From: Lachnospiraceae bacterium
GTDB lineage: Bacteria; Bacillota; Clostridia; Lachnospirales; Lachnospiraceae
Direction of reading: 5' to 3'
Assembly: GCA_015057445.1 (NCBI GenBank)
Contig: SVEI01000003.1
Location: 1 to 64,000, forward strand
DNA length: 64,000 nucleotides
Shown: one piece after another, positions 1 to 64,000 of the stretch
Position numbering within the stretch: the first letter of the stretch is position 1
Layout of the letters: each line of letters starts with the position of its first letter
Notes under the pieces: model-generated
Databases searched by the model: none
The model's input: the letters and a program-made list of their open reading frames with translations, nothing else
What the model was told of the DNA's origin: nothing
Translations under genes and position numbers: made by a program

Positions 1-22
1 GCAGGAGAATCTCTTCTCCTGC
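1..22. repeat. Short perfect inverted repeat at the window edge
   Basis: Arms of 9 bp (GCAGGAGAA / TTCTCCTGC) flank a TCTC loop. The following CTTTGCATT is a weak T-tract, so this may be the terminator of a plus-strand gene lying left of the window. Between it and the next hairpin (about 23-185) I see only AT-rich sequence with no gene. Confidence 0.5.
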
Positions 23-185
23 CTTTGCATTGCCAGTTTCTCTACCTCATCTTATTCTATTTGTAATTATCTTTCCCTATTAGACGGGAATCTGGTTTTA
101 CAATCAAGGACTGGGTATTTTTACCGATTTTTGCCAATTTGGGGCAGTTCGTTTGAAAAAATGCATAGTTCGTCTCTAAAATAAC

Positions 186-229
186 ACATAAAAAACGCCC
201 TCCTTACTGATTAATACAGTAAAGAGGGC
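186..229 (-). terminator. Rho-independent terminator of the glycan operon
   Basis: A 13-bp stem (197-209 with 217-229, one mismatch) is followed on the minus strand by GTTTTTTATG. It lies about 50 bp after the last gene of the minus-strand operon and marks its 3' end. Confidence 0.85.
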
Positions 230-279
230 TCATATCTACATATTATGTTCCATTTTATATACTTTTTGATTCTAGTAAT

Positions 280-1329
280 TTACTTAACACTCTTCATATA
301 CTCTATAGTTCTTCGGAATGTCTCCTCCAAATCCACACTTGCCTTCCAGCCAAGAGCTTCAAGCTTTTCTGTGTCAAGAGCCACCTTAATGGTTGGGCCG
401 TAGCCAAGCTTTGTTGCATCCTCTGCAATATCGAAACAAACCTTTATATTTCCATCTGAAAGCTTATCTGCCACCATCTGGGCCATATCTGCTATGCTAA
501 TTCCTGTTGTTTTGTTAGCTATATTATAGGCCTCACCAACATTTCCATCTAACAGGGCACAGAGAATTCCTGTTACCGCATCACTGGTGTAGCAGTAATT
601 TCTGTATGTTTCTCCCTTAGTCTTAAGAACTATATCCTTACCTTCTATAACACTTTTTGCAAACTGAGCAAATACTCTGTTATCTGAATAATCAACTCCT
701 GCTCCAAAGGTTTGACACAGTCTCACTATCTTAGCTGGTACACCATACTCCGATGCGTAAGAAGCACAGAGACACTCTGCCATTCTCTTACCCTCTGAAT
801 AACTGCTTCTAGGAGAAAGCTGATCTATAAAGCCATAGTCAGTCTCCTTAACACCCTTTAGATTAGGGTCTGTAACACCATATGCCTCAAGAGATGAAAG
901 GTACACAAAGCCAGATACATTTTTCTCTCTGGCAAATTCCAGCACATTTGCTGTACTTTTGATTCCTGTGAGAATTGTCTCTACTGCCTTTTCCACAAAG
1001 TCCTTTGAGCTGGTCATACTAGCTCCATGAACTATATAATCCACATCACCATCTATCTCATATGGAGAACACATATCTCCCATAACTGTGATTACATTCT
1101 CAGTGCACTCCCCAAAAAGCTTTGCTGCTTTATCTTTATTTCTAGCCAGTGCATATACCTTGATATTAGTTCCAAACAACTTGTTGTGCTGGTCAAGTCC
1201 AAGAACAATCTGACTACCTATAAGTCCTGTGGCTCCAGTGACAAATACACTCTTGCCCTCTAGTTTATCCCATGACACCATCTTAGATGACGCAATGTTA
1301 GTAATATCCTCTAATAAAATATTATTCAT
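280..1329 (-). CDS. NAD-dependent epimerase/dehydratase (extended SDR), glycan operon
   Basis: A 349-residue extended short-chain dehydrogenase/reductase. The Rossmann dinucleotide motif TGATGLIG is at residues 31-38, a YLSS segment at 143-146 carries the catalytic Ser, and the YxxxK pair is Y177/K181. Such enzymes oxidise, reduce or epimerise nucleotide sugars in the cytoplasm. The gene is the last of the operon, 13 bp after a TarI/IspD-like cytidylyltransferase. SDR enzymes next to TarI-type enzymes can supply the polyol phosphate that is activated (as in Bcs1/TarJ systems), but the length fits a nucleotide-sugar epimerase/dehydratase equally well. GGGAGA lies just before the ATG. The fold is certain; the substrate is not. 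Confidence 0.85.
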   Translation of the reverse strand: MNNILLEDITNIASSKMVSWDKLEGKSVFVTGATGLIGSQIVLGLDQHNKLFGTNIKVYALARNKDKAAKLFGECTENVITVMGDMCSPYEIDGDVDYIVHGASMTSSKDFVEKAVETILTGIKSTANVLEFAREKNVSGFVYLSSLEAYGVTDPNLKGVKETDYGFIDQLSPRSSYSEGKRMAECLCASYASEYGVPAKIVRLCQTFGAGVDYSDNRVFAQFAKSVIEGKDIVLKTKGETYRNYCYTSDAVTGILCALLDGNVGEAYNIANKTTGISIADMAQMVADKLSDGNIKVCFDIAEDATKLGYGPTIKVALDTEKLEALGWKASVDLEETFRRTIEYMKSVK

Positions 1330-1342
1330 TTATAATCTCCCT

Positions 1343-2062
1343 CTACAATCCAAATATCTGAGAATTCTCCATGGCATCCGTAAGTGCCCTAAATATATAG
1401 AAATCTGTAGGTGTTGTAATCTTAATATTTTCTGGACCACCTGCCACTGTAAATAGTGCGTGTCCGTAGTCACTCATCATAGTAGCTGAGTCAATCTTAT
1501 TATGGATTCCCTCTTCTCTAGCCTTAGTGTGTGCTGCGTAAATATCTTTCAACCAAAAGCTCTGTGGCGCTTTAGCAGTACAACACTTATCACGGTTAAC
1601 ACTCTTATACACCCTGTTGTCATTCTCTGTAAGCATTACAGTTTCTATGACAGGAGTTACAGTAATTGCTGAACCATACTCTTTAACAGACTCTATGTTA
1701 TCACTTATAAGCTTCTCATTAATAAGAGGTCTAACACCATCATGAATAAGCACTATTGAATCCTCTGGGCAATCCTTGTGGATAGCATCAAGACCATTAA
1801 ATATAGAATCCTGTCCTGTTTCTCCACCTGGCACAATCCACTTTACCTTGGTTATATCATGCTTCTTAAGAGCCTTCTTAAGATAATCAATCCAGTCTGC
1901 AATACACACAACTGCTATAGCATCAATGTCTGGATGTCTCTCAAAATGCTCTAGAGTGTATATTATTATCTCCTTACCATGAAGCTGTAAAAACTGCTTC
2001 GGCCTGGACTTTGTATTCATTCTGGTACCGGAACCACCGGCAAATATAAGTGCTACGTTCAT
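1343..2062 (-). CDS. TarI/IspD-family cytidylyltransferase
   Basis: A 239-residue CTP-dependent cytidylyltransferase. FAGGSGTRM (residues 7-15) is the nucleotide-binding loop and RPKQF (20-24) is typical of the IspD/TarI family. IspD makes CDP-methylerythritol for isoprenoids, whereas TarI activates ribitol 5-phosphate for teichoic-acid-type polymers. The position inside a surface-glycan operon, beside LicD genes and an SDR, favours the TarI role (CDP-ribitol or a related CDP-polyol). An ispE gene occurs elsewhere in the window (about 33 kb) without an ispD beside it, so an isoprenoid role cannot be excluded by sequence alone. The start has a good GGAGG site. Confidence 0.85.
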   Translation of the reverse strand: MNVALIFAGGSGTRMNTKSRPKQFLQLHGKEIIIYTLEHFERHPDIDAIAVVCIADWIDYLKKALKKHDITKVKWIVPGGETGQDSIFNGLDAIHKDCPEDSIVLIHDGVRPLINEKLISDNIESVKEYGSAITVTPVIETVMLTENDNRVYKSVNRDKCCTAKAPQSFWLKDIYAAHTKAREEGIHNKIDSATMMSDYGHALFTVAGGPENIKITTPTDFYIFRALTDAMENSQIFGL

Positions 2063-2107
2063 GTATTACCTCCCTATAGTCTATCGTAAACTACATACAT
2101 CTATTCA

Positions 2108-3310
2108 CTAAACTCTCTTTATATAGAATCTAAACAATTCCTTCTTGGCAGTTTCCCTAGTAGAAAACTCCTTGCCATTATAAAGTGGTACCTGATGCTT
2201 AACCTTTCTATTCCTAGAAAAATAAAATGGCACAAACCAGATTACTCTTCCCTTTCTCTTCCAAAACCCAAGGAACTTGTTGTATTTAAATTTCATTCCT
2301 CTGTCTTTGAAAAATCTTTCAAGATTTTTATTAACATCAATTATAAATGGTCCTGATGCCCCTACTGGTTTTAATGAGATGTGAGCATCAACATTTGTAA
2401 CATTAAGGTTTCTAATTCTATTAACATCTGTCTGGCGATAATTCGGTTTGTTGGTCTTTCTTATTATAACCAAATTAGCACCATCTTTGGCAAACATCAT
2501 ATTGTGTGGTAAGGTACCAGCCACGCATACTATTTCCTTAGCCACTTGCACCATAGTTATCTGGTCTACCAATGAGTGTTTCTCCGGGGAGATTATGACA
2601 TAATCATTGTCAGAAAATAGCTTCTCTACATCCTTTTCTCCAACCTCTATAGGAAACCTCATCTTAATCCCGGTTCTAGTAAAATATATTCTCTTATCCT
2701 TATATTCTTCTATGGTCTTTGACTCACTTAATGCCTTGCCTGCCACCACGTCAAATATATTCTTATACTTCAAATTACAGCTTATGCCTGGCTTAAAGGA
2801 AACCTCTGGTACAATAACTGACTTAAACCTAGTAGGCGTGTCCACTCTGATAAGTCGCTCCTTGGTTATTCCTGCTAATCTCATGAATTCTAAGTAATTA
2901 CCATTTATGTCATCTGTTCCATCGTAGGCAATTTTAATTTCCTTATCCACCTCTATGGCATACCAAAGACGCGACACCAAATCCATAATAAAATGTCCCC
3001 AATGTTTCCAGAAGCGACCCATGTACATAACATTTTCATCCACAAACTTTGGCTCACCCTTAATGTCATAAGCTCCACCCCAACAGTCCACAGGAGACAA
3101 AGCTTTAAATTCAGACAGGGATACATATTTCCCCGCTTCATCAAGTACTCCCGCTTTTTTCTTCCCTTCTATGGTTTTGCAGGGCATCACGGTTGCATTA
3201 TTAAATTGCTCCCAGATAAGCTCTTCCTCTGAGTATGAATCTATACTATCCATAGCCTTGTACTCATCTAGGAATACACTATCCATATATTTGTAGTTGC
3301 AACTATCCAT
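2108..3310 (-). CDS. Glycosyltransferase family 61 protein
   Basis: A 400-residue protein with the features of GT61 (DUF563) enzymes: a GRFWKHWGHFIMD segment near residue 95 (the family's conserved G-H-F-x-x-D region) and, near residue 260, VAGTLPHNMMFAKDGANLV, matching the conserved acceptor/donor-site block. GT61 enzymes transfer sugars such as xylose or GlcNAc. It sits 4 bp after licD and upstream of the TarI-like gene, so it is likely to act on the same surface polymer. No signal peptide or membrane span is evident, so the enzyme should be cytoplasmic or membrane-associated. Acceptor and donor are unknown. Confidence 0.8.
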   Translation of the reverse strand: MDSCNYKYMDSVFLDEYKAMDSIDSYSEEELIWEQFNNATVMPCKTIEGKKKAGVLDEAGKYVSLSEFKALSPVDCWGGAYDIKGEPKFVDENVMYMGRFWKHWGHFIMDLVSRLWYAIEVDKEIKIAYDGTDDINGNYLEFMRLAGITKERLIRVDTPTRFKSVIVPEVSFKPGISCNLKYKNIFDVVAGKALSESKTIEEYKDKRIYFTRTGIKMRFPIEVGEKDVEKLFSDNDYVIISPEKHSLVDQITMVQVAKEIVCVAGTLPHNMMFAKDGANLVIIRKTNKPNYRQTDVNRIRNLNVTNVDAHISLKPVGASGPFIIDVNKNLERFFKDRGMKFKYNKFLGFWKRKGRVIWFVPFYFSRNRKVKHQVPLYNGKEFSTRETAKKELFRFYIKRV

Positions 3311-3314
3311 TATA

Positions 3315-4169
3315 CTACTTCATATCCTCTTCAAACTTTAAACTGTATGGGAAATGATTCTTTCTCTTATCCTCAGGTGGAAGCTGCATATAGTCACCAT
3401 ACATTCCTGTAAGATTCTCATGCATACTTCTAGGAAAATTAAGCTTTATATCTTCAAACTCAAGCTTCTGCAAAGGATAAATATCAGACACCTTGTATAT
3501 ATTCATATAAGGTGTTGTATCACAGAGAAAATCCAATCTCTCTGTCTTCTCATAATGATTATATCTGGTGCTGGCTTCGTAGCACTTTTTATATAACCAC
3601 TTCTTAGATATTCCAAACAAAGCCATGAAAAAATGTACCACTCCACAGGCAGCATGTACCAACTTTGCCTTAACTCCCTTAAATCCAAGAACAGGGAATG
3701 GTATACTTCTTAATATAAGCATCTTACTCCAAAACCAGGCATCCCTTGCCTGCTTCTTAAACTCCTTTGGATCATCACTAATCTTGTCAAAAGGATATAC
3801 ATCCAAAAATATTCCCAGATGACACTTTATATTCTTGAGAGCTTCCTCTCTAAACTCTGTATTCTTAAGCATAATTCTTGTGGTCATAAGAGGATAATTC
3901 TTGTCATATTCACAATTCATTATGATGTATTTTTCGTCAAGCTCTGTCTTTGCATACTCTAAGAACTTATTGTAATCTTCTCTAGGAATTGCCACGTCAA
4001 TATCATCATCCCAAGGGATAAATCCTTTGTGTCTAAGGGCGCCTATTCCTGTTCCCGCAATACCAAAATAATCTAATCCATGGTTATCACATATAGCCAT
4101 AAAATCCTTAAGTATATTAAGTTCTGCCTGCTGAACCTTCTTCAAGGTTACCTCATCATATTCTCTCAT
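3315..4169 (-). CDS. LicD-family phosphotransferase (copy 1)
   Basis: A 284-residue LicD-family protein. The metal-binding motif PWDDDID sits in GFIPWDDDIDVAI near residue 53, after the N-terminal GIAGTGIGALRHKG block. LicD enzymes transfer phosphocholine, phosphoribitol or similar groups from a CDP- or CMP-activated donor onto glycans at the cytoplasmic face. A paralogue of nearly the same length lies at 5656-6528, with the flippase gene between them. Two LicDs plus two cytidylyltransferases in one operon suggest two distinct decorations. GGGAG precedes the ATG. Family assignment is firm, donor unknown. Confidence 0.9.
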   Translation of the reverse strand: MREYDEVTLKKVQQAELNILKDFMAICDNHGLDYFGIAGTGIGALRHKGFIPWDDDIDVAIPREDYNKFLEYAKTELDEKYIIMNCEYDKNYPLMTTRIMLKNTEFREEALKNIKCHLGIFLDVYPFDKISDDPKEFKKQARDAWFWSKMLILRSIPFPVLGFKGVKAKLVHAACGVVHFFMALFGISKKWLYKKCYEASTRYNHYEKTERLDFLCDTTPYMNIYKVSDIYPLQKLEFEDIKLNFPRSMHENLTGMYGDYMQLPPEDKRKNHFPYSLKFEEDMK

Positions 4170-4180
4170 ACAAACTCCCT

Positions 4181-5641
4181 CTATGCCCTATTGGCTCTTC
4201 TCTTCCTGTACTCATTCTTTACATACAAATAACCATCTCTTACTAACTCATTTTTCATTACAAACAATACCAAGAAATAAGTCAGTGCTCCTAATATAAT
4301 GGTTCCAAAAATAATAATCAAGTTATGAGCCTTAATATACTCCAATGCAAAGAATATTAAAACCATTGGTATACATGCAAATATACTTTGCACTATCTGC
4401 TTTACCACTCTTCCCACCTTAAATATATCTCTACCTACTACGCAGGCGAAGGTAAATATGGCAATCTCCGAAATAAGTGTACTAAAGGCAGCTCCCTCCT
4501 TGCCATAAAGCGGTATGGTAATAGAGTTAAGTATTAGATTAACCACTGCACCAATTATTACTGCTGCTGAAGCACTCTTGTCTTTTCTGTAGGATATAAA
4601 TATCTGATTAATCACCACACCATTAATGGCTGCAAAAACCACATCCATCAAAAGAATCTGCAAGCTTAATGCTGACTCTCTATATTCATTTCCAGCAAAG
4701 AATACAAGCACTCTCTCACTTAGGAAGAATAATCCTATGGCACAAGGCACGCTAAGCATACTTACCAGCTTTACAGCAATATAGTTAAGCTTCTCTGCCT
4801 GCTTTTCATCACTCTGAACTGAAAATGATACTCTCGGAGTCATAACAACTCTAACAGTATTCATAAGGGAAGTTATTATTGTGGTTATCTTTATAGCCGC
4901 AGCGTAAAGACCAACCTCCTTATCACTTCCTGTTATAAATCCCAACATACTTCTATCCATAACCAGATAGATGGAAGCCGCTATATTCATTATAAAAATC
5001 ATAAACATAGGTTTTAAGTGTTTAAAGAAATTGCTGTTAAACACTACCCTAAGCTTAATGTATTTTCTAGAGCGCATCAAATTCATTATATTTGAACCCA
5101 CTGAAGAGCATATAAGAATAAGCGCATATATTACATAATCCCCTTCGTCCTTTACACAGGTAAAAAGTAAAACCATAGATATCACCTGGAATATAAAAGA
5201 ACGAATAGTGATATATTTGTAATCCTCATATATGTTATACAACCACTCAAGTCCAACTGCAGTAAGAATAATTGTGGTTGAAAAAATAAGCATCAAACCC
5301 CTATATGGTGCAAACTTAGGGATGAGCAAGGCCAGGAAAAATAATCCATACGCCACGGAAACCGTCACAAGATTCACAGCTAATATTTCTCCAGCAAATT
5401 TGCTTATCTTTTCCTTGTCATCTCGAATTCTAGCACCCTCTCTTACAGCATATCCACTTATTCCGAATACTGCTATAAGCGTAAAATAGGTAACATTTGT
5501 CTGAGCATAATCTATTTTCCCTAAAGACTCTGAGCCTAATACTCTGGCGGCATAGGGAAATGTAATAAGTGGGAATACAACTCCCATAAGTGTCTTTAAC
5601 ACATTAAATATAAAGTTTATTCCCAAGGATTTCTTCTCCAT
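4181..5641 (-). CDS. Polysaccharide flippase (Wzx/MVF-like)
   Basis: An integral membrane protein of about 486 residues with roughly 12-14 hydrophobic segments spread along its length and a basic C-terminal tail (KNEYRKRRANRA). The N-terminal pattern (LGINFIFNVLKTLMGVVFPLITFPYAARVLG) is typical of polysaccharide flippases of the MOP superfamily, which move lipid-linked repeat units across the membrane. I prefer the ATG at 5641 over an in-frame GTG at 5653 because GGAG lies 6 nt before the ATG. It lies between the two licD genes, so the glycan is probably modified before export. Confidence 0.9.
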   Translation of the reverse strand: MEKKSLGINFIFNVLKTLMGVVFPLITFPYAARVLGSESLGKIDYAQTNVTYFTLIAVFGISGYAVREGARIRDDKEKISKFAGEILAVNLVTVSVAYGLFFLALLIPKFAPYRGLMLIFSTTIILTAVGLEWLYNIYEDYKYITIRSFIFQVISMVLLFTCVKDEGDYVIYALILICSSVGSNIMNLMRSRKYIKLRVVFNSNFFKHLKPMFMIFIMNIAASIYLVMDRSMLGFITGSDKEVGLYAAAIKITTIITSLMNTVRVVMTPRVSFSVQSDEKQAEKLNYIAVKLVSMLSVPCAIGLFFLSERVLVFFAGNEYRESALSLQILLMDVVFAAINGVVINQIFISYRKDKSASAAVIIGAVVNLILNSITIPLYGKEGAAFSTLISEIAIFTFACVVGRDIFKVGRVVKQIVQSIFACIPMVLIFFALEYIKAHNLIIIFGTIILGALTYFLVLFVMKNELVRDGYLYVKNEYRKRRANRA

Positions 5642-5655
5642 AACTAACTCCACAT

Positions 5656-6528
5656 CTAAAAGTCCTGTCCAAAGTCTAACACCTTAGGACAATGATTAGT
5701 TCTTTTTTCTACCGGCGGAATCACCATATAGTTACCCATATGACGCTTAAGCTGAGCCTCATATTTATTAAGCATCTTCATAGTTGTATCCTCATACGGT
5801 AGCTCCATTATAGGATATATTTCATCCTGCTTTACCCACATAAAGGACGCTCCCGGGTCGCACAGTGCTGTATAGGTATTTGTCTTTCCGTAACAGCTGG
5901 TTGCGTACTTAATGTATTTTTTGTAGAATCTCTCATTTCCATTTGGGATAAGTAACAGGAATAATCTTAGAATTCCACTTATAATATTTTTGATTTTCTT
6001 ACTTAGGTCTCCACCCTTAAGCAGCTTGAAAAAGTTTACATTTCTAATAACATAAAGCAGCTTATAAAAATTGGTTTTCTTAATAATTTTCATAGCCTCA
6101 TCCATATCATCAGGAATGTTTTCGTATATAAAAATATCTAAGAAAATACCTGTTTCCTGTCCTGCTGCCCAAGCAGTTTCAGTCACCAGCTTAGTTCCCT
6201 TTTTCACCATGGCCGGCTGTAAATTATAATACTTTTTGTCCATGTCAGGACCCATAAATTCATACTTGTCTTTAAGCTCCTCGGGACCAACCTCCATAAA
6301 TTTTTCATAGTCGCATCTTAGCATGGCAATGTCAATATCATCATCCCAGGGTATAAAGCCCTGATGCCTTACCACACCGATAGCAGTTCCAGCAATGGCA
6401 AAAAAGTTTATATTATGCCTTTCGCAAACTTTTCTAAAATCTGCCAACATATCAAGCTGTGTTCTATGTAATTTTTCTAATACCTCTGGCTCATATTCGC
6501 CATAAGAACCATATACCTTATGTGCCAT
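5656..6528 (-). CDS. LicD-family phosphotransferase (copy 2)
   Basis: A 290-residue LicD-family enzyme with GFIPWDDDIDIAM near residue 57 and the same C-terminal pattern (PPxxKRxNHxP) as the copy at 3315-4169. The two are clear paralogues but diverged enough to suggest different donors or acceptors. It starts 1 bp after the stop of the LicC/PntC-like cytidylyltransferase gene, the tightest coupling in the operon, so that enzyme is its most likely donor supplier. Candidate donors are CDP-choline or CMP-aminoethylphosphonate. Confidence 0.9.
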   Translation of the reverse strand: MAHKVYGSYGEYEPEVLEKLHRTQLDMLADFRKVCERHNINFFAIAGTAIGVVRHQGFIPWDDDIDIAMLRCDYEKFMEVGPEELKDKYEFMGPDMDKKYYNLQPAMVKKGTKLVTETAWAAGQETGIFLDIFIYENIPDDMDEAMKIIKKTNFYKLLYVIRNVNFFKLLKGGDLSKKIKNIISGILRLFLLLIPNGNERFYKKYIKYATSCYGKTNTYTALCDPGASFMWVKQDEIYPIMELPYEDTTMKMLNKYEAQLKRHMGNYMVIPPVEKRTNHCPKVLDFGQDF

Positions 6529-6529
6529 A

Positions 6530-7240
6530 TTACTTATCCTGATTCTTTTCTACATACTCTATAATTCTGTGGTAATCCTCTATAAAATCTATCTCCGACC
6601 AGAAGGTTCCACTTATGTCTAAAACATTAATATCCTTCTCCCCGATAAAGCTGTAGAGAACATTCTCCCACCATATTCCGTGCTGCTGACCACCAACCAG
6701 CTTATCTAAACGCTTCACAAAGGTGTCAACAAACTCCTTCTTAATCTGGGCTATACCCACATATTCACAGTTTCTCTCCTCTCGCTCAAGCTCCTTACCG
6801 TACTTCTTAATCAGTCCATCCTGAACATAGAAGAAATAGTCTCCATCATCTACTCGATTATAATCTGCCAGCATAATGTTATCCTTATCAGATGCTAAAA
6901 CTCGGTCTAAGATTTCCTGAGACCAGAATACATCTGCATTGGCAATTATAGTATCTTCTTCTCCAAAATAATCTCTGGCCATCCACAGAGAACCGATACT
7001 ATTAGTTATATCAAAAAATGGATTATACACAATATTTACAGGCATATCCATAAGCACTTTTCTAACATGGTCCTGCTTGTATCCAACTATAACTGTTACC
7101 TCTACATTATTTGCAATAAGCATCTCAACTGTTCTTCTTATAAGAGGCTTTCCACCAACGTCCAATGTACATTTTGGAATATTCTGAATGCTCTTGCTTA
7201 TTCTTGTTCCCTTGCCTGCTGCAAGTAAAAATGCCTTCAT
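6530..7240 (-). CDS. LicC/PntC-like nucleotidyltransferase
   Basis: A 236-residue nucleotidyltransferase. LLAAGKGTRI (5-14) is the NTP-binding signature, followed by PKCTLDVGGKPLI, and the C-terminal part (WWENVLY... FWSEIDFIEDYHRI) resembles phosphocholine cytidylyltransferase LicC. The related enzyme PntC activates 2-aminoethylphosphonate with CTP and is naturally linked, sometimes fused, to the transaminase PhnW. Here a PhnW-like gene overlaps the start (stop and start share base 7240) and a licD follows at once. This arrangement makes CMP-aminoethylphosphonate a serious alternative to CDP-choline. No choline kinase (licA) or choline transporter (licB) is present in the window. Confidence 0.8.
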   Translation of the reverse strand: MKAFLLAAGKGTRISKSIQNIPKCTLDVGGKPLIRRTVEMLIANNVEVTVIVGYKQDHVRKVLMDMPVNIVYNPFFDITNSIGSLWMARDYFGEEDTIIANADVFWSQEILDRVLASDKDNIMLADYNRVDDGDYFFYVQDGLIKKYGKELEREERNCEYVGIAQIKKEFVDTFVKRLDKLVGGQQHGIWWENVLYSFIGEKDINVLDISGTFWSEIDFIEDYHRIIEYVEKNQDK

Positions 7241-8301
7241 TAGTTCAGTACCTCCTTAAGCTCAGTAATTAGCTCCTCATAGTCTGATATTTTACACTCT
7301 CCGAGATGTCCCACCCTAAGAACCATCTTGCCAACCTCTCCCCCACTAGGAGTAAGCATTTTATCATATTTTTCCTTCATAATCTTAAATACTTCCAATG
7401 CATTTTTCTCAGGAAACTCTATGGTTGTCAGAGCGTTAGACTTAGGAAAATCAACTACAGGTATTTCCGCCGTCTTACACATAGCTCTAAATGCATTGGC
7501 TAGCTCTCTATGGTGGGCTATCTCTGACTCCACACCTCTTGCATATATATCATCAATTCTTTGTTTAAGCTGATAAACTATTCCCACCGCAGGAGTAAAT
7601 GGTGTCTGACCTCTCTGCATATTAAGAAGATAGTCCTTAAAATCAAAATACATACATCTAACAGGAAGCTTTTCAACTCTGTCCTTTAACATCCTAGGTG
7701 ATACCGCCACGAAAGAAAGTCCTGGTGGAAGGGCAAGTGCTTTCTGAGATGCAGTAATAACCACATCCATTCCTGACTCCTCCATATTAAGCTCATCTGC
7801 TAAAAATGAACTTATGGCATCCACAATGTAGTACATATTGTTGCCCTTGCAGAATTCTCCAAGCATCTTATAATCATAAAGCTGTCCCACTGATGTCTCA
7901 TGAATATTTACAAGCAGTGCGGTGTATCCCTTGTTATCATATGCATCTAATCGCTCTTTACTAAGGACATCTCCAAACTCCAGCACCAAGCTATCATAAG
8001 GAATGTTATGTAGCTGGCAGATCTGTGCAAACCTCTTACCGAAGCTTCCACCCTCTATGACAAGAACCTTATCCTTATCACTTAGGCAGTTTAAAACTGC
8101 TGCCTCCATAGCTCCTGTTCCTGATGCAGTTAGGGTTATTAGCTTTGAGTCTGCTGGTGCCTTAAGCAAGCTAAGAAACTTCTCTTCTATATCAAACATT
8201 ACCTGAGAAAACTCATCTGTTCTAAAATATGGAATTGGCTCACCACCGATTCTACGAGTTTCCTCGTACATATCAACGGGTCCTACTGTAAATAATTTCA
8301 T
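7240..8301 (-). CDS. Class V aminotransferase, PhnW/AGXT-like
   Basis: About 353 residues, a PLP-dependent class V aminotransferase of the alanine-glyoxylate / 2-aminoethylphosphonate transaminase group. Visible features are the N-terminal LFTVGPV, a GTGAMEAAV phosphate-binding loop, YYIVDAISSF with the PLP-ring Asp, ITASQKALALPPG with the PLP Lys, and a C-terminal VLRVGHLGE. PhnW interconverts phosphonoacetaldehyde and 2-aminoethylphosphonate. The ATG at 8301 with GGGAGA upstream is preferred over an in-frame GTG at 8340. The immediately following LicC/PntC-like gene supports a phosphonate role, but PEP mutase and phosphonopyruvate decarboxylase are not in the window, so the substrate remains inferred. 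Confidence 0.75.
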   Translation of the reverse strand: MKLFTVGPVDMYEETRRIGGEPIPYFRTDEFSQVMFDIEEKFLSLLKAPADSKLITLTASGTGAMEAAVLNCLSDKDKVLVIEGGSFGKRFAQICQLHNIPYDSLVLEFGDVLSKERLDAYDNKGYTALLVNIHETSVGQLYDYKMLGEFCKGNNMYYIVDAISSFLADELNMEESGMDVVITASQKALALPPGLSFVAVSPRMLKDRVEKLPVRCMYFDFKDYLLNMQRGQTPFTPAVGIVYQLKQRIDDIYARGVESEIAHHRELANAFRAMCKTAEIPVVDFPKSNALTTIEFPEKNALEVFKIMKEKYDKMLTPSGGEVGKMVLRVGHLGECKISDYEELITELKEVLN

Positions 8302-8339
8302 CTTAAAATATCTCCCGAATACGTGCTTTATTCTATGCA

Positions 8340-9380
8340 CTACTTAAATCTAAACTTACCTAATATCTCTGTGCCCTTGTCTAATATGAAAACCAGGCTC
8401 TTGTATCTTCTCTTATCAAAGAGGCTCATAGTAATATACATTCTAATATTTTTCTTTCTAACCACCTTAAGAGTTTCCTTAGGAATCTTCTCGTCAAATA
8501 TAGGATGACTTCTGATTATCTCTAAGCGCTCTCCCTTTTCCTTGGATGTAAGGTCGCAATTCTTTATGCACATATAATCCACTATAGGATGGACATAGGA
8601 ATTTGTCAGGAATACATTTTTAACTACGTTATTAACCTTACCCCCACATATATCCTGCATAAACTCATACTCAAGCTGAAGATTAATCATATTCTTATCT
8701 AGGAAATCTCTCTTGAAATTCCTTGATGTGCTATGACTGTCACGCTGTGTCCATGAGTAGTATGCCTTACTGTTGAAACCTAGAATCTGACAGTGCTTTA
8801 AGAATCGTAGGTTAAAGTTAAGATCCTCAGAACCAAACTTAAAATTCTCATTGAAGCGAATCTCATGCTCCTCTATTATACTTCTTCTATAAAGCGCAGT
8901 CCAAATAGTATCCTCTCGGCGGATATTATTGTAATGCTTGTGAAACTCATCCCTAGTAATAAACATGTCGTCTATTCTGGCAATTGTCTCCCAAACCTTA
9001 CCGTCATCCTTTTCTAATCTCTTAATCTTGGCATAACGCATAAGGTCAACATTATGCTCCTTGGCCAGATTATAATTATCCTTAATCAGATTAGGCAAAT
9101 ACTCATCATCATTATCACAAAAACCTATGTACTCTCCAGTAGCTGCATTGATTCCAGCATTTCTGGCATTACATATTCCACCATTTGGTTTGTGAATAAC
9201 CTTTACATTATCATACTTTTGGGCATACTCATCACAGATAGCTCCGCTGTTGTCCGGGCTACCATCATCCACAAGTATGAGCTCAAAGCCTTCAAAGTCC
9301 TGATTTAATACACTTTCCACTGCCTTTCTCAGATATTTCTCCGAGTTATAAACAGGCATTATAATACTTACCTTAACCAT
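8340..9380 (-). CDS. Glycosyltransferase family 2
   Basis: A 346-residue inverting GT-A glycosyltransferase. The N-terminus VSIIMPVYNSEKYLRKAVESVL, then LVDDGSPDNSG and FCDNDDEYLP (DXD-type metal site near residue 92) are classic GT2 features. No membrane span is seen. It is the third glycosyltransferase of the operon, 18 bp after the previous gene, and presumably adds one sugar to the lipid-linked repeat unit. The C-terminal 150 residues are less conserved, so the sugar cannot be predicted. Confidence 0.9.
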   Translation of the reverse strand: MVKVSIIMPVYNSEKYLRKAVESVLNQDFEGFELILVDDGSPDNSGAICDEYAQKYDNVKVIHKPNGGICNARNAGINAATGEYIGFCDNDDEYLPNLIKDNYNLAKEHNVDLMRYAKIKRLEKDDGKVWETIARIDDMFITRDEFHKHYNNIRREDTIWTALYRRSIIEEHEIRFNENFKFGSEDLNFNLRFLKHCQILGFNSKAYYSWTQRDSHSTSRNFKRDFLDKNMINLQLEYEFMQDICGGKVNNVVKNVFLTNSYVHPIVDYMCIKNCDLTSKEKGERLEIIRSHPIFDEKIPKETLKVVRKKNIRMYITMSLFDKRRYKSLVFILDKGTEILGKFRFK

Positions 9381-9398
9381 AATTATCGTCCCTAACTC

Positions 9399-10292
9399 CT
9401 ACATGAATTTGCTTACCAGCTTATTAAGTGGTCTATACAGTCTAAGCTTTGCTAATATAAGCTTCACCAATCCACCAAAGCTCTTCTTGGTCTTGTAGGC
9501 ATTCTCAAAATACTTAGTTCCATTATTTCCAGACATCTCAATAAGAAATGCAGCTCTCTCACAATATTTCTTGTATATATCTGGTCTTTTTTCATATTCC
9601 TTCTTATACTTATTCTCCATAAGTTCTAGAGCCTTTACAGCCTTTTTGCCATTATAGGATATGGAATCTGCCAAAACCTCTGAATCAACCAACGACTCTG
9701 GAATATAGTATATCTTAAAGCCACATCTTGCCACTCCTATAGCAAAATCCCAGTCCTGAAATCTTGGAAAATCTTTATCAAATCTTACCTTTTCAAAAAT
9801 ATGTCTTTTAGCCACAATAGTCTGAGTACTGACATAATTTTGATATAATAATCTCCCGAATTTATCTTCTTCAGTGTTTAAATTAAAAACTGGTATGGTT
9901 TCACTGAACTTTTTGCCCTTTATTATCTCATCCCTGGTAAGAGCTGAAAATACAAAGTCTGCATCCTGCTCCTCTATGGCCTTAATACATTTCTCAAGCT
10001 TATCAGCATGCCACATGTCATCACTATCCTGAAATGCAATTATCTCACCCTTGGCATTATCTATTCCAATGTTTCTTGCAACACAGGCACCACCATTTTT
10101 CTCGGATTTGATTAATCTGACTCTAGAATCTTCCTTAGCCATCTCATTTACCACAGCTACGGAATTATCCTTAGAACAATCGTCAACTATTATAAGCTCC
10201 AAATCCTTATGGGTTTGGTTTAAAACGCTCATAGCCGCGTCTTTAATTGTAGATTCCCTATTGTACATAGGTATAATTACTGAAACCAGCAT
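9399..10292 (-). CDS. Glycosyltransferase family 2
   Basis: A 297-residue GT2 enzyme: VSVIIPMYNRESTIKDAAMSVL, IVDDCSKDNSV and AFQDSDDMWH (DXD) are all visible in the first 100 residues. Its ATG overlaps the stop codon of the upstream glycosyltransferase gene (TAATG), so the two are translationally coupled. It is a different subtype from the enzyme encoded at 8340-9380. Donor and acceptor unknown. Confidence 0.9.
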   Translation of the reverse strand: MLVSVIIPMYNRESTIKDAAMSVLNQTHKDLELIIVDDCSKDNSVAVVNEMAKEDSRVRLIKSEKNGGACVARNIGIDNAKGEIIAFQDSDDMWHADKLEKCIKAIEEQDADFVFSALTRDEIIKGKKFSETIPVFNLNTEEDKFGRLLYQNYVSTQTIVAKRHIFEKVRFDKDFPRFQDWDFAIGVARCGFKIYYIPESLVDSEVLADSISYNGKKAVKALELMENKYKKEYEKRPDIYKKYCERAAFLIEMSGNNGTKYFENAYKTKKSFGGLVKLILAKLRLYRPLNKLVSKFM

Positions 10293-11185
10293 TACATATT
10301 CTCCATTTCGTTAATTAACACACCTAAGGAATTAACCTGGTGCTTCATCTGAAATACTATCTTCTCTCTGCTTTTCTTTACCACTGTTTCTGTAGATGCA
10401 TCCTCCAAATGTTTTATAAGTAGCTTGGGACTGTATATCATAGGCAATCCTACCTTCTTACATCTTAGGTAAAGTATATCCTCTTCTCTATACAAAAAAG
10501 TGTCCGGATTAAATGCATCTTCATAATATTCTTCGTAAGCTGGAGAAAAAACCAAGCAACAACCGTGAAGAATTATATCACTATGTCTCTCATCTGTTCC
10601 CTTAGCACTAAAGTACTGTCCGTATCTTGAAACCTTAGGTTTGTGTAAAATCTTGTACACATAATTTCTAGCCATCTTAAATGCAGTGACAAAATGATCT
10701 AGATGCCATTTCATCAAAAATATATTTCGTTTATTTAGCTTTAGCTCCTCCCGCATGAATTCAAGGGAAGGAAGCTTCACATAAAGTCCATTGTCCTTGC
10801 CATTCTTAAGAACAATCCTAGGTCCTAACACGCCAAACTTACTATCTTCATATTCCTTCTGGATTGTAGAATAAAAGTCATCCTGAATGATTAATGTGTC
10901 ATTATTCATCACGCAGACAAACTCACATGAAAGTGTTTCCTTTGCATACTTATATCCAATATTATTGCCACCGGCAAAACCAAGATTTGCGTCATTACAA
11001 ATCACCTTTATGTTAGCTGCTGAACTATACATTTCCTCTAGCTTTTTACCTGTGCCATTAGGTGAAGCATTATCCACAATCACAATGTGAAAGTCTTTAG
11101 TATCAAGCTTTTCTTCTATGGACTTAACACAGTCTATAGTTTCCTGTATTGCATTGTAATGTAGTATGACAAATCCTATCTTCAT
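10292..11185 (-). CDS. Glycosyltransferase family 2 (rhamnosyltransferase-like), first gene of the operon
   Basis: A 297-residue GT2 protein with GFVILHYNAIQETIDCVKSI, IVDNASPNGTG, NLGFAGGNNIGY and MNNDTLI, the pattern of WcaE/RfbN-like glycosyltransferases, many of which transfer rhamnose. A dTDP-rhamnose-reductase-like gene lies about 31 kb away, not in this operon. It is the first gene of the minus-strand cluster, with AGGAAAG before the ATG. Only about 17 bp separate it from a terminator-like hairpin, so its promoter must lie inside or before the upstream HD-domain gene. Confidence 0.85.
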   Translation of the reverse strand: MKIGFVILHYNAIQETIDCVKSIEEKLDTKDFHIVIVDNASPNGTGKKLEEMYSSAANIKVICNDANLGFAGGNNIGYKYAKETLSCEFVCVMNNDTLIIQDDFYSTIQKEYEDSKFGVLGPRIVLKNGKDNGLYVKLPSLEFMREELKLNKRNIFLMKWHLDHFVTAFKMARNYVYKILHKPKVSRYGQYFSAKGTDERHSDIILHGCCLVFSPAYEEYYEDAFNPDTFLYREEDILYLRCKKVGLPMIYSPKLLIKHLEDASTETVVKKSREKIVFQMKHQVNSLGVLINEMENM

Positions 11186-11202
11186 AATTCTTTCCTATAA
11201 AG

Positions 11203-11239
11203 GCAAAAGCTGTTACGGTATACCGCAACAGCTTTTTGC
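11203..11239 (-). terminator. Terminator-like hairpin between HD gene and glycan operon
   Basis: Eighteen-base arms (about 11203-11220 with 11221-11239, one mismatch) form an almost perfect palindrome. The minus-strand 3' side has only a modest T-run (CTTTTGCCTTT). The hairpin overlaps the stop codon of the HD-domain gene and lies only 17 bp before the glycan operon, so it could act as an attenuator or processing site rather than a complete stop. Confidence 0.7.
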
Positions 11240-11835
11240 TAAAACAATTCCTTCTCTAACTGGGAGATGTAACTCTCAATCATCTGCATACGCTTAGCAT
11301 ACTCTGCTCTGGCTGTATCTGTCTTACATCTTCTAATCTTAGGTCTGTTAATTCTGTAATAATTCTTAATTCTGTAATATGCCTTCTTGTAGCTTGGCTC
11401 ATCCTCACAGGCTGTTGCCATAGCATCCCAAAGAACGCCAACGGCACCTACCTCATCAAGTAAGTCCGCATCCATAACTATCTTACACTCTATGGATAAA
11501 TCCGCATCTGTTTCCTTATCCTCGTGTATCATAATAATCTCGCCAACTCTTCTGATTATCTCAGGGTCAACGCCTATACTATCCAAATATTCAACTGCAA
11601 GCTCGGCACCAACCTCTCCGTGAGGTCTGTCACCACTTTCATCCCAGCCTATGTCATGTAAGAGAGCTGCTAAAGCTATAATATCTAAATCTCCGCCCAG
11701 CTTGGACTGAAGCTTTATAGCCCATCTGTAAACTCTCATAGTATGTTCAAAACGGCTTCTAAATGGATAGTTTGGTGGTCTACCATTGTCCGAAGTCATC
11801 TTCTTTACATATTCTATTATCTCTGCGTAGTTCAT
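11239..11835 (-). CDS. HD-domain metal-dependent phosphohydrolase
   Basis: A 198-residue HD-superfamily protein. The metal ligands are visible as H31, H60-D61 (LLHDIGWD), H72 and H104 (MIHEDKE). HD proteins hydrolyse phosphate esters such as nucleotides; the true substrate of this clade is unknown. It precedes the glycan operon on the same strand, separated by a hairpin, and could share its transcript. The start has GGGGCG upstream of the ATG. Family is certain, function is not. Confidence 0.8.
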   Translation of the reverse strand: MNYAEIIEYVKKMTSDNGRPPNYPFRSRFEHTMRVYRWAIKLQSKLGGDLDIIALAALLHDIGWDESGDRPHGEVGAELAVEYLDSIGVDPEIIRRVGEIIMIHEDKETDADLSIECKIVMDADLLDEVGAVGVLWDAMATACEDEPSYKKAYYRIKNYYRINRPKIRRCKTDTARAEYAKRMQMIESYISQLEKELF

Positions 11836-11944
11836 AATTTCGCCCCTTAAATCTGGAAATTAACGCATCTTTAGCATTATTCCTAATAATAACATTTTTT
11901 TAGCAAAAAAGCTATATATTTTAGAAAATTTAATACTTTTTTAA

Positions 11945-12206
11945 CCGTGCGACCAGCTTTGTGAAACGCTCATAGGCGTTACCTTAGCAGTTAACTCAGT
12001 CCAGGCAACCTCACGGCACCCAGAAGGTCCTACTTAGTGCTGCTTCGTTCCCGACCTGACACGGTTCATAGGTTTCTGTCGCGCGAGACCCAAACATCAA
12101 CGCCACTTACCAAGGGCAGCCCTACAAGAAACAACCCGAGGCCGGCCATCACTCTCGCTATAGCGGATTGCGAGTACAGGGCACCGCTAACTCCCCAGCT
12201 GCACGG
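11945..12206 (-). ncRNA. ffs: SRP RNA, large bacterial type (4.5S/scRNA)
   Basis: Read on the minus strand, the RNA begins CCGTGCAGCTGGGGAG and ends GGTCGCACGG, so the ends pair. The apical helix-8 domain is recognisable as GTGTCAGGTCGGGAACGAAGCAGCAC, shown here as GTCAGGTCGGGAACGAAG followed by CAGCAC. The 5' part (GGTGCCCTGTA ... AATCCGCTATAGCG) matches the Alu-domain region of the large type found in Firmicutes. Length is about 262 nt. It binds Ffh to target membrane proteins. It lies next to tadA, a common arrangement. Ends are accurate to a few bases. Confidence 0.92.
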
Positions 12207-12352
12207 AAATTTATATCAACTACCAAGCAATTATTATTAACTTGGTAACTTGATTACATTGTAAGCTTGTCACCGTAGCTCTTAGTTTTACTCATAAAAA
12301 GCCATAGTAACCGACTATCACTAAGTAAGTATATATAAAATATTATGTTAAG
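12207..12352. other. Intergenic region tadA-ffs
   Basis: 146 bp upstream of the SRP RNA. A TATAAA-like -10 (in GATATAAAT on the minus strand) lies just before the RNA 5' end. A 7-bp inverted repeat (ACCAAG ... CTTGGT, about 12223-12246) overlaps this promoter area. No gene is seen. Confidence 0.5.
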
Positions 12353-12856
12353 TCAAGATTTTTCGTTCTTTTTGCTTGCTCTTAGCCAAGAAAAAAATTC
12401 TTTCATCAGTGTAGAACATTGCTCTTCTAACACCCCTCGCACCACTTTAACCTGATGATTAAATTGACTCATGTCAAGAAGATTTATAATTGAACCAGCA
12501 CATCCTGCCTTAGGATTCATACATCCAATAACAACCTTAGGAATTCTTGCTTGAACTATGGCACCTGCACACATTTGACATGGTTCTAATGTGACATACA
12601 TAGTGCAATCTTCTAATCTCCAATCCCCTATGACCTTAGAAGCCTTTTTAATTGCAAGAATTTCCGCGTGGGCTAAGGTGGTCTTGTCCGCATTACGTCT
12701 ATTGTACCCTCTTGCTATTACTTTGCCTTCATAGACAATAACGCACCCTATAGGAACATCTCCCTTTAAAGCCGCCTTTTTTGCCAGATTAATAGCCTGC
12801 TTCATGAATCTTTCATCATCCTTGGTTATTACATTTTCGTCATTAGAATTATTCAT
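12353..12856 (-). CDS. tadA: tRNA-specific adenosine deaminase
   Basis: About 167 residues. TadA converts A34 to inosine in the anticodon of tRNA-Arg(ACG). The zinc-binding signature is present: HAE at 63-65 with the catalytic Glu, and PCQMC at 92-96. I place the start at 12856 because AGAGG lies about 8 nt before this ATG; the frame is open 22 codons further upstream, but that extension has no similarity to the family and no ribosome site. It is adjacent to the SRP RNA gene. Length matches the family. Confidence 0.93.
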   Translation of the reverse strand: MNNSNDENVITKDDERFMKQAINLAKKAALKGDVPIGCVIVYEGKVIARGYNRRNADKTTLAHAEILAIKKASKVIGDWRLEDCTMYVTLEPCQMCAGAIVQARIPKVVIGCMNPKAGCAGSIINLLDMSQFNHQVKVVRGVLEEQCSTLMKEFFSWLRASKKNEKS

Positions 12857-13001
12857 TGTTATCTTCCTCTTGTTATCCATAAAACTTATGGTCCATCTCT
12901 CTAAGTCAAAAATTAGTGACAATCATATAAATATCTAATATACTGTCATTAGTTGATTTTTTCACTGACCTAACAGTATCTATTCGTTATGAGAGGCATT
13001 T

Positions 13002-13559
13002 ATGGGACCATTAGAAACATATACAAAACATTATATATTAAAGGTTGAAAATGAGTCGGCAGCCAAAAACGTACTTAATCTTTACCTTAGAAATCGCATT
13101 TCCTTCGAGCAGTACGAGCCAACCAGACCTGTGAATTTTTACACCCTTGATTACCATATGCTTTCACTTAGCAGGGAGAAAAAGGCCTATGAGTTGGGAA
13201 CATTTGTAAGGTATTATATATATAGTCTTGCTAACCCATCCCGAATTATTGGTGCTGTTAATTTTAATATATATAGAAATGATGTAGAAAACTTTGTGGA
13301 AGTTGGGTACAAAGTAGATTCTCTATACCAGAATCAAGGTGTGGCATCTGAGGTCTTAAGTCACCTCATTCCACTAGTTTCATATCACTATAATATTCAT
13401 CGTTTTGATGCAAGGATACATCCTGAAAACTATCCATCAATTAGATTGGCAGCCAAGCTTGGCTTTAACCCTAAGTACCTAGAACCAAAAAGTGCAAATA
13501 TTCTAGGCAAAGATGTGGATATTGTTCGCTATTCTTTGACAATCTCCCAAACCCAGTAG
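13002..13559 (+). CDS. GNAT-family N-acetyltransferase
   Basis: A 185-residue protein of the RimJ/RimL-like GNAT group, which move an acetyl group from acetyl-CoA to amines. Typical segments are RIIGAVNFNIY (beta 2-3), VEVGYKVDSLYQNQGVASEVLSHLI (motif A with the Q/R-x-x-G-x-A/G acetyl-CoA loop) and a final NYPSIRLAAKLGFNP. GAGAGG precedes the ATG. The substrate is unknown. Its last 31 bp overlap, tail to tail, the coding sequence on the opposite strand. Confidence 0.85.
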   Translation: MGPLETYTKHYILKVENESAAKNVLNLYLRNRISFEQYEPTRPVNFYTLDYHMLSLSREKKAYELGTFVRYYIYSLANPSRIIGAVNFNIYRNDVENFVEVGYKVDSLYQNQGVASEVLSHLIPLVSYHYNIHRFDARIHPENYPSIRLAAKLGFNPKYLEPKSANILGKDVDIVRYSLTISQTQ

Positions 13560-14395
13560 CCAAAATTTCCTGTTTTGGTTTCTTCATTTTTAACTGGCAC
13601 AAACAAGCTAAATCCAAACATATTTGCCAGATATTTTTCTTTGTTGGTATATACTCCAGGCACTCCTATGACATAGGTGTCCTGATTTCTATTCTTAACC
13701 TTAATCTTTCCAAGCATTATGTATCTGTATCTGTAATATCCGTGGGTCAAAAAACTATTCTGTCCCAATTTCCAATTCCCTATAGGTAGTCTTCCTATAT
13801 CCTGTGGTACTATCTTTACACATTCAAAAAATGGACTATCTATAAATGTAGGCAGCTTTACACTGCTATTTATCAAACTTTCTATTAGCGACTCTTTAGG
13901 TTGACTTTCCGGTTCTTCCCTTTGTTCTTCAACTGAATCACTTTTTTCTGTCATCTTCAAATATTCTGGTATAGGTATTAGTCCCACCTTAGGACTCTTC
14001 TCTCCTACAGATAACTCGCTAATATTTATATCTTTTTCTTTCCACAGGGACATGAGGGTATCCCCATCATCCACAGCAAAAAACACACCATCGTAGTCCT
14101 TTGGTGTTAGCTCTTCTTTCCCGAAGCCTTTCCACGGTATTACTTTTGTAACACTGATAGTATCCTTTTGCTCAGACGGAACTAATACTTCATCTAAGAG
14201 AATAAGTTCTCTTTGCTCATAGATAAAATATAGCTTACAGCTACATACAAAGGGTTTGTAAAGTTTAAGTCCTATATCAACCTTTGCCTCATCTACACCT
14301 TCTCTGCTTGTCCTAATAACTTTTATATAACCCGCATTCTCCCAGCGCTTATTGTCCTTATATCTGTAGATGTATGACACCCATCGTTCCTGCAT
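13529..14395 (-). CDS. Conserved hypothetical protein, DUF6128-like
   Basis: A 288-residue protein with no signal peptide. It has an N-terminal beta-rich domain (residues 1-130), an acidic and glutamine-rich linker (about 150-175: EEQREEPESQPKE) and a C-terminal domain with HGYYRYRYIMLGKIK and YVIGVPGVYTNKEKYLANMFGF. The C-terminal block resembles a domain seen mainly in Lachnospiraceae proteins (DUF6128 type); this is from memory and not verified. The function is unknown. The 3' end overlaps the convergent acetyltransferase gene by 31 bp. Confidence 0.65.
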   Translation of the reverse strand: MQERWVSYIYRYKDNKRWENAGYIKVIRTSREGVDEAKVDIGLKLYKPFVCSCKLYFIYEQRELILLDEVLVPSEQKDTISVTKVIPWKGFGKEELTPKDYDGVFFAVDDGDTLMSLWKEKDINISELSVGEKSPKVGLIPIPEYLKMTEKSDSVEEQREEPESQPKESLIESLINSSVKLPTFIDSPFFECVKIVPQDIGRLPIGNWKLGQNSFLTHGYYRYRYIMLGKIKVKNRNQDTYVIGVPGVYTNKEKYLANMFGFSLFVPVKNEETKTGNFGYWVWEIVKE

Positions 14396-14465
14396 GCTTC
14401 GCCCCGCCTTTCATATATTCCATAAATAAAATATATGTGGAAAGGGCTGATTTTATAACAAGAAT

Positions 14466-15326
14466 TTAATTCATTTCCAAAAGGTAATCGCTAAGCTTTG
14501 CAAATTGTTCTAGATTAAGAGCCTCTCCTCTAACACTATCAGATAGGCCCATAGCTCTTAAAGCTTCCACCACCTGTTCCTTGGTGAAGTTCAAATCCGG
14601 TGAATTATTAATACCATTTTGCAAAGTTTTTCTTCTCTGATTAAATGAAGCTCTAATAAGCTTAAACATAAGCTTCTCGTCCTTCACTGTAACTGGAGGA
14701 TTCTCCCAGCTAGTAAGTCTTATAACTGCAGAACCAACATTTGGTCTAGGCATAAAGCAGTTAGGTGGTACATTTGCCACGATATAAGGATTTGCATAAT
14801 ACTGCACTGCCAAAGAAAGAGCGCCGTAATCCTTACTTCCAGGACCAGACTGCATTCTGTCTGCAACCTCCTTTTGAACCATAACTGTAATGGACTCCGC
14901 TGGTATATGATTCTCAAAAAGTCCCATAATTATAGGAGTTGTGATGTAGTAAGGAAGGTTTGCAACTACCTTAACCTTATCCGCCTTACCCTTAATAAGC
15001 TCATGAATATCCACCTTAAGAATATCGTTATTGATAATAGTAACATTATCATAATCCCCTAGGGTTTCCTCATATATTGGCAGAAGATTCTTGTCAATCT
15101 CAACTGCAATAACCTGTCCTGCTGCCTCCGCAAGATACTGAGTCATTGTTCCTATTCCAGGACCTATCTCAAGTACAGTATCCTCCTTGGTTATCTCGGC
15201 CGCAGCTATGATCTTATCTATAACTCTGCCATCTATAAGAAAGTTCTGTCCGAATCTTTTCTGAAATGCAAAATCATACTTTTTAATTATATCTATTGTA
15301 ACCTGTGGGTTGCTTAATTTTTCCAT
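14466..15326 (-). CDS. rsmA: 16S rRNA dimethyladenosine transferase (KsgA)
   Basis: About 286 residues. RsmA dimethylates A1518 and A1519 in 16S rRNA. The SAM-binding motif LEIGPGIGTMTQYL and the catalytic NLPYYITTPII are present, along with the N-terminal KRFGQNFLID signature. I choose the ATG at 15326 over the GTG at 15332 because AGGAG lies 5 nt before it. It follows tatD on the same strand, separated by a tRNA-like hairpin; tatD-rsmA linkage is common in Firmicutes. Confidence 0.95.
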   Translation of the reverse strand: MEKLSNPQVTIDIIKKYDFAFQKRFGQNFLIDGRVIDKIIAAAEITKEDTVLEIGPGIGTMTQYLAEAAGQVIAVEIDKNLLPIYEETLGDYDNVTIINNDILKVDIHELIKGKADKVKVVANLPYYITTPIIMGLFENHIPAESITVMVQKEVADRMQSGPGSKDYGALSLAVQYYANPYIVANVPPNCFMPRPNVGSAVIRLTSWENPPVTVKDEKLMFKLIRASFNQRRKTLQNGINNSPDLNFTKEQVVEALRAMGLSDSVRGEALNLEQFAKLSDYLLEMN

Positions 15327-15345
15327 ATTCACTCCTATTATTATC

Positions 15346-15378
15346 TTGGTGTCGAGGGTTCAAATCCCCCTACACCAA
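15346..15378 (+). other. tRNA 3'-end-like fragment (T arm plus acceptor strand)
   Basis: GAGGG-TTCAAAT-CCCCC (15354-15370) is a T arm with a canonical 7-base T loop and one A-C mismatch in the stem. It is followed by TACACCA and an A, exactly where the acceptor strand and discriminator would be. TTGGTGT (15346-15352) pairs with ACACCAA (15372-15378), giving a tRNA minihelix without D or anticodon arms. It lies between tatD and rsmA on the opposite strand. It may be a relic of an integration site or simply the intergenic hairpin. Confidence 0.5.
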
Positions 15379-16158
15379 CTACTGACTTATTCTGTATAAC
15401 CTAAGCGCATTATTCCAAGTCTCCTCATACACCTGCTCCACTGACACATGCTTAATATCAGCTATGGCCTGGGCCACATAGGGTAGCCTCGAGGAATCAT
15501 TTCTCTTACTTCTAAATGGATCTGGTGATAGGTAAGGCGCGTCTGTCTCTAGCACTATACTCTCTAGTGGTACGTAGTCCACAACTTCCTTAATCGCCTT
15601 GGCGTTCTTAAAGGTAAGCACTCCGCCTATACCGAAGAAGAATCCCATATTAAGATAATCCCTTGCCTGTTCCTTAGAATATGAATAACAGTGAACCACA
15701 CCACCTATATCCTTGGCTTTAGAAGCTGTCATTATATCAAGTGTGTCTTTAGCTGCATCTCGGCTGTGAACCACTATAGGAAGCTTAATCTCCTTAGCCA
15801 ACTCCATCTGGGCAGCAAACCATTTTTGTTGTACCTGCTTGTCAATGTTATCATAGTGATAGTCTAAACCTATCTCTCCTACGGCAACTATCTTTTCGTT
15901 CTTTAGAGCAAGCTCCTTAAGAAGCGGTATCTCATCAAATTTTTCCATCTCGTCTATATCTGACGGATGAACTCCAACTGTCCCATAGAAAAAATCATAT
16001 TTCTTGGTGTACTCTACTGCAACCTGTGAAGAATTGAGAGATACAGCAATGTTAGTAACTGCCTCCACTCCCTTATCCTTTAAAGATGCAATTAGTTCCT
16101 CTCTATCTTCATCAAATGCTCTATCATCATAGTGGGCATGTGTGTCAAAAATCCTCAT
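15379..16158 (-). CDS. tatD: TatD-family metal-dependent DNase
   Basis: A 259-residue TIM-barrel hydrolase. FDTHAHYDD at the N-terminus and GEIGLDYHYD, VVHSRDA, GVVHCYS and LETDAPYLSPDP are the metal-site signatures. TatD proteins are 3'-5' exonucleases or deacylases implicated in DNA repair and quality control. AGGAG precedes the ATG. It is upstream of rsmA on the same strand, the usual Firmicute order. Length is normal. Confidence 0.93.
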   Translation of the reverse strand: MRIFDTHAHYDDRAFDEDREELIASLKDKGVEAVTNIAVSLNSSQVAVEYTKKYDFFYGTVGVHPSDIDEMEKFDEIPLLKELALKNEKIVAVGEIGLDYHYDNIDKQVQQKWFAAQMELAKEIKLPIVVHSRDAAKDTLDIMTASKAKDIGGVVHCYSYSKEQARDYLNMGFFFGIGGVLTFKNAKAIKEVVDYVPLESIVLETDAPYLSPDPFRSKRNDSSRLPYVAQAIADIKHVSVEQVYEETWNNALRLYRISQ

Positions 16159-16326
16159 AGTCTATTCTCCTATATGTCACATATATAACTGGTTATAATT
16201 GTAATTAAAATTGAATTTTTCTAAATCAATATATTCATTTTTTGTCTAGCACTCTAATAATACCACTCTATTTTATTAATTAAATATTTAAATGTAAACA
16301 TTTTTCTTTATTTCCCATAATTTATG

Positions 16327-16355
16327 TTGAAATTTGTAGGAAAATTTCGTAAAAT
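16327..16355 (+). promoter_or_regulatory. Sigma-A promoter of the mini-chemoreceptor gene
   Basis: TTGAAA (16327-16332), a 17-bp spacer, and TAAAAT (16350-16355), about 35 bp before the ATG at 16391; GGAGGGT is the ribosome site. Confidence 0.7.
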
Positions 16356-16390
16356 ATTCAGTAGGACTAGATACATAGGAGGGTATAGCT

Positions 16391-16984
16391 ATGACAGTAC
16401 AGGATTATTTAGATATTAGCGCTCTTGAGGAGCTATTAGAAAAGTGGGCTACTGCTACTAATATGATAGCTGTAGTATTAGATGATGAAGGTAATTTCCT
16501 TTCAAATAAGCTTGGATTTTCACGTGATAACATCGAAGCATTTAGTGAGGATATCGAGGTTGACGACGTAATCGTTGCTTCAATTATTGGTGGACCACTT
16601 GACGAGGATGCTGACGAAGACGCAGTTGAAGCAGCAGGACAGCTTCTTGCTTCATCTATTCAGAATCTTATGGAAGCGTCATTTAGAAAAGCAGAATTTG
16701 CAAATATGCAGGAAAGCTTTGTTAGTGAGATTGAAGGTGCTGCAGACCTTATTAAGGAACTTCTCATTAAGTCTCAGGGACTTAAGAAGATTGAGAATAA
16801 GCAGAACATCCTTGCTCTTAACGCTTCTATCGAGGCAGCTAGAGCTGGTGAGGCTGGTCGTGGATTTACCGTTGTTGCTCACGAGTTCGGTAAGATGGCT
16901 CACGAGTCAGGTGTAATCAATGATTCAGTTCAGAAGACATTACAGCAATTAGATAAGTGTGTTAGAGATTTAGCACGTTCGTAA
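16391..16984 (+). CDS. Small soluble chemoreceptor-like protein (PocR-like N-terminus, truncated MCP tip)
   Basis: A 197-residue protein without membrane segments. Residues 1-100 resemble a shortened PocR-type ligand domain ([23 protein letters not shown]...). Residues about 135-185 contain the conserved tip of methyl-accepting chemotaxis proteins ([21 protein letters not shown] and the [13 protein letters not shown] stretch), which contacts CheW and CheA. The methylation helices and HAMP domain are missing, so the receptor is about a third of normal length. It has its own promoter and terminator, thus is a single-gene unit. It may be a cytosolic redox or metabolite sensor coupled to chemotaxis; this is an inference. 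Confidence 0.75.
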
Positions 16985-17027
16985 GACATAAAAAAATTGC
17001 CCATTGGGGCAATTTTTTTATGTCTTA
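16983..17027. terminator. Strong bidirectional terminator
   Basis: A perfect 20-bp inverted repeat with an ATTG loop: the core ATTGCCC / GGGCAAT is flanked by A7 and T7 runs and by AAGACAT / ATGTCTT. It ends the chemoreceptor-like gene. Confidence 0.9.
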
Positions 17028-17130
17028 CTTTGTGAACAAAACTTCACATTTTTTACAAACTTTAAACACAATCTAATAGTATATTAACACTTGTAAGAGC
17101 TTTTCATATATTTGAATCCTCTCTCCCCTC

Positions 17131-17178
17131 AAAAAGGTGATGTTGATTTCCTCCCCGGAGTCACATCACCTTTTTACA
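17131..17178 (+). terminator. Orphan terminator hairpin
   Basis: A 13-bp perfect stem (17131-17143 with 17163-17175), 19-nt loop containing CTCCCCGGAG, ending in T5. It lies 105 bp after the previous terminator with no gene between, so it may end a short untranslated transcript. Confidence 0.6.
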
Positions 17179-17219
17179 TTATTATTTATCAACTATTTCT
17201 TTTATTTTCTCACACCTTT

Positions 17220-17228
17220 TGCTATAAT
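17220..17228 (+). promoter_or_regulatory. Extended -10 promoter of the aminotransferase gene
   Basis: TGCTATAAT is an extended -10 element about 73 bp before the ATG at 17301. No clear -35 is seen. Confidence 0.6.
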
Positions 17229-17300
17229 AAGGGAAGTTTTTATTTATGCAAGAACATCTAGGGTATCATTCCCAAACTAGAAATAACGGAGGCAACAAAT

Positions 17301-18491
17301 ATGATTAACGAAATGTACAAGGAGATGACAGGCAAGGGTTCTGTTATCAGAGAGTTTTTTACATATGCAAATATGAGAGCCAAGGAAATTGGTGCCGAGA
17401 ATATCTACAACTATTCTCTTGGTAATCCATCTGTTCCTGCCCCACAGGAGTTTACAGATTATATGGTGGAGCTTCTTCAGACAAAGGATCCACTTACACT
17501 TCACGGATACAGCCCATCACTTGGTATTGATTCCACTAGAAAGGCTGTGGCTGAATCTCTCAACAAGAGATACGGTATGAGCTACACTGCTGATGAGATA
17601 TTTATGACTACTGGTGCTGCCGGAGCAGTTGCTCACGCAATTAGATGTGTGGTTAAGGATGGTGATGAGGTTATTACATTTGCACCTTACTTCCCAGAGT
17701 ATGTTCCTTATGTGGAGGGTACAGGAGCAAAGCTTACTATCGTTCCTGCCGATATTGAGACCTTCCAGATAAACTTTGAGCTTTTTGAGAAGGCCTTAAA
17801 TCCAAATGTTCAGGCAGTTCTTGTAAACTCACCTAACAACCCATCTGGTATTGTTTATTCAACTGCTACTATCAAGAAATTAGCTGATATCTTAAGAGCA
17901 AAACAGGAGGAGTACGGACACGATATCTACCTTGTGTCTGATGAGCCATACAGAGAGATAGTATTTGAGGGGGCTGATGCGCCATTTATATCAAGCTTCT
18001 ATGACAACTCACTTTGCTGCTACTCATTCAGTAAGTCACTTTCACTTCCTGGTGAGAGAATTGGTTATGTAGCTGTTAACCCAGCCTGCAAAGACGCAAA
18101 GCTTATAGTAGCTATGTGTGGTCAGATTTCAAGATTTACTGGTCATAACTGTCCACCTTCTATTATTCAGCTTGCAGTGGAAAAGGTGCTTGATAAGACT
18201 AGTGACCTTTCAGTTTACGAGACCAACAAGAATATCTTATACAAAGAGCTTACTAGAATTGGCTACCATATAGTTGAGCCAGGTGGAACCTTCTATATGT
18301 TCCCACGCTCACTTACTCCAGACGCTAATGAGTTCTGCTGGAGAGCAGCTAAGGAGCTTAATCTTATAATCGTTCCTGGAGACAGCTTTAACTGTCCTGG
18401 ACACTTCAGAATCTCCTACTGTGTGAATACTGAGATGGTAGAGAGAAGTATTCCAGCCTTTGAAAAGCTGTATGAGATGTATAAAAACTAA
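17301..18491 (+). CDS. PLP-dependent aminotransferase (class I/II, aspartate aminotransferase-like)
   Basis: A 396-residue fold-type I aminotransferase. Visible features: YSLGNPSVPAP at the N-terminus, TTGAAGAVAHAI (phosphate-binding loop), NSPNNPSGIVY with the PLP-ring Asn, SDEPYREIVF, YSFSKSLSLPGERIGYV with the PLP Lys, and HFRISYCV containing the substrate-binding Arg. It transfers amino groups between amino acids and 2-oxo acids; the exact substrate is not predictable. GGAGG precedes the ATG. A terminator at 18500-18531 shows it is monocistronic. Confidence 0.9.
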   Translation: MINEMYKEMTGKGSVIREFFTYANMRAKEIGAENIYNYSLGNPSVPAPQEFTDYMVELLQTKDPLTLHGYSPSLGIDSTRKAVAESLNKRYGMSYTADEIFMTTGAAGAVAHAIRCVVKDGDEVITFAPYFPEYVPYVEGTGAKLTIVPADIETFQINFELFEKALNPNVQAVLVNSPNNPSGIVYSTATIKKLADILRAKQEEYGHDIYLVSDEPYREIVFEGADAPFISSFYDNSLCCYSFSKSLSLPGERIGYVAVNPACKDAKLIVAMCGQISRFTGHNCPPSIIQLAVEKVLDKTSDLSVYETNKNILYKELTRIGYHIVEPGGTFYMFPRSLTPDANEFCWRAAKELNLIIVPGDSFNCPGHFRISYCVNTEMVERSIPAFEKLYEMYKN

Positions 18492-18499
18492 AGAATACG

Positions 18500-18531
18500 T
18501 AGCCTTTCGCCTGTGGTGAAGGGCTATTTTT
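18500..18531 (+). terminator. Terminator after aminotransferase gene
   Basis: TAGCC-TTC ... GAA-GGGCTA stem around a TGTG loop followed by ATTTTTAT. Confidence 0.75.
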
Positions 18532-18599
18532 ATGTTGTTTTTTAAACCTATTTTATGTATAATAGGAATAGCGTGTAAATTTACTAGGAGGAAGGCAAA

Positions 18600-20132
18600 A
18601 TGTTGAATAATAACAGCGTCGGTAAGAAGCCTACAAAATATACCGGCATCTTGTTGCACCCTACTTCTTTCCCAAGTCCATACGGAATTGGCGAACTTGG
18701 TCAGGGAGCATATAAATTTATTGATTTCCTTGTGAGATCAGGACTTAACACTTGGCAGGTACTGCCTCTCGGACATACTGGATTTGGAGACTCACCATAT
18801 CAGCCATTTTCCGCATTTGCAGGACAGCCACTTATCATCAGTATAGACCACTTAAAGGAGCTTAGACTTATCTACGATAGCGACCTTAAGGATATGCCTG
18901 TATGGAATCCAGAGCAGGTAAGCTACGGCGAGTTAATCGAGTTTAAGACTGCTATCCTTAAGCTGGCTTACGAAAGATTTACAGATGAAAATCTTGATGA
19001 CGGACTTACTACAAACAAAGAGCTTATGGATGCCTTTGAAAGCTTCTGTAAGGATACCTTCTGGCTTGAGGATTATGCACTCTTTATGGCCGGTAAGGAT
19101 TATCACGATGGCATGCCTTGGTATATGTGGGAGGACAATCTCAAGAAACCTACCAAGAAGCAAAAGGAAGCTTGGATTAAGAAGTTAGATAAGGAGATGG
19201 GCTACTACAAATTCCTCCAATTCTTATTTAACTATGAGTGGACAAAGCTTAAAAAATATGCCAACGATAAGGGTGTTAAAATAGTTGGCGATATTCCAAT
19301 ATTTATGGCTTGGGATAGTGTGGATGTTTGGGCTAACCAAAATCTATTCCAGCTTGATTCTAAGGGATATCCAACTGTAGTTGCTGGTGTACCACCAGAT
19401 TATTTCTCAGCTACAGGACAGCTTTGGGGCAACCCACTTTACAATTGGAAAAAGCATACCGAAACAGGCTATGACTGGTGGCTTAAGAGAATAAAGTACC
19501 AGCTTACCTTAAGCGATTTCTTAAGAATTGACCATTTTAGAGGATTTGATAAATATTGGGCAATTCCTTATGGTGAAGAGACTGCTGTTAACGGCAAATG
19601 GGTGGAAGCACCTGGTATTAATTTCTTCACACACCTTGAGGCCACACTTGGTTATCACCTTCCAATCATAGCAGAGGACTTGGGTGAGATTGACGATTCC
19701 GTTATTGAGCTTAGAGACAAATTCGGTCTCCCAGGAATGAAAATCCTTCAATTTGCTTTTGAAAATCCTGAAGAGAATGACTTCCTTCCACACAACTTTG
19801 TAAGAAATTGTGTATGTTATACCGGAACTCATGACAATAACACAACACTTGGATGGTATAAAAATGCTTATGAAGCATCTCGTGACAAGCTTAGAAGATA
19901 CTACTCTACTGATGGACACGATATTTGCTGGATACTAATTAGAGCTTGCTTTGGTTCTGTAGCAAATATGGCTATCGTTCCTATGCAGGATGTTCTTTCC
20001 CTAGATTCATGGGCAAGATTTAATACCCCTGGTGTAGGCGAAGGAAACTGGGCTTGGAGATACAAGGAAAGCGATTTGACAAAAGAACTTGAAGCTAGAC
20101 TATATGAAACCTGTAAGATGTACGGAAGATAG
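18600..20132 (+). CDS. malQ: 4-alpha-glucanotransferase (amylomaltase)
   Basis: A 510-residue GH77 enzyme that disproportionates malto-oligosaccharides in the cytoplasm, feeding glycogen or starch metabolism. The N-terminal GILLHPTSFPSPYGIGELG is a family signature; FLRIDHFRGFDKYW carries the catalytic Asp nucleophile, IIAEDLGEID the acid/base Glu, and YTGTHDNNTT the third carboxylate. AGGAGG precedes the ATG. It is followed 54 bp later by plsC. Length is typical of bacterial MalQ. Confidence 0.95.
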   Translation: MLNNNSVGKKPTKYTGILLHPTSFPSPYGIGELGQGAYKFIDFLVRSGLNTWQVLPLGHTGFGDSPYQPFSAFAGQPLIISIDHLKELRLIYDSDLKDMPVWNPEQVSYGELIEFKTAILKLAYERFTDENLDDGLTTNKELMDAFESFCKDTFWLEDYALFMAGKDYHDGMPWYMWEDNLKKPTKKQKEAWIKKLDKEMGYYKFLQFLFNYEWTKLKKYANDKGVKIVGDIPIFMAWDSVDVWANQNLFQLDSKGYPTVVAGVPPDYFSATGQLWGNPLYNWKKHTETGYDWWLKRIKYQLTLSDFLRIDHFRGFDKYWAIPYGEETAVNGKWVEAPGINFFTHLEATLGYHLPIIAEDLGEIDDSVIELRDKFGLPGMKILQFAFENPEENDFLPHNFVRNCVCYTGTHDNNTTLGWYKNAYEASRDKLRRYYSTDGHDICWILIRACFGSVANMAIVPMQDVLSLDSWARFNTPGVGEGNWAWRYKESDLTKELEARLYETCKMYGR

Positions 20133-20186
20133 TTAACCTAATTTACATAGTATGACTGGTTAATTACTTGGAACAGGAGGAAAATA

Positions 20187-20906
20187 ATGAGAACCATTGC
20201 ATTAGTTACACTTTTAATGATTGGCTTATTTTTCGGTCTCCCATATCATCTATATATGGGGAAGGTCAGAAAAACCAATCCTGATAAGGCATGGGAAATG
20301 GGCAGAAAATATGTATCAGGTTACTTTAAAGCCGGTCTCTTTGTATGTAGAGCCAAGGTCAATGTACTTGGCAAAGAAAATATACCTGACGAAGCTTGTC
20401 TCTTCGTAGGTAATCACAGAAGCTATTTTGACATCCTTATCTCACACGAAGCCATTAAGAGACCAGCTGGTTTTGTGGCTAAAAAGGAGATACTTAAGGT
20501 TGGTCTTTTAGCTCTTTACATGAAGGATATAAGCTGTCTCTTCCTTGATAGAAATGATATCAAGCAGGGACTGGAAACAATGAACAAGGGTGGCGAGCTT
20601 TTAAAGCAAGGCCACAGCATGATACTTTTCCCTGAGGGAACAAGAAGCCAGCAAGACGGTATGCTTCCTTTTAAGGAAGGCGGCTACAAGATGGCTGAAA
20701 AGGCAAAATGTCCTATAGTACCATTTGCCATTACAGGCTCAGACTTGCTTCTTGAATCAAGACCAAAGAAGGGAAGATTCAAAAAAGTAAATGTAACTAT
20801 AGAATTTGCAAAGCCAATTTATCCAACTCAAATGGCACCAAAGGATAGAAAGGCTATGTACGCACAGATTCCTGATATAATTCAGGGAATGAAAGATAAT
20901 CACTAA
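20187..20906 (+). CDS. plsC: 1-acyl-sn-glycerol-3-phosphate acyltransferase
   Basis: A 239-residue membrane-associated acyltransferase converting lysophosphatidate to phosphatidate. The catalytic HX4D is H77 to D82 (NHRSYFD), and FPEGTR at 148-153 is the glycerophosphate-binding motif. An N-terminal hydrophobic stretch (residues 4-20) anchors the protein. AGGAGG precedes the ATG. The following membrane-protein genes may share its transcript. Confidence 0.92.
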   Translation: MRTIALVTLLMIGLFFGLPYHLYMGKVRKTNPDKAWEMGRKYVSGYFKAGLFVCRAKVNVLGKENIPDEACLFVGNHRSYFDILISHEAIKRPAGFVAKKEILKVGLLALYMKDISCLFLDRNDIKQGLETMNKGGELLKQGHSMILFPEGTRSQQDGMLPFKEGGYKMAEKAKCPIVPFAITGSDLLLESRPKKGRFKKVNVTIEFAKPIYPTQMAPKDRKAMYAQIPDIIQGMKDNH

Positions 20907-20924
20907 AAAACGGAGGTAACACAC

Positions 20925-21515
20925 ATGAAGTGGTGGATGGTTATGTTAATTATTATGGTTGTTGCCCTTGTAATACTCTTTGTACTTTACAAGATTGGTA
21001 ATAAGCTTCAGGCAAGACAGATGGCTCAGAAAGAGCAGCTTGCAGAGGCAGCACAACCTATGACAATGTTGGTTATAGACAAGAAGTATCTTCCTATGAA
21101 GGATGCAGGACTTCCTAAGATGGTTTTAGAACAAACACCTAAGAGATATCAGAAGCAAAAGCTTCCTATCGTTAAGGCTAAGGTTGGTCCACAGATTATG
21201 AACTTTATCTGTGACGACGCTATATACGATGATGTTAACAAGGGTGAAGTTAAAGCTATGGTTAGCGGTATCTACATATTAAGTGTTAAGAGTATGAGAA
21301 AGAAGAATGCCGCTGCTGCTACTGAAGATGACAAGAAAACAAAGAAGGGCTTCGCAGCCAAGATGCGTGCAAAGCAGGCAGCATACCAGAAGCAACTTAA
21401 TGACGATATAATGGCAAAGGCTCAGAACAAGGCTAAGAATCCAGAGAAGTCTAAAGCTGAGATTAAGAAAGAAAAAGATCGTGAGAAGATGATTTCTAAA
21501 AATGCAGTTAAGTAA
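20925..21515 (+). CDS. Single-pass membrane protein of unknown function
   Basis: A 196-residue protein. One N-terminal transmembrane helix (residues 3-21) is followed by a conserved soluble domain (residues 40-125, with LVIDKKYLPMKDAGLPKMV) and a very basic Lys/Ala-rich tail (125-196: KKTKKGFAAKMRAKQ...). The charge pattern suggests a cytoplasmic domain contacting nucleic acid or acidic lipid, but there is no recognised family. CGGAGG precedes the ATG. The last 14 bp overlap the next gene. Confidence 0.7.
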   Translation: MKWWMVMLIIMVVALVILFVLYKIGNKLQARQMAQKEQLAEAAQPMTMLVIDKKYLPMKDAGLPKMVLEQTPKRYQKQKLPIVKAKVGPQIMNFICDDAIYDDVNKGEVKAMVSGIYILSVKSMRKKNAAAATEDDKKTKKGFAAKMRAKQAAYQKQLNDDIMAKAQNKAKNPEKSKAEIKKEKDREKMISKNAVK

Positions 21516-22398
21516 ATTATTTAATACAACCAATCCTAATATGAAGTATATCTGGTTTATGTTTCTACCTATCCTTGTGGTGGTGGCTATCCAGTACGCT
21601 GTAATTATCGGAGATGTAATATTTTTGTTCGCCAAAAATATATTATCCAGTCAAGAAGTAGATAAGGATGCTACTATTGAATTCATAATGAATAGTGACT
21701 TCAAGCAACCTATGAATCAAGCCTACATGACCTTGTTTCAATATCTAATATATATTCTTGTATTTGGAATATGGTACTACAAAGCATTTTGTAAAGATGC
21801 AAATATATTTGGCAGCAGTGATTTTAATTCTTTTGCAAATTACGTAAAAGACAAACTACTAACTATAAAATCCATTTTTATAATAATTGCAGGCTATATG
21901 GCTCAGCTTTTTGTAGATGGAATTCTAACATTGGCTCAGCCACATTTTCAAAGTTCCTTTGATAATTACGGCAAGATGGTGGACTCCATAACAGGAGCCA
22001 AATCGTCCTTTGTAATGATTTTTGCAGTTATTTTAGTAGCGCCTATTGGTGAGGAACTTTTATTCCGTGGTTTAATTCAAAGCTACGGACTTAAGAACTT
22101 CGCACCAGTGCTGGCCATAGGATTACAAGGATTAATATTCGGTTTGTATCACGGCAATGTAATTCAGGGCATATACGCCTTCTTTATGGGAGTAGTGCTT
22201 GGAATTGTGACGTACAAGCTTGGATCTATTATTCCAGCTATACTACTTCACGTAAGTATTAATGCCAGCTTGCTACTTGTGCCGGAGATTCTTTACATCG
22301 GAACAGGAAGAACCATTGCTACAACTATTGTGACAGGAGCTATATTTGTGGTAATGATATGGTTGGTTGTGAGGAAGACAAATAAAGATATGGAATAG
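21502..22398 (+). CDS. CPBP-family intramembrane metalloprotease
   Basis: A 298-residue polytopic membrane protein of the CAAX protease/bacteriocin-processing (Abi) family. The motifs are E184-E185-x3-R189 (EELLFR), H217 in FGLYHGN, and H250 with N254 in the last conserved helix. Members act as intramembrane proteases or confer bacteriocin self-immunity. The start overlaps the previous gene by 14 bp and has no obvious strong ribosome site, suggesting translational coupling. A terminator follows. Confidence 0.88.
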   Translation: MQLSKLFNTTNPNMKYIWFMFLPILVVVAIQYAVIIGDVIFLFAKNILSSQEVDKDATIEFIMNSDFKQPMNQAYMTLFQYLIYILVFGIWYYKAFCKDANIFGSSDFNSFANYVKDKLLTIKSIFIIIAGYMAQLFVDGILTLAQPHFQSSFDNYGKMVDSITGAKSSFVMIFAVILVAPIGEELLFRGLIQSYGLKNFAPVLAIGLQGLIFGLYHGNVIQGIYAFFMGVVLGIVTYKLGSIIPAILLHVSINASLLLVPEILYIGTGRTIATTIVTGAIFVVMIWLVVRKTNKDME

Positions 22399-22400
22399 AA

Positions 22401-22430
22401 AAAGTCGGTTCAAAATGAACCGACTTTCTC
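22401..22430. terminator. Terminator after CPBP gene
   Basis: AAAGTCGGTTCA / TGAACCGACTTT arms with a 3-nt loop; TTTCTCT follows. It ends the plus-strand malQ-plsC-CPBP group. Confidence 0.85.
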
Positions 22431-22509
22431 TACCTCTAATACTGTATCACTCTCTAAAATCCAATATTCTCAATTGGGTCTTATATAAATTATATATTCT
22501 ATCCAAATA

Positions 22510-24033
22510 TTATTTATATACTATCTCCCAACCATAATCAGCTTCTTCATATTGCCTTTCTAAATCATTTATACTATAATACAATCCGAATTCATAAGAA
22601 ATTTCCTCATCATAATGTATTTTAATTAGTAGATTCTTATCGCAAACAAAATGCTGAGAGTAACCAAGTCTATCATATTCGTCCCATTGCGCCTTTGCAT
22701 CTTCCTCAGTATCAAATACGTAAAATTCATATATTGTCTCTAAGTAGCCATTATCACCAAACAAATAATAAACAATCATTGGTGTACTAATCCCATTCTC
22801 CCATGGAATTTCTGGTCCACAGCTACATGCCTCATTACCTTTTATAACTAATTTATCCACCTCATACCACTCTGGAAATACTATATTGCCTGTTGAAAGA
22901 TTATCAGAAACATTTGTATCAGAATTATTATTGTTTTCATTTGTAACATCATTCTCGACATCTACTTCTTCAAAAACAGGATAGCTATCTAGCTTAACCA
23001 AGTCATATCCTTTACTGAGATAAGCTCCCGCGTATTTTAAAGATGAATCCTCTATATTGTCAAGATTAAAATAACAAACCATTTCTTCTACAGTATTATC
23101 ATATGTTATTCCTGACACCTCATCATAATAAGAACTCGCGCCTACGCTCAATGGAAAACTAATCTCATTTGTTAGCAATGTTTCTTCTTCAGTTATATAT
23201 GAAGTACCTGAATTATACTCGTGCATCAAATAGAAATCAATTGTACGAGTAGAACTTTCAGTGGTTCTTTCAATATTCCAATCAATAGAATCTACTTTCC
23301 CAGAGTTCACAACTATATAATAATCCTTTCCACTTAAACCCGACGCCATCCAAACACCTGATAATGCTTCATAATTAACCGACAAGTATCTCTCATACTC
23401 ATTTAATCTTAAACTACATGAAAATTCTCGATTAAACAAATCTCCATTGGTAGAGTAAATATACCCTTCTACTCCATAAACTCCTGTTTCGGTATAATAA
23501 GTTGTGTCTTTCTTATAATTGTACTTATAACATATACTATTATTATCATAAGTTGTTTCGTCAGAATCAAAGGTCATATAAGCATTTACATACTCTGAAA
23601 TCCTATTTTCAGGAACCTCATTAATTACAATCTCTTCATCTGAATACATGTATGAGGATTCTATCTCCCACCCTGCTTTGTCATAATATGCACAATTCAA
23701 TACGTAATACGATGTCACATCAATATATTGACCTTCTAGTTCGATTTTACAAAAAGCATCATAATGTCCTCCTGAATTCAATTGTCCCTTTACAACTTCA
23801 AAATTTTTTAACTCAAATATATATGACTGACCATCTATTTTGTACTCTAATGCTTGTTTTTCAATTTCTTTTTTCAATTTTCTTTCTGAAGGTCTATCTT
23901 TTGATTCCTCATTACTACAACCACATAAAAAAAGAAGACAAAACACTATCACTATAGTATTTAATATCCTACCCTTAGAATGAAATTTCAACACATTCTT
24001 ATTCTTCGCTTCGCTCTTACAATTAATATACAT
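22510..24033 (-). CDS. Secreted lipoprotein of unknown function
   Basis: About 507 residues. The start at 24033 is chosen because AAGGAG lies 9 nt upstream; a longer reading frame exists but has no ribosome site. A signal peptide (positively charged stretch, then TIVIVFCLLFL) ends in the lipobox LCGC, so the mature protein should be lipid-anchored on the outside. The rest is rich in Tyr, Asp, Glu and Ser without a known domain; the C-terminal 100 residues contain FYVFDTEEDAKAQWDEYDR. A divergent XRE regulator gene lies 140 bp away and may control it. Base composition is more AT-rich than the neighbours. Confidence 0.75.
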   Translation of the reverse strand: MYINCKSEAKNKNVLKFHSKGRILNTIVIVFCLLFLCGCSNEESKDRPSERKLKKEIEKQALEYKIDGQSYIFELKNFEVVKGQLNSGGHYDAFCKIELEGQYIDVTSYYVLNCAYYDKAGWEIESSYMYSDEEIVINEVPENRISEYVNAYMTFDSDETTYDNNSICYKYNYKKDTTYYTETGVYGVEGYIYSTNGDLFNREFSCSLRLNEYERYLSVNYEALSGVWMASGLSGKDYYIVVNSGKVDSIDWNIERTTESSTRTIDFYLMHEYNSGTSYITEEETLLTNEISFPLSVGASSYYDEVSGITYDNTVEEMVCYFNLDNIEDSSLKYAGAYLSKGYDLVKLDSYPVFEEVDVENDVTNENNNNSDTNVSDNLSTGNIVFPEWYEVDKLVIKGNEACSCGPEIPWENGISTPMIVYYLFGDNGYLETIYEFYVFDTEEDAKAQWDEYDRLGYSQHFVCDKNLLIKIHYDEEISYEFGLYYSINDLERQYEEADYGWEIVYK

Positions 24034-24173
24034 ACTTACCATCTCCTTCGTAATAACTTTAACTATATAGACATAAAATAGCCTATATAGTTTATTTGAT
24101 TGTATCATTATCGCCTATACAATTCAAGTATAAACAACTTTTCTGTATTAGTTAGGCAAGATGGAGGTGACAT

Positions 24174-24506
24174 ATGAATTACTACGAAATTGGTCAAAGA
24201 ATCAGACATTTAAGAAAAGCAAATAACCTATCCCAGGAACAATTAGCAGAAAAAGTAGGGATATCTGTAACACACTTAAGTCATATAGAAACAGGCAATA
24301 CAAAACTAAGCCTCTCTGTATTTGTATCTATAGCTAAAGCTTTATCCGTTCAAACAGATGAATTATTATATGATTTACCAGATATAAACAACTCAACATT
24401 AAAGCAGGAATTCCTATCTTATTTGGACTCTTGTTCCACTCAAGAACTACACATTATCATGGACTCAATAAAGGTAATTTTAACATCTTTAAGAAAATAT
24501 ATATAA
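24174..24506 (+). CDS. XRE-family transcriptional regulator
   Basis: A 110-residue protein. Residues 5-60 form a Cro/CI-type helix-turn-helix (IGQRIRHLRKANNLSQEQLAEKVGISVTHLSHIE split over two helices), followed by a helical C-terminus. GGAGGTGACAT precedes the ATG. It is divergent from the lipoprotein gene, and the shared intergenic region has two GCCTATA copies 31 bp apart that could be operators. Single-domain regulators like this often control the gene next door. Confidence 0.85.
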   Translation: MNYYEIGQRIRHLRKANNLSQEQLAEKVGISVTHLSHIETGNTKLSLSVFVSIAKALSVQTDELLYDLPDINNSTLKQEFLSYLDSCSTQELHIIMDSIKVILTSLRKYI

Positions 24507-24546
24507 ATATCGACTTTTTTGATGCACTATAATAATATTGCTCTCA

Positions 24547-24605
24547 AGAAACGAGATTTCTAATAAGTAAGGTAATCAACCAAAACTCTTTCTCGTTTCT
24601 TTTTT
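24547..24605 (+). terminator. Long-loop hairpin after XRE gene
   Basis: AAGAAACGAGA (24547-24557) pairs with TCTCGTTTCTT (24592-24602), followed by TTTT. The 34-nt loop makes it an imperfect terminator candidate. Confidence 0.4.
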
Positions 24606-24640
24606 ATGTTCATATATCCACTCAACTTTCCGCTCCTTAT

Positions 24641-24688
24641 AAAAAAATCCTCCTATCATATAGCCACTAGTGGCTCATGATAAGAGGA
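24641..24688 (-). terminator. Terminator of the methyltransferase/DUF1934 group
   Basis: Interrupted stem between 24648-24667 and 24669-24688 (AGCCACTAGTGGCT core), followed on the minus strand by ATTTTTTTATAAG. Confidence 0.85.
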
Positions 24689-24718
24689 ATCATTTATCAA
24701 TATTATTTACATTACAAG

Positions 24719-25339
24719 CTATCCCAAATCATCCCCAACAGTATACACATAGGCCTTTTCATCAGGATCAAGTCTATAATCTGGTAGCTTTACTATATGC
24801 TCTAACTTAAAAGGAAAATTCCTTATGGCACTCATCATATCATAAGTACAATAATAAAATACTATAGTCACCTTTCTAGGGTGTGCTTCCACTGACTTTA
24901 GTATCTTCCCAAGCACATCCTCAAGTATTCCTTTGGCAAATGGATTAAAGAAGTAAAAACAACTATCCTCTGGAGCTATAGCATATTCCTCTGCCTTCAT
25001 ATTAAGCAGAGTAAATTTATCTCTTTGACCACCAAATCTAACATGATAAAACTCTGTGTTATCTAAAAGCTTGTCAAAGATTTTCTTATCATACTCTATA
25101 CCCTTCACCTTGCAGAAAAATCTCTGGTTACAGTAAAACAGTACTCTTCCCATACCACATCCAAAATCAACCAATGTGTCTTCCGCACTAAGTGGTATCA
25201 GGTCAAATATTTGCTCTAGCCCCTCATACTCTGATGCCTCGTAGAGGGAGTATTTTAGCTTCTTGGTATTTCCTAATATTATAGTTTCCTCATTGGTTTT
25301 TATTCCTAGAAACTTTTCGTACTGTGTTTCCTTGTCCAT
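24719..25339 (-). CDS. Class I SAM-dependent methyltransferase
   Basis: A 206-residue protein with the SAM-binding motif LVDFGCGMGRVLFYC near residue 57 and an acidic loop GIEYDKKIFD. CFYFFNPFAKGILEDVL (near 125) corresponds to the motif IV region, with NPF resembling the NPP/Y motif of some N-methyltransferases. The substrate is unknown. It lies downstream of DUF1934 and murI on the same strand with a 15-bp gap, so it may belong to the same transcript. Confidence 0.8.
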   Translation of the reverse strand: MDKETQYEKFLGIKTNEETIILGNTKKLKYSLYEASEYEGLEQIFDLIPLSAEDTLVDFGCGMGRVLFYCNQRFFCKVKGIEYDKKIFDKLLDNTEFYHVRFGGQRDKFTLLNMKAEEYAIAPEDSCFYFFNPFAKGILEDVLGKILKSVEAHPRKVTIVFYYCTYDMMSAIRNFPFKLEHIVKLPDYRLDPDEKAYVYTVGDDLG

Positions 25340-25354
25340 AGCTTCCTATCCTTT

Positions 25355-25801
25355 TTACATACTAGCCACATTTTCAGCATTACTAATGCATATTTTAATA
25401 CTCATCTTCATAGGCTCATCATCACCCACCTGAAGAGTGTATGTGGTTGCCACATTAATGGCAAATCCCTTTTCCTCGTCCTCTAAGTCACCCTCTAGTT
25501 CATAGCTATAAGAGAGTGTTGTAAGTGTAACTGGAAATGCTCCGTAAGGAGTAATATAACTGGTATTGTGAACCATATTCTTTCCATACATAAAGTCTGT
25601 GTTCAGCTCTCCCTTTCTAATAATTCTAAGCTCCTCAGGAGACACAAAAAGTGTTGAGCGGGTCTTATGACCTTCACCAGACAAATCCTCCACATACACA
25701 AGTCTAAAATCAAACTCTCTAATGTCCATAATGGCAAAATTCTTAGTCTTAATTACTTCATCACTTATATCCTTACTTTCGATTTCTAGATTTACCTTCA
25801 C
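25355..25801 (-). CDS. DUF1934 (YwiB-like) beta-barrel protein
   Basis: A 148-residue protein of the DUF1934 family, related in fold to calycins. It begins with GTG (AAGGGG seven nt upstream). Markers are MKVNLEIESKD at the start, a GKNMVHNTSYITPYGAFPVTLTT central block and a TYTLQVGDDEPMKMSIKI end. B. subtilis ywiB is often next to argS; here it lies beside murI. The cellular role is unknown. Confidence 0.8.
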   Translation of the reverse strand: MKVNLEIESKDISDEVIKTKNFAIMDIREFDFRLVYVEDLSGEGHKTRSTLFVSPEELRIIRKGELNTDFMYGKNMVHNTSYITPYGAFPVTLTTLSYSYELEGDLEDEEKGFAINVATTYTLQVGDDEPMKMSIKICISNAENVASM

Positions 25802-25841
25802 TCTAACACCCCTTTACAGCAAAAAATGCTCTCTTATTCAC

Positions 25842-25871
25842 AAAATCCCCAGAGTGTCATCTAGGGATTTT
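25842..25871 (-). terminator. Weak terminator-like hairpin after murI
   Basis: AAAATCCC / GGGATTTT 8-bp arms with a 14-nt loop; only T4 follows on the minus strand, so read-through into the DUF1934 gene is likely. Confidence 0.4.
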
Positions 25872-25883
25872 CAAATCTTATAT

Positions 25884-26687
25884 CTAATAGCTTTCTATGT
25901 CTACTACTTTAACCTGGTCTACATTTATAGGTAACACATCATTTGCAAATGCTTTGAAGTTATCCACTCCATCACTTACATAAAATTCATATGCCACCTT
26001 GTCATTCCTTACATTAAGCATATTCTTGCCAGCTAATATTTCCTTAAGTCCCTTAGCTGTCTCGTAAGCTGGATTGACAAGAGTAACATCATGACCCATA
26101 TATCTCTTAATAGGGTTCATAAGAAGTGGGTAATGTGTACAGCCAAGAACAAGTGCATCTACGTTGTATGGCTTAAGCTCTGACAAATATCTCTCCACCA
26201 TATCGTCTGTGATTCTGTCCTCTAATAATCCCTCCTCCACTAGTGGTACAAAGAGGGGACAAGCCTTTCCTACAACTGTTATATCCGGATCTAGACATCT
26301 TATATACTCTGTGTAAATTCCAGACTTTATAGTTCCTTCTGTTCCTATAATACCCACACTCTTGGTCTTGGTCATATCTGCTGCCATCTTTGCGCCTGGT
26401 CTAACCACACCAATTACCGGAATATCAATCTCTGCTCTCATCTCTTCTAAGGCAAGGGCACTGGCTGTATTACATGCAAATACGATTGCCTTGACATTCT
26501 TAGTTCTAAGAAATCTTACTATCTGCTTTGAATACTTAAGTACTGTCTGCTTTGACTTGCTTCCATATGGCACTCTGGCAGTGTCTCCAAAATATATTAC
26601 ATTTTCATTAGGAAGCTGACGCATAATCTCTCTTACAACTGTAAGTCCGCCAACTCCTGAGTCAAATACTCCAATTGCCTGTTCCAT
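25884..26687 (-). CDS. murI: Glutamate racemase
   Basis: A 267-residue racemase making D-glutamate for peptidoglycan. Signatures: GVFDSGVGGLTVV (N-terminus), FACNTASALAL with the first catalytic Cys and ALVLGCTHYPLL with the second. AGGAG precedes the ATG. It is next to ddl, on the same strand, 76 bp apart, giving a small cell-wall precursor group. Confidence 0.95.
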   Translation of the reverse strand: MEQAIGVFDSGVGGLTVVREIMRQLPNENVIYFGDTARVPYGSKSKQTVLKYSKQIVRFLRTKNVKAIVFACNTASALALEEMRAEIDIPVIGVVRPGAKMAADMTKTKSVGIIGTEGTIKSGIYTEYIRCLDPDITVVGKACPLFVPLVEEGLLEDRITDDMVERYLSELKPYNVDALVLGCTHYPLLMNPIKRYMGHDVTLVNPAYETAKGLKEILAGKNMLNVRNDKVAYEFYVSDGVDNFKAFANDVLPINVDQVKVVDIESY

Positions 26688-26763
26688 ATCTATCTCCTAA
26701 TTATAAGCTAATCTCGTAGCTTACTATTCTTTACTTAATTACACCTATCAAACTTGACTATAT

Positions 26764-27834
26764 CTATGGTCTCTCCACAGCCATATCAATAAGTTCTTGA
26801 ACTAAGCTTTCTATAGTATAACCCTTTGCCTTCCACAACATCGGATACATACTAATAGATGTAAATCCTGGCAAAGTGTTAATCTCGTTAAATACAACGC
26901 TACCAGTATCCTTCTCCAAGAAGAAGTCAACTCTTGATAATCCAAAACCATCCAGGGCATTAAATATTTTCACGGCATTCTCTCTTATCTCTTGGGCCTT
27001 TCCCTCTGGAAGTTCTGGGTCTATTACTGTCTTAGATTCTGCATTGTTATACTTAGCATCAAAGTCATAGAACTCTGCTGCCGCAAGAATTTCACCTATG
27101 CCTGAAGCTTTAGTTGTTTTATCATATCCTATAACAGCACATTCTAATTCACGACCAACTATAGTCTCTTCAACTAATATCTTGTAGTCATGCTTAGCGG
27201 CTTCAAGAAGACCTGCTACAAGCATCTGTCTATTATCTGCTTTTGAAACACCCTTTGATGAACCTGCCTTTGAAGGCTTTATGAATACTGGATAAGAAAG
27301 CTTTGACTCAACCTTTTCTACTACACTATCCATATCCTTTAACTGGCTGGCAATTACTCCTACATAGATTGCCTGTCTGATTCCTAGGGTATCTACCACC
27401 ATCTTAGTATAAAATTTATCCATAGATGCAGCTGATGCAAATACACCGCATCCTACATAAGGAATATCTGCCATCTCAAAAAGTCCCTGGATTGTTCCAT
27501 CCTCGCCGTACATACCATGAAGTACAGGGAATATAGCATCTATCTTAATGGATTGGTTGTAGCTATATGTACCGTCATTTTCTTCTCCAACAAGAAGCTC
27601 TCCTCTTGTATCAGGAGAAATGATTGCAACCTCTTTTGACTTTCTCCAGCTTCCATCTTCTATGGAAGTCACATCTGCTACCTTAAGCCACTTTCCTTCT
27701 TCTGTAATACCTATAAGATGAAGATTATACCTATCAAGGTTTACAGCCTTAATTATAGTAACCACTGATATGCAAGATACTTCATGTTCTGATGAACGTC
27801 CACCAAATATAACTGCAAGATTTTTCTTAGACAT
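26764..27834 (-). CDS. ddl: D-alanine--D-alanine ligase
   Basis: A 356-residue ATP-grasp enzyme joining two D-alanines for peptidoglycan. VIFGGRSSEHEVSCIS is the N-terminal signature, then FPVLHGMYGEDGTIQG, KPSKAGSSKGVSK (ATP-binding lysine region), EETIVGREL and FNEINTLPGFTSISMYP (metal ligands). GAGG precedes the ATG. A Tyr/Phe specificity residue could not be checked. It lies upstream of murI in the same orientation. Confidence 0.95.
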   Translation of the reverse strand: MSKKNLAVIFGGRSSEHEVSCISVVTIIKAVNLDRYNLHLIGITEEGKWLKVADVTSIEDGSWRKSKEVAIISPDTRGELLVGEENDGTYSYNQSIKIDAIFPVLHGMYGEDGTIQGLFEMADIPYVGCGVFASAASMDKFYTKMVVDTLGIRQAIYVGVIASQLKDMDSVVEKVESKLSYPVFIKPSKAGSSKGVSKADNRQMLVAGLLEAAKHDYKILVEETIVGRELECAVIGYDKTTKASGIGEILAAAEFYDFDAKYNNAESKTVIDPELPEGKAQEIRENAVKIFNALDGFGLSRVDFFLEKDTGSVVFNEINTLPGFTSISMYPMLWKAKGYTIESLVQELIDMAVERP

Positions 27835-28008
27835 AATATTTCCTCGCTTTTATAGTCTTAACTCTAAATATGAAAGGGCTAAGGCGAACCCATTTTCACC
27901 ACAAGTTCGCCCGCCTATTTATCTAGGTATACCACAATTTTATGCACTATGGTTCGCGTATATTATACCCATTTATTCTTCTAGTTTCAAGTGCATTGAA
28001 TTTTTTAC

Positions 28009-28866
28009 CTAATCTACTCCGAAGAGTATCTCAAATATTTTAAATTTAATCTCTATCTCATCCTGTGGAACCTCCTGCTTCACAAACAGCTTGTCATACT
28101 GTTCTTCAGTTAAAGCTTCCTCCATGGCCTGCTGCCCTTCCTTAGTTATAACCCCGCCTGCTTCCATAGGAAAACACATGGTAGGGTATAACAGACACCA
28201 AAAATTTTCACCATTTGCAAGACCAATATCTATTCTAAGAGCGTCGTAATATCCAGCAGGCAGAACCATCTCCCCGTATTGTCTCATAGGAAAATAGTCA
28301 TTTGTAATATACACCTTCACTGCGTAGTTATATCCCTCATCTGACAGAATTTCCTCTGATACTTTATCAATTTCATTTAGATTATTCTCCAAATACCCAA
28401 GAGCCTCTTCCCTTGTAGTACATGCTTTAAGACCTTCATCAATAGATGCTAGTACCCCATCTCTCACCTTATATTTTAGGGCCACGTCCACATCGGAGTT
28501 ACTGTTTGCTCTAACATGAAAACGAACAAGACTGTCTCCTAGCACATCCTCATCTTCCTTATCTGCACTATCTAATGACTGTTTATTAAATGTATCCTTA
28601 GTCTTATCCTCGTCTTGTTCTTCAGTTGATATTTTATCAATGTACTCCTTATTTAAGCTACCATTTATAGCAAGGATTGGAACATAGTCCTCTGTCTCAA
28701 TATAACCATCTCCTAAATTTTCATCAGCCAATATTTCTCCTGAAGTCCCTTCATTAATACCTGCTCTCATATAGTTAAACATATACATTGCTCCACTTAA
28801 GCTCACTCCTATTAATAACCCAAGAACAACGCCTAAAACAGCTCCTCTAATAATTCTAAATATCAT
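28009..28866 (-). CDS. spoIIR: Stage II sporulation protein R (SpoIIR)
   Basis: About 285 residues. SpoIIR is a signal from the forespore that activates SpoIIGA and thus pro-sigma-E processing in the mother cell. A membrane segment (residues 8-27) is followed by an acidic variable spacer, then RFHVRANSNSDVDVALKYKVRD, the family signature, and a C-terminal NFWCLLYPTMCFP. The ATG at 28866 has GGAGG upstream and is preferred to one 12 bp earlier. The spacer between membrane anchor and domain is longer than in B. subtilis. Confidence 0.9.
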   Translation of the reverse strand: MIFRIIRGAVLGVVLGLLIGVSLSGAMYMFNYMRAGINEGTSGEILADENLGDGYIETEDYVPILAINGSLNKEYIDKISTEEQDEDKTKDTFNKQSLDSADKEDEDVLGDSLVRFHVRANSNSDVDVALKYKVRDGVLASIDEGLKACTTREEALGYLENNLNEIDKVSEEILSDEGYNYAVKVYITNDYFPMRQYGEMVLPAGYYDALRIDIGLANGENFWCLLYPTMCFPMEAGGVITKEGQQAMEEALTEEQYDKLFVKQEVPQDEIEIKFKIFEILFGVD

Positions 28867-28894
28867 ATAAACCTCCATATAATTAACATTTTTT

Positions 28895-30520
28895 CTATGG
28901 ATAGTTTTCCCTAGAGTATGCTATTTTAATCAATTGTCTCAAAGAGATTTCTTCTTGGTCCTCCCCAGATACAATTTTTACTTCTACGGATTTCCCCAGA
29001 TTAGGATTATCACTCATCTCTAAAGCAAATTCTTGTATCTCATCCCATGATATATCCTGAAAAGTTATGCCTGAGAGATGACCTAGATCAAGCTGTCTTC
29101 CCTTACTGTCATAGTAGCTTTGAAGTGCATCTTTTAATCCCTTATTCTTTACACTCTCATCCTTTGTCTCGTAATCTCCTGTGGCATCACTAAGATATTT
29201 CTTTATGTCCGCAACTGTAAATATAATCTCCTTATTTTTGAATGTGATATTTGTCACATAGTCTCTTTTTTCTATTGAAGATTGTTGATTAGATATTGCT
29301 TTAAAATCATCCTTGGTGTCCAAATCACATCCTGTTACAAGCCAAGCTGTTCCTATTACCATAATGATAATCACCATTTTCTTACTTGCATTCACAAAGC
29401 TAATACCCTTTGATATAGACAACCTTCCACCTTTTTCCTTGCAAATTAATATGAGGGGAAGAATCAAACTTATAGCAACATCTGCCCACAGCATATACCC
29501 GGCAAAATATATCGCTATCCCTTCTATACTCCACACCCATGCCAGAATTACAACTGCTACCAAAACTGCCCACAGGCCATACTTTCCCTGTCTTTTGTTC
29601 TTTAGCTTAAACCCTGTAAATAGTGCTTCCTTTGCATAAAATATATATCCACTGATTATTGCGAATACCCCAATTACCCAAAAGGCTAACACAGGATAGT
29701 CAGCTCTTTGTATAACTCCACCTGGTATAAATGCAGCCTCCATAACATTTAACGCAGCCTGGCTGTCACTTGCAACCCAATGTCCTCCCATAATACCAAT
29801 TATGAACATATACGCTAAAAAGATTGATATTAATATCCAAAGCCCTGTCTTAAGTGCATTTCTCCAATTACCTTCTCGCTGGTAGGGAAGAGAAAATAGC
29901 ATAAGCTCCGTGGAGGTAGTAATTAAGAATGCCACATATCCACCCTTTATCACATCCATAAAGCTAGCACCCTCATGCAACATCTCATAGTTTACTCCCA
30001 TAAGCCCGTTATACAGCTCATCCACGTTAATGTTGCTAATGGAAAATACGGCTACCAAAATAATGGGAATTACCATCCAAAGATACAAAAGCTCCAACAT
30101 TCTTCCTCGCTTCTCTATATCTCTTGATGCCCCATATCCGCAAACCAATGCAAATATAATTATTATTCCCCATAGATTAAAGCTTTGAAGCAAAAATTCC
30201 TGTACTGTCTTCCCAAAGAAGAATAAAATAAGCCCTGCTCTTAATACAAATCTCAGCAAATATATAATACAGACACCCCTGCCAAACCCACTCTGGTTGT
30301 ACACATTATCTTTTCCTACCGGAAATCTCCTGGACAAAAAATATATAAGGCACATATATATAAATCCCAGAATTAGTCCTATCAAAAATGCTACAAAGTG
30401 CAATCTTCCTGCAAGGTTTACTGTGGCATAAGGTATTACCACCATGCCTAGGGATATATTTTCTAAGATTCCAATTCTAAAGCCCTGTCGCTCCGATATC
30501 ATTTTATTTTCTAATGTCAT
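28895..30520 (-). CDS. Spore germination protein, GerAB permease fused to a GerAC-like lipoprotein segment
   Basis: 541 residues. Residues 1-370 are a ten-helix APC-type permease of the GerAB/XK family (ISLGMVVIPYATVNLAGRL..., RFPVGKDN). After a further hydrophobic stretch (KKMVIIIMVIGTAWLVTGC) with a lipobox-like Cys at about 398, residues 399-541 resemble the N-terminal domain of GerAC (KGRQLDLGHLSGITF). Normally GerAB and GerAC are separate proteins and GerAC is about 380 residues; here only its first portion is present. The gene start overlaps gerAA by 17 bp, so both are co-transcribed. Function: nutrient-sensing germinant receptor in spores. Confidence 0.85.
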   Translation of the reverse strand: MTLENKMISERQGFRIGILENISLGMVVIPYATVNLAGRLHFVAFLIGLILGFIYMCLIYFLSRRFPVGKDNVYNQSGFGRGVCIIYLLRFVLRAGLILFFFGKTVQEFLLQSFNLWGIIIIFALVCGYGASRDIEKRGRMLELLYLWMVIPIILVAVFSISNINVDELYNGLMGVNYEMLHEGASFMDVIKGGYVAFLITTSTELMLFSLPYQREGNWRNALKTGLWILISIFLAYMFIIGIMGGHWVASDSQAALNVMEAAFIPGGVIQRADYPVLAFWVIGVFAIISGYIFYAKEALFTGFKLKNKRQGKYGLWAVLVAVVILAWVWSIEGIAIYFAGYMLWADVAISLILPLILICKEKGGRLSISKGISFVNASKKMVIIIMVIGTAWLVTGCDLDTKDDFKAISNQQSSIEKRDYVTNITFKNKEIIFTVADIKKYLSDATGDYETKDESVKNKGLKDALQSYYDSKGRQLDLGHLSGITFQDISWDEIQEFALEMSDNPNLGKSVEVKIVSGEDQEEISLRQLIKIAYSRENYP

Positions 30521-32054
30521 TATTTCTCTCCTTAAGTCTTTCCCTGTTTGCGTTATTCGTCCAATAAGGTCTTTTACCCATATGCTTAATAGGTGCCCTA
30601 AATATAAAGTCTCCCTTCACCCAGGACCTATCCTTATCCCCTGCAACAGTTGGCATCATATATGGAACCCCAAAGCTTTCTAGCTCGGACAGGTGGATTG
30701 CCACCACAAGTAGTCCTAGAATAAAACCATATATACCAAGACACGCAGAAGTAATTAGAATAAAGAATTTCATCAATCTGTACACGGACACAAACTCCTC
30801 ATTTGGTATGGCAAAGGATGCTATGGCAGAAAGAGCCACCACTATTACAACTATAGTGCTTACTATTCCTGCCTCCACCGCCGACTGTCCTACTATAAGT
30901 CCTCCTACGATTCCTATGGTATTGCCCAGTGGTCCTGGCAATCTTATCCCGGCTTCCCTTAACAACTCAAACAAAAACTCCATAAGAAGCACTTCCACCA
31001 CAATTGGAAATGTAACCATAGACCGAGCAGATGCTATAGCATAGAGAAGCTTAGCTGGAAGTATCTCACTGTGAAATACAGTAACCGCCACATAAAATCC
31101 TGGCAGAGTTATGGCCAAGAATGCAGCTAGATACCTTATTATTCTTGCAAATGTTCCCACTGCCCATCTGTTGTAATAATCATCAGATGCCTGTAGAAGC
31201 ATATTAAAATTACAAGGAGCAAGTACCACTTCCGGGGAATTGTCAAACACTATAGCCACCCTGCCTTCTAGTATTCCCGATGCCACCTTATCTGGTCTGG
31301 TAGTTGCCTGAAACACAGGGAAAACGGAATACCAATTATCCTCCATTAGGTGCTCCGCCATTCCCGAGTCAAATATTCCATCTATATCATAGGTGTTAAG
31401 CTTCTTCTTTATATTTTCAACAAGTCTAGGGTCTGCCAAATCCTTTATATACATAATTCCGTAATCTGTCCTACTTCGCTGACCTATACTTCCCTGCTCA
31501 CACTTAAGCTTTGGATCCCTTATCCTTCTTCTTATTAGCGCAGTACTAAATCTAAAGCTTTCGTTGAAGCTATCCCTTGGACCTCTCAAACCACCCTCAG
31601 TATCATTTTCACTTATACTTCTCAGAGGATATTTTTTTGTTGACACAACCAGGGCCTGTTCATAGCCATTGATGAAAATAACAGTATCTCCCTTTAATAT
31701 GCCTAAGATAGCCTTATCAAAGCTAGGCTCCTTAACTATATCTGCAGTATGAGTTTCCCTGTGGAGTATTGATTCCATCAAATCTCGTCCATCTGTAAGT
31801 CTCCACTCATATAAAAGTGGCTTTATAACGCCATCTTCAATTATGGTCCTATCCACCAGTCCATCTGTATACACTACGTAAATCTTTACATTTCCCTGTA
31901 TTCTCCTTAAGCAAAACTCTTTCTGTACTATGTCACCCGCTCCCTTAAATAAGGTCTTCAACATATCTATATTTATATCTAGGTTCTTATTAATAGATGG
32001 CTTGAACCTATTTTCTTCATCAAACCAAAGCTTATATATGTCCTTCTCCTTCAA
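30504..32054 (-). CDS. gerAA: Spore germination protein GerAA
   Basis: A 516-residue GerA-family protein, a subunit of the germinant receptor in the spore inner membrane. The N-terminal soluble part (residues 1-250, containing VIKPLLYEWR and the RRRIRDPKLK segment) precedes a membrane domain of about five helices (from ~290) with LPGFYVAVTVFHSEILP and IVGGLIVGQSAVEAGIVS. The start is TTG, with GGGGA seven nt upstream. It is first in the gerAA-gerAB pair. Confidence 0.9.
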   Translation of the reverse strand: MKEKDIYKLWFDEENRFKPSINKNLDINIDMLKTLFKGAGDIVQKEFCLRRIQGNVKIYVVYTDGLVDRTIIEDGVIKPLLYEWRLTDGRDLMESILHRETHTADIVKEPSFDKAILGILKGDTVIFINGYEQALVVSTKKYPLRSISENDTEGGLRGPRDSFNESFRFSTALIRRRIRDPKLKCEQGSIGQRSRTDYGIMYIKDLADPRLVENIKKKLNTYDIDGIFDSGMAEHLMEDNWYSVFPVFQATTRPDKVASGILEGRVAIVFDNSPEVVLAPCNFNMLLQASDDYYNRWAVGTFARIIRYLAAFLAITLPGFYVAVTVFHSEILPAKLLYAIASARSMVTFPIVVEVLLMEFLFELLREAGIRLPGPLGNTIGIVGGLIVGQSAVEAGIVSTIVVIVVALSAIASFAIPNEEFVSVYRLMKFFILITSACLGIYGFILGLLVVAIHLSELESFGVPYMMPTVAGDKDRSWVKGDFIFRAPIKHMGKRPYWTNNANRERLKERNNDIRK

Positions 32055-32119
32055 TTTCTTTCCCCTTAATAATTATTTTCTACAACTTTTAATTAATCCA
32101 TATTTTACCCAAAGGACAA

Positions 32120-32164
32120 AAAAATATGCGTAACACCAACTCCCTTAGGAATTGGCATTACGCA
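32120..32164 (-). terminator. Terminator overlapping the gntR stop codon
   Basis: TGCGTAA/TTACGCA with an inner CCAA/TTGG (32127-32164), followed on the minus strand by ATATTTTTTTGTCC. The stop codon of the regulator lies in the loop. Confidence 0.85.
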
Positions 32165-32816
32165 CATTTCTGATTACAATCTGTTCCTGATTGTAAATAT
32201 GTTCGTTCATTATCTTCTCAGCACTTTCCTTGTCACCCTTAAGTATTGCCATGGTAATCTGATCGTGCTCTCTTATTAAGTTATCATGGTAGGAAAAATC
32301 CTTTACGTACTCAACTCTGTATCTATACACCTGCTCTCTAAGATTCTGAGCCATATTGATTAGCTTGGAATTCTTAGACGCCTTGTAGATAACATTGTGA
32401 AAATGCTCATCCGCCTCCACTATTGCAGGCACAAGCTTTGAATTAATTGCCTCCTTAAATGTCATACAGGCAGTCTTAAGCTCCTCTTTGCCCTCCTCGT
32501 CTATTCTCTCACAGGCTAGTCTAACAGAAAGAGCCTCTAAAGCCATTCGGACCTCTAATGCATCCTTAAGGTCTTTTACTGTTATGTTAGCAACCTCAGC
32601 TCCCTTACGTGGAATCATAACTACTAAGCCTTCTAGCTCTAACATTCTAATTGCTTCTCTTACAGGAGTTCTACTTACGCCTAGCTTCTTGGCAAGAGTG
32701 ATTTCCATAAGCCTTTCTCCAGGCTGAAACTCTCCCTGAATTATGGCATTTCTAAGGGTTTTAAATACTACCTCCCGAAGTGGTAGATATTCATCTATAT
32801 TAATGTCTAGCTTCAT
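32145..32816 (-). CDS. GntR-family regulator, FadR (FCD) subfamily
   Basis: 223 residues. Residues 10-75 are a winged helix (IIQGEFQPGERLMEITLAKKLGVSRTPVREAIRMLELEG shown in two parts), followed by an all-helical FCD ligand domain (residues 85-215) with the metal-binding Asp and His residues (VEADEHFHNVIY). FadR-type regulators usually repress catabolic genes until a carboxylate effector binds. AGGAG precedes the ATG. It lies 101 bp after ispE on the same strand. A TTGTATACAA operator-like site overlaps the ispE promoter. Confidence 0.88.
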   Translation of the reverse strand: MKLDINIDEYLPLREVVFKTLRNAIIQGEFQPGERLMEITLAKKLGVSRTPVREAIRMLELEGLVVMIPRKGAEVANITVKDLKDALEVRMALEALSVRLACERIDEEGKEELKTACMTFKEAINSKLVPAIVEADEHFHNVIYKASKNSKLINMAQNLREQVYRYRVEYVKDFSYHDNLIREHDQITMAILKGDKESAEKIMNEHIYNQEQIVIRNVRNANS

Positions 32817-32917
32817 TCTTAATTCTCCTCTCTTTCGTAATAATTATATGTTTCGTACATAGTTTACATCACTGTTTCATACTGCTCTTGTATGCTTTAG
32901 ATCACCCATAACACTTA

Positions 32918-33808
32918 TTACATATTCACCGGTCTTGTAATAAATACCTCAGGTGCTAATTCCCTATCACTAATCATCATAGCAGCTTCCCACACCTTGT
33001 CCTTATCATCAAAAAGTCCAAATACTGTAGGTCCACTACCGCTCATTATAGCATTTAAAGCACCTTGCTCTTTCATAAGTGACTTTAGTTCTTCAATCTG
33101 TGGGTGCATATTTACTGTTACAGTTTCTAGTACATTTTCCATGCGTTCTGCTATGGCTATGAGATTTTCACTTTCAAGTGCTTCAACCATACCATCTACG
33201 TCTGGATGATGCTTAAGCTCATTAGCCTTAAGGTTAGTATAAATCTCCTTAGTGCTTACATTTACTGGTGGTTTTGCCACAAGTACATGAACCTTTGGCA
33301 AGCCCTTAATTGGAGTAAGCACCTCTCCTATACCTTCAGATATGGCAGTTCTACCAAGTATACAATATGGTACATCTGCACCAAGCTTAACTCCATATCT
33401 CATAAGCTCATCTGTGGAAAGGTCTAACCCGTATAGTTTATTTACAGCCTTAAGAGCTGCTGCACAGTCTGTACTTCCCCCAGCCATGCCTGCTTCAGCA
33501 GGAATATTCTTTATAAGATTAACAGCTATGTGACTCTTTATATTATATGTTTCAAATAAAAGTGCTATTGCTTTGTAAACTAAATTTCTCTCATCAGTTG
33601 GAATACCTTCCTTGTTCACGGTAAGGTCTATTTTGATATCTTCTGTATCTCTGGCAATTACTTCAAACTCCAGCTCGTCATATATATCAAGATTCTGCAT
33701 AATCATCTTCACATCATGGTATCCGTCCGGACGTCTTCTAATGACATCAAGAGCAAGATTTACCTTTGCGTATGCTTTCAATGATATGTTATTAATTAGG
33801 CTATTCAT
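32918..33808 (-). CDS. ispE: 4-diphosphocytidyl-2-C-methyl-D-erythritol kinase
   Basis: A 296-residue GHMP kinase of the MEP isoprenoid pathway; it phosphorylates the 2-hydroxyl of CDP-methylerythritol. KAYAKVNLALDVIRRRPDGYHDV (N-terminus), PAEAGMAGGSTDCAAAL (ATP loop) and AIMSGSGPTVFGLF (C-terminal motif) are present. AGGAGG lies 5 nt before the ATG. The promoter has TATAAT with a -35 of TTGTAT inside the palindromic operator described separately. Confidence 0.95.
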   Translation of the reverse strand: MNSLINNISLKAYAKVNLALDVIRRRPDGYHDVKMIMQNLDIYDELEFEVIARDTEDIKIDLTVNKEGIPTDERNLVYKAIALLFETYNIKSHIAVNLIKNIPAEAGMAGGSTDCAAALKAVNKLYGLDLSTDELMRYGVKLGADVPYCILGRTAISEGIGEVLTPIKGLPKVHVLVAKPPVNVSTKEIYTNLKANELKHHPDVDGMVEALESENLIAIAERMENVLETVTVNMHPQIEELKSLMKEQGALNAIMSGSGPTVFGLFDDKDKVWEAAMMISDRELAPEVFITRPVNM

Positions 33809-33841
33809 ATGGTCCTCCTTGTGGGGAATTATATAGAATAT

Positions 33842-33870
33842 ATTATATCATTCGGCATTTTTGTATACAA
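33842..33870 (-). promoter_or_regulatory. ispE promoter with operator-covered -35
   Basis: On the minus strand, TTGTAT (33865-33870), 17-bp spacer, TATAAT (33842-33847). The -35 is part of the TTGTATACAA palindrome. Confidence 0.75.
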
Positions 33871-33891
33871 GTATACATGTATACAAAAATG
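33856..33891. promoter_or_regulatory. Palindromic operator with three TATAC repeats
   Basis: CATTTTTGTATAC and GTATACAAAAATG are perfect 13-bp inverted arms separated by 10 bp that contain another GTATAC. Read directly, three 8-bp units (TGTATACA, AGTATACA, TGTATACA) lie head to tail. The TTGTATACAA core resembles known FadR/GntR operators. Confidence 0.7.
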
Positions 33892-33943
33892 TACCACCTC
33901 ATCTAGTCAAAATGCTATAATACAACTTATTTCTTATATGATA

Positions 33944-33970
33944 TAAAGTTTTTCTCTGCTATTGTCGATA
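33944..33970 (+). promoter_or_regulatory. Sigma-28/sigma-D-like promoter
   Basis: TAAA (33944-33947), a 16-bp spacer and GTCGATA (33964-33970) match the flagellar sigma consensus TAAA-N15-GCCGATA with one base different. It lies about 100 bp before the gene at 34068. Confidence 0.6.
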
Positions 33971-34067
33971 CATATAACGTAAGATGAGATAAGGTCTTTG
34001 TGCCCTATTATGGCGGTGTCATATAGGGACTGCAGATTCCTTTTGACAGACCAAGGAGGGTGTTAGT

Positions 34068-34652
34068 ATGGAATTAAATGGAATTAGTTCAGCCGTATAC
34101 CAAACCGCAACCTACACAGCTAAGGAGAGCAAGAAGGTTAGCGAAGCTCCTGCTAAGGCAGAGGAAGCATCAGCAGTATACGAAAAATCAGAAACAGTTG
34201 AAAAAACAACTTATGACAACAAGAATCCTAAGGTTGATCAGGCTACCATAGATAAGCTTAAAGCAGACGCAGAGGCAAGATTTGCTTCTTTGGCTTCTCT
34301 TGTGGAGAAGTGCTTATCCAAGCAGGGACAGACCTTTAAATACGCTACATTAAGCGACCTTATGAAGGGTGTTGTTAACGGAGAGGTTGAAGTAGATCCA
34401 GAGACTGTTGAGCAGGCTAAGAAAGATGTGGCTGAAGACGGCTACTGGGGAGTAGAGCAAACAGCAGAGAGAATCGTTTCCTTTGCGAAGGCTTTAACTG
34501 GTGGAGACGTGTCAAAGCTTGAGGAGATGAGAGCAGCCATTGACAAAGGCTTTGGTGATGCAGAAGAGATCTGGGGAGATGAGCTTCCTGAGATTTCCGC
34601 AAAAACTAGAGATAGAATCAACGAGATGCTTGATGAGTGGGCAGCAGAGTAA
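34068..34652 (+). CDS. Conserved hypothetical protein, probable flagellar-regulon member
   Basis: A 194-residue soluble protein. The N-terminal part (MELNGISSAVYQTATYTAKES) is Ser/Thr/Ala-rich, like flagellar export N-termini; residues 60-194 form a predicted helical domain (ISAKTRDRINEMLDEW at the end). No known function. The flagellar-type promoter upstream, AGGAGG site and strong terminator indicate a single-gene motility-regulated unit. Similar proteins with this N-terminal pattern are frequent in motile Lachnospiraceae; this is recalled, not searched. Confidence 0.65.
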   Translation: MELNGISSAVYQTATYTAKESKKVSEAPAKAEEASAVYEKSETVEKTTYDNKNPKVDQATIDKLKADAEARFASLASLVEKCLSKQGQTFKYATLSDLMKGVVNGEVEVDPETVEQAKKDVAEDGYWGVEQTAERIVSFAKALTGGDVSKLEEMRAAIDKGFGDAEEIWGDELPEISAKTRDRINEMLDEWAAE

Positions 34653-34676
34653 AGCTATAGCTTGTACTTTATATTA

Positions 34677-34710
34677 ACAAGGAGAGGTGATTGTCACCTC
34701 TCCTTGTTTG
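34677..34710 (+). terminator. Terminator of the motility-regulated gene
   Basis: A perfect 14-bp stem (ACAAGGAGAGGTGA / TCACCTCTCCTTGT) with a TTG loop, followed by TTGTTG. Confidence 0.85.
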
Positions 34711-34723
34711 TTGTATTATTCTG

Positions 34724-34780
34724 GGCTGTGGGAAATCACATACCATCCCGTCTATCTAGGGATTATGCTTCCCCACAGCC
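34724..34780 (-). other. Large interrupted hairpin between convergent genes
   Basis: GGCTGTGGG (34724-34732) pairs with CCCACAGCC (34772-34780), and an inner ATCCC / GGGAT pair (about 34744-34762) extends the stem. There is no T-tract, so a simple terminator is not convincing; it may be a structured 3' UTR of the minus-strand gene. Confidence 0.5.
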
Positions 34781-34787
34781 TTCACTG

Positions 34788-36338
34788 CTACGACTTTACA
34801 ACTATAATCTTATCACCTTCATTTAGGTAATCTGACTCCAATCCGTTAACTTCCTTAATGGACTCAGTAGTAGCATAGTATTTTCTAGCCACTGACCATA
34901 AGGTATCTCCCTTTTTCACAACATAACCTACAATTCCCGGCATGGCTGCCTTCTTTGCTGTATCTATTGGTTCTAGCTGCATATCTGTTATAACCTCTAG
35001 ATTATTCTTGGCAAATATAGACATGCTTAAGCCTACCATTCCCTTAATCTCTATTTCCTGGCTATTTACAAGGCTTGCGTTAAGCTGGTCTATGCATGGA
35101 TATATCCTTACAGAATCATCCTTAGACAGTGGAACTGTATCTGCCACATAGGAAAATGGCACATCTATCTCCATACAGCTCATAGGGTCTTCTCCTGCTG
35201 ATATATAAAGCACCCAGGTCTTTACAATACCTTTTACAGACACTGAATCCTCTCTAATTTCCACATCGTCAATCCATACACTTCCATAGGCATGACATAC
35301 CTGAAGAATCTTAGTACTTTCATCACCTATAGACTGTCTGTGACTAAGCTTCGCCTTAGCCATATTTCTCATAAGTAAATTTTCACATACCATACTTTCC
35401 TTCTTGGGAATTATCTCCACATTAGGAGAGTAAAGGTCAGATATGATTTTAAGCTCTTGGTCCTGATACAGCTTAATATTCATATCCACACTGTAGTCTA
35501 TACCAATAATTCGCTCTTCGTTATCCTTATCTCCACGAATGGACACTTCTCCCTTTCCTAAAGCACAAATTGCTTCGAGAAGCATGCCTTCCTGTGCCCC
35601 CTGACAGTCAATCTCCTTGGAAATTGCCCTTGCGGAGAATAGATATTGAATAGGTAGATGCTCTTCCTGACCTCTATATATGACAAATATTTCTACCTCT
35701 CCCCTTACAGAAAGCTTATCCTCCATTGGTCTTACATCCATATTTTTAAGCTCTACAAACGACCAAAGAATTTCCTTTATGTTAGGCTTACTTTGTGGAA
35801 TCTCCATCTCTTCTCTTATTTTAAATACATCGTGCTTAGATACTATAGTGTTGGTAATAGTTCCATCTTTGTACAAGCACTCGATACCCTGACCATTTTC
35901 CAGATCACATGCCACATTCATCCTAACATCCTGATATACGCTGATATCATTTGCAATAAGACATCTTACCTCCACCTTTCTGGAGTTAATAATTGCTATG
36001 GACAAATCCTCTAACCTACTTTGACATTCTGCCTGATTATTTCTACTTATGCCATCAAGTGAAACCACCTGTTCAAATGGTATATCCCCCTCTAAAACCT
36101 CTATGTCCCCGTTTTTATCCACTGTCTTATAAAGAGTGGTAAAGTAAAGAGTGCCTGCAAGTCTTACCTTTCCATCTTCACAGCCAATCTCTTCTAGAAC
36201 TATGTACCCATTCTTGGCAATTATCTTCTCTATATCATCCTTTGAATCTGGAATATTAAAATCATCATCTACAGTAAGCTCCGCCTGTTTTGTGGCCTTT
36301 AGTATGCTGGTATTTATCTCTTTTTTACTAAAATCCAT
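34788..36338 (-). CDS. SPOCS (DUF3794) / LysM protein, spore-associated
   Basis: A 516-residue protein with three or so DUF3794 (SPOCS) repeats (residues 20-460), a beta-rich domain found in spore cortex and coat proteins, and a C-terminal LysM module (about 470-516: VVKKGDTLWSVARKYY, EGDKIIVV), which binds peptidoglycan. It begins MDFSKKEINTSILKATKQAELTVDDDFNIP, an SPOCS-specific start. GGAGG precedes the ATG. It should localise to the spore surface or cortex. It extends the sporulation content of the window. Confidence 0.9.
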   Translation of the reverse strand: MDFSKKEINTSILKATKQAELTVDDDFNIPDSKDDIEKIIAKNGYIVLEEIGCEDGKVRLAGTLYFTTLYKTVDKNGDIEVLEGDIPFEQVVSLDGISRNNQAECQSRLEDLSIAIINSRKVEVRCLIANDISVYQDVRMNVACDLENGQGIECLYKDGTITNTIVSKHDVFKIREEMEIPQSKPNIKEILWSFVELKNMDVRPMEDKLSVRGEVEIFVIYRGQEEHLPIQYLFSARAISKEIDCQGAQEGMLLEAICALGKGEVSIRGDKDNEERIIGIDYSVDMNIKLYQDQELKIISDLYSPNVEIIPKKESMVCENLLMRNMAKAKLSHRQSIGDESTKILQVCHAYGSVWIDDVEIREDSVSVKGIVKTWVLYISAGEDPMSCMEIDVPFSYVADTVPLSKDDSVRIYPCIDQLNASLVNSQEIEIKGMVGLSMSIFAKNNLEVITDMQLEPIDTAKKAAMPGIVGYVVKKGDTLWSVARKYYATTESIKEVNGLESDYLNEGDKIIVVKS

Positions 36339-36446
36339 ATTTCCTCCAAATATTAAATCCCATTGCCTGGTTATTTCTTATTATATAAATATATTCCTTC
36401 GTATCCCAAATAATAACCGAATTAATACCTCATATTTTTCAATCCA

Positions 36447-36887
36447 TTAGTCAATATCAAATACTACCGGCACATCGTATTTTTCGCATTTAAGAACAAT
36501 GTAAGGATACATAGAGCACTCTCCAACCACCACAGAATCGGAGCTTGTATTCTTATCTGTCTTAAGTGTGGTATCAATATATATGGCATTGCTAGTCATA
36601 AACAAATCATTCACCACCACATTTACATTTTCTCTCTCCTTTTCTCCATAGCAAACTACAATATACATAAAGCTACCATTTGTGTATGTAAACTTACACA
36701 CCTTTTCCTTCTTTTCCTCAATAATGGTAAATAATTCCTCCGGCAAATTCTCTCTAGAACACACAGTAAAATCTATGTTTTTCCTAGCCCCTTCTTCCTT
36801 TTTACCACATGCACACATTGCAAAAATCATACAAAAAAGCAGCACTAAAAATAATGCTGCTTTTGTTAATACTCTTAATTTCCTCAT
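36447..36887 (-). CDS. Small lipoprotein (PrcB-like C-terminal domain possible)
   Basis: 146 residues. A signal peptide (residues 1-26) ends at a MCACG lipobox. The rest (residues 35-146) is a beta-rich domain with FTYTNGSFMYIVVCYGEKE, somewhat like the PrcB C-terminal domain of protease-complex inhibitors; the match is weak. AAAGGAT precedes the ATG. It lies between the SPOCS gene and pdxK, with no strong operon evidence. Confidence 0.6.
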   Translation of the reverse strand: MRKLRVLTKAALFLVLLFCMIFAMCACGKKEEGARKNIDFTVCSRENLPEELFTIIEEKKEKVCKFTYTNGSFMYIVVCYGEKERENVNVVVNDLFMTSNAIYIDTTLKTDKNTSSDSVVVGECSMYPYIVLKCEKYDVPVVFDID

Positions 36888-36946
36888 AGGTTATCCTTTT
36901 ACTTTTCTTATATATACCATATGAAGTTTGATACTAAAATATGACC

Positions 36947-37786
36947 TTAAACTGTCTTGCCAATTAATCTTAAAAGCTCTGGAATGGCAGTCTCAAAGTT
37001 AACTCCGTACCAACATCCCTGTGGATCCTCCATGGTTATTCTTATACACTCTGCAGTATAATCTGCTGCTATCTGAAGAGCCTCCTTCCATGTGAATCCG
37101 TTCATCATTGCACCAACACATGTACTGGCAAATACGTCTCCTGTTCCATGATAGCTTGCTGGAAGATGCTTATTAGAATAATAATAGAACTCATCATTGG
37201 CCTTATCATAGCCCATAACTCCCGTTGTACCTTCCTTAAAGCTTACACCTGTAAGAACACTTATCTTCGCACCAAGCTCTGATAATTTGATAAGCATTTC
37301 CTTTATGTATGCCTCGTCGTACTTCTCTTTATATTCCATACCTGTCATAAAACTTGCTTCTGTAATATTTGGAACAATAATATCTGCATGACCACAGAGC
37401 TTAGCCATCTTTGCAGCAAAGGCTTCATCAAAGGCTGGATAAAGCTTTCCATTGTCTGCCATTACAGGGTCAACAAAAATGATATTATCATCTGTCTTAA
37501 ACTCTTTAAACATATTAGTAAGAATTTCAATCTGTTCATCTGAACCAAGGTAACCTGTGTAGATTGCATCAAAGCCAAGATTCTCACTCTTCCAATGATT
37601 TGTAATTGGTACAATCTCTTCTGTCAAATCTTTGCATGTAAAATTAGAAAACATAGTGTGTGTGGATAAAACTGCTGTTGGAATAATAGCTGTTTCAACT
37701 CCCATGGCTGATATAATTGGAAGAGCTACTGTAAGGGAACACTTTCCAACACATGATATATCTTGTATAGTTACTATTCTTTTCAT
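36947..37786 (-). CDS. pdxY: Pyridoxamine/pyridoxal kinase
   Basis: A 279-residue ribokinase-fold kinase that phosphorylates pyridoxal or pyridoxamine, the vitamin B6 salvage route. VTIQDISCVGKCSLTVALPIIS and TAVLSTHTMFSNF are family signatures; FVDPVMADNGKLY and SYHGTGDVFAS (anion hole with catalytic Asp) are present. It is divergent from a PdxR-type regulator with a palindromic site in between, the classic PdxR/PdxK arrangement. AAAGGGG precedes the ATG. Confidence 0.92.
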   Translation of the reverse strand: MKRIVTIQDISCVGKCSLTVALPIISAMGVETAIIPTAVLSTHTMFSNFTCKDLTEEIVPITNHWKSENLGFDAIYTGYLGSDEQIEILTNMFKEFKTDDNIIFVDPVMADNGKLYPAFDEAFAAKMAKLCGHADIIVPNITEASFMTGMEYKEKYDEAYIKEMLIKLSELGAKISVLTGVSFKEGTTGVMGYDKANDEFYYYSNKHLPASYHGTGDVFASTCVGAMMNGFTWKEALQIAADYTAECIRITMEDPQGCWYGVNFETAIPELLRLIGKTV

Positions 37787-37907
37787 TTTAAAAACCCCTT
37801 TTCTTTATATTCTTTATGTCCTACTTATTGTCATTCAATGAAAAAAGCTCTCCATCCAAGGATAGCTCCAGGTAGAAACATTTTATTTACAAATTTTATA
37901 ATACAGA

Positions 37908-37964
37908 TTATACTTTATCTTGACCATATTTAAATAATCAATTATTATCTTTTTTATATGGTCA
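37908..37964. promoter_or_regulatory. Divergent pdxY/pdxR promoter region with TGACCATAT inverted repeat
   Basis: TGACCATAT (37921-37929) and ATATGGTCA (37956-37964) are perfect 9-bp arms 26 bp apart. The pdxR promoter is TTGACC (37920-37925), 17-bp spacer, TATTAT (37943-37948). A TATAAT-type -10 for pdxY lies on the minus strand at 37908-37913. The arms therefore cover both promoters. Confidence 0.75.
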
Positions 37965-37981
37965 GATTGGGGGTTTTGATA

Positions 37982-39385
37982 TTGCTAACCTACTCTTTTG
38001 AAGATAAAGGCAAGGATAGCCTTTACGAATATCTATACAAGCAAATTAAAAATGATATTATATCCTACAAGCTTTCCCCAGGGGAAAAGCTTCCATCTAA
38101 AAGGGCTTTCGCAAAGCATCTAAATATTAGCACCATAACCGTGGAAAATGCTTATATTCAGCTACTTGCAGAGGGATACATATACTCTGTTCCAAAGAGT
38201 GGCTACTACGTTAGTGATATTTCCTCCACAAAGGTTTTAAAGGAAGAAAGACCTACTAAGGATGTACCTTCTAAGGCAGATAACTCAGAAATCTTTGCAG
38301 ATTTTACATCTAATTCCACTGCAAAAGACAGCTTCCCCTTCTCAACATGGACCAAAATCCTAAGGCAAATAATGTCAGATTATGAAAAGGAGCTTATGGT
38401 CAGATCGCCATTTGCAGGAATCAAACTCCTTAGAAATGCAATTGCTGACTACCTATATCAATTCCGTGGAATGGCTGTAGACCCTGAGCAAATTATAGTT
38501 GGTGCCGGAACTGAATACCTCTACGGCATCATCATCCAGCTTTTAGGTAGAGAAAAAAAATACGGTGTGGAAGATCCGGGATACCAGAAGATAACTAGAA
38601 TATATCAGGCCAATCAGGTCCAGTGCGCTCACATTCCTATGGACGAAAACGGAGTAGATATACGTGCACTTGAAGATGCTGATGCTGACATTCTACACAT
38701 TTCACCATCACACCACTTCCCTACTGGAATTGTCACTCCAATAAGTAGAAGGTACGAGATTTTATCCTGGGCAGCAAAAAGTGCATCTAGATATATAATC
38801 GAAGATGATTACGATAGTGAATTCAGACTTATGGGTAAACCGATCCCTTCCCTTCAAAGTATAGATGTGGCAGACAAAGTAATCTATATTAATACATTTT
38901 CCAAGTCCTTAAGCTCCACCATACGTATCAGCTACATGGTTCTGCCAAAATCCCTGGTTAGTACCTATAAGGAGAAGCTGGGATTTTACTCATGCACAGT
39001 TTCAAACTTTGAGCAGTACACTCTTTACCGCTTTATAGAGCAGGGTCACTTGGAAAAGCATATTAATCGTATGAGAAACTATTACCGAATTCAGCGTGAT
39101 ACCATTCTTACTTGTATAAAGAAGCAAAAGAAATATAATCAAACCGTGATTAAGGAAGAGCACAGTGGACTTCACTTTCTTCTTCAGGTGGAAACTGATT
39201 TAAGTGATGAGGAATTAATTTTAAAGGCCAAGGAAAATGGCATTGCAATATCTTGTTTGAGCCAGTATTCCTACCTACCGGAAAATGCTACAGAGCACAC
39301 TATAATAATCAATTATTCAGGTATTATGGAAAAGGATATTCCTGAAGCTGTTGATAGACTTTTTCTCAGTTTATGGAATGAATAG
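37982..39385 (+). CDS. pdxR: PdxR/MocR-family regulator (GntR HTH fused to aminotransferase domain)
   Basis: About 467 residues. Residues 5-70 form a GntR winged helix (YEYLYKQIKNDIISYKLSPGEKLPSKRAFAKHLNIS in two parts), then a long aminotransferase-like domain (residues 110-467) with EDDYDSEFR and INTFSKSLSSTIRISYMVLP, where the Lys would hold PLP. MocR proteins sense PLP and activate B6 salvage or synthesis. I choose the TTG at 37982 because GGGGG precedes it and the upstream ATG at 37958 would lie only about 3 nt from the predicted transcription start. Confidence 0.88.
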   Translation: MLTYSFEDKGKDSLYEYLYKQIKNDIISYKLSPGEKLPSKRAFAKHLNISTITVENAYIQLLAEGYIYSVPKSGYYVSDISSTKVLKEERPTKDVPSKADNSEIFADFTSNSTAKDSFPFSTWTKILRQIMSDYEKELMVRSPFAGIKLLRNAIADYLYQFRGMAVDPEQIIVGAGTEYLYGIIIQLLGREKKYGVEDPGYQKITRIYQANQVQCAHIPMDENGVDIRALEDADADILHISPSHHFPTGIVTPISRRYEILSWAAKSASRYIIEDDYDSEFRLMGKPIPSLQSIDVADKVIYINTFSKSLSSTIRISYMVLPKSLVSTYKEKLGFYSCTVSNFEQYTLYRFIEQGHLEKHINRMRNYYRIQRDTILTCIKKQKKYNQTVIKEEHSGLHFLLQVETDLSDEELILKAKENGIAISCLSQYSYLPENATEHTIIINYSGIMEKDIPEAVDRLFLSLWNE

Positions 39386-39495
39386 ATAAGGACGAAATCA
39401 CTGCAAGAAATAATATATTTTTATGTACTAGATTGTCCTAGAATTAATGATTCAATTTTTTTGTAGTGAAAATTAGAAAGGAATTGCTAACTAAC

Positions 39496-40263
39496 ATGGA
39501 ACTTACAATAGGAACATTTCTCTTTGTGTGCCCACTGCTATTTCTAGCGGGACTTGTGGATGCAATCGGTGGTGGTGGTGGACTCATTGCCCTTCCCGCC
39601 TACCTAATAGCCGGTGTACCAGTACACCAGGCCATAGCTACTAATAAACTATCATCAAGCTGCGGAACCACGCTTGCCACAGCAAGATTTATCAAGAACA
39701 AACTGGTAAATGTACGTCTCGCCATACCCTCAGTTATCAGCGCTTTTTTAGGTTCCTTCATAGGCGCTAAGCTGTCTCTTTTGGTAGAGGAACAAATTCT
39801 GGAATACATTCTATTTGCAGTATTACCTATAGCTGCCTTTTTTGTACTTAACAAAAAGCTATTTAAGGATAACGCGGATGGTGAAAATGAACTTATACTT
39901 AATGGACGCACCTATCTGGTAACTTGTTTATCAGCTCTAATCATAGGCATGTATGATGGCTTTTATGGTCCGGGTACTGGAACATTTTTGATAATAGCAT
40001 TTACCGTCCTAGCCGGCATGAGCGTTAGTGCAGCAAATGCACAGGCAAAGGTTATAAATCTAACCACCAACCTTACATCCCTCGTTGTTTTCATAACCAG
40101 TGGCCAGGTAATATTTTCTCTGGGAATAGCTGCTGCCATATGTAATATGATCGGCGGTTATATCGGCGCTGGACTTGTCATGAAGAAGGGAAGTAAGATT
40201 GTGAAGCCTACTATTATTTTCGTACTGATGTTGCTGGCGCTTAAGGTGGCAGGGGTGTATTAA
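39496..40263 (+). CDS. TSUP-family permease (TauE/SafE)
   Basis: About 255 residues, an eight-helix membrane protein of the TauE/SafE family of sulfite or organosulfonate exporters. FLAGLVDAIGGGGGLIALPAYL at the N-terminus and GMYDGFYGPGTGTFLIIAF in the second half are the duplicated signature. The ATG at 39496 is preferred to an in-frame GTG at 39466, which lacks any ribosome site; AAAGGA lies 13 nt upstream. The substrate is unknown. It follows pdxR by 110 bp. Confidence 0.85.
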   Translation: MELTIGTFLFVCPLLFLAGLVDAIGGGGGLIALPAYLIAGVPVHQAIATNKLSSSCGTTLATARFIKNKLVNVRLAIPSVISAFLGSFIGAKLSLLVEEQILEYILFAVLPIAAFFVLNKKLFKDNADGENELILNGRTYLVTCLSALIIGMYDGFYGPGTGTFLIIAFTVLAGMSVSAANAQAKVINLTTNLTSLVVFITSGQVIFSLGIAAAICNMIGGYIGAGLVMKKGSKIVKPTIIFVLMLLALKVAGVY

Positions 40264-40274
40264 ATACAGATAAC

Positions 40275-40320
40275 AACAAAACAGCAGCCACAGAACTATT
40301 TTGTCCTATGGCTGCTGCTA
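40275..40320 (-). terminator. Bidirectional terminator-like hairpin
   Basis: CAGCAGCCA (40282-40290) pairs with TGGCTGCTG (40309-40317) with a 18-nt loop; on the minus strand GTTTTGTTGTTA follows. It separates the convergent transporter genes. Confidence 0.65.
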
Positions 40321-40369
40321 GTAAATTCTCACTTTTACCCTCTATTCTTTTTCAACAATCTCACTCTAT

Positions 40370-41668
40370 CTACCCCTCATTGAACACTTCCTTATCCAGT
40401 GCACCCTCCTGGTTAGCAACAATGGTTGTACAAACTGCATCACCAGTTATATTTACAGCTGTTCTAATCATATCAAGGATTCTATCAATACCCATAATAA
40501 GGGCAATTCCCTCAGTTGGAAGTCCAACTGAGTTAAGTACCATTGCAAGAGTTACGAGACCAACACTTGGAACACCTGCTGTACCGATGGAAGCAATAGT
40601 TGCTGTAAGAACTACTGTTGCTAAGTTTCCCAAAGTAAGCTCTATACCATACGCCTGAGCTATAAACACTACCGCTACACCCTGCATAATAGACGTACCA
40701 TCCATATTAATGGTAGCTCCAAGTGGAATGGTAAATGAAGAAATTCTCTTAGATACACCCATCTTCTTATCAAGTGTATCGATGGACATAGGGATGGTTG
40801 CATTTGAGGTTGCTGTTGAGAATGCAAATCCCATAACCGGAAGGAACTTCTTAATAAACTTTAGCGGATTTAATCTTGTAAATACAAAAAGCAAAATCTG
40901 GTATATCACAAAACACTGCAATGCTAATGCTAGGATTACACTTCCCATATATTTAAGCATCGGCTGGAATGCAGAGAATCCTAAGTTTGCAAATGTTCTT
41001 GCTATGAGACAGAACACTCCGATAGGTGCTATCTTCATAATAGCCATAGTCATCTCCATCATTACATCATTGAACTGGCTGAAAAATGTAGCTACTGTGC
41101 TAGCCTTACTACCAAGCTTAGCAAGCATTATTCCCACGAAAAGTGCGAACACAATTATAGGAAGCATATCTCCACTTGCCATGGCACCTATAGGGTTCTT
41201 AGGAATAATGTTAAGAAGTGTCTCTGCAAGCTTTGTCTCTGTATTGGTACTACTAACCTCAGATCTTTGAATGGAATCCATATCGAGACCCACTCCTGGG
41301 TTAATCAAATATGCAACTGAAAGAGCTATAGTTACTGCAAGGGCTGTAGTGAAAATGTAAAACACTATAGTCTTTACACCAACCTTACCCAATGTCTTAG
41401 TATCACCGATAGCCATAGACCCACATACAAGTGAACAAAATACAAGTGGTACAACCAACATCTGCATTAATCGGATAAAGCCCTGACCTACTACATAAAA
41501 CACTCCCTCTACAATATACTTATCTCTGAAATCCGCCATGCTCTCAGGCATAAAATAGTGAAGTGACACACCAAAAAGTGCTCCTACAATAAGCGCAATA
41601 AATATCTTCGTAGAAAGACCTATGCCTTTCTTCTCATTACCTTCAACATTAATCTTCTTATCTGACAT
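40370..41668 (-). CDS. Dicarboxylate/amino acid:cation symporter (DAACS)
   Basis: A 432-residue GltP/DctA-type transporter with eight transmembrane helices and two re-entrant loops. FIRLMQMLVVPLVFCSLVCG and the substrate-loop segments SFTIPLGATINMDGTSIMQG and GTAGVPSVGLV are conserved. It imports glutamate, aspartate or C4-dicarboxylates with sodium or protons. The ATG overlaps the stop of the upstream gene (TAATG), so it is coupled to an RmlD-like reductase, an unusual pairing. Confidence 0.9.
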   Translation of the reverse strand: MSDKKINVEGNEKKGIGLSTKIFIALIVGALFGVSLHYFMPESMADFRDKYIVEGVFYVVGQGFIRLMQMLVVPLVFCSLVCGSMAIGDTKTLGKVGVKTIVFYIFTTALAVTIALSVAYLINPGVGLDMDSIQRSEVSSTNTETKLAETLLNIIPKNPIGAMASGDMLPIIVFALFVGIMLAKLGSKASTVATFFSQFNDVMMEMTMAIMKIAPIGVFCLIARTFANLGFSAFQPMLKYMGSVILALALQCFVIYQILLFVFTRLNPLKFIKKFLPVMGFAFSTATSNATIPMSIDTLDKKMGVSKRISSFTIPLGATINMDGTSIMQGVAVVFIAQAYGIELTLGNLATVVLTATIASIGTAGVPSVGLVTLAMVLNSVGLPTEGIALIMGIDRILDMIRTAVNITGDAVCTTIVANQEGALDKEVFNEG

Positions 41669-42513
41669 TACTCAAGCCCTCCCGTCTCTTCAAGATATTC
41701 CTTAAGAGCCTCTCTCCACTCTGCAGGTTCCTCGATGCCTGACAGTCTAAGCATCATATTGTCTAATACACAATAGTCAGGACGAAGAATATCATGCTTT
41801 TCAACCGGTACCAGCTTTAGCTTGTCAGTATTTCCAGTGTATTCAAGTATTGCCTGAGCATACTCATATCTGTTACAGCTTCCCTTGCAAACTGCGTGGT
41901 ATAAACCATACTCATCATTATCTATAAAATATCTGATAACTTTTGCAAGCTCCTTACATGAAGTCGGAACACCGTATCTATTCTCAGCTACTAGGAATTC
42001 CTCTTCCTTACCAACAGCACTAAGCAACTCATCCACAAAATCCTTTCCGATTCCATAAGTCCACGAACTTCTAATTATAACGAATCTCTTACACAGCTGA
42101 CTTACGAATCTCTCACCAGCCTCCTTAGACTTACCGTAAATGCTCTTGGGATGAGTCTTGTCAAACTCATTATAAGGTCTTGAAGAATTTGCACAGAATA
42201 CGTCATCAGTAGACATATGTATAAGCTTTCCGCTTATCTCCTCCACTGCTGCCGCAACATTTCTTACGCCTAATGCATTAACATTATAAGCCTCATCCAC
42301 ATGCTCCTCACAATACTTAACATCTGTAAGAGATGCACAGTTAATAACCACATCCGGTCTGTGAAGACGTGCATAATGAGTCACCTGCTCAAGGTCAGTA
42401 ACATCAATATCCTCCTTATCTGTGTTAAGAAGCTGATATTTACTTCTGTCAAGCAGCTTGTTCAGTGCCGAACCCACATGGCCCGAAGCACCTGTAATCC
42501 ACACCTTTAACAT
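41668..42513 (-). CDS. dTDP-4-dehydrorhamnose reductase-like SDR (RmlD family)
   Basis: A 281-residue SDR. WITGASGHVGSALN (nucleotide site), DVVINCASLTDVKYCE, HMSTDDVF, and YGKSKEAGE (YxxxK) are present; these are typical of RmlD, which makes dTDP-L-rhamnose. No rmlA/B/C genes lie nearby, so it may act on another substrate (for instance the MAT2B-like or sugar-nucleotide epimerase role). AGGAGGG precedes the ATG. It is coupled to the downstream symporter gene. Confidence 0.85.
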   Translation of the reverse strand: MLKVWITGASGHVGSALNKLLDRSKYQLLNTDKEDIDVTDLEQVTHYARLHRPDVVINCASLTDVKYCEEHVDEAYNVNALGVRNVAAAVEEISGKLIHMSTDDVFCANSSRPYNEFDKTHPKSIYGKSKEAGERFVSQLCKRFVIIRSSWTYGIGKDFVDELLSAVGKEEEFLVAENRYGVPTSCKELAKVIRYFIDNDEYGLYHAVCKGSCNRYEYAQAILEYTGNTDKLKLVPVEKHDILRPDYCVLDNMMLRLSGIEEPAEWREALKEYLEETGGLE

Positions 42514-42569
42514 TAAATTAACCCTCCTGATTTTTCCTTTGATTATATAGATTTTCCATATAAATAGAA

Positions 42570-42602
42570 AAGAGCAACTTACATACCCCTTAAGTTGCTC
42601 TT
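42570..42602 (-). terminator. Terminator after ywmB-like gene
   Basis: AAGAGCAACTTA / TAAGTTGCTCTT perfect 12-bp stem, followed on the minus strand by TTCTATTT. Confidence 0.7.
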
Positions 42603-42664
42603 CAATTAACTAATTATATCAAATCTTTTTTTTTCTTGTCAATGGAAACTGGTTTCATAACAAC

Positions 42665-43426
42665 CTAAAATGACCTGTCAACAAATGGTACTCCCATATG
42701 AATATATGTTATGTCTTCAACCGAATCATAGTCTATTGCAATGTTCACATTTACCTTCTCGTCATTTTGAAACACGTATTCATCTATATTTTTTGAATAA
42801 CCATATACCATATACACATTGTCAAACTCCACTGTCTCCACTGTTTTAGCATCTGTACTTTCTAGAAACTCTACCACATACTGTTCCTTTTGGCTATCCA
42901 CAAGTTCGCCCTTAACCTGTGAACAAAGATAAATGTTTGTGGTTGGATTCATCCCCAAATCTTTATACATTTCTCTTAGAATATCACAATAATTGCTGGT
43001 GTGCTTAGCAGCTACACCCTTCAATTCTATCTCCACCATAACATAATTTTCTACTGTGACCTGATTATATTTGTCTGTAACTTGCAAGGAAATTACCTTA
43101 ATGGTTGTATCTCCATTTTGTCCCAGCTTAACTAAGGTGGTGGTTCTTCCATCTGCCATATCTTCGTGATTAACTTCATAATCAGCAGTAATTCCAAGCT
43201 TTTTTGCTAATGACTTAACCATTTCTTCCTTTGCTTCATCACTTAACTCCTGGTCTCCATAATATGCATACGCTTTAGTACTTCCAGCCGTAAGATTTTC
43301 TACCCCCTGGCTCATCACCTGTTCTACCATCTGCTTTTCTCTGTCGATGGAATTATTAATTGCAAGTTGCAGTATAGCAGCAGCCCAAATAAGTACAATT
43401 AGATATATTTTTGATTTTTTATTCAT
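42665..43426 (-). CDS. YwmB-family protein (TATA-binding-like fold), sporulation/cell-wall associated
   Basis: About 253 residues. An N-terminal membrane segment (residues 5-22, IYLIVLIWAAAILQLAI) is followed by an extracytoplasmic domain of the YwmB type with two similar halves (SGVENLT... , YCDILREMYKDLGMNP). I start at the ATG at 43426, with GGGG six nt upstream, rather than 84 bp earlier. The family is restricted to Gram-positive spore formers and is often linked to sporulation or wall genes, but the function is unknown. Confidence 0.7.
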   Translation of the reverse strand: MNKKSKIYLIVLIWAAAILQLAINNSIDREKQMVEQVMSQGVENLTAGSTKAYAYYGDQELSDEAKEEMVKSLAKKLGITADYEVNHEDMADGRTTTLVKLGQNGDTTIKVISLQVTDKYNQVTVENYVMVEIELKGVAAKHTSNYCDILREMYKDLGMNPTTNIYLCSQVKGELVDSQKEQYVVEFLESTDAKTVETVEFDNVYMVYGYSKNIDEYVFQNDEKVNVNIAIDYDSVEDITYIHMGVPFVDRSF

Positions 43427-43595
43427 GTCATTTCCCCTTTTTAATAAAATCATAAACTGATTATTTCCATAAAAATTCCCATTTATACAATTTCCATACA
43501 AAATATGCAATTTAGGGATTGATTTAACGCTTTAAAGTGTTGTAATATGTCTATAGGAGTTTTCTCCGTATTATGAATAAAGAAGGGATTTTTCT

Positions 43596-44438
43596 ATGAC
43601 AGTTGGAATAGTTGGATTAGGTCTTATTGGTGGCTCCTTTGCCAAGGCCTACAGTGAACATGATGAACATAGAGTTTACGCTTACGATATAAATGAACAG
43701 GTTATGAATGACGCTTACCACATGAAGATTATGGAAGATGAGCTAAATGAATCCTCCATACCAAGTTGCGACTTAATTCTTCTCGCCTTATACCCACAAG
43801 CATCCATAGACTACCTAAAAGCAAATGCTAAGTTTATTAGTAGTCATACTATGGTTATTGATTGCTGTGGTGTTAAGGAGTATGTCTGCAAGGAATGTTA
43901 TCCTATAGCTAAAGAATACGGCTTTACATTTGTAGGTGGTCATCCTATGGCTGGACGACATTTCTCAGGTCTTGAATACAGTATGAAGACTATGTACAAC
44001 GGAGCGTCTATGGTGCTAGTGCCAGAAGACTTAGCTGACGAGGCAACTATTGCAAAGGCAAAAAAGCTTCTCTCCCCTATAAAATTTGGCAAGTTTACTA
44101 TCTGTGATGCTAGAAGACATGACGCCATGATTGCATTTACATCCCAGATGGCACACGTAGTATCTAATGCATACGTGAAAAGTCCAACAGCTAAGAACCA
44201 CGACGGTTTTTCCGCCGGTAGTTACAAGGATTTAACCCGAGTTGCCTGGCTTAATGAGAATATGTGGACAGAGCTTTTCCTAGAGAATAAGGAGTGCCTA
44301 CTAGAGGAATTGACTTACTTTATAAACTCACTGAATGAATATAAAACTGCTATGGAAAATGATGATGCTGATACATTAAAAGCACTTTTAGCAGAAGGTA
44401 AGAAATGTAAGGAAGAGATTGACGGAATTTCGGAATAA
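43596..44438 (+). CDS. tyrA: Prephenate dehydrogenase
   Basis: A 280-residue NAD-dependent enzyme of tyrosine synthesis; it oxidatively decarboxylates prephenate to 4-hydroxyphenylpyruvate. TVGIVGLGLIGGSFAKAY is the dinucleotide site, and VGGHPMAGRHFSG contains the His of the active site; SAGSYKDLTRVA is the C-terminal helical domain. No ACT domain. GAAGGG precedes the ATG. It is a single gene here, not in an aro cluster. Confidence 0.92.
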   Translation: MTVGIVGLGLIGGSFAKAYSEHDEHRVYAYDINEQVMNDAYHMKIMEDELNESSIPSCDLILLALYPQASIDYLKANAKFISSHTMVIDCCGVKEYVCKECYPIAKEYGFTFVGGHPMAGRHFSGLEYSMKTMYNGASMVLVPEDLADEATIAKAKKLLSPIKFGKFTICDARRHDAMIAFTSQMAHVVSNAYVKSPTAKNHDGFSAGSYKDLTRVAWLNENMWTELFLENKECLLEELTYFINSLNEYKTAMENDDADTLKALLAEGKKCKEEIDGISE

Positions 44439-44446
44439 ATATACAC

Positions 44447-44475
44447 TTGACATTTTTAAATTTCAGTCCTAAAAT
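44447..44475 (+). promoter_or_regulatory. thrS promoter
   Basis: TTGACA (44447-44452), exactly 17 bp, TAAAAT (44470-44475); transcription should start near 44482 and run through the T-box leader. Confidence 0.8.
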
Positions 44476-44498
44476 CAAACTTAGTTTAATAAACTTAT

Positions 44499-44770
44499 CA
44501 GCTATGAAGAGACGAGTACCATAAAATCGGTCTACAGAGAGAATTCCACTACCCGCTGAGAGAGAATTCAGAATACGCTTATGGGAAGACTACCTCGGAG
44601 CTGCCTGTGCAAAACACAGGCCGTTGATTACGTTACAATCATAAAGAAGTGTCACCTTGAAAGATGCATGAGTATCCATTGGATGTTAGGTATTTATACA
44701 AGGTGGAACTAGGGTGGAACCGCGATTTATCGTCCCTAGCGTAATTATTACGCTAGGGATTTTTATATTC
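44499..44770 (+). promoter_or_regulatory. T-box riboswitch (threonine specifier) controlling thrS
   Basis: Stem I begins CAGCT (44499-44503), closed by AGCTG (44599-44603), with GAAGAGACGAGTA on the 5' side. The specifier codon ACC (Thr) is at 44592-44594. The conserved core AGGGTGGAACCGCG is at 44711-44724; its TGGA bulge matches tRNA-Thr ending in UCCA. The antiterminator pairs CTAGGG (44709-44714) with CCCTAG; the competing terminator CCCTAGCGTAAT/ATTACGCTAGGG (44734-44758) is followed by ATTTTTAT. Uncharged tRNA-Thr prevents termination and turns thrS on. Confidence 0.93.
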
Positions 44771-44775
44771 CTTTT

Positions 44776-45018
44776 CCACACAGCACCGACTAAGGGATTC
44801 CGGCGACTGTAAGAGGTCACCTTCATCCCTTGTCGGATGCTTGTGTGGGAAGTCACAATATCGCCCCTAGCAATAGGCAGCCCTGTGAATTACAGGCGCT
44901 TAATCGATAACCAGCTTAGCTAACATAGGTAAGGGGTGAAGGTTACCTCTTACAGTCGCCGAAACCCCTTTGCCTATGAGCTAAGCGTCCGGGCTACTAT
45001 ATCCCTGTAATCACAGGG
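44776..45018 (+). ncRNA. Unidentified structured RNA in the thrS leader, paired hairpins with complementary loops
   Basis: Hairpin 1 (44776-44848) has a 21-bp interrupted stem (CCACACA-GC-CCGAC-AAGGGAT) and a 26-nt loop. Hairpin 2 (44914-44986) has an 8+6+6 bp stem (GCTTAGCT, CATAGG, AAGGGG) and a 28-nt loop. The two loops are complementary: 44801-44829 pairs with 44933-44961 over 29 positions with one mismatch and one wobble. Between them lie a helix TATCG/CGATA enclosing a CCTA-GCAA-TAGG GNRA-capped hairpin and CCTGT/ACAGG. Another CCCTGT/ACAGGG hairpin (45003-45018) follows. No T-tract follows, so it is not a terminator. No family was recognised. Confidence 0.7.
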
Positions 45019-45055
45019 TGTCCGGAGAACCAACATATAGAAAGGAAGAAAAAAC

Positions 45056-46993
45056 ATGATTATCACACTTAAAGACGGATCATCAAAAGAGTACGCTCAG
45101 CCAATGAGTGCCTATGACATAGCTGCTGACATCAGCGAGGGTCTTGCACGTATGGCTTGTGCAGCAGAGATTAACGGAGAGGTATGTGACCTTAGAACAA
45201 TTGTTGATAAGGACTCTACTCTTAACATTTTCACATTTAATGATGAGGAAGGTAAGAAAACCTTCTGGCATACAGCAAGCCACATTTTAGCACAGGCTGT
45301 TAAGCACATTTTCCCAGATGCAAAGTGTGCTATAGGACCAGCTATTGACAATGGTTTTTACTATGACTTCGATATGCCTTCACTTAGCCGTGAGGACTTA
45401 GATAAGATTGAGGCTGAGATGAAGAAAATCGTTAAAGAGGGTTCTGAGGTAACTGCATTTACCCTTCCAAGAGCTGAGGCTATCAAGCTTATGGAGGAGA
45501 AGGATGAGCCTTACAAGGTAGAGCTTATTAACGACCTTCCAGAGGATGCAACTATTAGCTTCTATACTATGGGTGATTTCACTGACCTTTGTGCAGGTCC
45601 TCACCTTATGAATACTAAGGCTGTTAAGTTCTTCAAGTTAACATCTTCATCAGGTGCTTACTGGAGAGGAAACTCAGACAACAAGATGCTTACTAGAATC
45701 TATGGTACTGCATTTACTAAGAAGGCAGATCTTGAGGAAAGACTTGAGTTTTTAGAGAATATTAAGCTTCGTGACCACAACAAGCTTGGACGTGAGCTTG
45801 AGCTTTTCACAACTGTTGACGTAATCGGTCAGGGACTTCCACTTCTTATGCCAAAGGGTGTTCAGATTATCCAAACTCTTCAGAGATGGATTGAGGACGA
45901 GGAGGAAAAGCGTGGTTATGTAAGAACTAAGACTCCTCTTATGGCAAAGAGCGACCTTTACAAGATTTCAGGACACTGGGATCACTACAAGGATGGTATG
46001 TTCGTACTTGGTGACGAGGAAAAAGACAAGGAGGTATTCGCCCTTCGTCCTATGACTTGTCCATTCCAGTACTATGTTTATAAGGCAAGCCAGAAGTCAT
46101 ACAGAGACTTACCTATCAGATACGGTGAGACTTCAACCTTATTTAGAAACGAGGACTCAGGTGAGATGCACGGTTTAACACGTGTTCGCCAGTTTACTAT
46201 ATCAGAGGGTCACTTAATTGTTAGACCTGACCAGATGATTAGCGAGTTTAAGGATTGTATAGCTCTTGCACAATACTGCTTACAGACCTTAGGAGTTGAA
46301 GAAGATGTAACATATCACTTATCAAAGTGGGATCCTGAAAATAAGGAAAAATACATCGGTGAGCCTGAGGTTTGGGAGAAGACAGAGCAAGATATTAGAA
46401 ATATTCTTAATGAGTTAAATATACCATTTACAGAGGATGTAGGAGAGGCTGCATTCTATGGTCCTAAGGTAGATATTAATGCTAAAAATGTTTACGGCAA
46501 GGAAGACACTATGATTACCATTCAGTGGGATGCTTTACTTGCAGAACAGTTCGATATGTACTTCATCAACAAGGACGGCGAGAAGGAAAGACCTTACATC
46601 ATCCATAGAACCTCTATGGGATGCTATGAGAGAACTCTTGCTTGGCTTATCGAGAAGTACGCTGGTGCATTCCCAACTTGGTTATCACCAGAGCAGGTTC
46701 GTATCCTTCCTATTTCAGAGAAGCATCACGAGTATGCAAACACTGTACTTGCAAAGCTTAAAGCTGCTGGTGTTCGCGCTACTATAGATGAGAGAGCTGA
46801 AAAGATTGGCTACAAGATTCGTGAGGCAAGATTAAATAAGCTTCCTTATATGCTTATCATCGGTGCTAACGAGGAAGAGTCAGGCACAGTTTCAGTTAGA
46901 AAGCGTGGCGAGGACGGCGACCTTGGAAGCATGGAAGCAGATAAATTCATCGCTGATATCGTTAAGGAAATTGCAGATAAGGTAATAAACTAA
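45056..46993 (+). CDS. thrS: Threonyl-tRNA synthetase
   Basis: A 645-residue class II synthetase. Residues 1-60 are the TGS domain; 65-215 the editing and SAD region (FWHTASHILAQAVKHIFP with the zinc HxxxH, DFTDLCAGPHL with Cys); 260-540 the catalytic core with the zinc-binding Cys (LRPMTCPFQ), motif 2 (FRNEDSGEMHGL) and motif 3 (GCYERTLAW); 550-645 the anticodon-binding domain. AAAGGAAG precedes the ATG. It is regulated by the T-box leader upstream and possibly by the extra RNA at 44776-45018. Confidence 0.97.
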   Translation: MIITLKDGSSKEYAQPMSAYDIAADISEGLARMACAAEINGEVCDLRTIVDKDSTLNIFTFNDEEGKKTFWHTASHILAQAVKHIFPDAKCAIGPAIDNGFYYDFDMPSLSREDLDKIEAEMKKIVKEGSEVTAFTLPRAEAIKLMEEKDEPYKVELINDLPEDATISFYTMGDFTDLCAGPHLMNTKAVKFFKLTSSSGAYWRGNSDNKMLTRIYGTAFTKKADLEERLEFLENIKLRDHNKLGRELELFTTVDVIGQGLPLLMPKGVQIIQTLQRWIEDEEEKRGYVRTKTPLMAKSDLYKISGHWDHYKDGMFVLGDEEKDKEVFALRPMTCPFQYYVYKASQKSYRDLPIRYGETSTLFRNEDSGEMHGLTRVRQFTISEGHLIVRPDQMISEFKDCIALAQYCLQTLGVEEDVTYHLSKWDPENKEKYIGEPEVWEKTEQDIRNILNELNIPFTEDVGEAAFYGPKVDINAKNVYGKEDTMITIQWDALLAEQFDMYFINKDGEKERPYIIHRTSMGCYERTLAWLIEKYAGAFPTWLSPEQVRILPISEKHHEYANTVLAKLKAAGVRATIDERAEKIGYKIREARLNKLPYMLIIGANEEESGTVSVRKRGEDGDLGSMEADKFIADIVKEIADKVIN

Positions 46994-47092
46994 AATATTT
47001 CTATATATACATCATTATGTATGTTACAAATATGGAAGAGGCAACATCCAGTTTTGTCTCTTCCATATTTTTTACCAAAGGAGGACATACAT

Positions 47093-47623
47093 ATGATATG
47101 CTACAATTGCAATTCCCAACTTCCAGATAACTCAACTTATTTGCCTCCACAAAAAAGAGGCAATTGGATTGCAATGGGTATTACAATCGGTGCTTTATAT
47201 ATGACCCTCGTAATCCTTGTAATCTTATTAGTATGCCAACGCAATTACAAAGATAAAGAAGAAGATATGATAGCTCCTTTAACTACATATACTGAGGATC
47301 TTATATCTTCCATCTCCATCTACGATGGCACCTATGTCCTAGAAAGTGTTTCTGCTTTAGGTTTAACTTACTCCAGAGAAGAGATGGAAGCAATGACAGG
47401 TGAAAGTTTTGATATGAAGCTAATTATTGCAGGAGATAAATGTACTCTTAATGCTAATTCCATAGGCTACGATATGGCTTCTTGTTCTATTGCAATAGAT
47501 GGCAACGACATAACACTTGATGATGGTATAGATGAGATTACAGGCTTCTATGACGAACAAGAGGAAAGTATTACTTTATATTCAAGTGGTGTAGATATGA
47601 AATTTGTTAAACAAAAAAACTAA
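47093..47623 (+). CDS. Membrane protein with degenerate zinc ribbon
   Basis: About 176 residues; AAAGGAGG precedes the ATG at 47093. An N-terminal CYNCNSQLPDNS has only one CxxC pair; the second pair has been lost (THYLPP-type sequence, actually STYLPP). One transmembrane helix follows (WIAMGITIGALYMTLVILVILLV shown in part), then an outside domain starting YDGTYVLESVSALGLTYSREEME. The domain aligns with the protein encoded at 47805-48329, so the two are tandem paralogues. Function unknown. Confidence 0.7.
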   Translation: MICYNCNSQLPDNSTYLPPQKRGNWIAMGITIGALYMTLVILVILLVCQRNYKDKEEDMIAPLTTYTEDLISSISIYDGTYVLESVSALGLTYSREEMEAMTGESFDMKLIIAGDKCTLNANSIGYDMASCSIAIDGNDITLDDGIDEITGFYDEQEESITLYSSGVDMKFVKQKN

Positions 47624-47741
47624 TGTATAATTCATAGGTAACCAAAAGATACCTTTATTCAAAATCTAAAGTTTTTCCGTAAATTTTTGCATTTTTATTC
47701 AAAAATAATGTTTTATTTTGCAAGAAAATATGCTAGTATTA

Positions 47742-47770
47742 AAAGAGCTTGTTTTTTATACAAGCTCTTT
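47742..47770 (+). other. Leader hairpin of the zinc-ribbon gene
   Basis: AAAGAGCTTG (47742-47751) pairs with CAAGCTCTTT (47761-47770) around a 9-nt loop, 35 bp before the ATG. No T-tract follows; it may stabilise the 5' end of the mRNA. Confidence 0.4.
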
Positions 47771-47804
47771 ACCATTTAAAAGAGAGAAAGAGAGGAAAAA
47801 ACTT

Positions 47805-48329
47805 ATGGTATGTCAGAATTGTGGAACTCAGTTACCAGACGGAACTCCATCATGTCCTACTTGTGGCGCTCAGATGTTTGCACCACAGCAGCCATACATG
47901 GATCCAAATCAGCCTTATACTGCAGCACCAGCTGCTCCAGCTAAGAAGAGCAACGGAGCACTTATCGGAATTATCGTTGCAGTAGTAGCAGTTATCGCTA
48001 TTGTACTTGTTGCAGTTAGCCTTCTTGGTGGTAGTGAGTACGATGGAAAGTATAAGCTTACTACATGTACTTATATGGGTCAGGAATTCAGTATTTCTGA
48101 TATGGAAGCTATGATGGGCGAGAGCTATGACATGACATTAACAGTTAAGGGTAGCAGATGTACTCTTACTTCTGATGGAGAGACTGGTAAGGGTAAGATT
48201 TCATTCGATGGCAATACTGTAACAATCGAAGACGATGAGGAAACTCTTGAAGGAGAGTATGATGCAGACGCTAAGACCATTACAATCAATATGTATGGTG
48301 TTGGTATGATTTTCGAGTTACAGGATTAA
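47805..48329 (+). CDS. Zinc-ribbon membrane protein
   Basis: About 174 residues. The N-terminus is an intact zinc ribbon (CQNCGTQLPDGTPSCPTCG, two CxxC pairs), then a Pro/Ala/Gln-rich linker, one transmembrane helix (residues 47-66) and an extracellular domain (YDGKYKLTTCTYMGQEF, MEAMMGESYDMTLTV) also present in the gene at 47093. GAGAGG precedes the ATG at 47805. The topology suggests a cytoplasmic zinc ribbon and an external sensing or binding domain. Function unknown. Confidence 0.7.
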   Translation: MVCQNCGTQLPDGTPSCPTCGAQMFAPQQPYMDPNQPYTAAPAAPAKKSNGALIGIIVAVVAVIAIVLVAVSLLGGSEYDGKYKLTTCTYMGQEFSISDMEAMMGESYDMTLTVKGSRCTLTSDGETGKGKISFDGNTVTIEDDEETLEGEYDADAKTITINMYGVGMIFELQD

Positions 48330-48344
48330 TTACCGTTAATCTAC

Positions 48345-48384
48345 AATAAAAGGGGCGCAGCTTTAAGCTGCGCCCCTTTTATTG
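48345..48384. terminator. Bidirectional terminator between convergent genes
   Basis: A 16-bp GC-rich stem (AAAAGGGGCGCAGCTT / AAGCTGCGCCCCTTTT) with A- and T-runs on both sides. Confidence 0.92.
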
Positions 48385-48398
48385 TTATATAGTTTACA

Positions 48399-49058
48399 TT
48401 AATTTTCTTTTATCTTTACGAAACAACTTGTGATGGATAATAAGATTCCCACAACCATAATGTATATTCCCGGCATAAGACTCTTAAATATTTCGCCTGT
48501 TGTTATATCTTTCTCCAACACTATTTCAAACTTATCTAATAGCTGAGTTGCCCACTTAGAAACATTTCCCATATCAACTAACATCAGTATGAACATACAT
48601 AATATTAATAATATAGGTAGTATTTTTAATATCGGTATCTTAACAAATGAAAGTACCAGTAATAATATTGCTCCAATCAATATTACATAAGGTATCACAT
48701 TCCACATACCAGAGATTATTCCCACGTTTTTTCCTACTTTAAAAAGGTTGTACTGTATATCCACATCATGATGAAAATGAGAAAAATCTATGGCTGGAAG
48801 CATTAATCCTACTAATATAATCACTCCTCCTAACAAACCCATAATACAGCTTAGATTGAAAAGCTTACCTTTATTTGTCTGCGTATTCTCACTATTCACT
48901 CCACCATACTGTGATGTAGGATTTACATATGTATTATATTGAGCCTGCACACCTTGATTATAATTATTTTGAACTGGAACACTACCATAGGCATTGTACT
49001 GTGGTTGTCCATTTAAATAGGGATTGTACTGCTGATCTTGGTTGTTAAAATTATCCAT
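48399..49058 (-). CDS. Four-helix membrane protein with Gln/Asn/Tyr-rich N-terminus
   Basis: 219 residues. Residues 1-62 are rich in Gln, Asn, Tyr and Gly; residues 65-215 contain four transmembrane helices (LSCIMGLLGGVIILVGLMLPA first). Similar in layout to the next two genes. The ATG overlaps the preceding stop codon. No known domain; a role in sensing or assembly at the membrane is possible but not shown. Confidence 0.6.
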   Translation of the reverse strand: MDNFNNQDQQYNPYLNGQPQYNAYGSVPVQNNYNQGVQAQYNTYVNPTSQYGGVNSENTQTNKGKLFNLSCIMGLLGGVIILVGLMLPAIDFSHFHHDVDIQYNLFKVGKNVGIISGMWNVIPYVILIGAILLLVLSFVKIPILKILPILLILCMFILMLVDMGNVSKWATQLLDKFEIVLEKDITTGEIFKSLMPGIYIMVVGILLSITSCFVKIKEN

Positions 49059-49756
49059 TACTTTTTCCTCTTAACATAATCTATAAGTACTGAGATTGTA
49101 TATAACACCTGTCCAACTATAAGTAATACTATACCTACACCCTTTCCTCCATCAAAATTGAGTTCAGAGCCTAACTGGGCTGTCTTCTCTCTCTGGGCAA
49201 CTATAGAATCTAACTTTAATACATAATTGTCACAGTTTAGAATTATAATCAAGAATATAACTGTCATAATTACTGGTAAAATTCTTACCAAATAGTTATT
49301 CTCAAATGACTTTAATGGTCCCACGTATTTACATCCTGAAAATGCCAACATATCAAGAGCTGAGAGCATTAAAAGAATTGCCATCACTGTTAGAATACCA
49401 GCGTTAATTGCCATCTCTCCATTCTTTGCTCCTAATTCAAACAAATTAGCACTTTTTTTCACACCAAAATGCTCTATCCACATCCAAGTGAAAAATGGTG
49501 ACAGGTAAACAAGAATTGCTGCCAACAAACCAACTAAAACAGAAGTATCATTTCCCAAAGATTTTACATAGCCACTAAAATCTAAAAATGGACCATCATA
49601 TTTTGCTTTACCCTTTGCCTGTCCAGACTTAGATGTACCATCCACGTTCTTGGCACTTACATCTGCTAAAACCACCGGCTCATCAATAGACGCTCCACAC
49701 TCCAAACAATAGGATGCCCCATCTTTAATTTCCTTACCACAATTACTACAAATCAT
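49058..49756 (-). CDS. Zinc-ribbon membrane protein (four helices)
   Basis: 232 residues. The zinc ribbon ICSNCGKEIKDGASYCLECG occupies residues 2-21; four hydrophobic helices follow (from ~75, VGLLAAILVYLSPFFTWMW). AAGGGG precedes the ATG. It has the same helix pattern as the flanking genes, suggesting a three-gene set of related membrane proteins, one of them carrying the zinc ribbon. Function unknown. Confidence 0.65.
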   Translation of the reverse strand: MICSNCGKEIKDGASYCLECGASIDEPVVLADVSAKNVDGTSKSGQAKGKAKYDGPFLDFSGYVKSLGNDTSVLVGLLAAILVYLSPFFTWMWIEHFGVKKSANLFELGAKNGEMAINAGILTVMAILLMLSALDMLAFSGCKYVGPLKSFENNYLVRILPVIMTVIFLIIILNCDNYVLKLDSIVAQREKTAQLGSELNFDGGKGVGIVLLIVGQVLYTISVLIDYVKRKK

Positions 49757-49767
49757 ACTTATCCCCC

Positions 49768-50349
49768 TTATCCTTTCTTAGTTGTTAAACTATCCTTTAC
49801 TCTATCTACAAAATAGTAAATATAAATTCCTATCTTTGACATAGCAGCGATGATTAATCCCGCAATACAAATCCCTGGACCTAACCCATTATTACAATGA
49901 CCTTGGGCACCTTTAATCCAGTATTCTAATGCTTTAATTTCTCCATTTGCATAACTTATACGCTCTCTAATTACTTCATTACCAAACGCCATAACTAAGA
50001 TTACAATCAAAGCTACATATAACAAAATCTCTACAGTAACAATTATTCCAAGCCTGCTTCTCAACTTTATCTTATAATCCAAATACTCAATTGTAATAAA
50101 TGCTAAACTTATAAGTATAATAATTACACCAAAGATAATATAGCTTTTTTCCTTAATCTGACCTACCCCAAGCTGAAATATATTATAGCTAACCGCTTCT
50201 TCAACTCCGGTATAAGCCAGAAAATATGAATACCAACTAAACATAGGGGAAATAAGAATTAGAATGTATCCCACTAAGCTTATCAGTACCATTTTTTCTC
50301 TTAAGCAAAAGCCTATAAAACCCAAAAGATTATTTAAAAATTTTTTCAC
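49768..50349 (-). CDS. Four-helix membrane protein, first of the set
   Basis: 193 residues with GTG start at 50349; GGAGGG lies eight nt upstream, which is why I prefer it to an earlier in-frame start. Four transmembrane helices (LISLVGYILILISPMF..., EYLDYKIKLRSRLGIIVTVEILLYVAL). No zinc ribbon. The helix spacing and ...SPMFSWYSYF motif recall the SPFFTWMW segment of the next gene, consistent with paralogy. Confidence 0.65.
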   Translation of the reverse strand: MKKFLNNLLGFIGFCLREKMVLISLVGYILILISPMFSWYSYFLAYTGVEEAVSYNIFQLGVGQIKEKSYIIFGVIIILISLAFITIEYLDYKIKLRSRLGIIVTVEILLYVALIVILVMAFGNEVIRERISYANGEIKALEYWIKGAQGHCNNGLGPGICIAGLIIAAMSKIGIYIYYFVDRVKDSLTTKKG

Positions 50350-50411
50350 TTTAGGCACCCTCCGTGACCTCCAATTGTGCACATTATATCACACATTTTC
50401 TTCTAAGTGAA

Positions 50412-51311
50412 CTACCTAATAAGAAGTGCAACCATCAACATAGGGTAGCTTTTGCTTTCTGTAAACTTCCAATCAATAATCTGACACATTCCCATTTCTT
50501 CCAATTTATCCATAAGAATTGCTTTATATAAAAGTTTATGCCAGTATTCATTTCCAGCTACCTTTATTAAAGATGCTTCATCACCAGAGAGAAAACTACC
50601 ACCTTCTTTGCCTTCATCTAAACAGCTTTCTAATTGTTTTCTTGCAATTACCAATTCTTCATTACTATAACATGTACAAGCTTCGTAACCAGAAATAATA
50701 ATCTTATTTGTAATCTGTCTAAGACTCATAAACAATCTATCTACAGCTAACTTGTTTAGATTATTTAAAAGTTCCAAAACATGCTTCATTTCTATATGAG
50801 GCATCTTATCTTTATGTACATGAAGCAAGGCTGCAAATCTTGCATTCAACTGACTTGTAAGGCCTACTACCACGCTACATTCCACAGAAAAATCGCTCAA
50901 ATCAATAGGTGGTAGCATATTCTTTATCAAGTCGTTAAAGTAATTCTCTTTATCTTCCAAACTAGCCCCATCCATAAGCAAGGCCTGAAACATCTCATAG
51001 TCTTCATCTGTAACATTCCAAAAACCTACATCCACCACTTTACAGATATCACTACTTAATCCACATCTGTCTCTTACCGCTATTAATTCTTCAACATCTC
51101 TGTCAATTAAAAGTAGACGATAATTAATCGCCAGCTCACTAATTTCTATATCGTTACATCCTCCAGCTCCCCATATAGCAATCCAACTATTCTTATTGCA
51201 GTTAGAATCTAAAACCTTTTGAATATAGGATGTCAAATTATTACGATAAGGAGTCCATAATTCATACATGGAATTGGTTTTTTCAGTTTTAATCATATTG
51301 GAATAGTTCAT
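50412..51311 (-). CDS. Rossmann-fold protein of unknown function (SAM-methyltransferase-like)
   Basis: 299 residues. Residues 44-75 (IAIWGAGGCNDIEISELAINYRLLLIDRD, given in part) resemble motifs I and II of class I methyltransferases; later strands are VVDVGFW and VVVGLTSQL. No catalytic motif typical of a defined subclass is seen. GAGGTG precedes the ATG. It could modify or scaffold the neighbouring membrane proteins, but I have no direct evidence. Independent of tRNA-Lys, which is separated by its own terminator. Confidence 0.5.
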   Translation of the reverse strand: MNYSNMIKTEKTNSMYELWTPYRNNLTSYIQKVLDSNCNKNSWIAIWGAGGCNDIEISELAINYRLLLIDRDVEELIAVRDRCGLSSDICKVVDVGFWNVTDEDYEMFQALLMDGASLEDKENYFNDLIKNMLPPIDLSDFSVECSVVVGLTSQLNARFAALLHVHKDKMPHIEMKHVLELLNNLNKLAVDRLFMSLRQITNKIIISGYEACTCYSNEELVIARKQLESCLDEGKEGGSFLSGDEASLIKVAGNEYWHKLLYKAILMDKLEEMGMCQIIDWKFTESKSYPMLMVALLIR

Positions 51312-51322
51312 GAAATTTCACC

Positions 51323-51370
51323 TCAAAAAAAACACCGACCCCGCAGCTTAAAATCTGCAAAACCGATGCC
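51323..51370 (-). terminator. Terminator of tRNA-Lys
   Basis: A 13-bp stem rich in G-U pairs (51333-51370 region), with eight T residues on the minus strand (51325-51332). Confidence 0.75.
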
Positions 51371-51380
51371 TTTATAAAAG

Positions 51381-51453
51381 TGGGCCGCCGGGGGCTCGAA
51401 CCCCGCACACCCTGATTAAGAGTCAGGTGCTCTACCAAATGAGCTAGCGGCCC
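51381..51453 (-). tRNA. tRNA-Lys (CTT)
   Basis: 73 nt. Acceptor stem GGGCCGC/GCGGCCC plus discriminator A; D arm GCTCATTTGGTAGAGC; anticodon stem-loop CTGACTCTTAATCAG with anticodon CTT; T loop TTCGAGC. CCA is not encoded in the DNA. Confidence 0.95.
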
Positions 51454-51759
51454 GTATTAATTTGTGAAATCCTTGTGTTTCACAAGAACAAAAACGATTA
51501 TATAACAAGATTTAAAATAATGCAAGTCCTTTTTTATAAATTTTTTGATTTTTTTTATCTTTATGAATTATGTCCTATTTTTTCTTTTATTTTGTCCATT
51601 TTTCACAACACATAAGTTGTTTGATAAATTCACAAATAGCTTATTCATTTTCTTTTTACTATAACAATATGCATTTATTTTATTCCTTAAGGATGCTCTC
51701 TTCACAAATTAACCTACTTAGTTGTCTTAATAGTATTATATTCTTGGCAAACTAAAATG
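51454..51759. other. AT-rich intergenic region, tRNA-Lys to trmB
   Basis: 306 bp of very AT-rich sequence. No gene, RNA or convincing repeat was seen; it should hold the tRNA-Lys promoter near its left end. Confidence 0.5.
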
Positions 51760-52404
51760 CTACTTTTTATTAGGATGAAATACAACTCTATATATTGGAT
51801 TTCCCATCTCTGAAAATTTCTGCTCATATTCTGTCATAACATTTCCTTCTACATATGGTGAGTTGTGAAGATCGAAGGTAACATTATCCTTAATCCATCC
51901 CGCTTCATCTATTTGTTCCAATGAAAAATCAAAAAGTGGTCTATTGTCAGTCTTAAAGGTTATTCCACCACCCTCTGCTAATATCTCCTCATATCTCTCT
52001 AAAAACTGAACAGATGTAAGTCTTCTCTTTGCATGTCTATCCTTTGGCCATGGATCCGAGAAATTCAAATAGATATAATCAACTTCTCCTTTATCAAATA
52101 CATTTCCTATATACTCTGCTTCCATTCTTATAAAGAAAAGATTTGGTAATTGCTCTTCTGTTTGCTTTTCTATAGCACGAACTAATACGCTAGAGAATTT
52201 TTCAACTCCTATATAATTTATATTTGGATTTTCCTTAGCAAGCTGAATAATAAACTTTCCCTTACCCATTCCAATTTCAATGTGAATAGGATTGTCATTA
52301 CCGAATTTTTCTCTCCACTTGCCCTTCATAGATTCCTCATCTTGAATTACAAACTGGCTAACAGCTATTGTTTCTCTTGAACCTTTTACATTTCTTAATC
52401 TCAT
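51760..52404 (-). CDS. trmB: tRNA (guanine-N7)-methyltransferase
   Basis: A 214-residue SAM-dependent enzyme forming m7G46 in tRNA. HIEIGMGKGKFIIQLA is motif I, NYIGVEKFSSVLVRAIEK motif II, FSDPWPKDRHAKRRL the catalytic region and FKTDNRPLFDFSLEQ the C-terminal motif. A good ribosome site is not obvious close to the ATG; a small GCC/GGC hairpin lies in that leader. It is single and divergent from dacA. Confidence 0.93.
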   Translation of the reverse strand: MRLRNVKGSRETIAVSQFVIQDEESMKGKWREKFGNDNPIHIEIGMGKGKFIIQLAKENPNINYIGVEKFSSVLVRAIEKQTEEQLPNLFFIRMEAEYIGNVFDKGEVDYIYLNFSDPWPKDRHAKRRLTSVQFLERYEEILAEGGGITFKTDNRPLFDFSLEQIDEAGWIKDNVTFDLHNSPYVEGNVMTEYEQKFSEMGNPIYRVVFHPNKK

Positions 52405-52581
52405 AATATTATTTAGCCTAAAAAATTGGCTTTCTTCCTTTCAATAATTATTTATCTTTATGTAATATAACATCAAATTTTTTACTTTTCTACCTTATTT
52501 TTAAAAACTCTTGTTATTTTTCCTAGAATATAGGATAATTATATAGATAATGCTTATGTATAAATAACGAGGATAAATGCT

Positions 52582-54030
52582 TTGAAGAAGATAATTACTT
52601 CTATATTAATATTTGTATTAGTGTTTCTTTCTCCCCATGGTCTTCCCATAGCTTATGCAGAGGAAGTAACAGACACAGAATTCGTAGAGGAAAGCTCAGA
52701 ATCAACAGAGTCTGAAGACGAAACTACTGAAGAATTTGCAGTGGAGGAAAAGGATGAAAATGGATTTCCTGTTATAACCTGTCAATCTGCCATTGTTATG
52801 GATGCAAAAACTGGACAGGTTATATACGAAAAGGATGCTTACTCCAAACAATTTCCTGCCAGTACTACAAAAATAATGACTGCTTTAATCGCCTTAGAGC
52901 ATGGCAATATGAGTGACACACTTGTTATGTCAGAAAATGCAATTTGGGGCATTGATAGAGACAGTAGTAATATCGGCTTAGATGTAGGAGAAAAAATCTC
53001 CATGCTTGATGGTATGTATGCCATACTAATGAGCTCTGCCAACGAGGTATGTGTAGCTACCGCAGAACACATTTCTGGAAGCACCGATGCCTACGTTGCA
53101 TTAATGAACGAAAAAGCCAAGGAGCTTGGTTGCACCAGCACCAATTTTGTAAATGTAAATGGTCTTCACCACGAAAATCATTATACATGTGCCTATGACC
53201 TAGCCATTATGGCAAGAGCAGCTTTAGGTAATCCTACATTTAGAGAAATGTCCGCCTGCACCTACTATGAAGTACCACCTACAAATGTTATTAACGATAC
53301 CAGATACTTGTGGCAAAATAATGAGCTTATATGCGAGACATCTGATTATTACTACTCTTACTGTACTGGTGGAAAAACAGGCTTTACTGATCAAGCAGGT
53401 GGAACCTTAGTATCTTGGGCTTCTTACAATGATATGGAGCTTATATGTGTTGTAATGAACACCCAACCTAAGAATAATATTTTTGCAGATTCCATAAAGC
53501 TATATGATTATATGTTTTACAACTACTACCATCATAGTTTTTTACAGGAATTTGAATTTTCTCCAGAACAACTAACAGATGTTCAAAAAGTACTTAACGA
53601 TTATTATGGTTGTGAAAATGCTGGAAAACTTCAGCTTCATGCAGATACTAATCAGGAGCTCCTTGTAAACTACAATACTGACCCTGAAAGCTTTTGGAAC
53701 TCGTTAACACTTTCAACTGAAAGAATAGATGAAGGAATTATTGGAACATTATCAATACACGATTCCAACATAACATATATAAAACTTCCAGTATATTTTA
53801 GTGGTTACGTACGCTCAGACGACCCAGAAGCAATTCGCGCTGCTTACGCCGACGGAACCCTTCGCAAGATACCGGAATATAAAACAACTAGTATAATAAA
53901 GAAATTAGCAATTTGGATTATAGTATTAGCTCTTATTCTGTTATTCCTTCCTATAAGAATAACAGCATCCCTAAGAAATATTATATTTTCTAAGTTTACT
54001 AGTAAGAAAAAGAAGAAAAAAAGGAGGTAA
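52582..54030 (+). CDS. dacA: D-alanyl-D-alanine carboxypeptidase (PBP5/DacA-like)
   Basis: 482 residues. A signal peptide (1-26), an acidic linker (27-62), then the peptidase S11 domain: S94-x-x-K97 (PASTTKIM), S152-x-N154 (SSANEV) and K265-T-G267 (GGKTGFTD). It trims the terminal D-Ala from peptidoglycan stems. A C-terminal helix (LAIWIIVLALILLFL) and basic tail KKKKKKRR anchor it. The start is TTG with GAGG nine nt upstream. The acidic linker is unusual in length. It precedes a histidine-kinase-like gene by 3 bp. Confidence 0.92.
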   Translation: MKKIITSILIFVLVFLSPHGLPIAYAEEVTDTEFVEESSESTESEDETTEEFAVEEKDENGFPVITCQSAIVMDAKTGQVIYEKDAYSKQFPASTTKIMTALIALEHGNMSDTLVMSENAIWGIDRDSSNIGLDVGEKISMLDGMYAILMSSANEVCVATAEHISGSTDAYVALMNEKAKELGCTSTNFVNVNGLHHENHYTCAYDLAIMARAALGNPTFREMSACTYYEVPPTNVINDTRYLWQNNELICETSDYYYSYCTGGKTGFTDQAGGTLVSWASYNDMELICVVMNTQPKNNIFADSIKLYDYMFYNYYHHSFLQEFEFSPEQLTDVQKVLNDYYGCENAGKLQLHADTNQELLVNYNTDPESFWNSLTLSTERIDEGIIGTLSIHDSNITYIKLPVYFSGYVRSDDPEAIRAAYADGTLRKIPEYKTTSIIKKLAIWIIVLALILLFLPIRITASLRNIIFSKFTSKKKKKKRR

Positions 54031-54033
54031 GGT

Positions 54034-55167
54034 ATGGATACAAATAACAGAAATGATTTAGAAATTATATGCGCAGCCAATAAGGAAATGCTAGATTATT
54101 TTAATGCCCGCTTCCTAGAGAAACTTGAGGAAATTCAAAACCTTAAAACACAATCTTTTGAGATAGATGTTAAGATAGAAGAATTAGAAAAAACCAAGGA
54201 CATATATGCATTTAAATCCAATTCTCGTAAAAGTGTTTTTACACCTAACACAACTGAGGACGCTGATAATGTTCGTGGACAAATCATCGATCAACAGATT
54301 GAAGATCTTAGAAGTGTTCAGGAAGGTTTATTAACCAGCCTTCGCAATCAAGAAATTAAATTGAATGCACTTAAGCGTCGTTTAAATACTCTTAACGAAG
54401 CTCAGGATGCTCTTAAGAACATTTCTCCTGATTCAATAAAAAGCAATGTCTACGACGAGGACGAAGGTTTTGAGTTCATAGAAATGGATGATAATCCTAA
54501 ACCTCAGATCAACCATGGACATAATATTCTTATGCAAGATGCATTTGATAAAACATATCTATCAACCTTAATAGATAGAAACATTAAGAACAATCTTCTA
54601 ACTATGACCAACAAGTTAGAGTTGCTTACTTATCTACTAGGAACCGATATCAGTAGAGCAAAACTTACACTTAAAGAAGTTGTTGCAAGCTCTAAGGACA
54701 TTACAAACTCCATCAACGACATCCAAAGTAAGCTAAACCAGAACATCGACTCTGGCAAAAATCTTTGGTCCCAGGTAGATGAGTTCATTATGAAACAAAG
54801 AGAACTAAATCCAGAATATCTTATCGATGCTAATGTAGAATGTTCAGATTACGAACTATCTGTACATCCTGTTTTCATTATAAATACCTTGGTGCTTATA
54901 GAAATGTTTTTTGATAATATTTTTAAACACTCTGGAGCCAACAAAATTGATTTTTCCTTAGATATAACACCTAGCTCCATAGAATGTGAACTTTCTGACA
55001 ATGGTATAGGCATTAGTGATAATTATTTAGTCACTAGTCCTTGGTACTCAAGTCTCCATAAGGCACATGAGATAATCCATCTCCTAGGTGGTAGTCTTTC
55101 GATTAACGGAGATATCACACAAGGAACGTCTATACGTTTTTCATACCCTATACAATTTAATTCATAA
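54034..55167 (+). CDS. Histidine-kinase-like ATPase with degenerate phosphoacceptor motif
   Basis: 377 soluble residues. Residues 10-125 are coiled-coil-like (DegS-like layout); 180-250 a DHp-like helix pair; 285-372 an HATPase_c domain with N295 (DNIFKHS), DNGIG (322-326) and GTSIRFS (364-370). In place of a His-containing HxxHN type box the helix reads DRNIKNNLL (181-189), so no phosphoacceptor His is apparent. It may act as an ATP-binding regulator or partner rather than a true kinase. AGGAGG precedes the ATG. No response regulator lies in the window. Confidence 0.7.
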   Translation: MDTNNRNDLEIICAANKEMLDYFNARFLEKLEEIQNLKTQSFEIDVKIEELEKTKDIYAFKSNSRKSVFTPNTTEDADNVRGQIIDQQIEDLRSVQEGLLTSLRNQEIKLNALKRRLNTLNEAQDALKNISPDSIKSNVYDEDEGFEFIEMDDNPKPQINHGHNILMQDAFDKTYLSTLIDRNIKNNLLTMTNKLELLTYLLGTDISRAKLTLKEVVASSKDITNSINDIQSKLNQNIDSGKNLWSQVDEFIMKQRELNPEYLIDANVECSDYELSVHPVFIINTLVLIEMFFDNIFKHSGANKIDFSLDITPSSIECELSDNGIGISDNYLVTSPWYSSLHKAHEIIHLLGGSLSINGDITQGTSIRFSYPIQFNS

Positions 55168-55179
55168 CTGGAGGATACT

Positions 55180-56871
55180 ATGAAACAAAAAATTATTGAT
55201 TTGATTGCAAGTAATGTAGAAGGTTTAAATGCAGAAGAAATATCTGCTTTAATTGAAATTCCACCTAAACCAGAACTTGGAGATTTTGCATTCCCATGTT
55301 TTAGATTAGCTAAAACTATGAGAAAAGCTCCTCAAATGATTGCAGCAGATATTAAAGAAGCAATAGGCGATGTGGACTTTTTACAGGAAATCTCTGTTCA
55401 AGGCGCATACCTTAACTTCTTTATTAAGAAAGATATATTTGTTAAATCAATGGTTGAAGCAGCTTCATCAGAGAACTTTGGTGGTTCAACCATAGGAGCA
55501 GGAAAAACAATATGTATAGACTACTCCTCTCCTAATGTTGCCAAGAATTTCCATGTAGGACACCTTAGAACTACTATAATTGGAAACTCATTATACAAAA
55601 TCTATTCAAAGCTTGGATACGACGTTAAGCGTATAAATCACCTTGGTGACTGGGGAACACAGTTCGGTAAACTTATCGTTGCATATAAAGCATGGGGTAA
55701 TGAAGAAGCAGTAAAGAAAGATGGCGTTGGTGAGCTTATGAAGCTCTATGTAAAATTCCATGACGAAGCTAAGAACAACCCTGCATTAGATGACGAAGCA
55801 AGAGCATGGTTCGTTAAAATGGAACAAGGTGATGAAGAAGCTTTAAAAATCTGGCAATGGTTTAAAGATATAAGTCTTATCGAATATAAACGTACCTATG
55901 ATCTTCTTGGTATGGATTTTGATTATTACTTAGGGGAAAGTTTCTACAGAGATAAAACAGATGATGTTGTAAATAGATTAACATCCGCTAACCTTCTTAC
56001 AGAAAGTGAAGGAGCTAAAATAGTTGATCTTGAAGCATATGATATGGCTCCATGTCTTATATTAAAGAACGACGGTAGCTCTATTTATGCCACCAGAGAT
56101 TTGGCTGCTATCTTCTATCGTAAAGAAACTTACAACTTTGTAAAATGTCTCTATGTTACCGGCCAGGAACAAAAGCTACATTTTGCACAGGTATTTAAAG
56201 TTGTAGAATTGCTTGGTAATGACTGGGCTAAGGATCAGCTTGTTCATATTCCATATGGTCTTGTTAGTCTTGAAGGTGCAAAGCTTTCTACAAGAAGTGG
56301 AAATATAATTTATGCAGAAGATATTCTTCTTGAAGCAATTTCAAAGATAAAAGAAATCATAGAAGAAAAGAACCCAGAGCTTCCAGACAAGGATGAAACA
56401 GCTAAGAAAATTGGTGTTGGTGCAGTTCTTTTCAATGACTTATATAACCAAAGAATTAAAGATGTTTCTTTCAAATGGGAAAAGCTTCTTAACTTTGATG
56501 GCGAAACTGGTCCATATGTACAATACACATATGCTAGATGTTCAAGTATTTTAAGAAAACTTGAAAACTATGATGAGAATGCTCCTATTGATTATTCACT
56601 TATAACAGATGCAGATTCAATTGATTTGCTTAAGGAAATCTCTAGATTCCCTCAGGTTGTAATTGATGCTTCTGAAAAGTATGAACCATCACAAGTTGCA
56701 AGATTTGCTGTGGCAGTTGCTCAGTCCTTCAACAAATTCTACAATGCAAATAGAATTAACATCGAAGATGAAGCTTTAAAAAATGCTAGAGTATCACTTG
56801 TTAAACTTACTAGAAAGACAATTAAGGATGCAATGCTTCTTCTTGGTATTGAATGTCCTGAACAAATGTAA
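55180..56871 (+). CDS. argS: Arginyl-tRNA synthetase
   Basis: 563 residues, class I. N-terminal Add-1 domain (1-110), catalytic domain with HVGH (NFHVGHLRTTIIG near 125) and a KLSTR loop (GAKLSTRSGN near 370) replacing KMSKS, and a DALR anticodon-binding domain (450-563). GGAGG precedes the ATG. It is the last plus-strand gene before the origin-like region; a terminator follows at once. Confidence 0.96.
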   Translation: MKQKIIDLIASNVEGLNAEEISALIEIPPKPELGDFAFPCFRLAKTMRKAPQMIAADIKEAIGDVDFLQEISVQGAYLNFFIKKDIFVKSMVEAASSENFGGSTIGAGKTICIDYSSPNVAKNFHVGHLRTTIIGNSLYKIYSKLGYDVKRINHLGDWGTQFGKLIVAYKAWGNEEAVKKDGVGELMKLYVKFHDEAKNNPALDDEARAWFVKMEQGDEEALKIWQWFKDISLIEYKRTYDLLGMDFDYYLGESFYRDKTDDVVNRLTSANLLTESEGAKIVDLEAYDMAPCLILKNDGSSIYATRDLAAIFYRKETYNFVKCLYVTGQEQKLHFAQVFKVVELLGNDWAKDQLVHIPYGLVSLEGAKLSTRSGNIIYAEDILLEAISKIKEIIEEKNPELPDKDETAKKIGVGAVLFNDLYNQRIKDVSFKWEKLLNFDGETGPYVQYTYARCSSILRKLENYDENAPIDYSLITDADSIDLLKEISRFPQVVIDASEKYEPSQVARFAVAVAQSFNKFYNANRINIEDEALKNARVSLVKLTRKTIKDAMLLLGIECPEQM

Positions 56872-56879
56872 ACATATAA

Positions 56880-56919
56880 AACACTGTGAAAAGATTTATG
56901 TTTCACAGTGTTTTTTTAT
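56880..56919 (+). terminator. argS terminator
   Basis: AACACTGTGAAA / TTTCACAGTGTT 12-bp stem, 9-nt loop, then TTTTTT. Confidence 0.9.
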
Positions 56920-57024
56920 TCTCCTTTTTCCTTTTTTGATTAATGTTTCTGCATTTATTTCTTTATATTGTCCTATTTTTTTTCATGATACAATATATAG
57001 TGTCTATATAACCTCTAAATATTA

Positions 57025-57040
57025 TGTTTCACGTGAAACA
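57025..57040. promoter_or_regulatory. parS site 1 (perfect)
   Basis: TGTTTCACGTGAAACA, the ParB/Spo0J recognition palindrome, exact match. Confidence 0.95.
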
Positions 57041-57073
57041 TAATATTCTAGATTTGTTTTATTAGATTCTTTT

Positions 57074-57089
57074 TGTTTCACGTGAAACA
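57074..57089. promoter_or_regulatory. parS site 2 (perfect)
   Basis: Exact 16-bp parS palindrome, 49 bp after site 1. Confidence 0.95.
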
Positions 57090-57154
57090 ATATTTGTATC
57101 ATTTGCTGATCTCTCTTAGATAATTACATATATCTATTATTATGTTTATAAATA

Positions 57155-57258
57155 TGTGGATGATGTGGATATCTTCGTTTTTCATTGTGGATAAGTGTGT
57201 GGCTATGTGGATAACATTATTCTACCATATGTGGATAAGTGTATATGTGTGTTGATAA
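57155..57258 (-). other. DnaA-box cluster (candidate oriC core)
   Basis: Three exact DnaA boxes TTATCCACA on the minus strand (57186-57194, 57206-57214, 57230-57238) plus near matches at 57155, 57164 and 57250 (TGTGGATGA, TGTGGATAT, TGTTGATAA as read on plus), all in the same orientation within about 100 bp. Confidence 0.8.
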
Positions 57259-57302
57259 CTAGTTATAATATTTTAATCATTATTTTTAAATCCAGACCTT
57301 AA

Positions 57303-57318
57303 TTTTTCACGTGAAACA
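57303..57318. promoter_or_regulatory. parS site 3 (one mismatch)
   Basis: TTTTTCACGTGAAACA, one base from consensus. Confidence 0.8.
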
Positions 57319-57621
57319 ATATATTCATCTTTTTCAAATATCTATTTTATTATATACATAGTATGATTTTTTACTAATTGATTATCATATTGTTTGTAGC
57401 TTGATTATTCACTATTTTAAAAATATTATATTGTATATTTATCATATTAATATACAACATTAATTATAATAGGATTAGCATCAGTCTTAAACGTATGCAT
57501 TATGAATTAATTGATTTATTTTATAGACTATAACTCTTTGTCACTTATACACTTGTTTCAATACTCGAAATACTATGTACTAAATTATTTAATATAAGAT
57601 ATCATCTTATATCATATTAAC

Positions 57622-57637
57622 TGTTTCACGTGAAACA
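57622..57637. promoter_or_regulatory. parS site 4 (perfect)
   Basis: Exact parS palindrome. Confidence 0.95.
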
Positions 57638-57792
57638 ATTTTCTCTCCTACACTTGATATCGAATTTATTAATGTGATAAATATTCATCTATCCTCTATT
57701 GGTTTTAACCAACAACAATTTGTTTTACATAATGTAGTTTTGTTTTATGATTTATAATTATGGTGTAATACTAATTATATAATTATTTATCT

Positions 57793-57808
57793 TGTTTCAC
57801 GTGAAACA
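57793..57808. promoter_or_regulatory. parS site 5 (perfect)
   Basis: Exact parS palindrome. Confidence 0.95.
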
Positions 57809-57961
57809 TTCAATAATCAATTAGCAAGCACCTTCTTACATTACAAAAACACAGTCGTTACTAATTGCTATACAACAACAAGCTGTATATTGTATATTTT
57901 AAATCTCAAATAAAAAACAATTATTTATTAATAAAATCTAATTACATTGTAATAAACTTAG

Positions 57962-57977
57962 TGTTTCACGTGAAACG
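57962..57977. promoter_or_regulatory. parS site 6 (one mismatch)
   Basis: TGTTTCACGTGAAACG, last base differs; 116 bp before the parA start. Confidence 0.85.
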
Positions 57978-58092
57978 TATAAATGAATACAAAAACAATA
58001 TATTGTACTCCACATATTATTCTTCCCATATTTAGATATGGCGAAGGAAGTAATTTAATGATATAATGTTAAGTAATTATGGAGGTTTTAAC

Positions 58093-58872
58093 ATGGGAAG
58101 AATCATTGCAATAGCCAATCAGAAAGGTGGAGTTGGTAAAACAACAACTTCTATTAACCTAGCAGCATGTTTGGCAGAAAAAGGTAAAAAAGTATTAGCT
58201 ATCGACATGGATCCACAGGGAAACCTAACTAGTGGACTTGGAATAGATAAAAACTCGCTTGACCTTACTATATATCAAGCAATATGTGGAGAATGTAACA
58301 TTGGCGAATGTATGATAGTTCGACCATTGGACAAGAAACTCAATCTAAGTGTACTTCCAGCCAATAGGAATCTGGCAGGCGCAGAGGTTGAGCTTATTAA
58401 TGTTGAAAAACCTCAGTTTATACTTAAGAACTTAATTAAAGGAATACGTAAAAACTTTGATTTTATTATAATTGATTGTCCACCTGCCTTAGGAATGTTA
58501 ACAATCAATTCTATGACAGCAGCAGATACAGTATTGGTTCCTATTCAATGTGAGTTCTTTGCATTAGATGGACTTTCTCAGCTTATATATACTATCGATT
58601 TAATTAAGAAGAGTCTAAACAAAAACCTTGAAATAGAAGGTGTTGTATTCACTATGTTTGATTCACGTACCAACCTATCACTTGAAGTTGTTGACAACGT
58701 GAAAAACCATTTGGATCAATTTATTTATAAGACTGTTATCCCACGTAATGTACGATTAGCAGAAGCTCCTAGCTTTGGACTTCCAATTAATCTGTATGAC
58801 AGCAAATCATCAGGAGCACAGGGATACAGAGATTTAGCTGATGAAGTAATTAAGAACAAGCTATTCTTGTAG
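58093..58872 (+). CDS. parA: Chromosome-partitioning ATPase ParA (Soj)
   Basis: About 259 residues, a Walker-type ParA/MinD ATPase. KGGVGKTTTSINLA is the deviant Walker A, DMDPQGNLTSGLG and IIIDCPPALG the A' and B motifs. With ParB it helps position and segregate origins and, in B. subtilis, regulates DnaA. The ATG at 58093 has GGAGG seven nt upstream and is preferred to an earlier start at 58066. No N-terminal HTH, typical of chromosomal Soj. Confidence 0.95.
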   Translation: MGRIIAIANQKGGVGKTTTSINLAACLAEKGKKVLAIDMDPQGNLTSGLGIDKNSLDLTIYQAICGECNIGECMIVRPLDKKLNLSVLPANRNLAGAEVELINVEKPQFILKNLIKGIRKNFDFIIIDCPPALGMLTINSMTAADTVLVPIQCEFFALDGLSQLIYTIDLIKKSLNKNLEIEGVVFTMFDSRTNLSLEVVDNVKNHLDQFIYKTVIPRNVRLAEAPSFGLPINLYDSKSSGAQGYRDLADEVIKNKLFL

Positions 58873-58965
58873 CAAAGTCCAGAACGTATAGGCACGGCAA
58901 TTATGTTATATACGATATTAGATTTATGCTTATAAATAAAAATCACTATATAAAGGAGGAAGGTT

Positions 58966-59913
58966 ATGGCACCCAAGAAAAGATTAGGTAACGGTCTTGG
59001 TAATTTAATACCTGTTGATGACAAGGAACCATCAACAAAAAAATCTACCAGTTCTAAGACCACCGAAAAAACAGCCACTAAAACCGAAGTAAAAGAGGTT
59101 ATAAAAGAAGTAATTAAACCAGTTGAACAAACTGTAAATATAAATGTTATCGAACCAAACAAAAGCCAACCAAGAAAGACTTTTGATTTAGATGCGTTAG
59201 AGGAGCTTGCATCATCAATAAAGCAGTATGGTGTAATACAACCACTTGTTGTAGCGAAGCACAAAGATTACTACGAGCTCATCGCTGGTGAGAGACGTTG
59301 GAGAGCATCTAAGATGGCAGGGCTTAAGGAAGTACCTGTAGTAATAAAAGATTACACTCCTCAAGAAATTGTAGAAATTGCTCTTATAGAAAATATTCAA
59401 AGACAAGATCTTAATCCTATTGAAGAGGCTATGGCTTATCAAAGACTTATAGAAGAGTTCAGTTTAACACAGGATGAGGTGGCTGAAAAAGTATCAAAAA
59501 GTAGACCAGCTATAAGTAATTCTTTAAGATTACTTAAACTTACAAAAAAAGTTCAGCAAATGCTTATAGATGATATGCTTTCTATGGGTCATGTAAGAGC
59601 ACTTATTTCTATAGAAGATGAAGAGTTGCAGTATGAAACTGCTCTGTACATTTTCGACAAGAGGCTTAGTGTAAGAGAAACTGAAGCTTATGTTAAAAAG
59701 GTTCTCACTGCTCCTAAGTCCACAGTAGAAAAAGCTTCTTCCAAAGATGACTTCTCTTTCTTATATAAGGATATAGAAGAAAGAATTAAAAGTAGCCTTG
59801 GAACTAAGGCAACCATTAAAGCAAAGAATAAGAATAAAGGCAAAATAGAAATCGAATACTATTCTGAAGATGAACTGGATAGAATTACGCAGATACTATT
59901 AAATGCAAATTAA
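58966..59913 (+). CDS. parB: Chromosome-partitioning protein ParB (Spo0J)
   Basis: A 315-residue CTP-dependent DNA clamp. N-terminal MAPKKRLGNGLGNLIP is typical; a Lys/Thr-rich linker follows; the CTPase core contains GERRWRASKMAGL (the GERR box); SLTQDEVAEKVSKSRPAISNSLRLL is the HTH that binds parS; a C-terminal dimerisation domain ends the protein. AGGAGG precedes the ATG. The six parS sites just upstream of parA are its presumed loading sites. Confidence 0.96.
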   Translation: MAPKKRLGNGLGNLIPVDDKEPSTKKSTSSKTTEKTATKTEVKEVIKEVIKPVEQTVNINVIEPNKSQPRKTFDLDALEELASSIKQYGVIQPLVVAKHKDYYELIAGERRWRASKMAGLKEVPVVIKDYTPQEIVEIALIENIQRQDLNPIEEAMAYQRLIEEFSLTQDEVAEKVSKSRPAISNSLRLLKLTKKVQQMLIDDMLSMGHVRALISIEDEELQYETALYIFDKRLSVRETEAYVKKVLTAPKSTVEKASSKDDFSFLYKDIEERIKSSLGTKATIKAKNKNKGKIEIEYYSEDELDRITQILLNAN

Positions 59914-59928
59914 GCGAGGAACTTTTTT

Positions 59929-60507
59929 ATGAAGAAAGGAACAGAAATAGCAGAAATCACTGTACTTGGAATGAAGATTGAAACTGTTACTACCATACTT
60001 GCTATATTAGTGATACTTCTCATTCTTATGATGATTTTTACTATTCACAAAATGAATATTATTACTAGAAAATATAAAGCTCTTATGAGTGGTAAAAAAG
60101 GAGCTGACCTTGAAAAGGTTATACGATACCGATTTAAGGAAATGGACAAGGTTAAGGCTAATGCCAAACGAATTACCAAAGAACACAAAGAAGTCAAAGC
60201 ACACCTTACTAGTTGTGTCAGTAAAACAGCACTTGTAAAATATGATGCCTTTGAACAAATGTCAGGAAAACTTAGTTTTGTAATTGCACTACTAAATGAC
60301 CAGCATTCTGGAATCATACTTAATGCAATGCATTCTAGAGAAGGTTGTTTTACTTATGCAAAAGAGATTATAAAGGGTGAGTCATACATTCCACTTTCAG
60401 AAGAGGAAAAAGAAGCACTTGAAAAAGCGAAAACTGTTGAAGAAGAAATCAACGGTATTAATGCAGATACTGAAGATGATATTAATTTTGATGTATATGA
60501 TGAATAA
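59929..60507 (+). CDS. DUF4446 membrane protein
   Basis: 192 residues. One transmembrane helix (about 20-40, TTILAILVILLILMMIFTI), a coiled-coil-like basic region (45-100) and a conserved core with TALVKYDAFEQMSGKLSFVIALL and NAMHSREGCFTYAKEI, the DUF4446 signature. GAGG precedes the ATG, 15 bp after parB. Its constant position next to parB in Clostridia suggests a link to origin or cell-envelope work; function unknown. Confidence 0.85.
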   Translation: MKKGTEIAEITVLGMKIETVTTILAILVILLILMMIFTIHKMNIITRKYKALMSGKKGADLEKVIRYRFKEMDKVKANAKRITKEHKEVKAHLTSCVSKTALVKYDAFEQMSGKLSFVIALLNDQHSGIILNAMHSREGCFTYAKEIIKGESYIPLSEEEKEALEKAKTVEEEINGINADTEDDINFDVYDE

Positions 60508-60518
60508 AGGAGATAATT

Positions 60519-61799
60519 ATGTTAGACATTAAATTTGTACGAGAAAATCCAGAATTAGTTAAGGAAAACATTAAGAAGAAATTCCAGGACGCAAAGCTTC
60601 CTCTTGTTGATGAGGTAATAGAGCTTGATAAGCAGGCTAGAGCAATTCAGCAGGAAGCTGATGAACTTCGTGCTAAGAAAAACCAGATAGCTAAGCAGAT
60701 AGGTGCACTTATGGCTCAAGGTAAGAAGGATGAAGCTGAAGTTGTTAAACAGGAAGTTGCTAAGAATGCTGCACGTCTTTCAGAGCTAGAAAAGCAGGAG
60801 CCAGCTATTAGAGAAGAGCTTAAGCAGAAGATGATGGTTATTCCTAATATTATCGATCCATCTGTACCTATAGGAAAAAATGATGAAGAAAATGTTGAAC
60901 TTGAAAAATTTGGTGAGCCAGTGGTTCCTGAATTTGAAGTTCCATATCACACAGATATTATGTCTAAGTTTAATGGCATAGACCTTGAAAGTGCTGGTAA
61001 GGTTGCGGGAAATGGTTTCTACTACTTAATGGGAGATATTGCAAGACTTCATTCAGCTATTATATCTTACGCTAGAGACTTTATGATTGACAGAGGATTC
61101 ACTTATTGTATCCCTCCTTTCATGATAAGAAGTAACGTTGTTACTGGAGTTATGAGCTTCGCAGAAATGGATGCCATGATGTATAAGATTGAGGGTGAAG
61201 ACCTTTACCTTATCGGTACTAGTGAGCATTCTATGATTGGAAAATTTATCGATACACTTAACCCAGAGGAGAGCCTTCCTCAGACACTTACAAGCTACTC
61301 ACCTTGTTTCAGAAAGGAAAAGGGAGCTCATGGTATAGAGGAAAGAGGAGTTTATAGAATTCATCAGTTTGAGAAGCAGGAAATGATTGTTGTATGTAAG
61401 CCAGAAGAAAGTATGGATTGGTTCCACAAGCTCTGGAAGAATACAGTTGATTTGTTCCGTTCTATGGATATTCCTGTAAGAACTATTGAGTGTTGTTCTG
61501 GAGATCTTGCAGATCTTAAGGTAAAATCTTATGACGTAGAAGCATGGTCACCAAGACAGAAGAAATATTTTGAAGTTGGTAGCTGTTCAAATCTTGGAGA
61601 TGCACAGGCACGTCGTCTTGGCATTAAGGTTAAAGCCGCTGACGGAAGCAAATATTTTGCACACACTCTTAACAATACAGTTGTTGCACCTCCACGTATG
61701 CTTATTGCATTCCTTGAGAATAATTTAAATGAGGATGGAAGTGTTAATATACCAGAGGTTCTTCGTCCATATATGGGTGGAAAGGATGTTATTAAATAA
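60519..61799 (+). CDS. serS: Seryl-tRNA synthetase
   Basis: 426 residues, class II. An N-terminal coiled-coil arm (residues 30-110) that grips tRNA-Ser, then motif 2 (CFRKEKGAHGIEERGVYRIHQF near 265) and motif 3 (LNNTVVAPPRMLIA near 385), with TSE (IGTSEHSM) in the serine site. AAAGGAG precedes the ATG. Its stop codon overlaps the start of the next gene (TAATG). No T-box leader precedes it. Confidence 0.96.
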   Translation: MLDIKFVRENPELVKENIKKKFQDAKLPLVDEVIELDKQARAIQQEADELRAKKNQIAKQIGALMAQGKKDEAEVVKQEVAKNAARLSELEKQEPAIREELKQKMMVIPNIIDPSVPIGKNDEENVELEKFGEPVVPEFEVPYHTDIMSKFNGIDLESAGKVAGNGFYYLMGDIARLHSAIISYARDFMIDRGFTYCIPPFMIRSNVVTGVMSFAEMDAMMYKIEGEDLYLIGTSEHSMIGKFIDTLNPEESLPQTLTSYSPCFRKEKGAHGIEERGVYRIHQFEKQEMIVVCKPEESMDWFHKLWKNTVDLFRSMDIPVRTIECCSGDLADLKVKSYDVEAWSPRQKKYFEVGSCSNLGDAQARRLGIKVKAADGSKYFAHTLNNTVVAPPRMLIAFLENNLNEDGSVNIPEVLRPYMGGKDVIK

Positions 61800-62674
61800 T
61801 GCATTCATATTTACGAGCCATAGGCTTTAGTGAAATTAAAACCAGAAAGCTTCTAGAAAGTATATATGTGTCATCTCTTAGAAGTCCTAACAGAAAGATG
61901 ATTACCACAACTGGTATCGATACGTCTCTTATTCAATTTGAAAAAGATTATGGACAAAATGTAGGACTTACCTTGCTTGGAGAATATGATATTAATGGTT
62001 CTCTTTCCATAGAGCATTATTTCCCATATCTTAAGGGTGATGTATTTATGGAATTTGAAAACATTTCTGTTGAAAAACAAACAGACAAGGAATCCTATGC
62101 AGGAGTATGTGAAGATATAAGCCTAGGTATGACACTTATTTTCTATGTGCTAAATATATCTGATTATGCTAAGTCCAAATGGCTTAACTATTCTAACAGA
62201 AATTTAAGCCGTGTAAAGCTTTCCGGACTTTCAACAAGTGGTACCATACTTCTTGGAGTTATGCAGGATGAAACTTCTCGCTTATATGATGAAAAACTTA
62301 AACGAAGAAGAAATCATCTTCTAGCAGAAGCAAAAAATGGTAATACAGAAGCTATTGAAAGCCTTACTCTTGAAGAAATGGATACCTATGCAACATTATC
62401 TGGTAGAATTCATTATGAAGATATTCTATCAATAGTTGATACTAGCTTTATGCCTTGCGGTGTGGAATGTGATCACTATATGATTACTGCTCATATACTT
62501 AAGGTTACAGAGATTACCAACACCTACTCAAAAGAAGTAGTGTATAATCTTGCACTTAAATGTAATGACATATATTTGAATGTAGCAATTAATGCTAAGG
62601 ATCTTCAGGGAGAGCCAAAAGAAGGCCGAAGATTCCGAGGAGAAATATGGCTACAAGGACATATTCAGATATAA
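61799..62674 (+). CDS. DUF3881 protein
   Basis: A 291-residue soluble protein of the DUF3881 family, seen mostly in Lachnospiraceae. Start MHSYLRAIGFSEIKTRKLLE; central ISLGMTLIFYVLNISDYAKSKWLN and SGLSTSGTILLGV; no known motif. Translationally coupled to serS. Function unknown. Confidence 0.8.
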   Translation: MHSYLRAIGFSEIKTRKLLESIYVSSLRSPNRKMITTTGIDTSLIQFEKDYGQNVGLTLLGEYDINGSLSIEHYFPYLKGDVFMEFENISVEKQTDKESYAGVCEDISLGMTLIFYVLNISDYAKSKWLNYSNRNLSRVKLSGLSTSGTILLGVMQDETSRLYDEKLKRRRNHLLAEAKNGNTEAIESLTLEEMDTYATLSGRIHYEDILSIVDTSFMPCGVECDHYMITAHILKVTEITNTYSKEVVYNLALKCNDIYLNVAINAKDLQGEPKEGRRFRGEIWLQGHIQI

Positions 62675-62734
62675 ATCCACCTAGCATACCAATGTTTTTA
62701 TTTACATTTTAATAAATATATTTTAAAATAAGTG

Positions 62735-62750
62735 GGTGTCTTTTGACACC
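62735..62750 (+). other. Small hairpin between DUF3881 and tRNA-Arg
   Basis: GGTGTC / GACACC with TTTT loop, 8 bp before the tRNA; no T-tract. It could mark RNA processing. Confidence 0.3.
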
Positions 62751-62757
62751 TACATAA

Positions 62758-62831
62758 GTTTCCGTAGCTCAGCTGGATAGAGCAACCGCCTCCTAAGCGG
62801 TAGGTCGGGCGTTCGAATCGCCTCGGGAACA
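62758..62831 (+). tRNA. tRNA-Arg (CCT)
   Basis: 74 nt. Acceptor GTTTCCG/CGGGAAC with discriminator A; D arm GCTCAGCTGGATAGAGC; anticodon arm CCGCCTCCTAAGCGG with anticodon CCT; T loop TTCGAAT. CCA is not encoded. Confidence 0.95.
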
Positions 62832-62853
62832 CTCACGAAGCAATGAGAAGTGC

Positions 62854-62918
62854 GTTACAAAATATGACAACGGAAGTACGATGCTTGCATCAGTACAGCT
62901 GTTGTCATATTTTGTAAC
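62854..62918. repeat. 65-bp nested inverted repeat (cruciform-like) after tRNA-Arg
   Basis: GTTACAAAATATGACAAC (62854-62871) and GTTGTCATATTTTGTAAC (62901-62918) are perfect 18-bp arms. The loop has an inner palindrome GTAC-GATGC-TT-GCATC-A-GTAC (62876-62896). Confidence 0.9.
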
Positions 62919-63076
62919 ATAGGGCGAATGCCCGTGGGCTTGTCGAACCGACAGGTTCGGCAAGACTGAGCACTTCGATTTGTGACATACTGTAACATAG
63001 GGCGAATGCCCGTGGGCTTGTCGAACCGACAGGTTCGGCAAGACTGAGCACTTCGATTTGTGACATACTGTAACAT
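62913..63076. repeat. 78-bp tandem direct repeat (two full copies plus 8 bp)
   Basis: Identical 78-bp units at 62913-62990 and 62991-63068, and the first 8 bp of a third. Each unit carries an 11-bp hairpin (CTTGTCGAACC / GGTTCGGCAAG) and a GCCCGTGGGC palindrome. The units are far more GC-rich than the surrounding DNA. The first unit overlaps the end of the 65-bp inverted repeat. Confidence 0.95.
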
Positions 63077-63093
63077 TCCTGAAAGGAGACTAT

Positions 63094-64000
63094 ATGACAA
63101 ATTTAGATAATGAAAAAATATATATAATTGGACATAAGAATCCCGACACTGATTCTATTTGTTCTGCCATTAGCTATGCATATTTGAAAAATAAGCTTAC
63201 CGGTAAAAGCTATGTTCCTATGCGTGCTGGTGATGTTAATGCAGAAACTGAATACGTATTAAAATATTTTAATTTTCCCACTCCTGAATTAGTGGAAAAT
63301 GTATATACCCAGGTTAAAGATGTTGAGTATAGACATTTGGACGGTGTCTCTGGGGAAATATCCATTAAAAAAGCTTGGGAAATCCTAAGTGGCACTCACT
63401 GTACAACTCTTCCTTCTGTAGATGAACATCAGAATCTGGTAGGTCTTATAACAGTTAAAGATATTGCTATGACCTATATGGAAGTCTATGACAATGAAAT
63501 AATTGCCACTGCAAAAACACCTTATCAAAATATTTTAGATACCCTTTCTGCAAAACTTGTAGTTGGTAATCCTAAGGACCAAGTTCTTACTGGTAAGGTA
63601 CTGATTGCTGCTGCAAATCCTGATATGATGGAAAACTATATTGAAAAAAATGATATAGTTATTCTTGGAAATAGATATGAGTCCCAGCTTTGTGCTATAG
63701 AAATGGAAGCTCAGTGTATAATAATTTGCGATGGAGCAGACGTATCAAAAACAATTACCAAGTTGGCTGAAGAGAGAGGTTGTTCGATAGTAATTACACC
63801 ATATGACACCTACACAGTGGCAAGACTTATTAACCAGAGTATTCCTATTAGACACTTTATGAAGAAGAATAACCTCATTACATTTTCTGATGAGGATTAT
63901 ATCAATGATATAAGAGATGTTATGGCTAGTAAGCGCCACCAATATTACCCTGTTTTAGATGATAATGAAAAATATATGGGACTTATTTCACAGCGAAATT
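63094..64000 (+). CDS. Manganese-dependent inorganic pyrophosphatase with CBS domains (partial, runs off the window)
   Basis: 302 codons are visible. The DHH-family start YIIGHKNPDTDSICSAISYAYL carries metal-binding residues; residues 70-125 form a CBS domain (IKKAWEILSGTHCTTLPSVDEHQNLVGLITVKDIA), then a DRTGG-like domain (about 150-250) and a second CBS motif beginning near 270 (MASKRHQYYPVLDDNEKYMGLIS). Such regulated family II enzymes hydrolyse pyrophosphate and are inhibited by AMP or ADP. AAAGGAG precedes the ATG. The C-terminal DHHA2 domain would lie beyond the window. Confidence 0.9.
   Translation, partial: MTNLDNEKIYIIGHKNPDTDSICSAISYAYLKNKLTGKSYVPMRAGDVNAETEYVLKYFNFPTPELVENVYTQVKDVEYRHLDGVSGEISIKKAWEILSGTHCTTLPSVDEHQNLVGLITVKDIAMTYMEVYDNEIIATAKTPYQNILDTLSAKLVVGNPKDQVLTGKVLIAAANPDMMENYIEKNDIVILGNRYESQLCAIEMEAQCIIICDGADVSKTITKLAEERGCSIVITPYDTYTVARLINQSIPIRHFMKKNNLITFSDEDYINDIRDVMASKRHQYYPVLDDNEKYMGLISQRN

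Follow-up and report, generated by a model that had tools for sequence, protein, structure and literature searches.

Inverted hairpins between the T-box and thrS of a Lachnospiraceae bacterium are probably two copies of a small structured repeat

Analysis of the window, a 64,000-nt stretch of Lachnospiraceae DNA, indicated that positions 44774–45025 probably consist of two inverted copies (h1 and h2) of a small, lineage-restricted repeat of the REP/BOX kind. The repeat would be mobile or formerly mobile, would be kept as the folded form of one strand (the S strand), and would have little or no switching role in thrS. It most likely represents a new family of small structured interspersed repeats, assigned to none of REP, BOX or MITE. 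The features are listed in Table 1.

Table 1. Features of the thrS leader, other copies of the repeat, and copies of a further structured repeat
Feature	Position	Strand	Basis or context
T-box leader (RF00230) with its own terminator	44495–44740	+	Rfam, 104 bits; terminator scan; separate from the repeat
T-box terminator	44732–44760		Sole terminator found in the scan of 44440–45060
Repeat unit h1	44774–44851	−	R1 model match at 44791–44832, 68 bits; fold; G031 orthologue, inverted G012 relative
h1 conserved core (P3, 3x3 GNA loop, P4, CUCUUACA apical loop)	44792–44831	− (read on the minus strand)	
Outer frame, CAGCCCTGTGAATTACAGG ... CCCTGTAATCACAGGGTGTCCGG	44878–45025	+	Sequence, leader comparison, alignments
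Repeat unit h2, CAGC ... GCGTCCGG	44912–44992	+	End-pattern search; R1 match at 44930–44971; fold
h2 conserved core	44931–44970	+	
thrS (threonyl-tRNA synthetase), downstream gene	45056–46993	+	ORF; Pfam TGS, tRNA_SAD, tRNA-synt_2b, HGTP_anticodon
ribD copy (G000)			Between the FMN riboswitch (RF00050) with its terminator and ribD
metY copy (G000)			3' of a Cys/Met-metabolism PLP enzyme (here called metY); Pfam
S10-region copy			Upstream of the S10 operon, before the S10-Clostridia leader RNA and outside that leader
ribH copy			Between ribBA and ribH (operon gap)
DUF2207 copy			Between a DUF2207 gene and a saccharopine-dehydrogenase-like gene
GGCCGACCTGCCTAGGG repeat copies	L118:7059–7256; L120:103–229; L039:4041–4155; L107:2456–2589		

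Both hairpins of the original prediction were present between the thrS T-box and thrS. The structured insert was supported as distinct from the T-box, which was already complete upstream, its Rfam match ending before the repeat region; in line with the earlier claim, the scan found no terminator in the h1/h2 region. Folding of 44765–45055 gave a z of −9.8, with 0 of 200 dinucleotide shuffles as good. The two small hairpins between h1 and h2 were located at 44866–44877 (CCTA-GCAA-TAGG) and 44882–44896 (CCTGT...ACAGG); by eye, the first, a GNRA hairpin, was not kept in the leaders of the sister species G003, G012 and G031. The S strand of h1 is antisense to thrS and that of h2 is sense to thrS. 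The ends of the outer frame are of the same kind as those of the unit inside it, and the frame is common to G003 and partly to G012. On its minus strand (44996–45024) lies a weak sigma-70-like site (9/12) that would transcribe h1 in the folding sense; the scan gave 2 such sites against a chance mean of 1.3. The Rfam covariance-model search proposed earlier, at the gathering level and up to E = 10, left only the T-box as a credible match and returned nothing for the repeat. HEARO/omega RNA, which had been offered as an example, was not among the 7 matches up to E = 10 in 44400–45200.

The loops at 44801–44829 and 44933–44961 were complementary as reported, 28 of 29 positions pairing (27 Watson-Crick and one wobble). 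The full inverted repeat is 40 nt long (44792–44831 with 44931–44970) and 90% complementary (36/40 nt), with a BLAST E of 1.7e-8 within the genome. The loops are complementary because h1 and h2 are inverted copies of one repeat. They had been described as uninterrupted over 26–28 nt; instead, each contains a 3x3 internal loop and a 6-bp apical helix.

On the S strand, the core reads AAGGGGU-GAA-GGUGAC-CUCUUACA-GUCGCC-GUA-ACCCCUU. Eleven distinct cores (of 12 copies, one of which was dropped as its core was identical to another) shared a fold with a 7-bp P3, a 3x3 GNA/GNA internal loop, a 6-bp P4 and an invariant CUCUUACA loop. In this set, 142 of 143 pair cells formed (99.3%), comprising 128 Watson-Crick pairs, 14 G-U, no A-C and one other, and both sides had changed in 7 of 13 pairs. 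On four of five covariation measures, 0 of 500 shuffles were as high; the fifth (further pair types) was reached by 154/500 shuffles for the core, 86/500 for a trio of h1-type thr units and 291/500 for the 12-pair run. When the structure was slid by 1–3 columns, pairing was 30–56%, and the core read on the complementary strand was 88.6% paired (12 pairs). Each side of the internal loop began with G and ended with A in 11/11 copies, with a variable middle base; symmetric loops with sheared G-A pairs occur in RNA and DNA. Of the covariation proposed for checking with the original prediction, stem covariation was found both in the core and in the h1-type thr units.

For 10 of the 11 units, S gave the better fold of the two strands; in the remaining unit, G012_C1, the complement was better by 0.3 kcal/mol. 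In the best folds of whole 89-nt units (n = 11), G-U pairs were equal on both strands (21 and 21), so the strand signal lies in the head and not in the arms. The 14 core wobbles were confined to 4 pair columns and thus represent few independent events, though all point to S. Most likely, the folded S strand is what is kept, with RNA as its likeliest form; the asymmetry of the core is also expected of a folded single DNA strand, which counts against an RNA-specific reading.

The original prediction had offered, as one reading, a kissing loop or a switchable RNA of the thrS leader, which now appears barely credible. The 29-nt loop complementarity between h1 and h2 would suit such a device. A forced 40-nt h1–h2 duplex is about 5 kcal/mol worse than two hairpins (−93.6 vs −98.7 in G000), P4 of h2 in G000 contains one mismatch, and the complementarity between the cores in G031 is just slightly lower (36/40 standard pairs). 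However, G003 and G012 each have a lone copy in the thrS leader, and five further loci (ribD, metY, S10-upstream, ribBA-ribH and DUF2207) also hold single copies. G031 carries both copies; there, P4 pairs completely within each hairpin, and from G000 to G031 the inter-core pairs fall from 36 to 34 (Watson-Crick) and from 37 to 36 (standard) of 40. Covariation in P4 also runs within hairpins (at one pair, G-C in 6 copies, A-U in 4 and another in 1). The kissing loop was set aside because of the single-copy loci, and the small drop in G031 weighs less. The h1–h2 duplex is possible as an alternative, but pairing between the cores is not what is conserved.

A pattern search (up to 3 mismatches) found 4 core copies in the genome of the window (G000), namely h1, h2, ribD and metY, and BLAST of 44760–45055 against the same genome placed the core at two sites besides h1 and h2. 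The genus scan gave 12 copies in 4 of 37 genomes (G000 4, G031 4, G003 2, G012 2), a strong copy being missing in the other 33. The carrier genomes were drafts of 82–98% completeness, with one genome per species, and they shared only the thrS and DUF2207 sites. All copies are intergenic with respect to Pfam-recognised genes, occupying leaders, 3' regions and an operon gap; at two loci the flanking genes are convergent, and mechanical ORFs of 76–123 aa overlap the ribD, metY and DUF2207 copies.

In a family sample of 397 genomes spread evenly across 334 genera, the covariance model of the core hit its own genome only, among the matches listed. BLAST of the leader against 61 relatives matched 6 genomes at E ≤ 0.01; four were the carriers, and G023 and G053 each gave one weak match (E 0.003–0.005), to the outer end in G023 and to part of h1 in G053. 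Weaker R1 model matches (G018 C32, 7.8e-6; G018 C92, 7.8e-4; G003 C13, 0.004; G031 C451, 0.005; G007, 0.23) may be relatives and were excluded from all copy counts; by eye, GNA loops on both sides were present in G018 C32 only. Scanning named genomes for the exact pattern gave five stretches, distributed over three MAGs of Lachnospiraceae (sheep rectum, water deer caecum and SIG296). Since these stretches occupy the same loci as in G012, G031 and G003, the MAGs are probably the same genomes and add no evidence. The search for CAGC...GCGTCCGG ends in 6 genomes gave 6 matches, of which 4 include the head and the other 2, by eye, have no complementary arms; the reversed control gave 5, so no large head-less family is apparent.

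Phages gave no match to the repeat. One Haloarcula plasmid record matched at 89.7% over query bases 26–64, overlapping the h1 core (E 2e-3); it lay inside an annotated ABC permease and was taken as chance. In IMG/VR, the first pattern had 0 exact matches and a looser one had 1; the contig with this single match covered only model positions 12–31 (21.6 bits, E 0.0005 in 4.5 kb), folded without P3 or GNA loops, and was likewise ascribed to chance.

The loci also bear on whether the repeat is a host regulatory RNA, whose head (the GNA/GNA loop and CUCUUACA) would bind a protein or small RNA controlling or stabilising mRNAs (thrS, ribD, ribBA-ribH and others). The head fold is conserved on one strand, and where the repeat occupies a 5' leader or an operon gap, S runs in the sense direction at h2, G012 thrS, ribD and ribH; riboflavin genes account for two of the six loci, each in a different species, and ribD has an FMN riboswitch. 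We nevertheless consider this explanation rather unlikely: h1 is antisense in G000 and G031, the copy near S10 precedes the S10 leader RNA and is not part of it, two loci are between convergent genes, and the sites shared by carriers and the number of genus genomes with a strong copy are as few as given above.

It is very improbable that the repeat is an intergenically dispersed roadblock to transcription or an elaborated form of intrinsic terminator. At metY and the S10-upstream site, the arms are flanked by an A-tract and a T-tract (AAAAACC...GGTTTTT), and by eye the metY loci of G012 and G018 have plain terminators in the place of the repeat. By eye, no T-tract was present at the thrS h1/h2, ribD, ribH or DUF2207 copies, and the thrS and ribD copies lie between a riboregulator terminator and the gene, where more termination would cost expression.

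The units are about 75–90 nt long, with 26–32 pairs in the 89-nt S-strand folds of 11 units, which include the internal loop. The cores were about 88% alike (mean column identity), while the lower arms were strongly variable and nearly unrelated between loci, yet complementary. Arm traces common between loci were noted by eye (AGCCCA...TGGGC at the base and CCAC AAGGGG beside the head). The stems of h1 and h2 had been called unrelated; the two do differ from one another, but both are found again in sister species, with compensatory changes in the case of h1. In the three h1-type thr units, 31 pairs were compared, of which 6 had changed on both sides; 93.5% of cells were paired, and four of five measures were reached by 0/500 shuffles. 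In the one orthologous h1 pair (G000 vs G031, by eye), arms and head diverged at similar rates, so age alone does not easily explain like heads with unlike arms. Like cores with unlike arms are also not predicted by simple copy-paste, which counts against the reading as a mobile repeat. Template switching is able to keep stems perfect without selection (as described in the available text of PMC8794818); such switching, however, would be expected to remove the mismatches of the internal loop, which is kept.

The 3' end of S was GCGTCCGG at h2 and ribD, GCGTCAG at G012 thrS and GTGTCCGG at ribH, and inverted ends were observed at h2 and ribD. In G012, an h1-type unit was inverted inside the outer frame of h2, arms included; the alignment scored 122 inverted vs 110 in the same sense, the latter carried by the frame and core. 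The whole unit, arms included, has thus moved or flipped. A new class of mobile structured elements recognised only as a folded single strand, with conserved ends and head, arms rebuilt at each new site and units nesting in one another's hairpins, would fit this picture, but we regard it as unlikely.

Sister species with ThrS 96–99% identical (matched over part of ThrS in G005 and G009) had no repeat at thrS: G033 had a short leader, and G005, G009 and G018 had other sequence. At ribD of G003, an apparent truncated remnant was seen by eye. In the thrS tree of 18 genomes, all carriers fell in one 8-species clade (100/99) along with four non-carriers; the carriers as a single clade had support of just 35/32. 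The idea of a standalone mobile-element RNA in the original prediction comes close to this evidence of dispersed copies and of sister leaders that have no insert. No mobilising enzyme was found: a Y1 transposase (PF01797) was absent from the draft genomes G000, G003 and G012, with one partial match in G031, and it was therefore rejected as the mobiliser, not being found in 3/4 carriers. No target-site duplication was recognised by eye against the G033 leader. These points and the low copy number (4, 4, 2 and 2) count against the mobile-repeat reading. Phase-variable inversion of the DNA between the cores was also rejected; it would break both hairpins, yet both are intact in G000 and G031.

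The hairpin may instead act as DNA, as a folded single-stranded recombination or transposition site like integron attC or REP. Integron attC sites have variable complementary arms and strand-marking extrahelical bases and are recognised as a folded single strand. By eye, the repeat resembles them in its complementary arms, extrahelical bases and folded single strand; to our knowledge, attC sites have no conserved apical head and end in other motifs. Conserved ends and head, variable but complementary arms with bulges and the occurrence of both orientations relative to genes speak for such a site, and the wobble bias of the core (G-T kept, A-C never) fits single-stranded DNA too. Given that a Y1 transposase was absent from G000, G003 and G012 and that the flanking ORFs read included no recognised transposase or integrase, this role is decidedly unlikely. 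No cassette array was noticed by eye at the repeat loci.

The repeat was also set beside published descriptions of intergenic elements. As the available text of PMC3049150 describes them, BOX, RUP and SPRITE are likewise small structured intergenic repeats of few related species, with nested insertions and an excess between convergent genes. A pneumococcal BOX element lies between trp T-boxes and is co-transcribed with them, and those T-boxes apparently still work (PMC3049150, in part); this position in a T-box leader parallels that of the thrS repeat. Compared by description, BOX is modular (A, B, C), while the thrS repeat has one head, variable arms and 2–4 copies per genome (PMC3049150, in part).

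According to the available text of PMC3733652, REPs (GTAG, CGTC) are also extragenic palindromes in inverted pairs (dimers), including heterodimers with different stems; many lie between convergent ORFs and they possibly act as RNA. The S-strand end GCGTCCGG includes CGTC, and CGTC REPs likewise have no dedicated transposase (same source). This CGTC-like string is at the 3' end of S, partly in the stem, and its polarity and pairing differ from the published REP tag. REPs measure 20–40 bp, with stems of 8–9 bp (CGTC) or 5–13 bp (GTAG), in the same source, and the thrS repeat is about 75–90 nt with an internal 3x3 loop and bulges. The repeat thus lacks the short palindrome and stem of a REP, the high copy number, and, in G000, G003 and G012 (one partial match in G031), the RAYT/Y1 transposase of the GTAG type, and was for these reasons not filed as REP. 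In the main text of PMC3733652, the words Firmicutes and Clostrid- do not occur.

Other structured repeats and inserts were observed. At 62854–63100 of the window, beside a tRNA gene (62758–62831), a tandem repeat of period 78 had 97-nt self-matches at 95.9% identity and a 66-nt inverted partner piece at 85%. Its GGGCGAATGCCCG also occurred in the G018 thrS leader (L048), and the array resembles a structured repeat family of its own. G000 and sister species also contained GGCCGACCTGCCTAGGG ... CTGAC ... GGTCGG, a structured repeat set within terminator-like arms; its copies were 72–77% alike where BLAST joined them, the L118 copy being joined to L039 only, and no Rfam match was present there in L039 or L107. 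At 34724–34780 of the window, a short hairpin (GGGCTGTGG...CCACAGCC) resembled by eye a reduced copy of the GGCCGACCTGCCTAGGG family; BLAST gave no second copy in the stretches compared. In L049 (G030), about 300 nt before thrS, the interval separating this gene from its T-box contained a different, long insert. In 27 leaders, the T-box motif and the start codon were 75 to 389 nt apart, and this spread makes the gap look like a hot spot for inserts.

We infer from these comparisons a non-autonomous element of the REP/BOX kind, mobile now or in the past, whose folded S strand, most likely as RNA, would be recognised by some protein and therefore kept. The h2 copy would sit within an outer frame with like ends, and the loop–loop complementarity would be a by-product of two oppositely facing copies. 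In mRNA that reads through after T-box antitermination, the copies at thrS would add stable structure; any switching role would be small or absent, and the copies may be expected to be passive or mildly stabilising.

The false lead of a thrS switch is thus replaced by a family of structured repeats, of which no description was found in Rfam or in a limited literature search. The family is also relevant to the question of how much inserted structure T-box and riboswitch leaders can tolerate. If the arms are truly rebuilt while the head and ends stay, the family would be a test case for the origin and upkeep of hairpin stems, by selection or by template switching (the latter as in the available text of PMC8794818).
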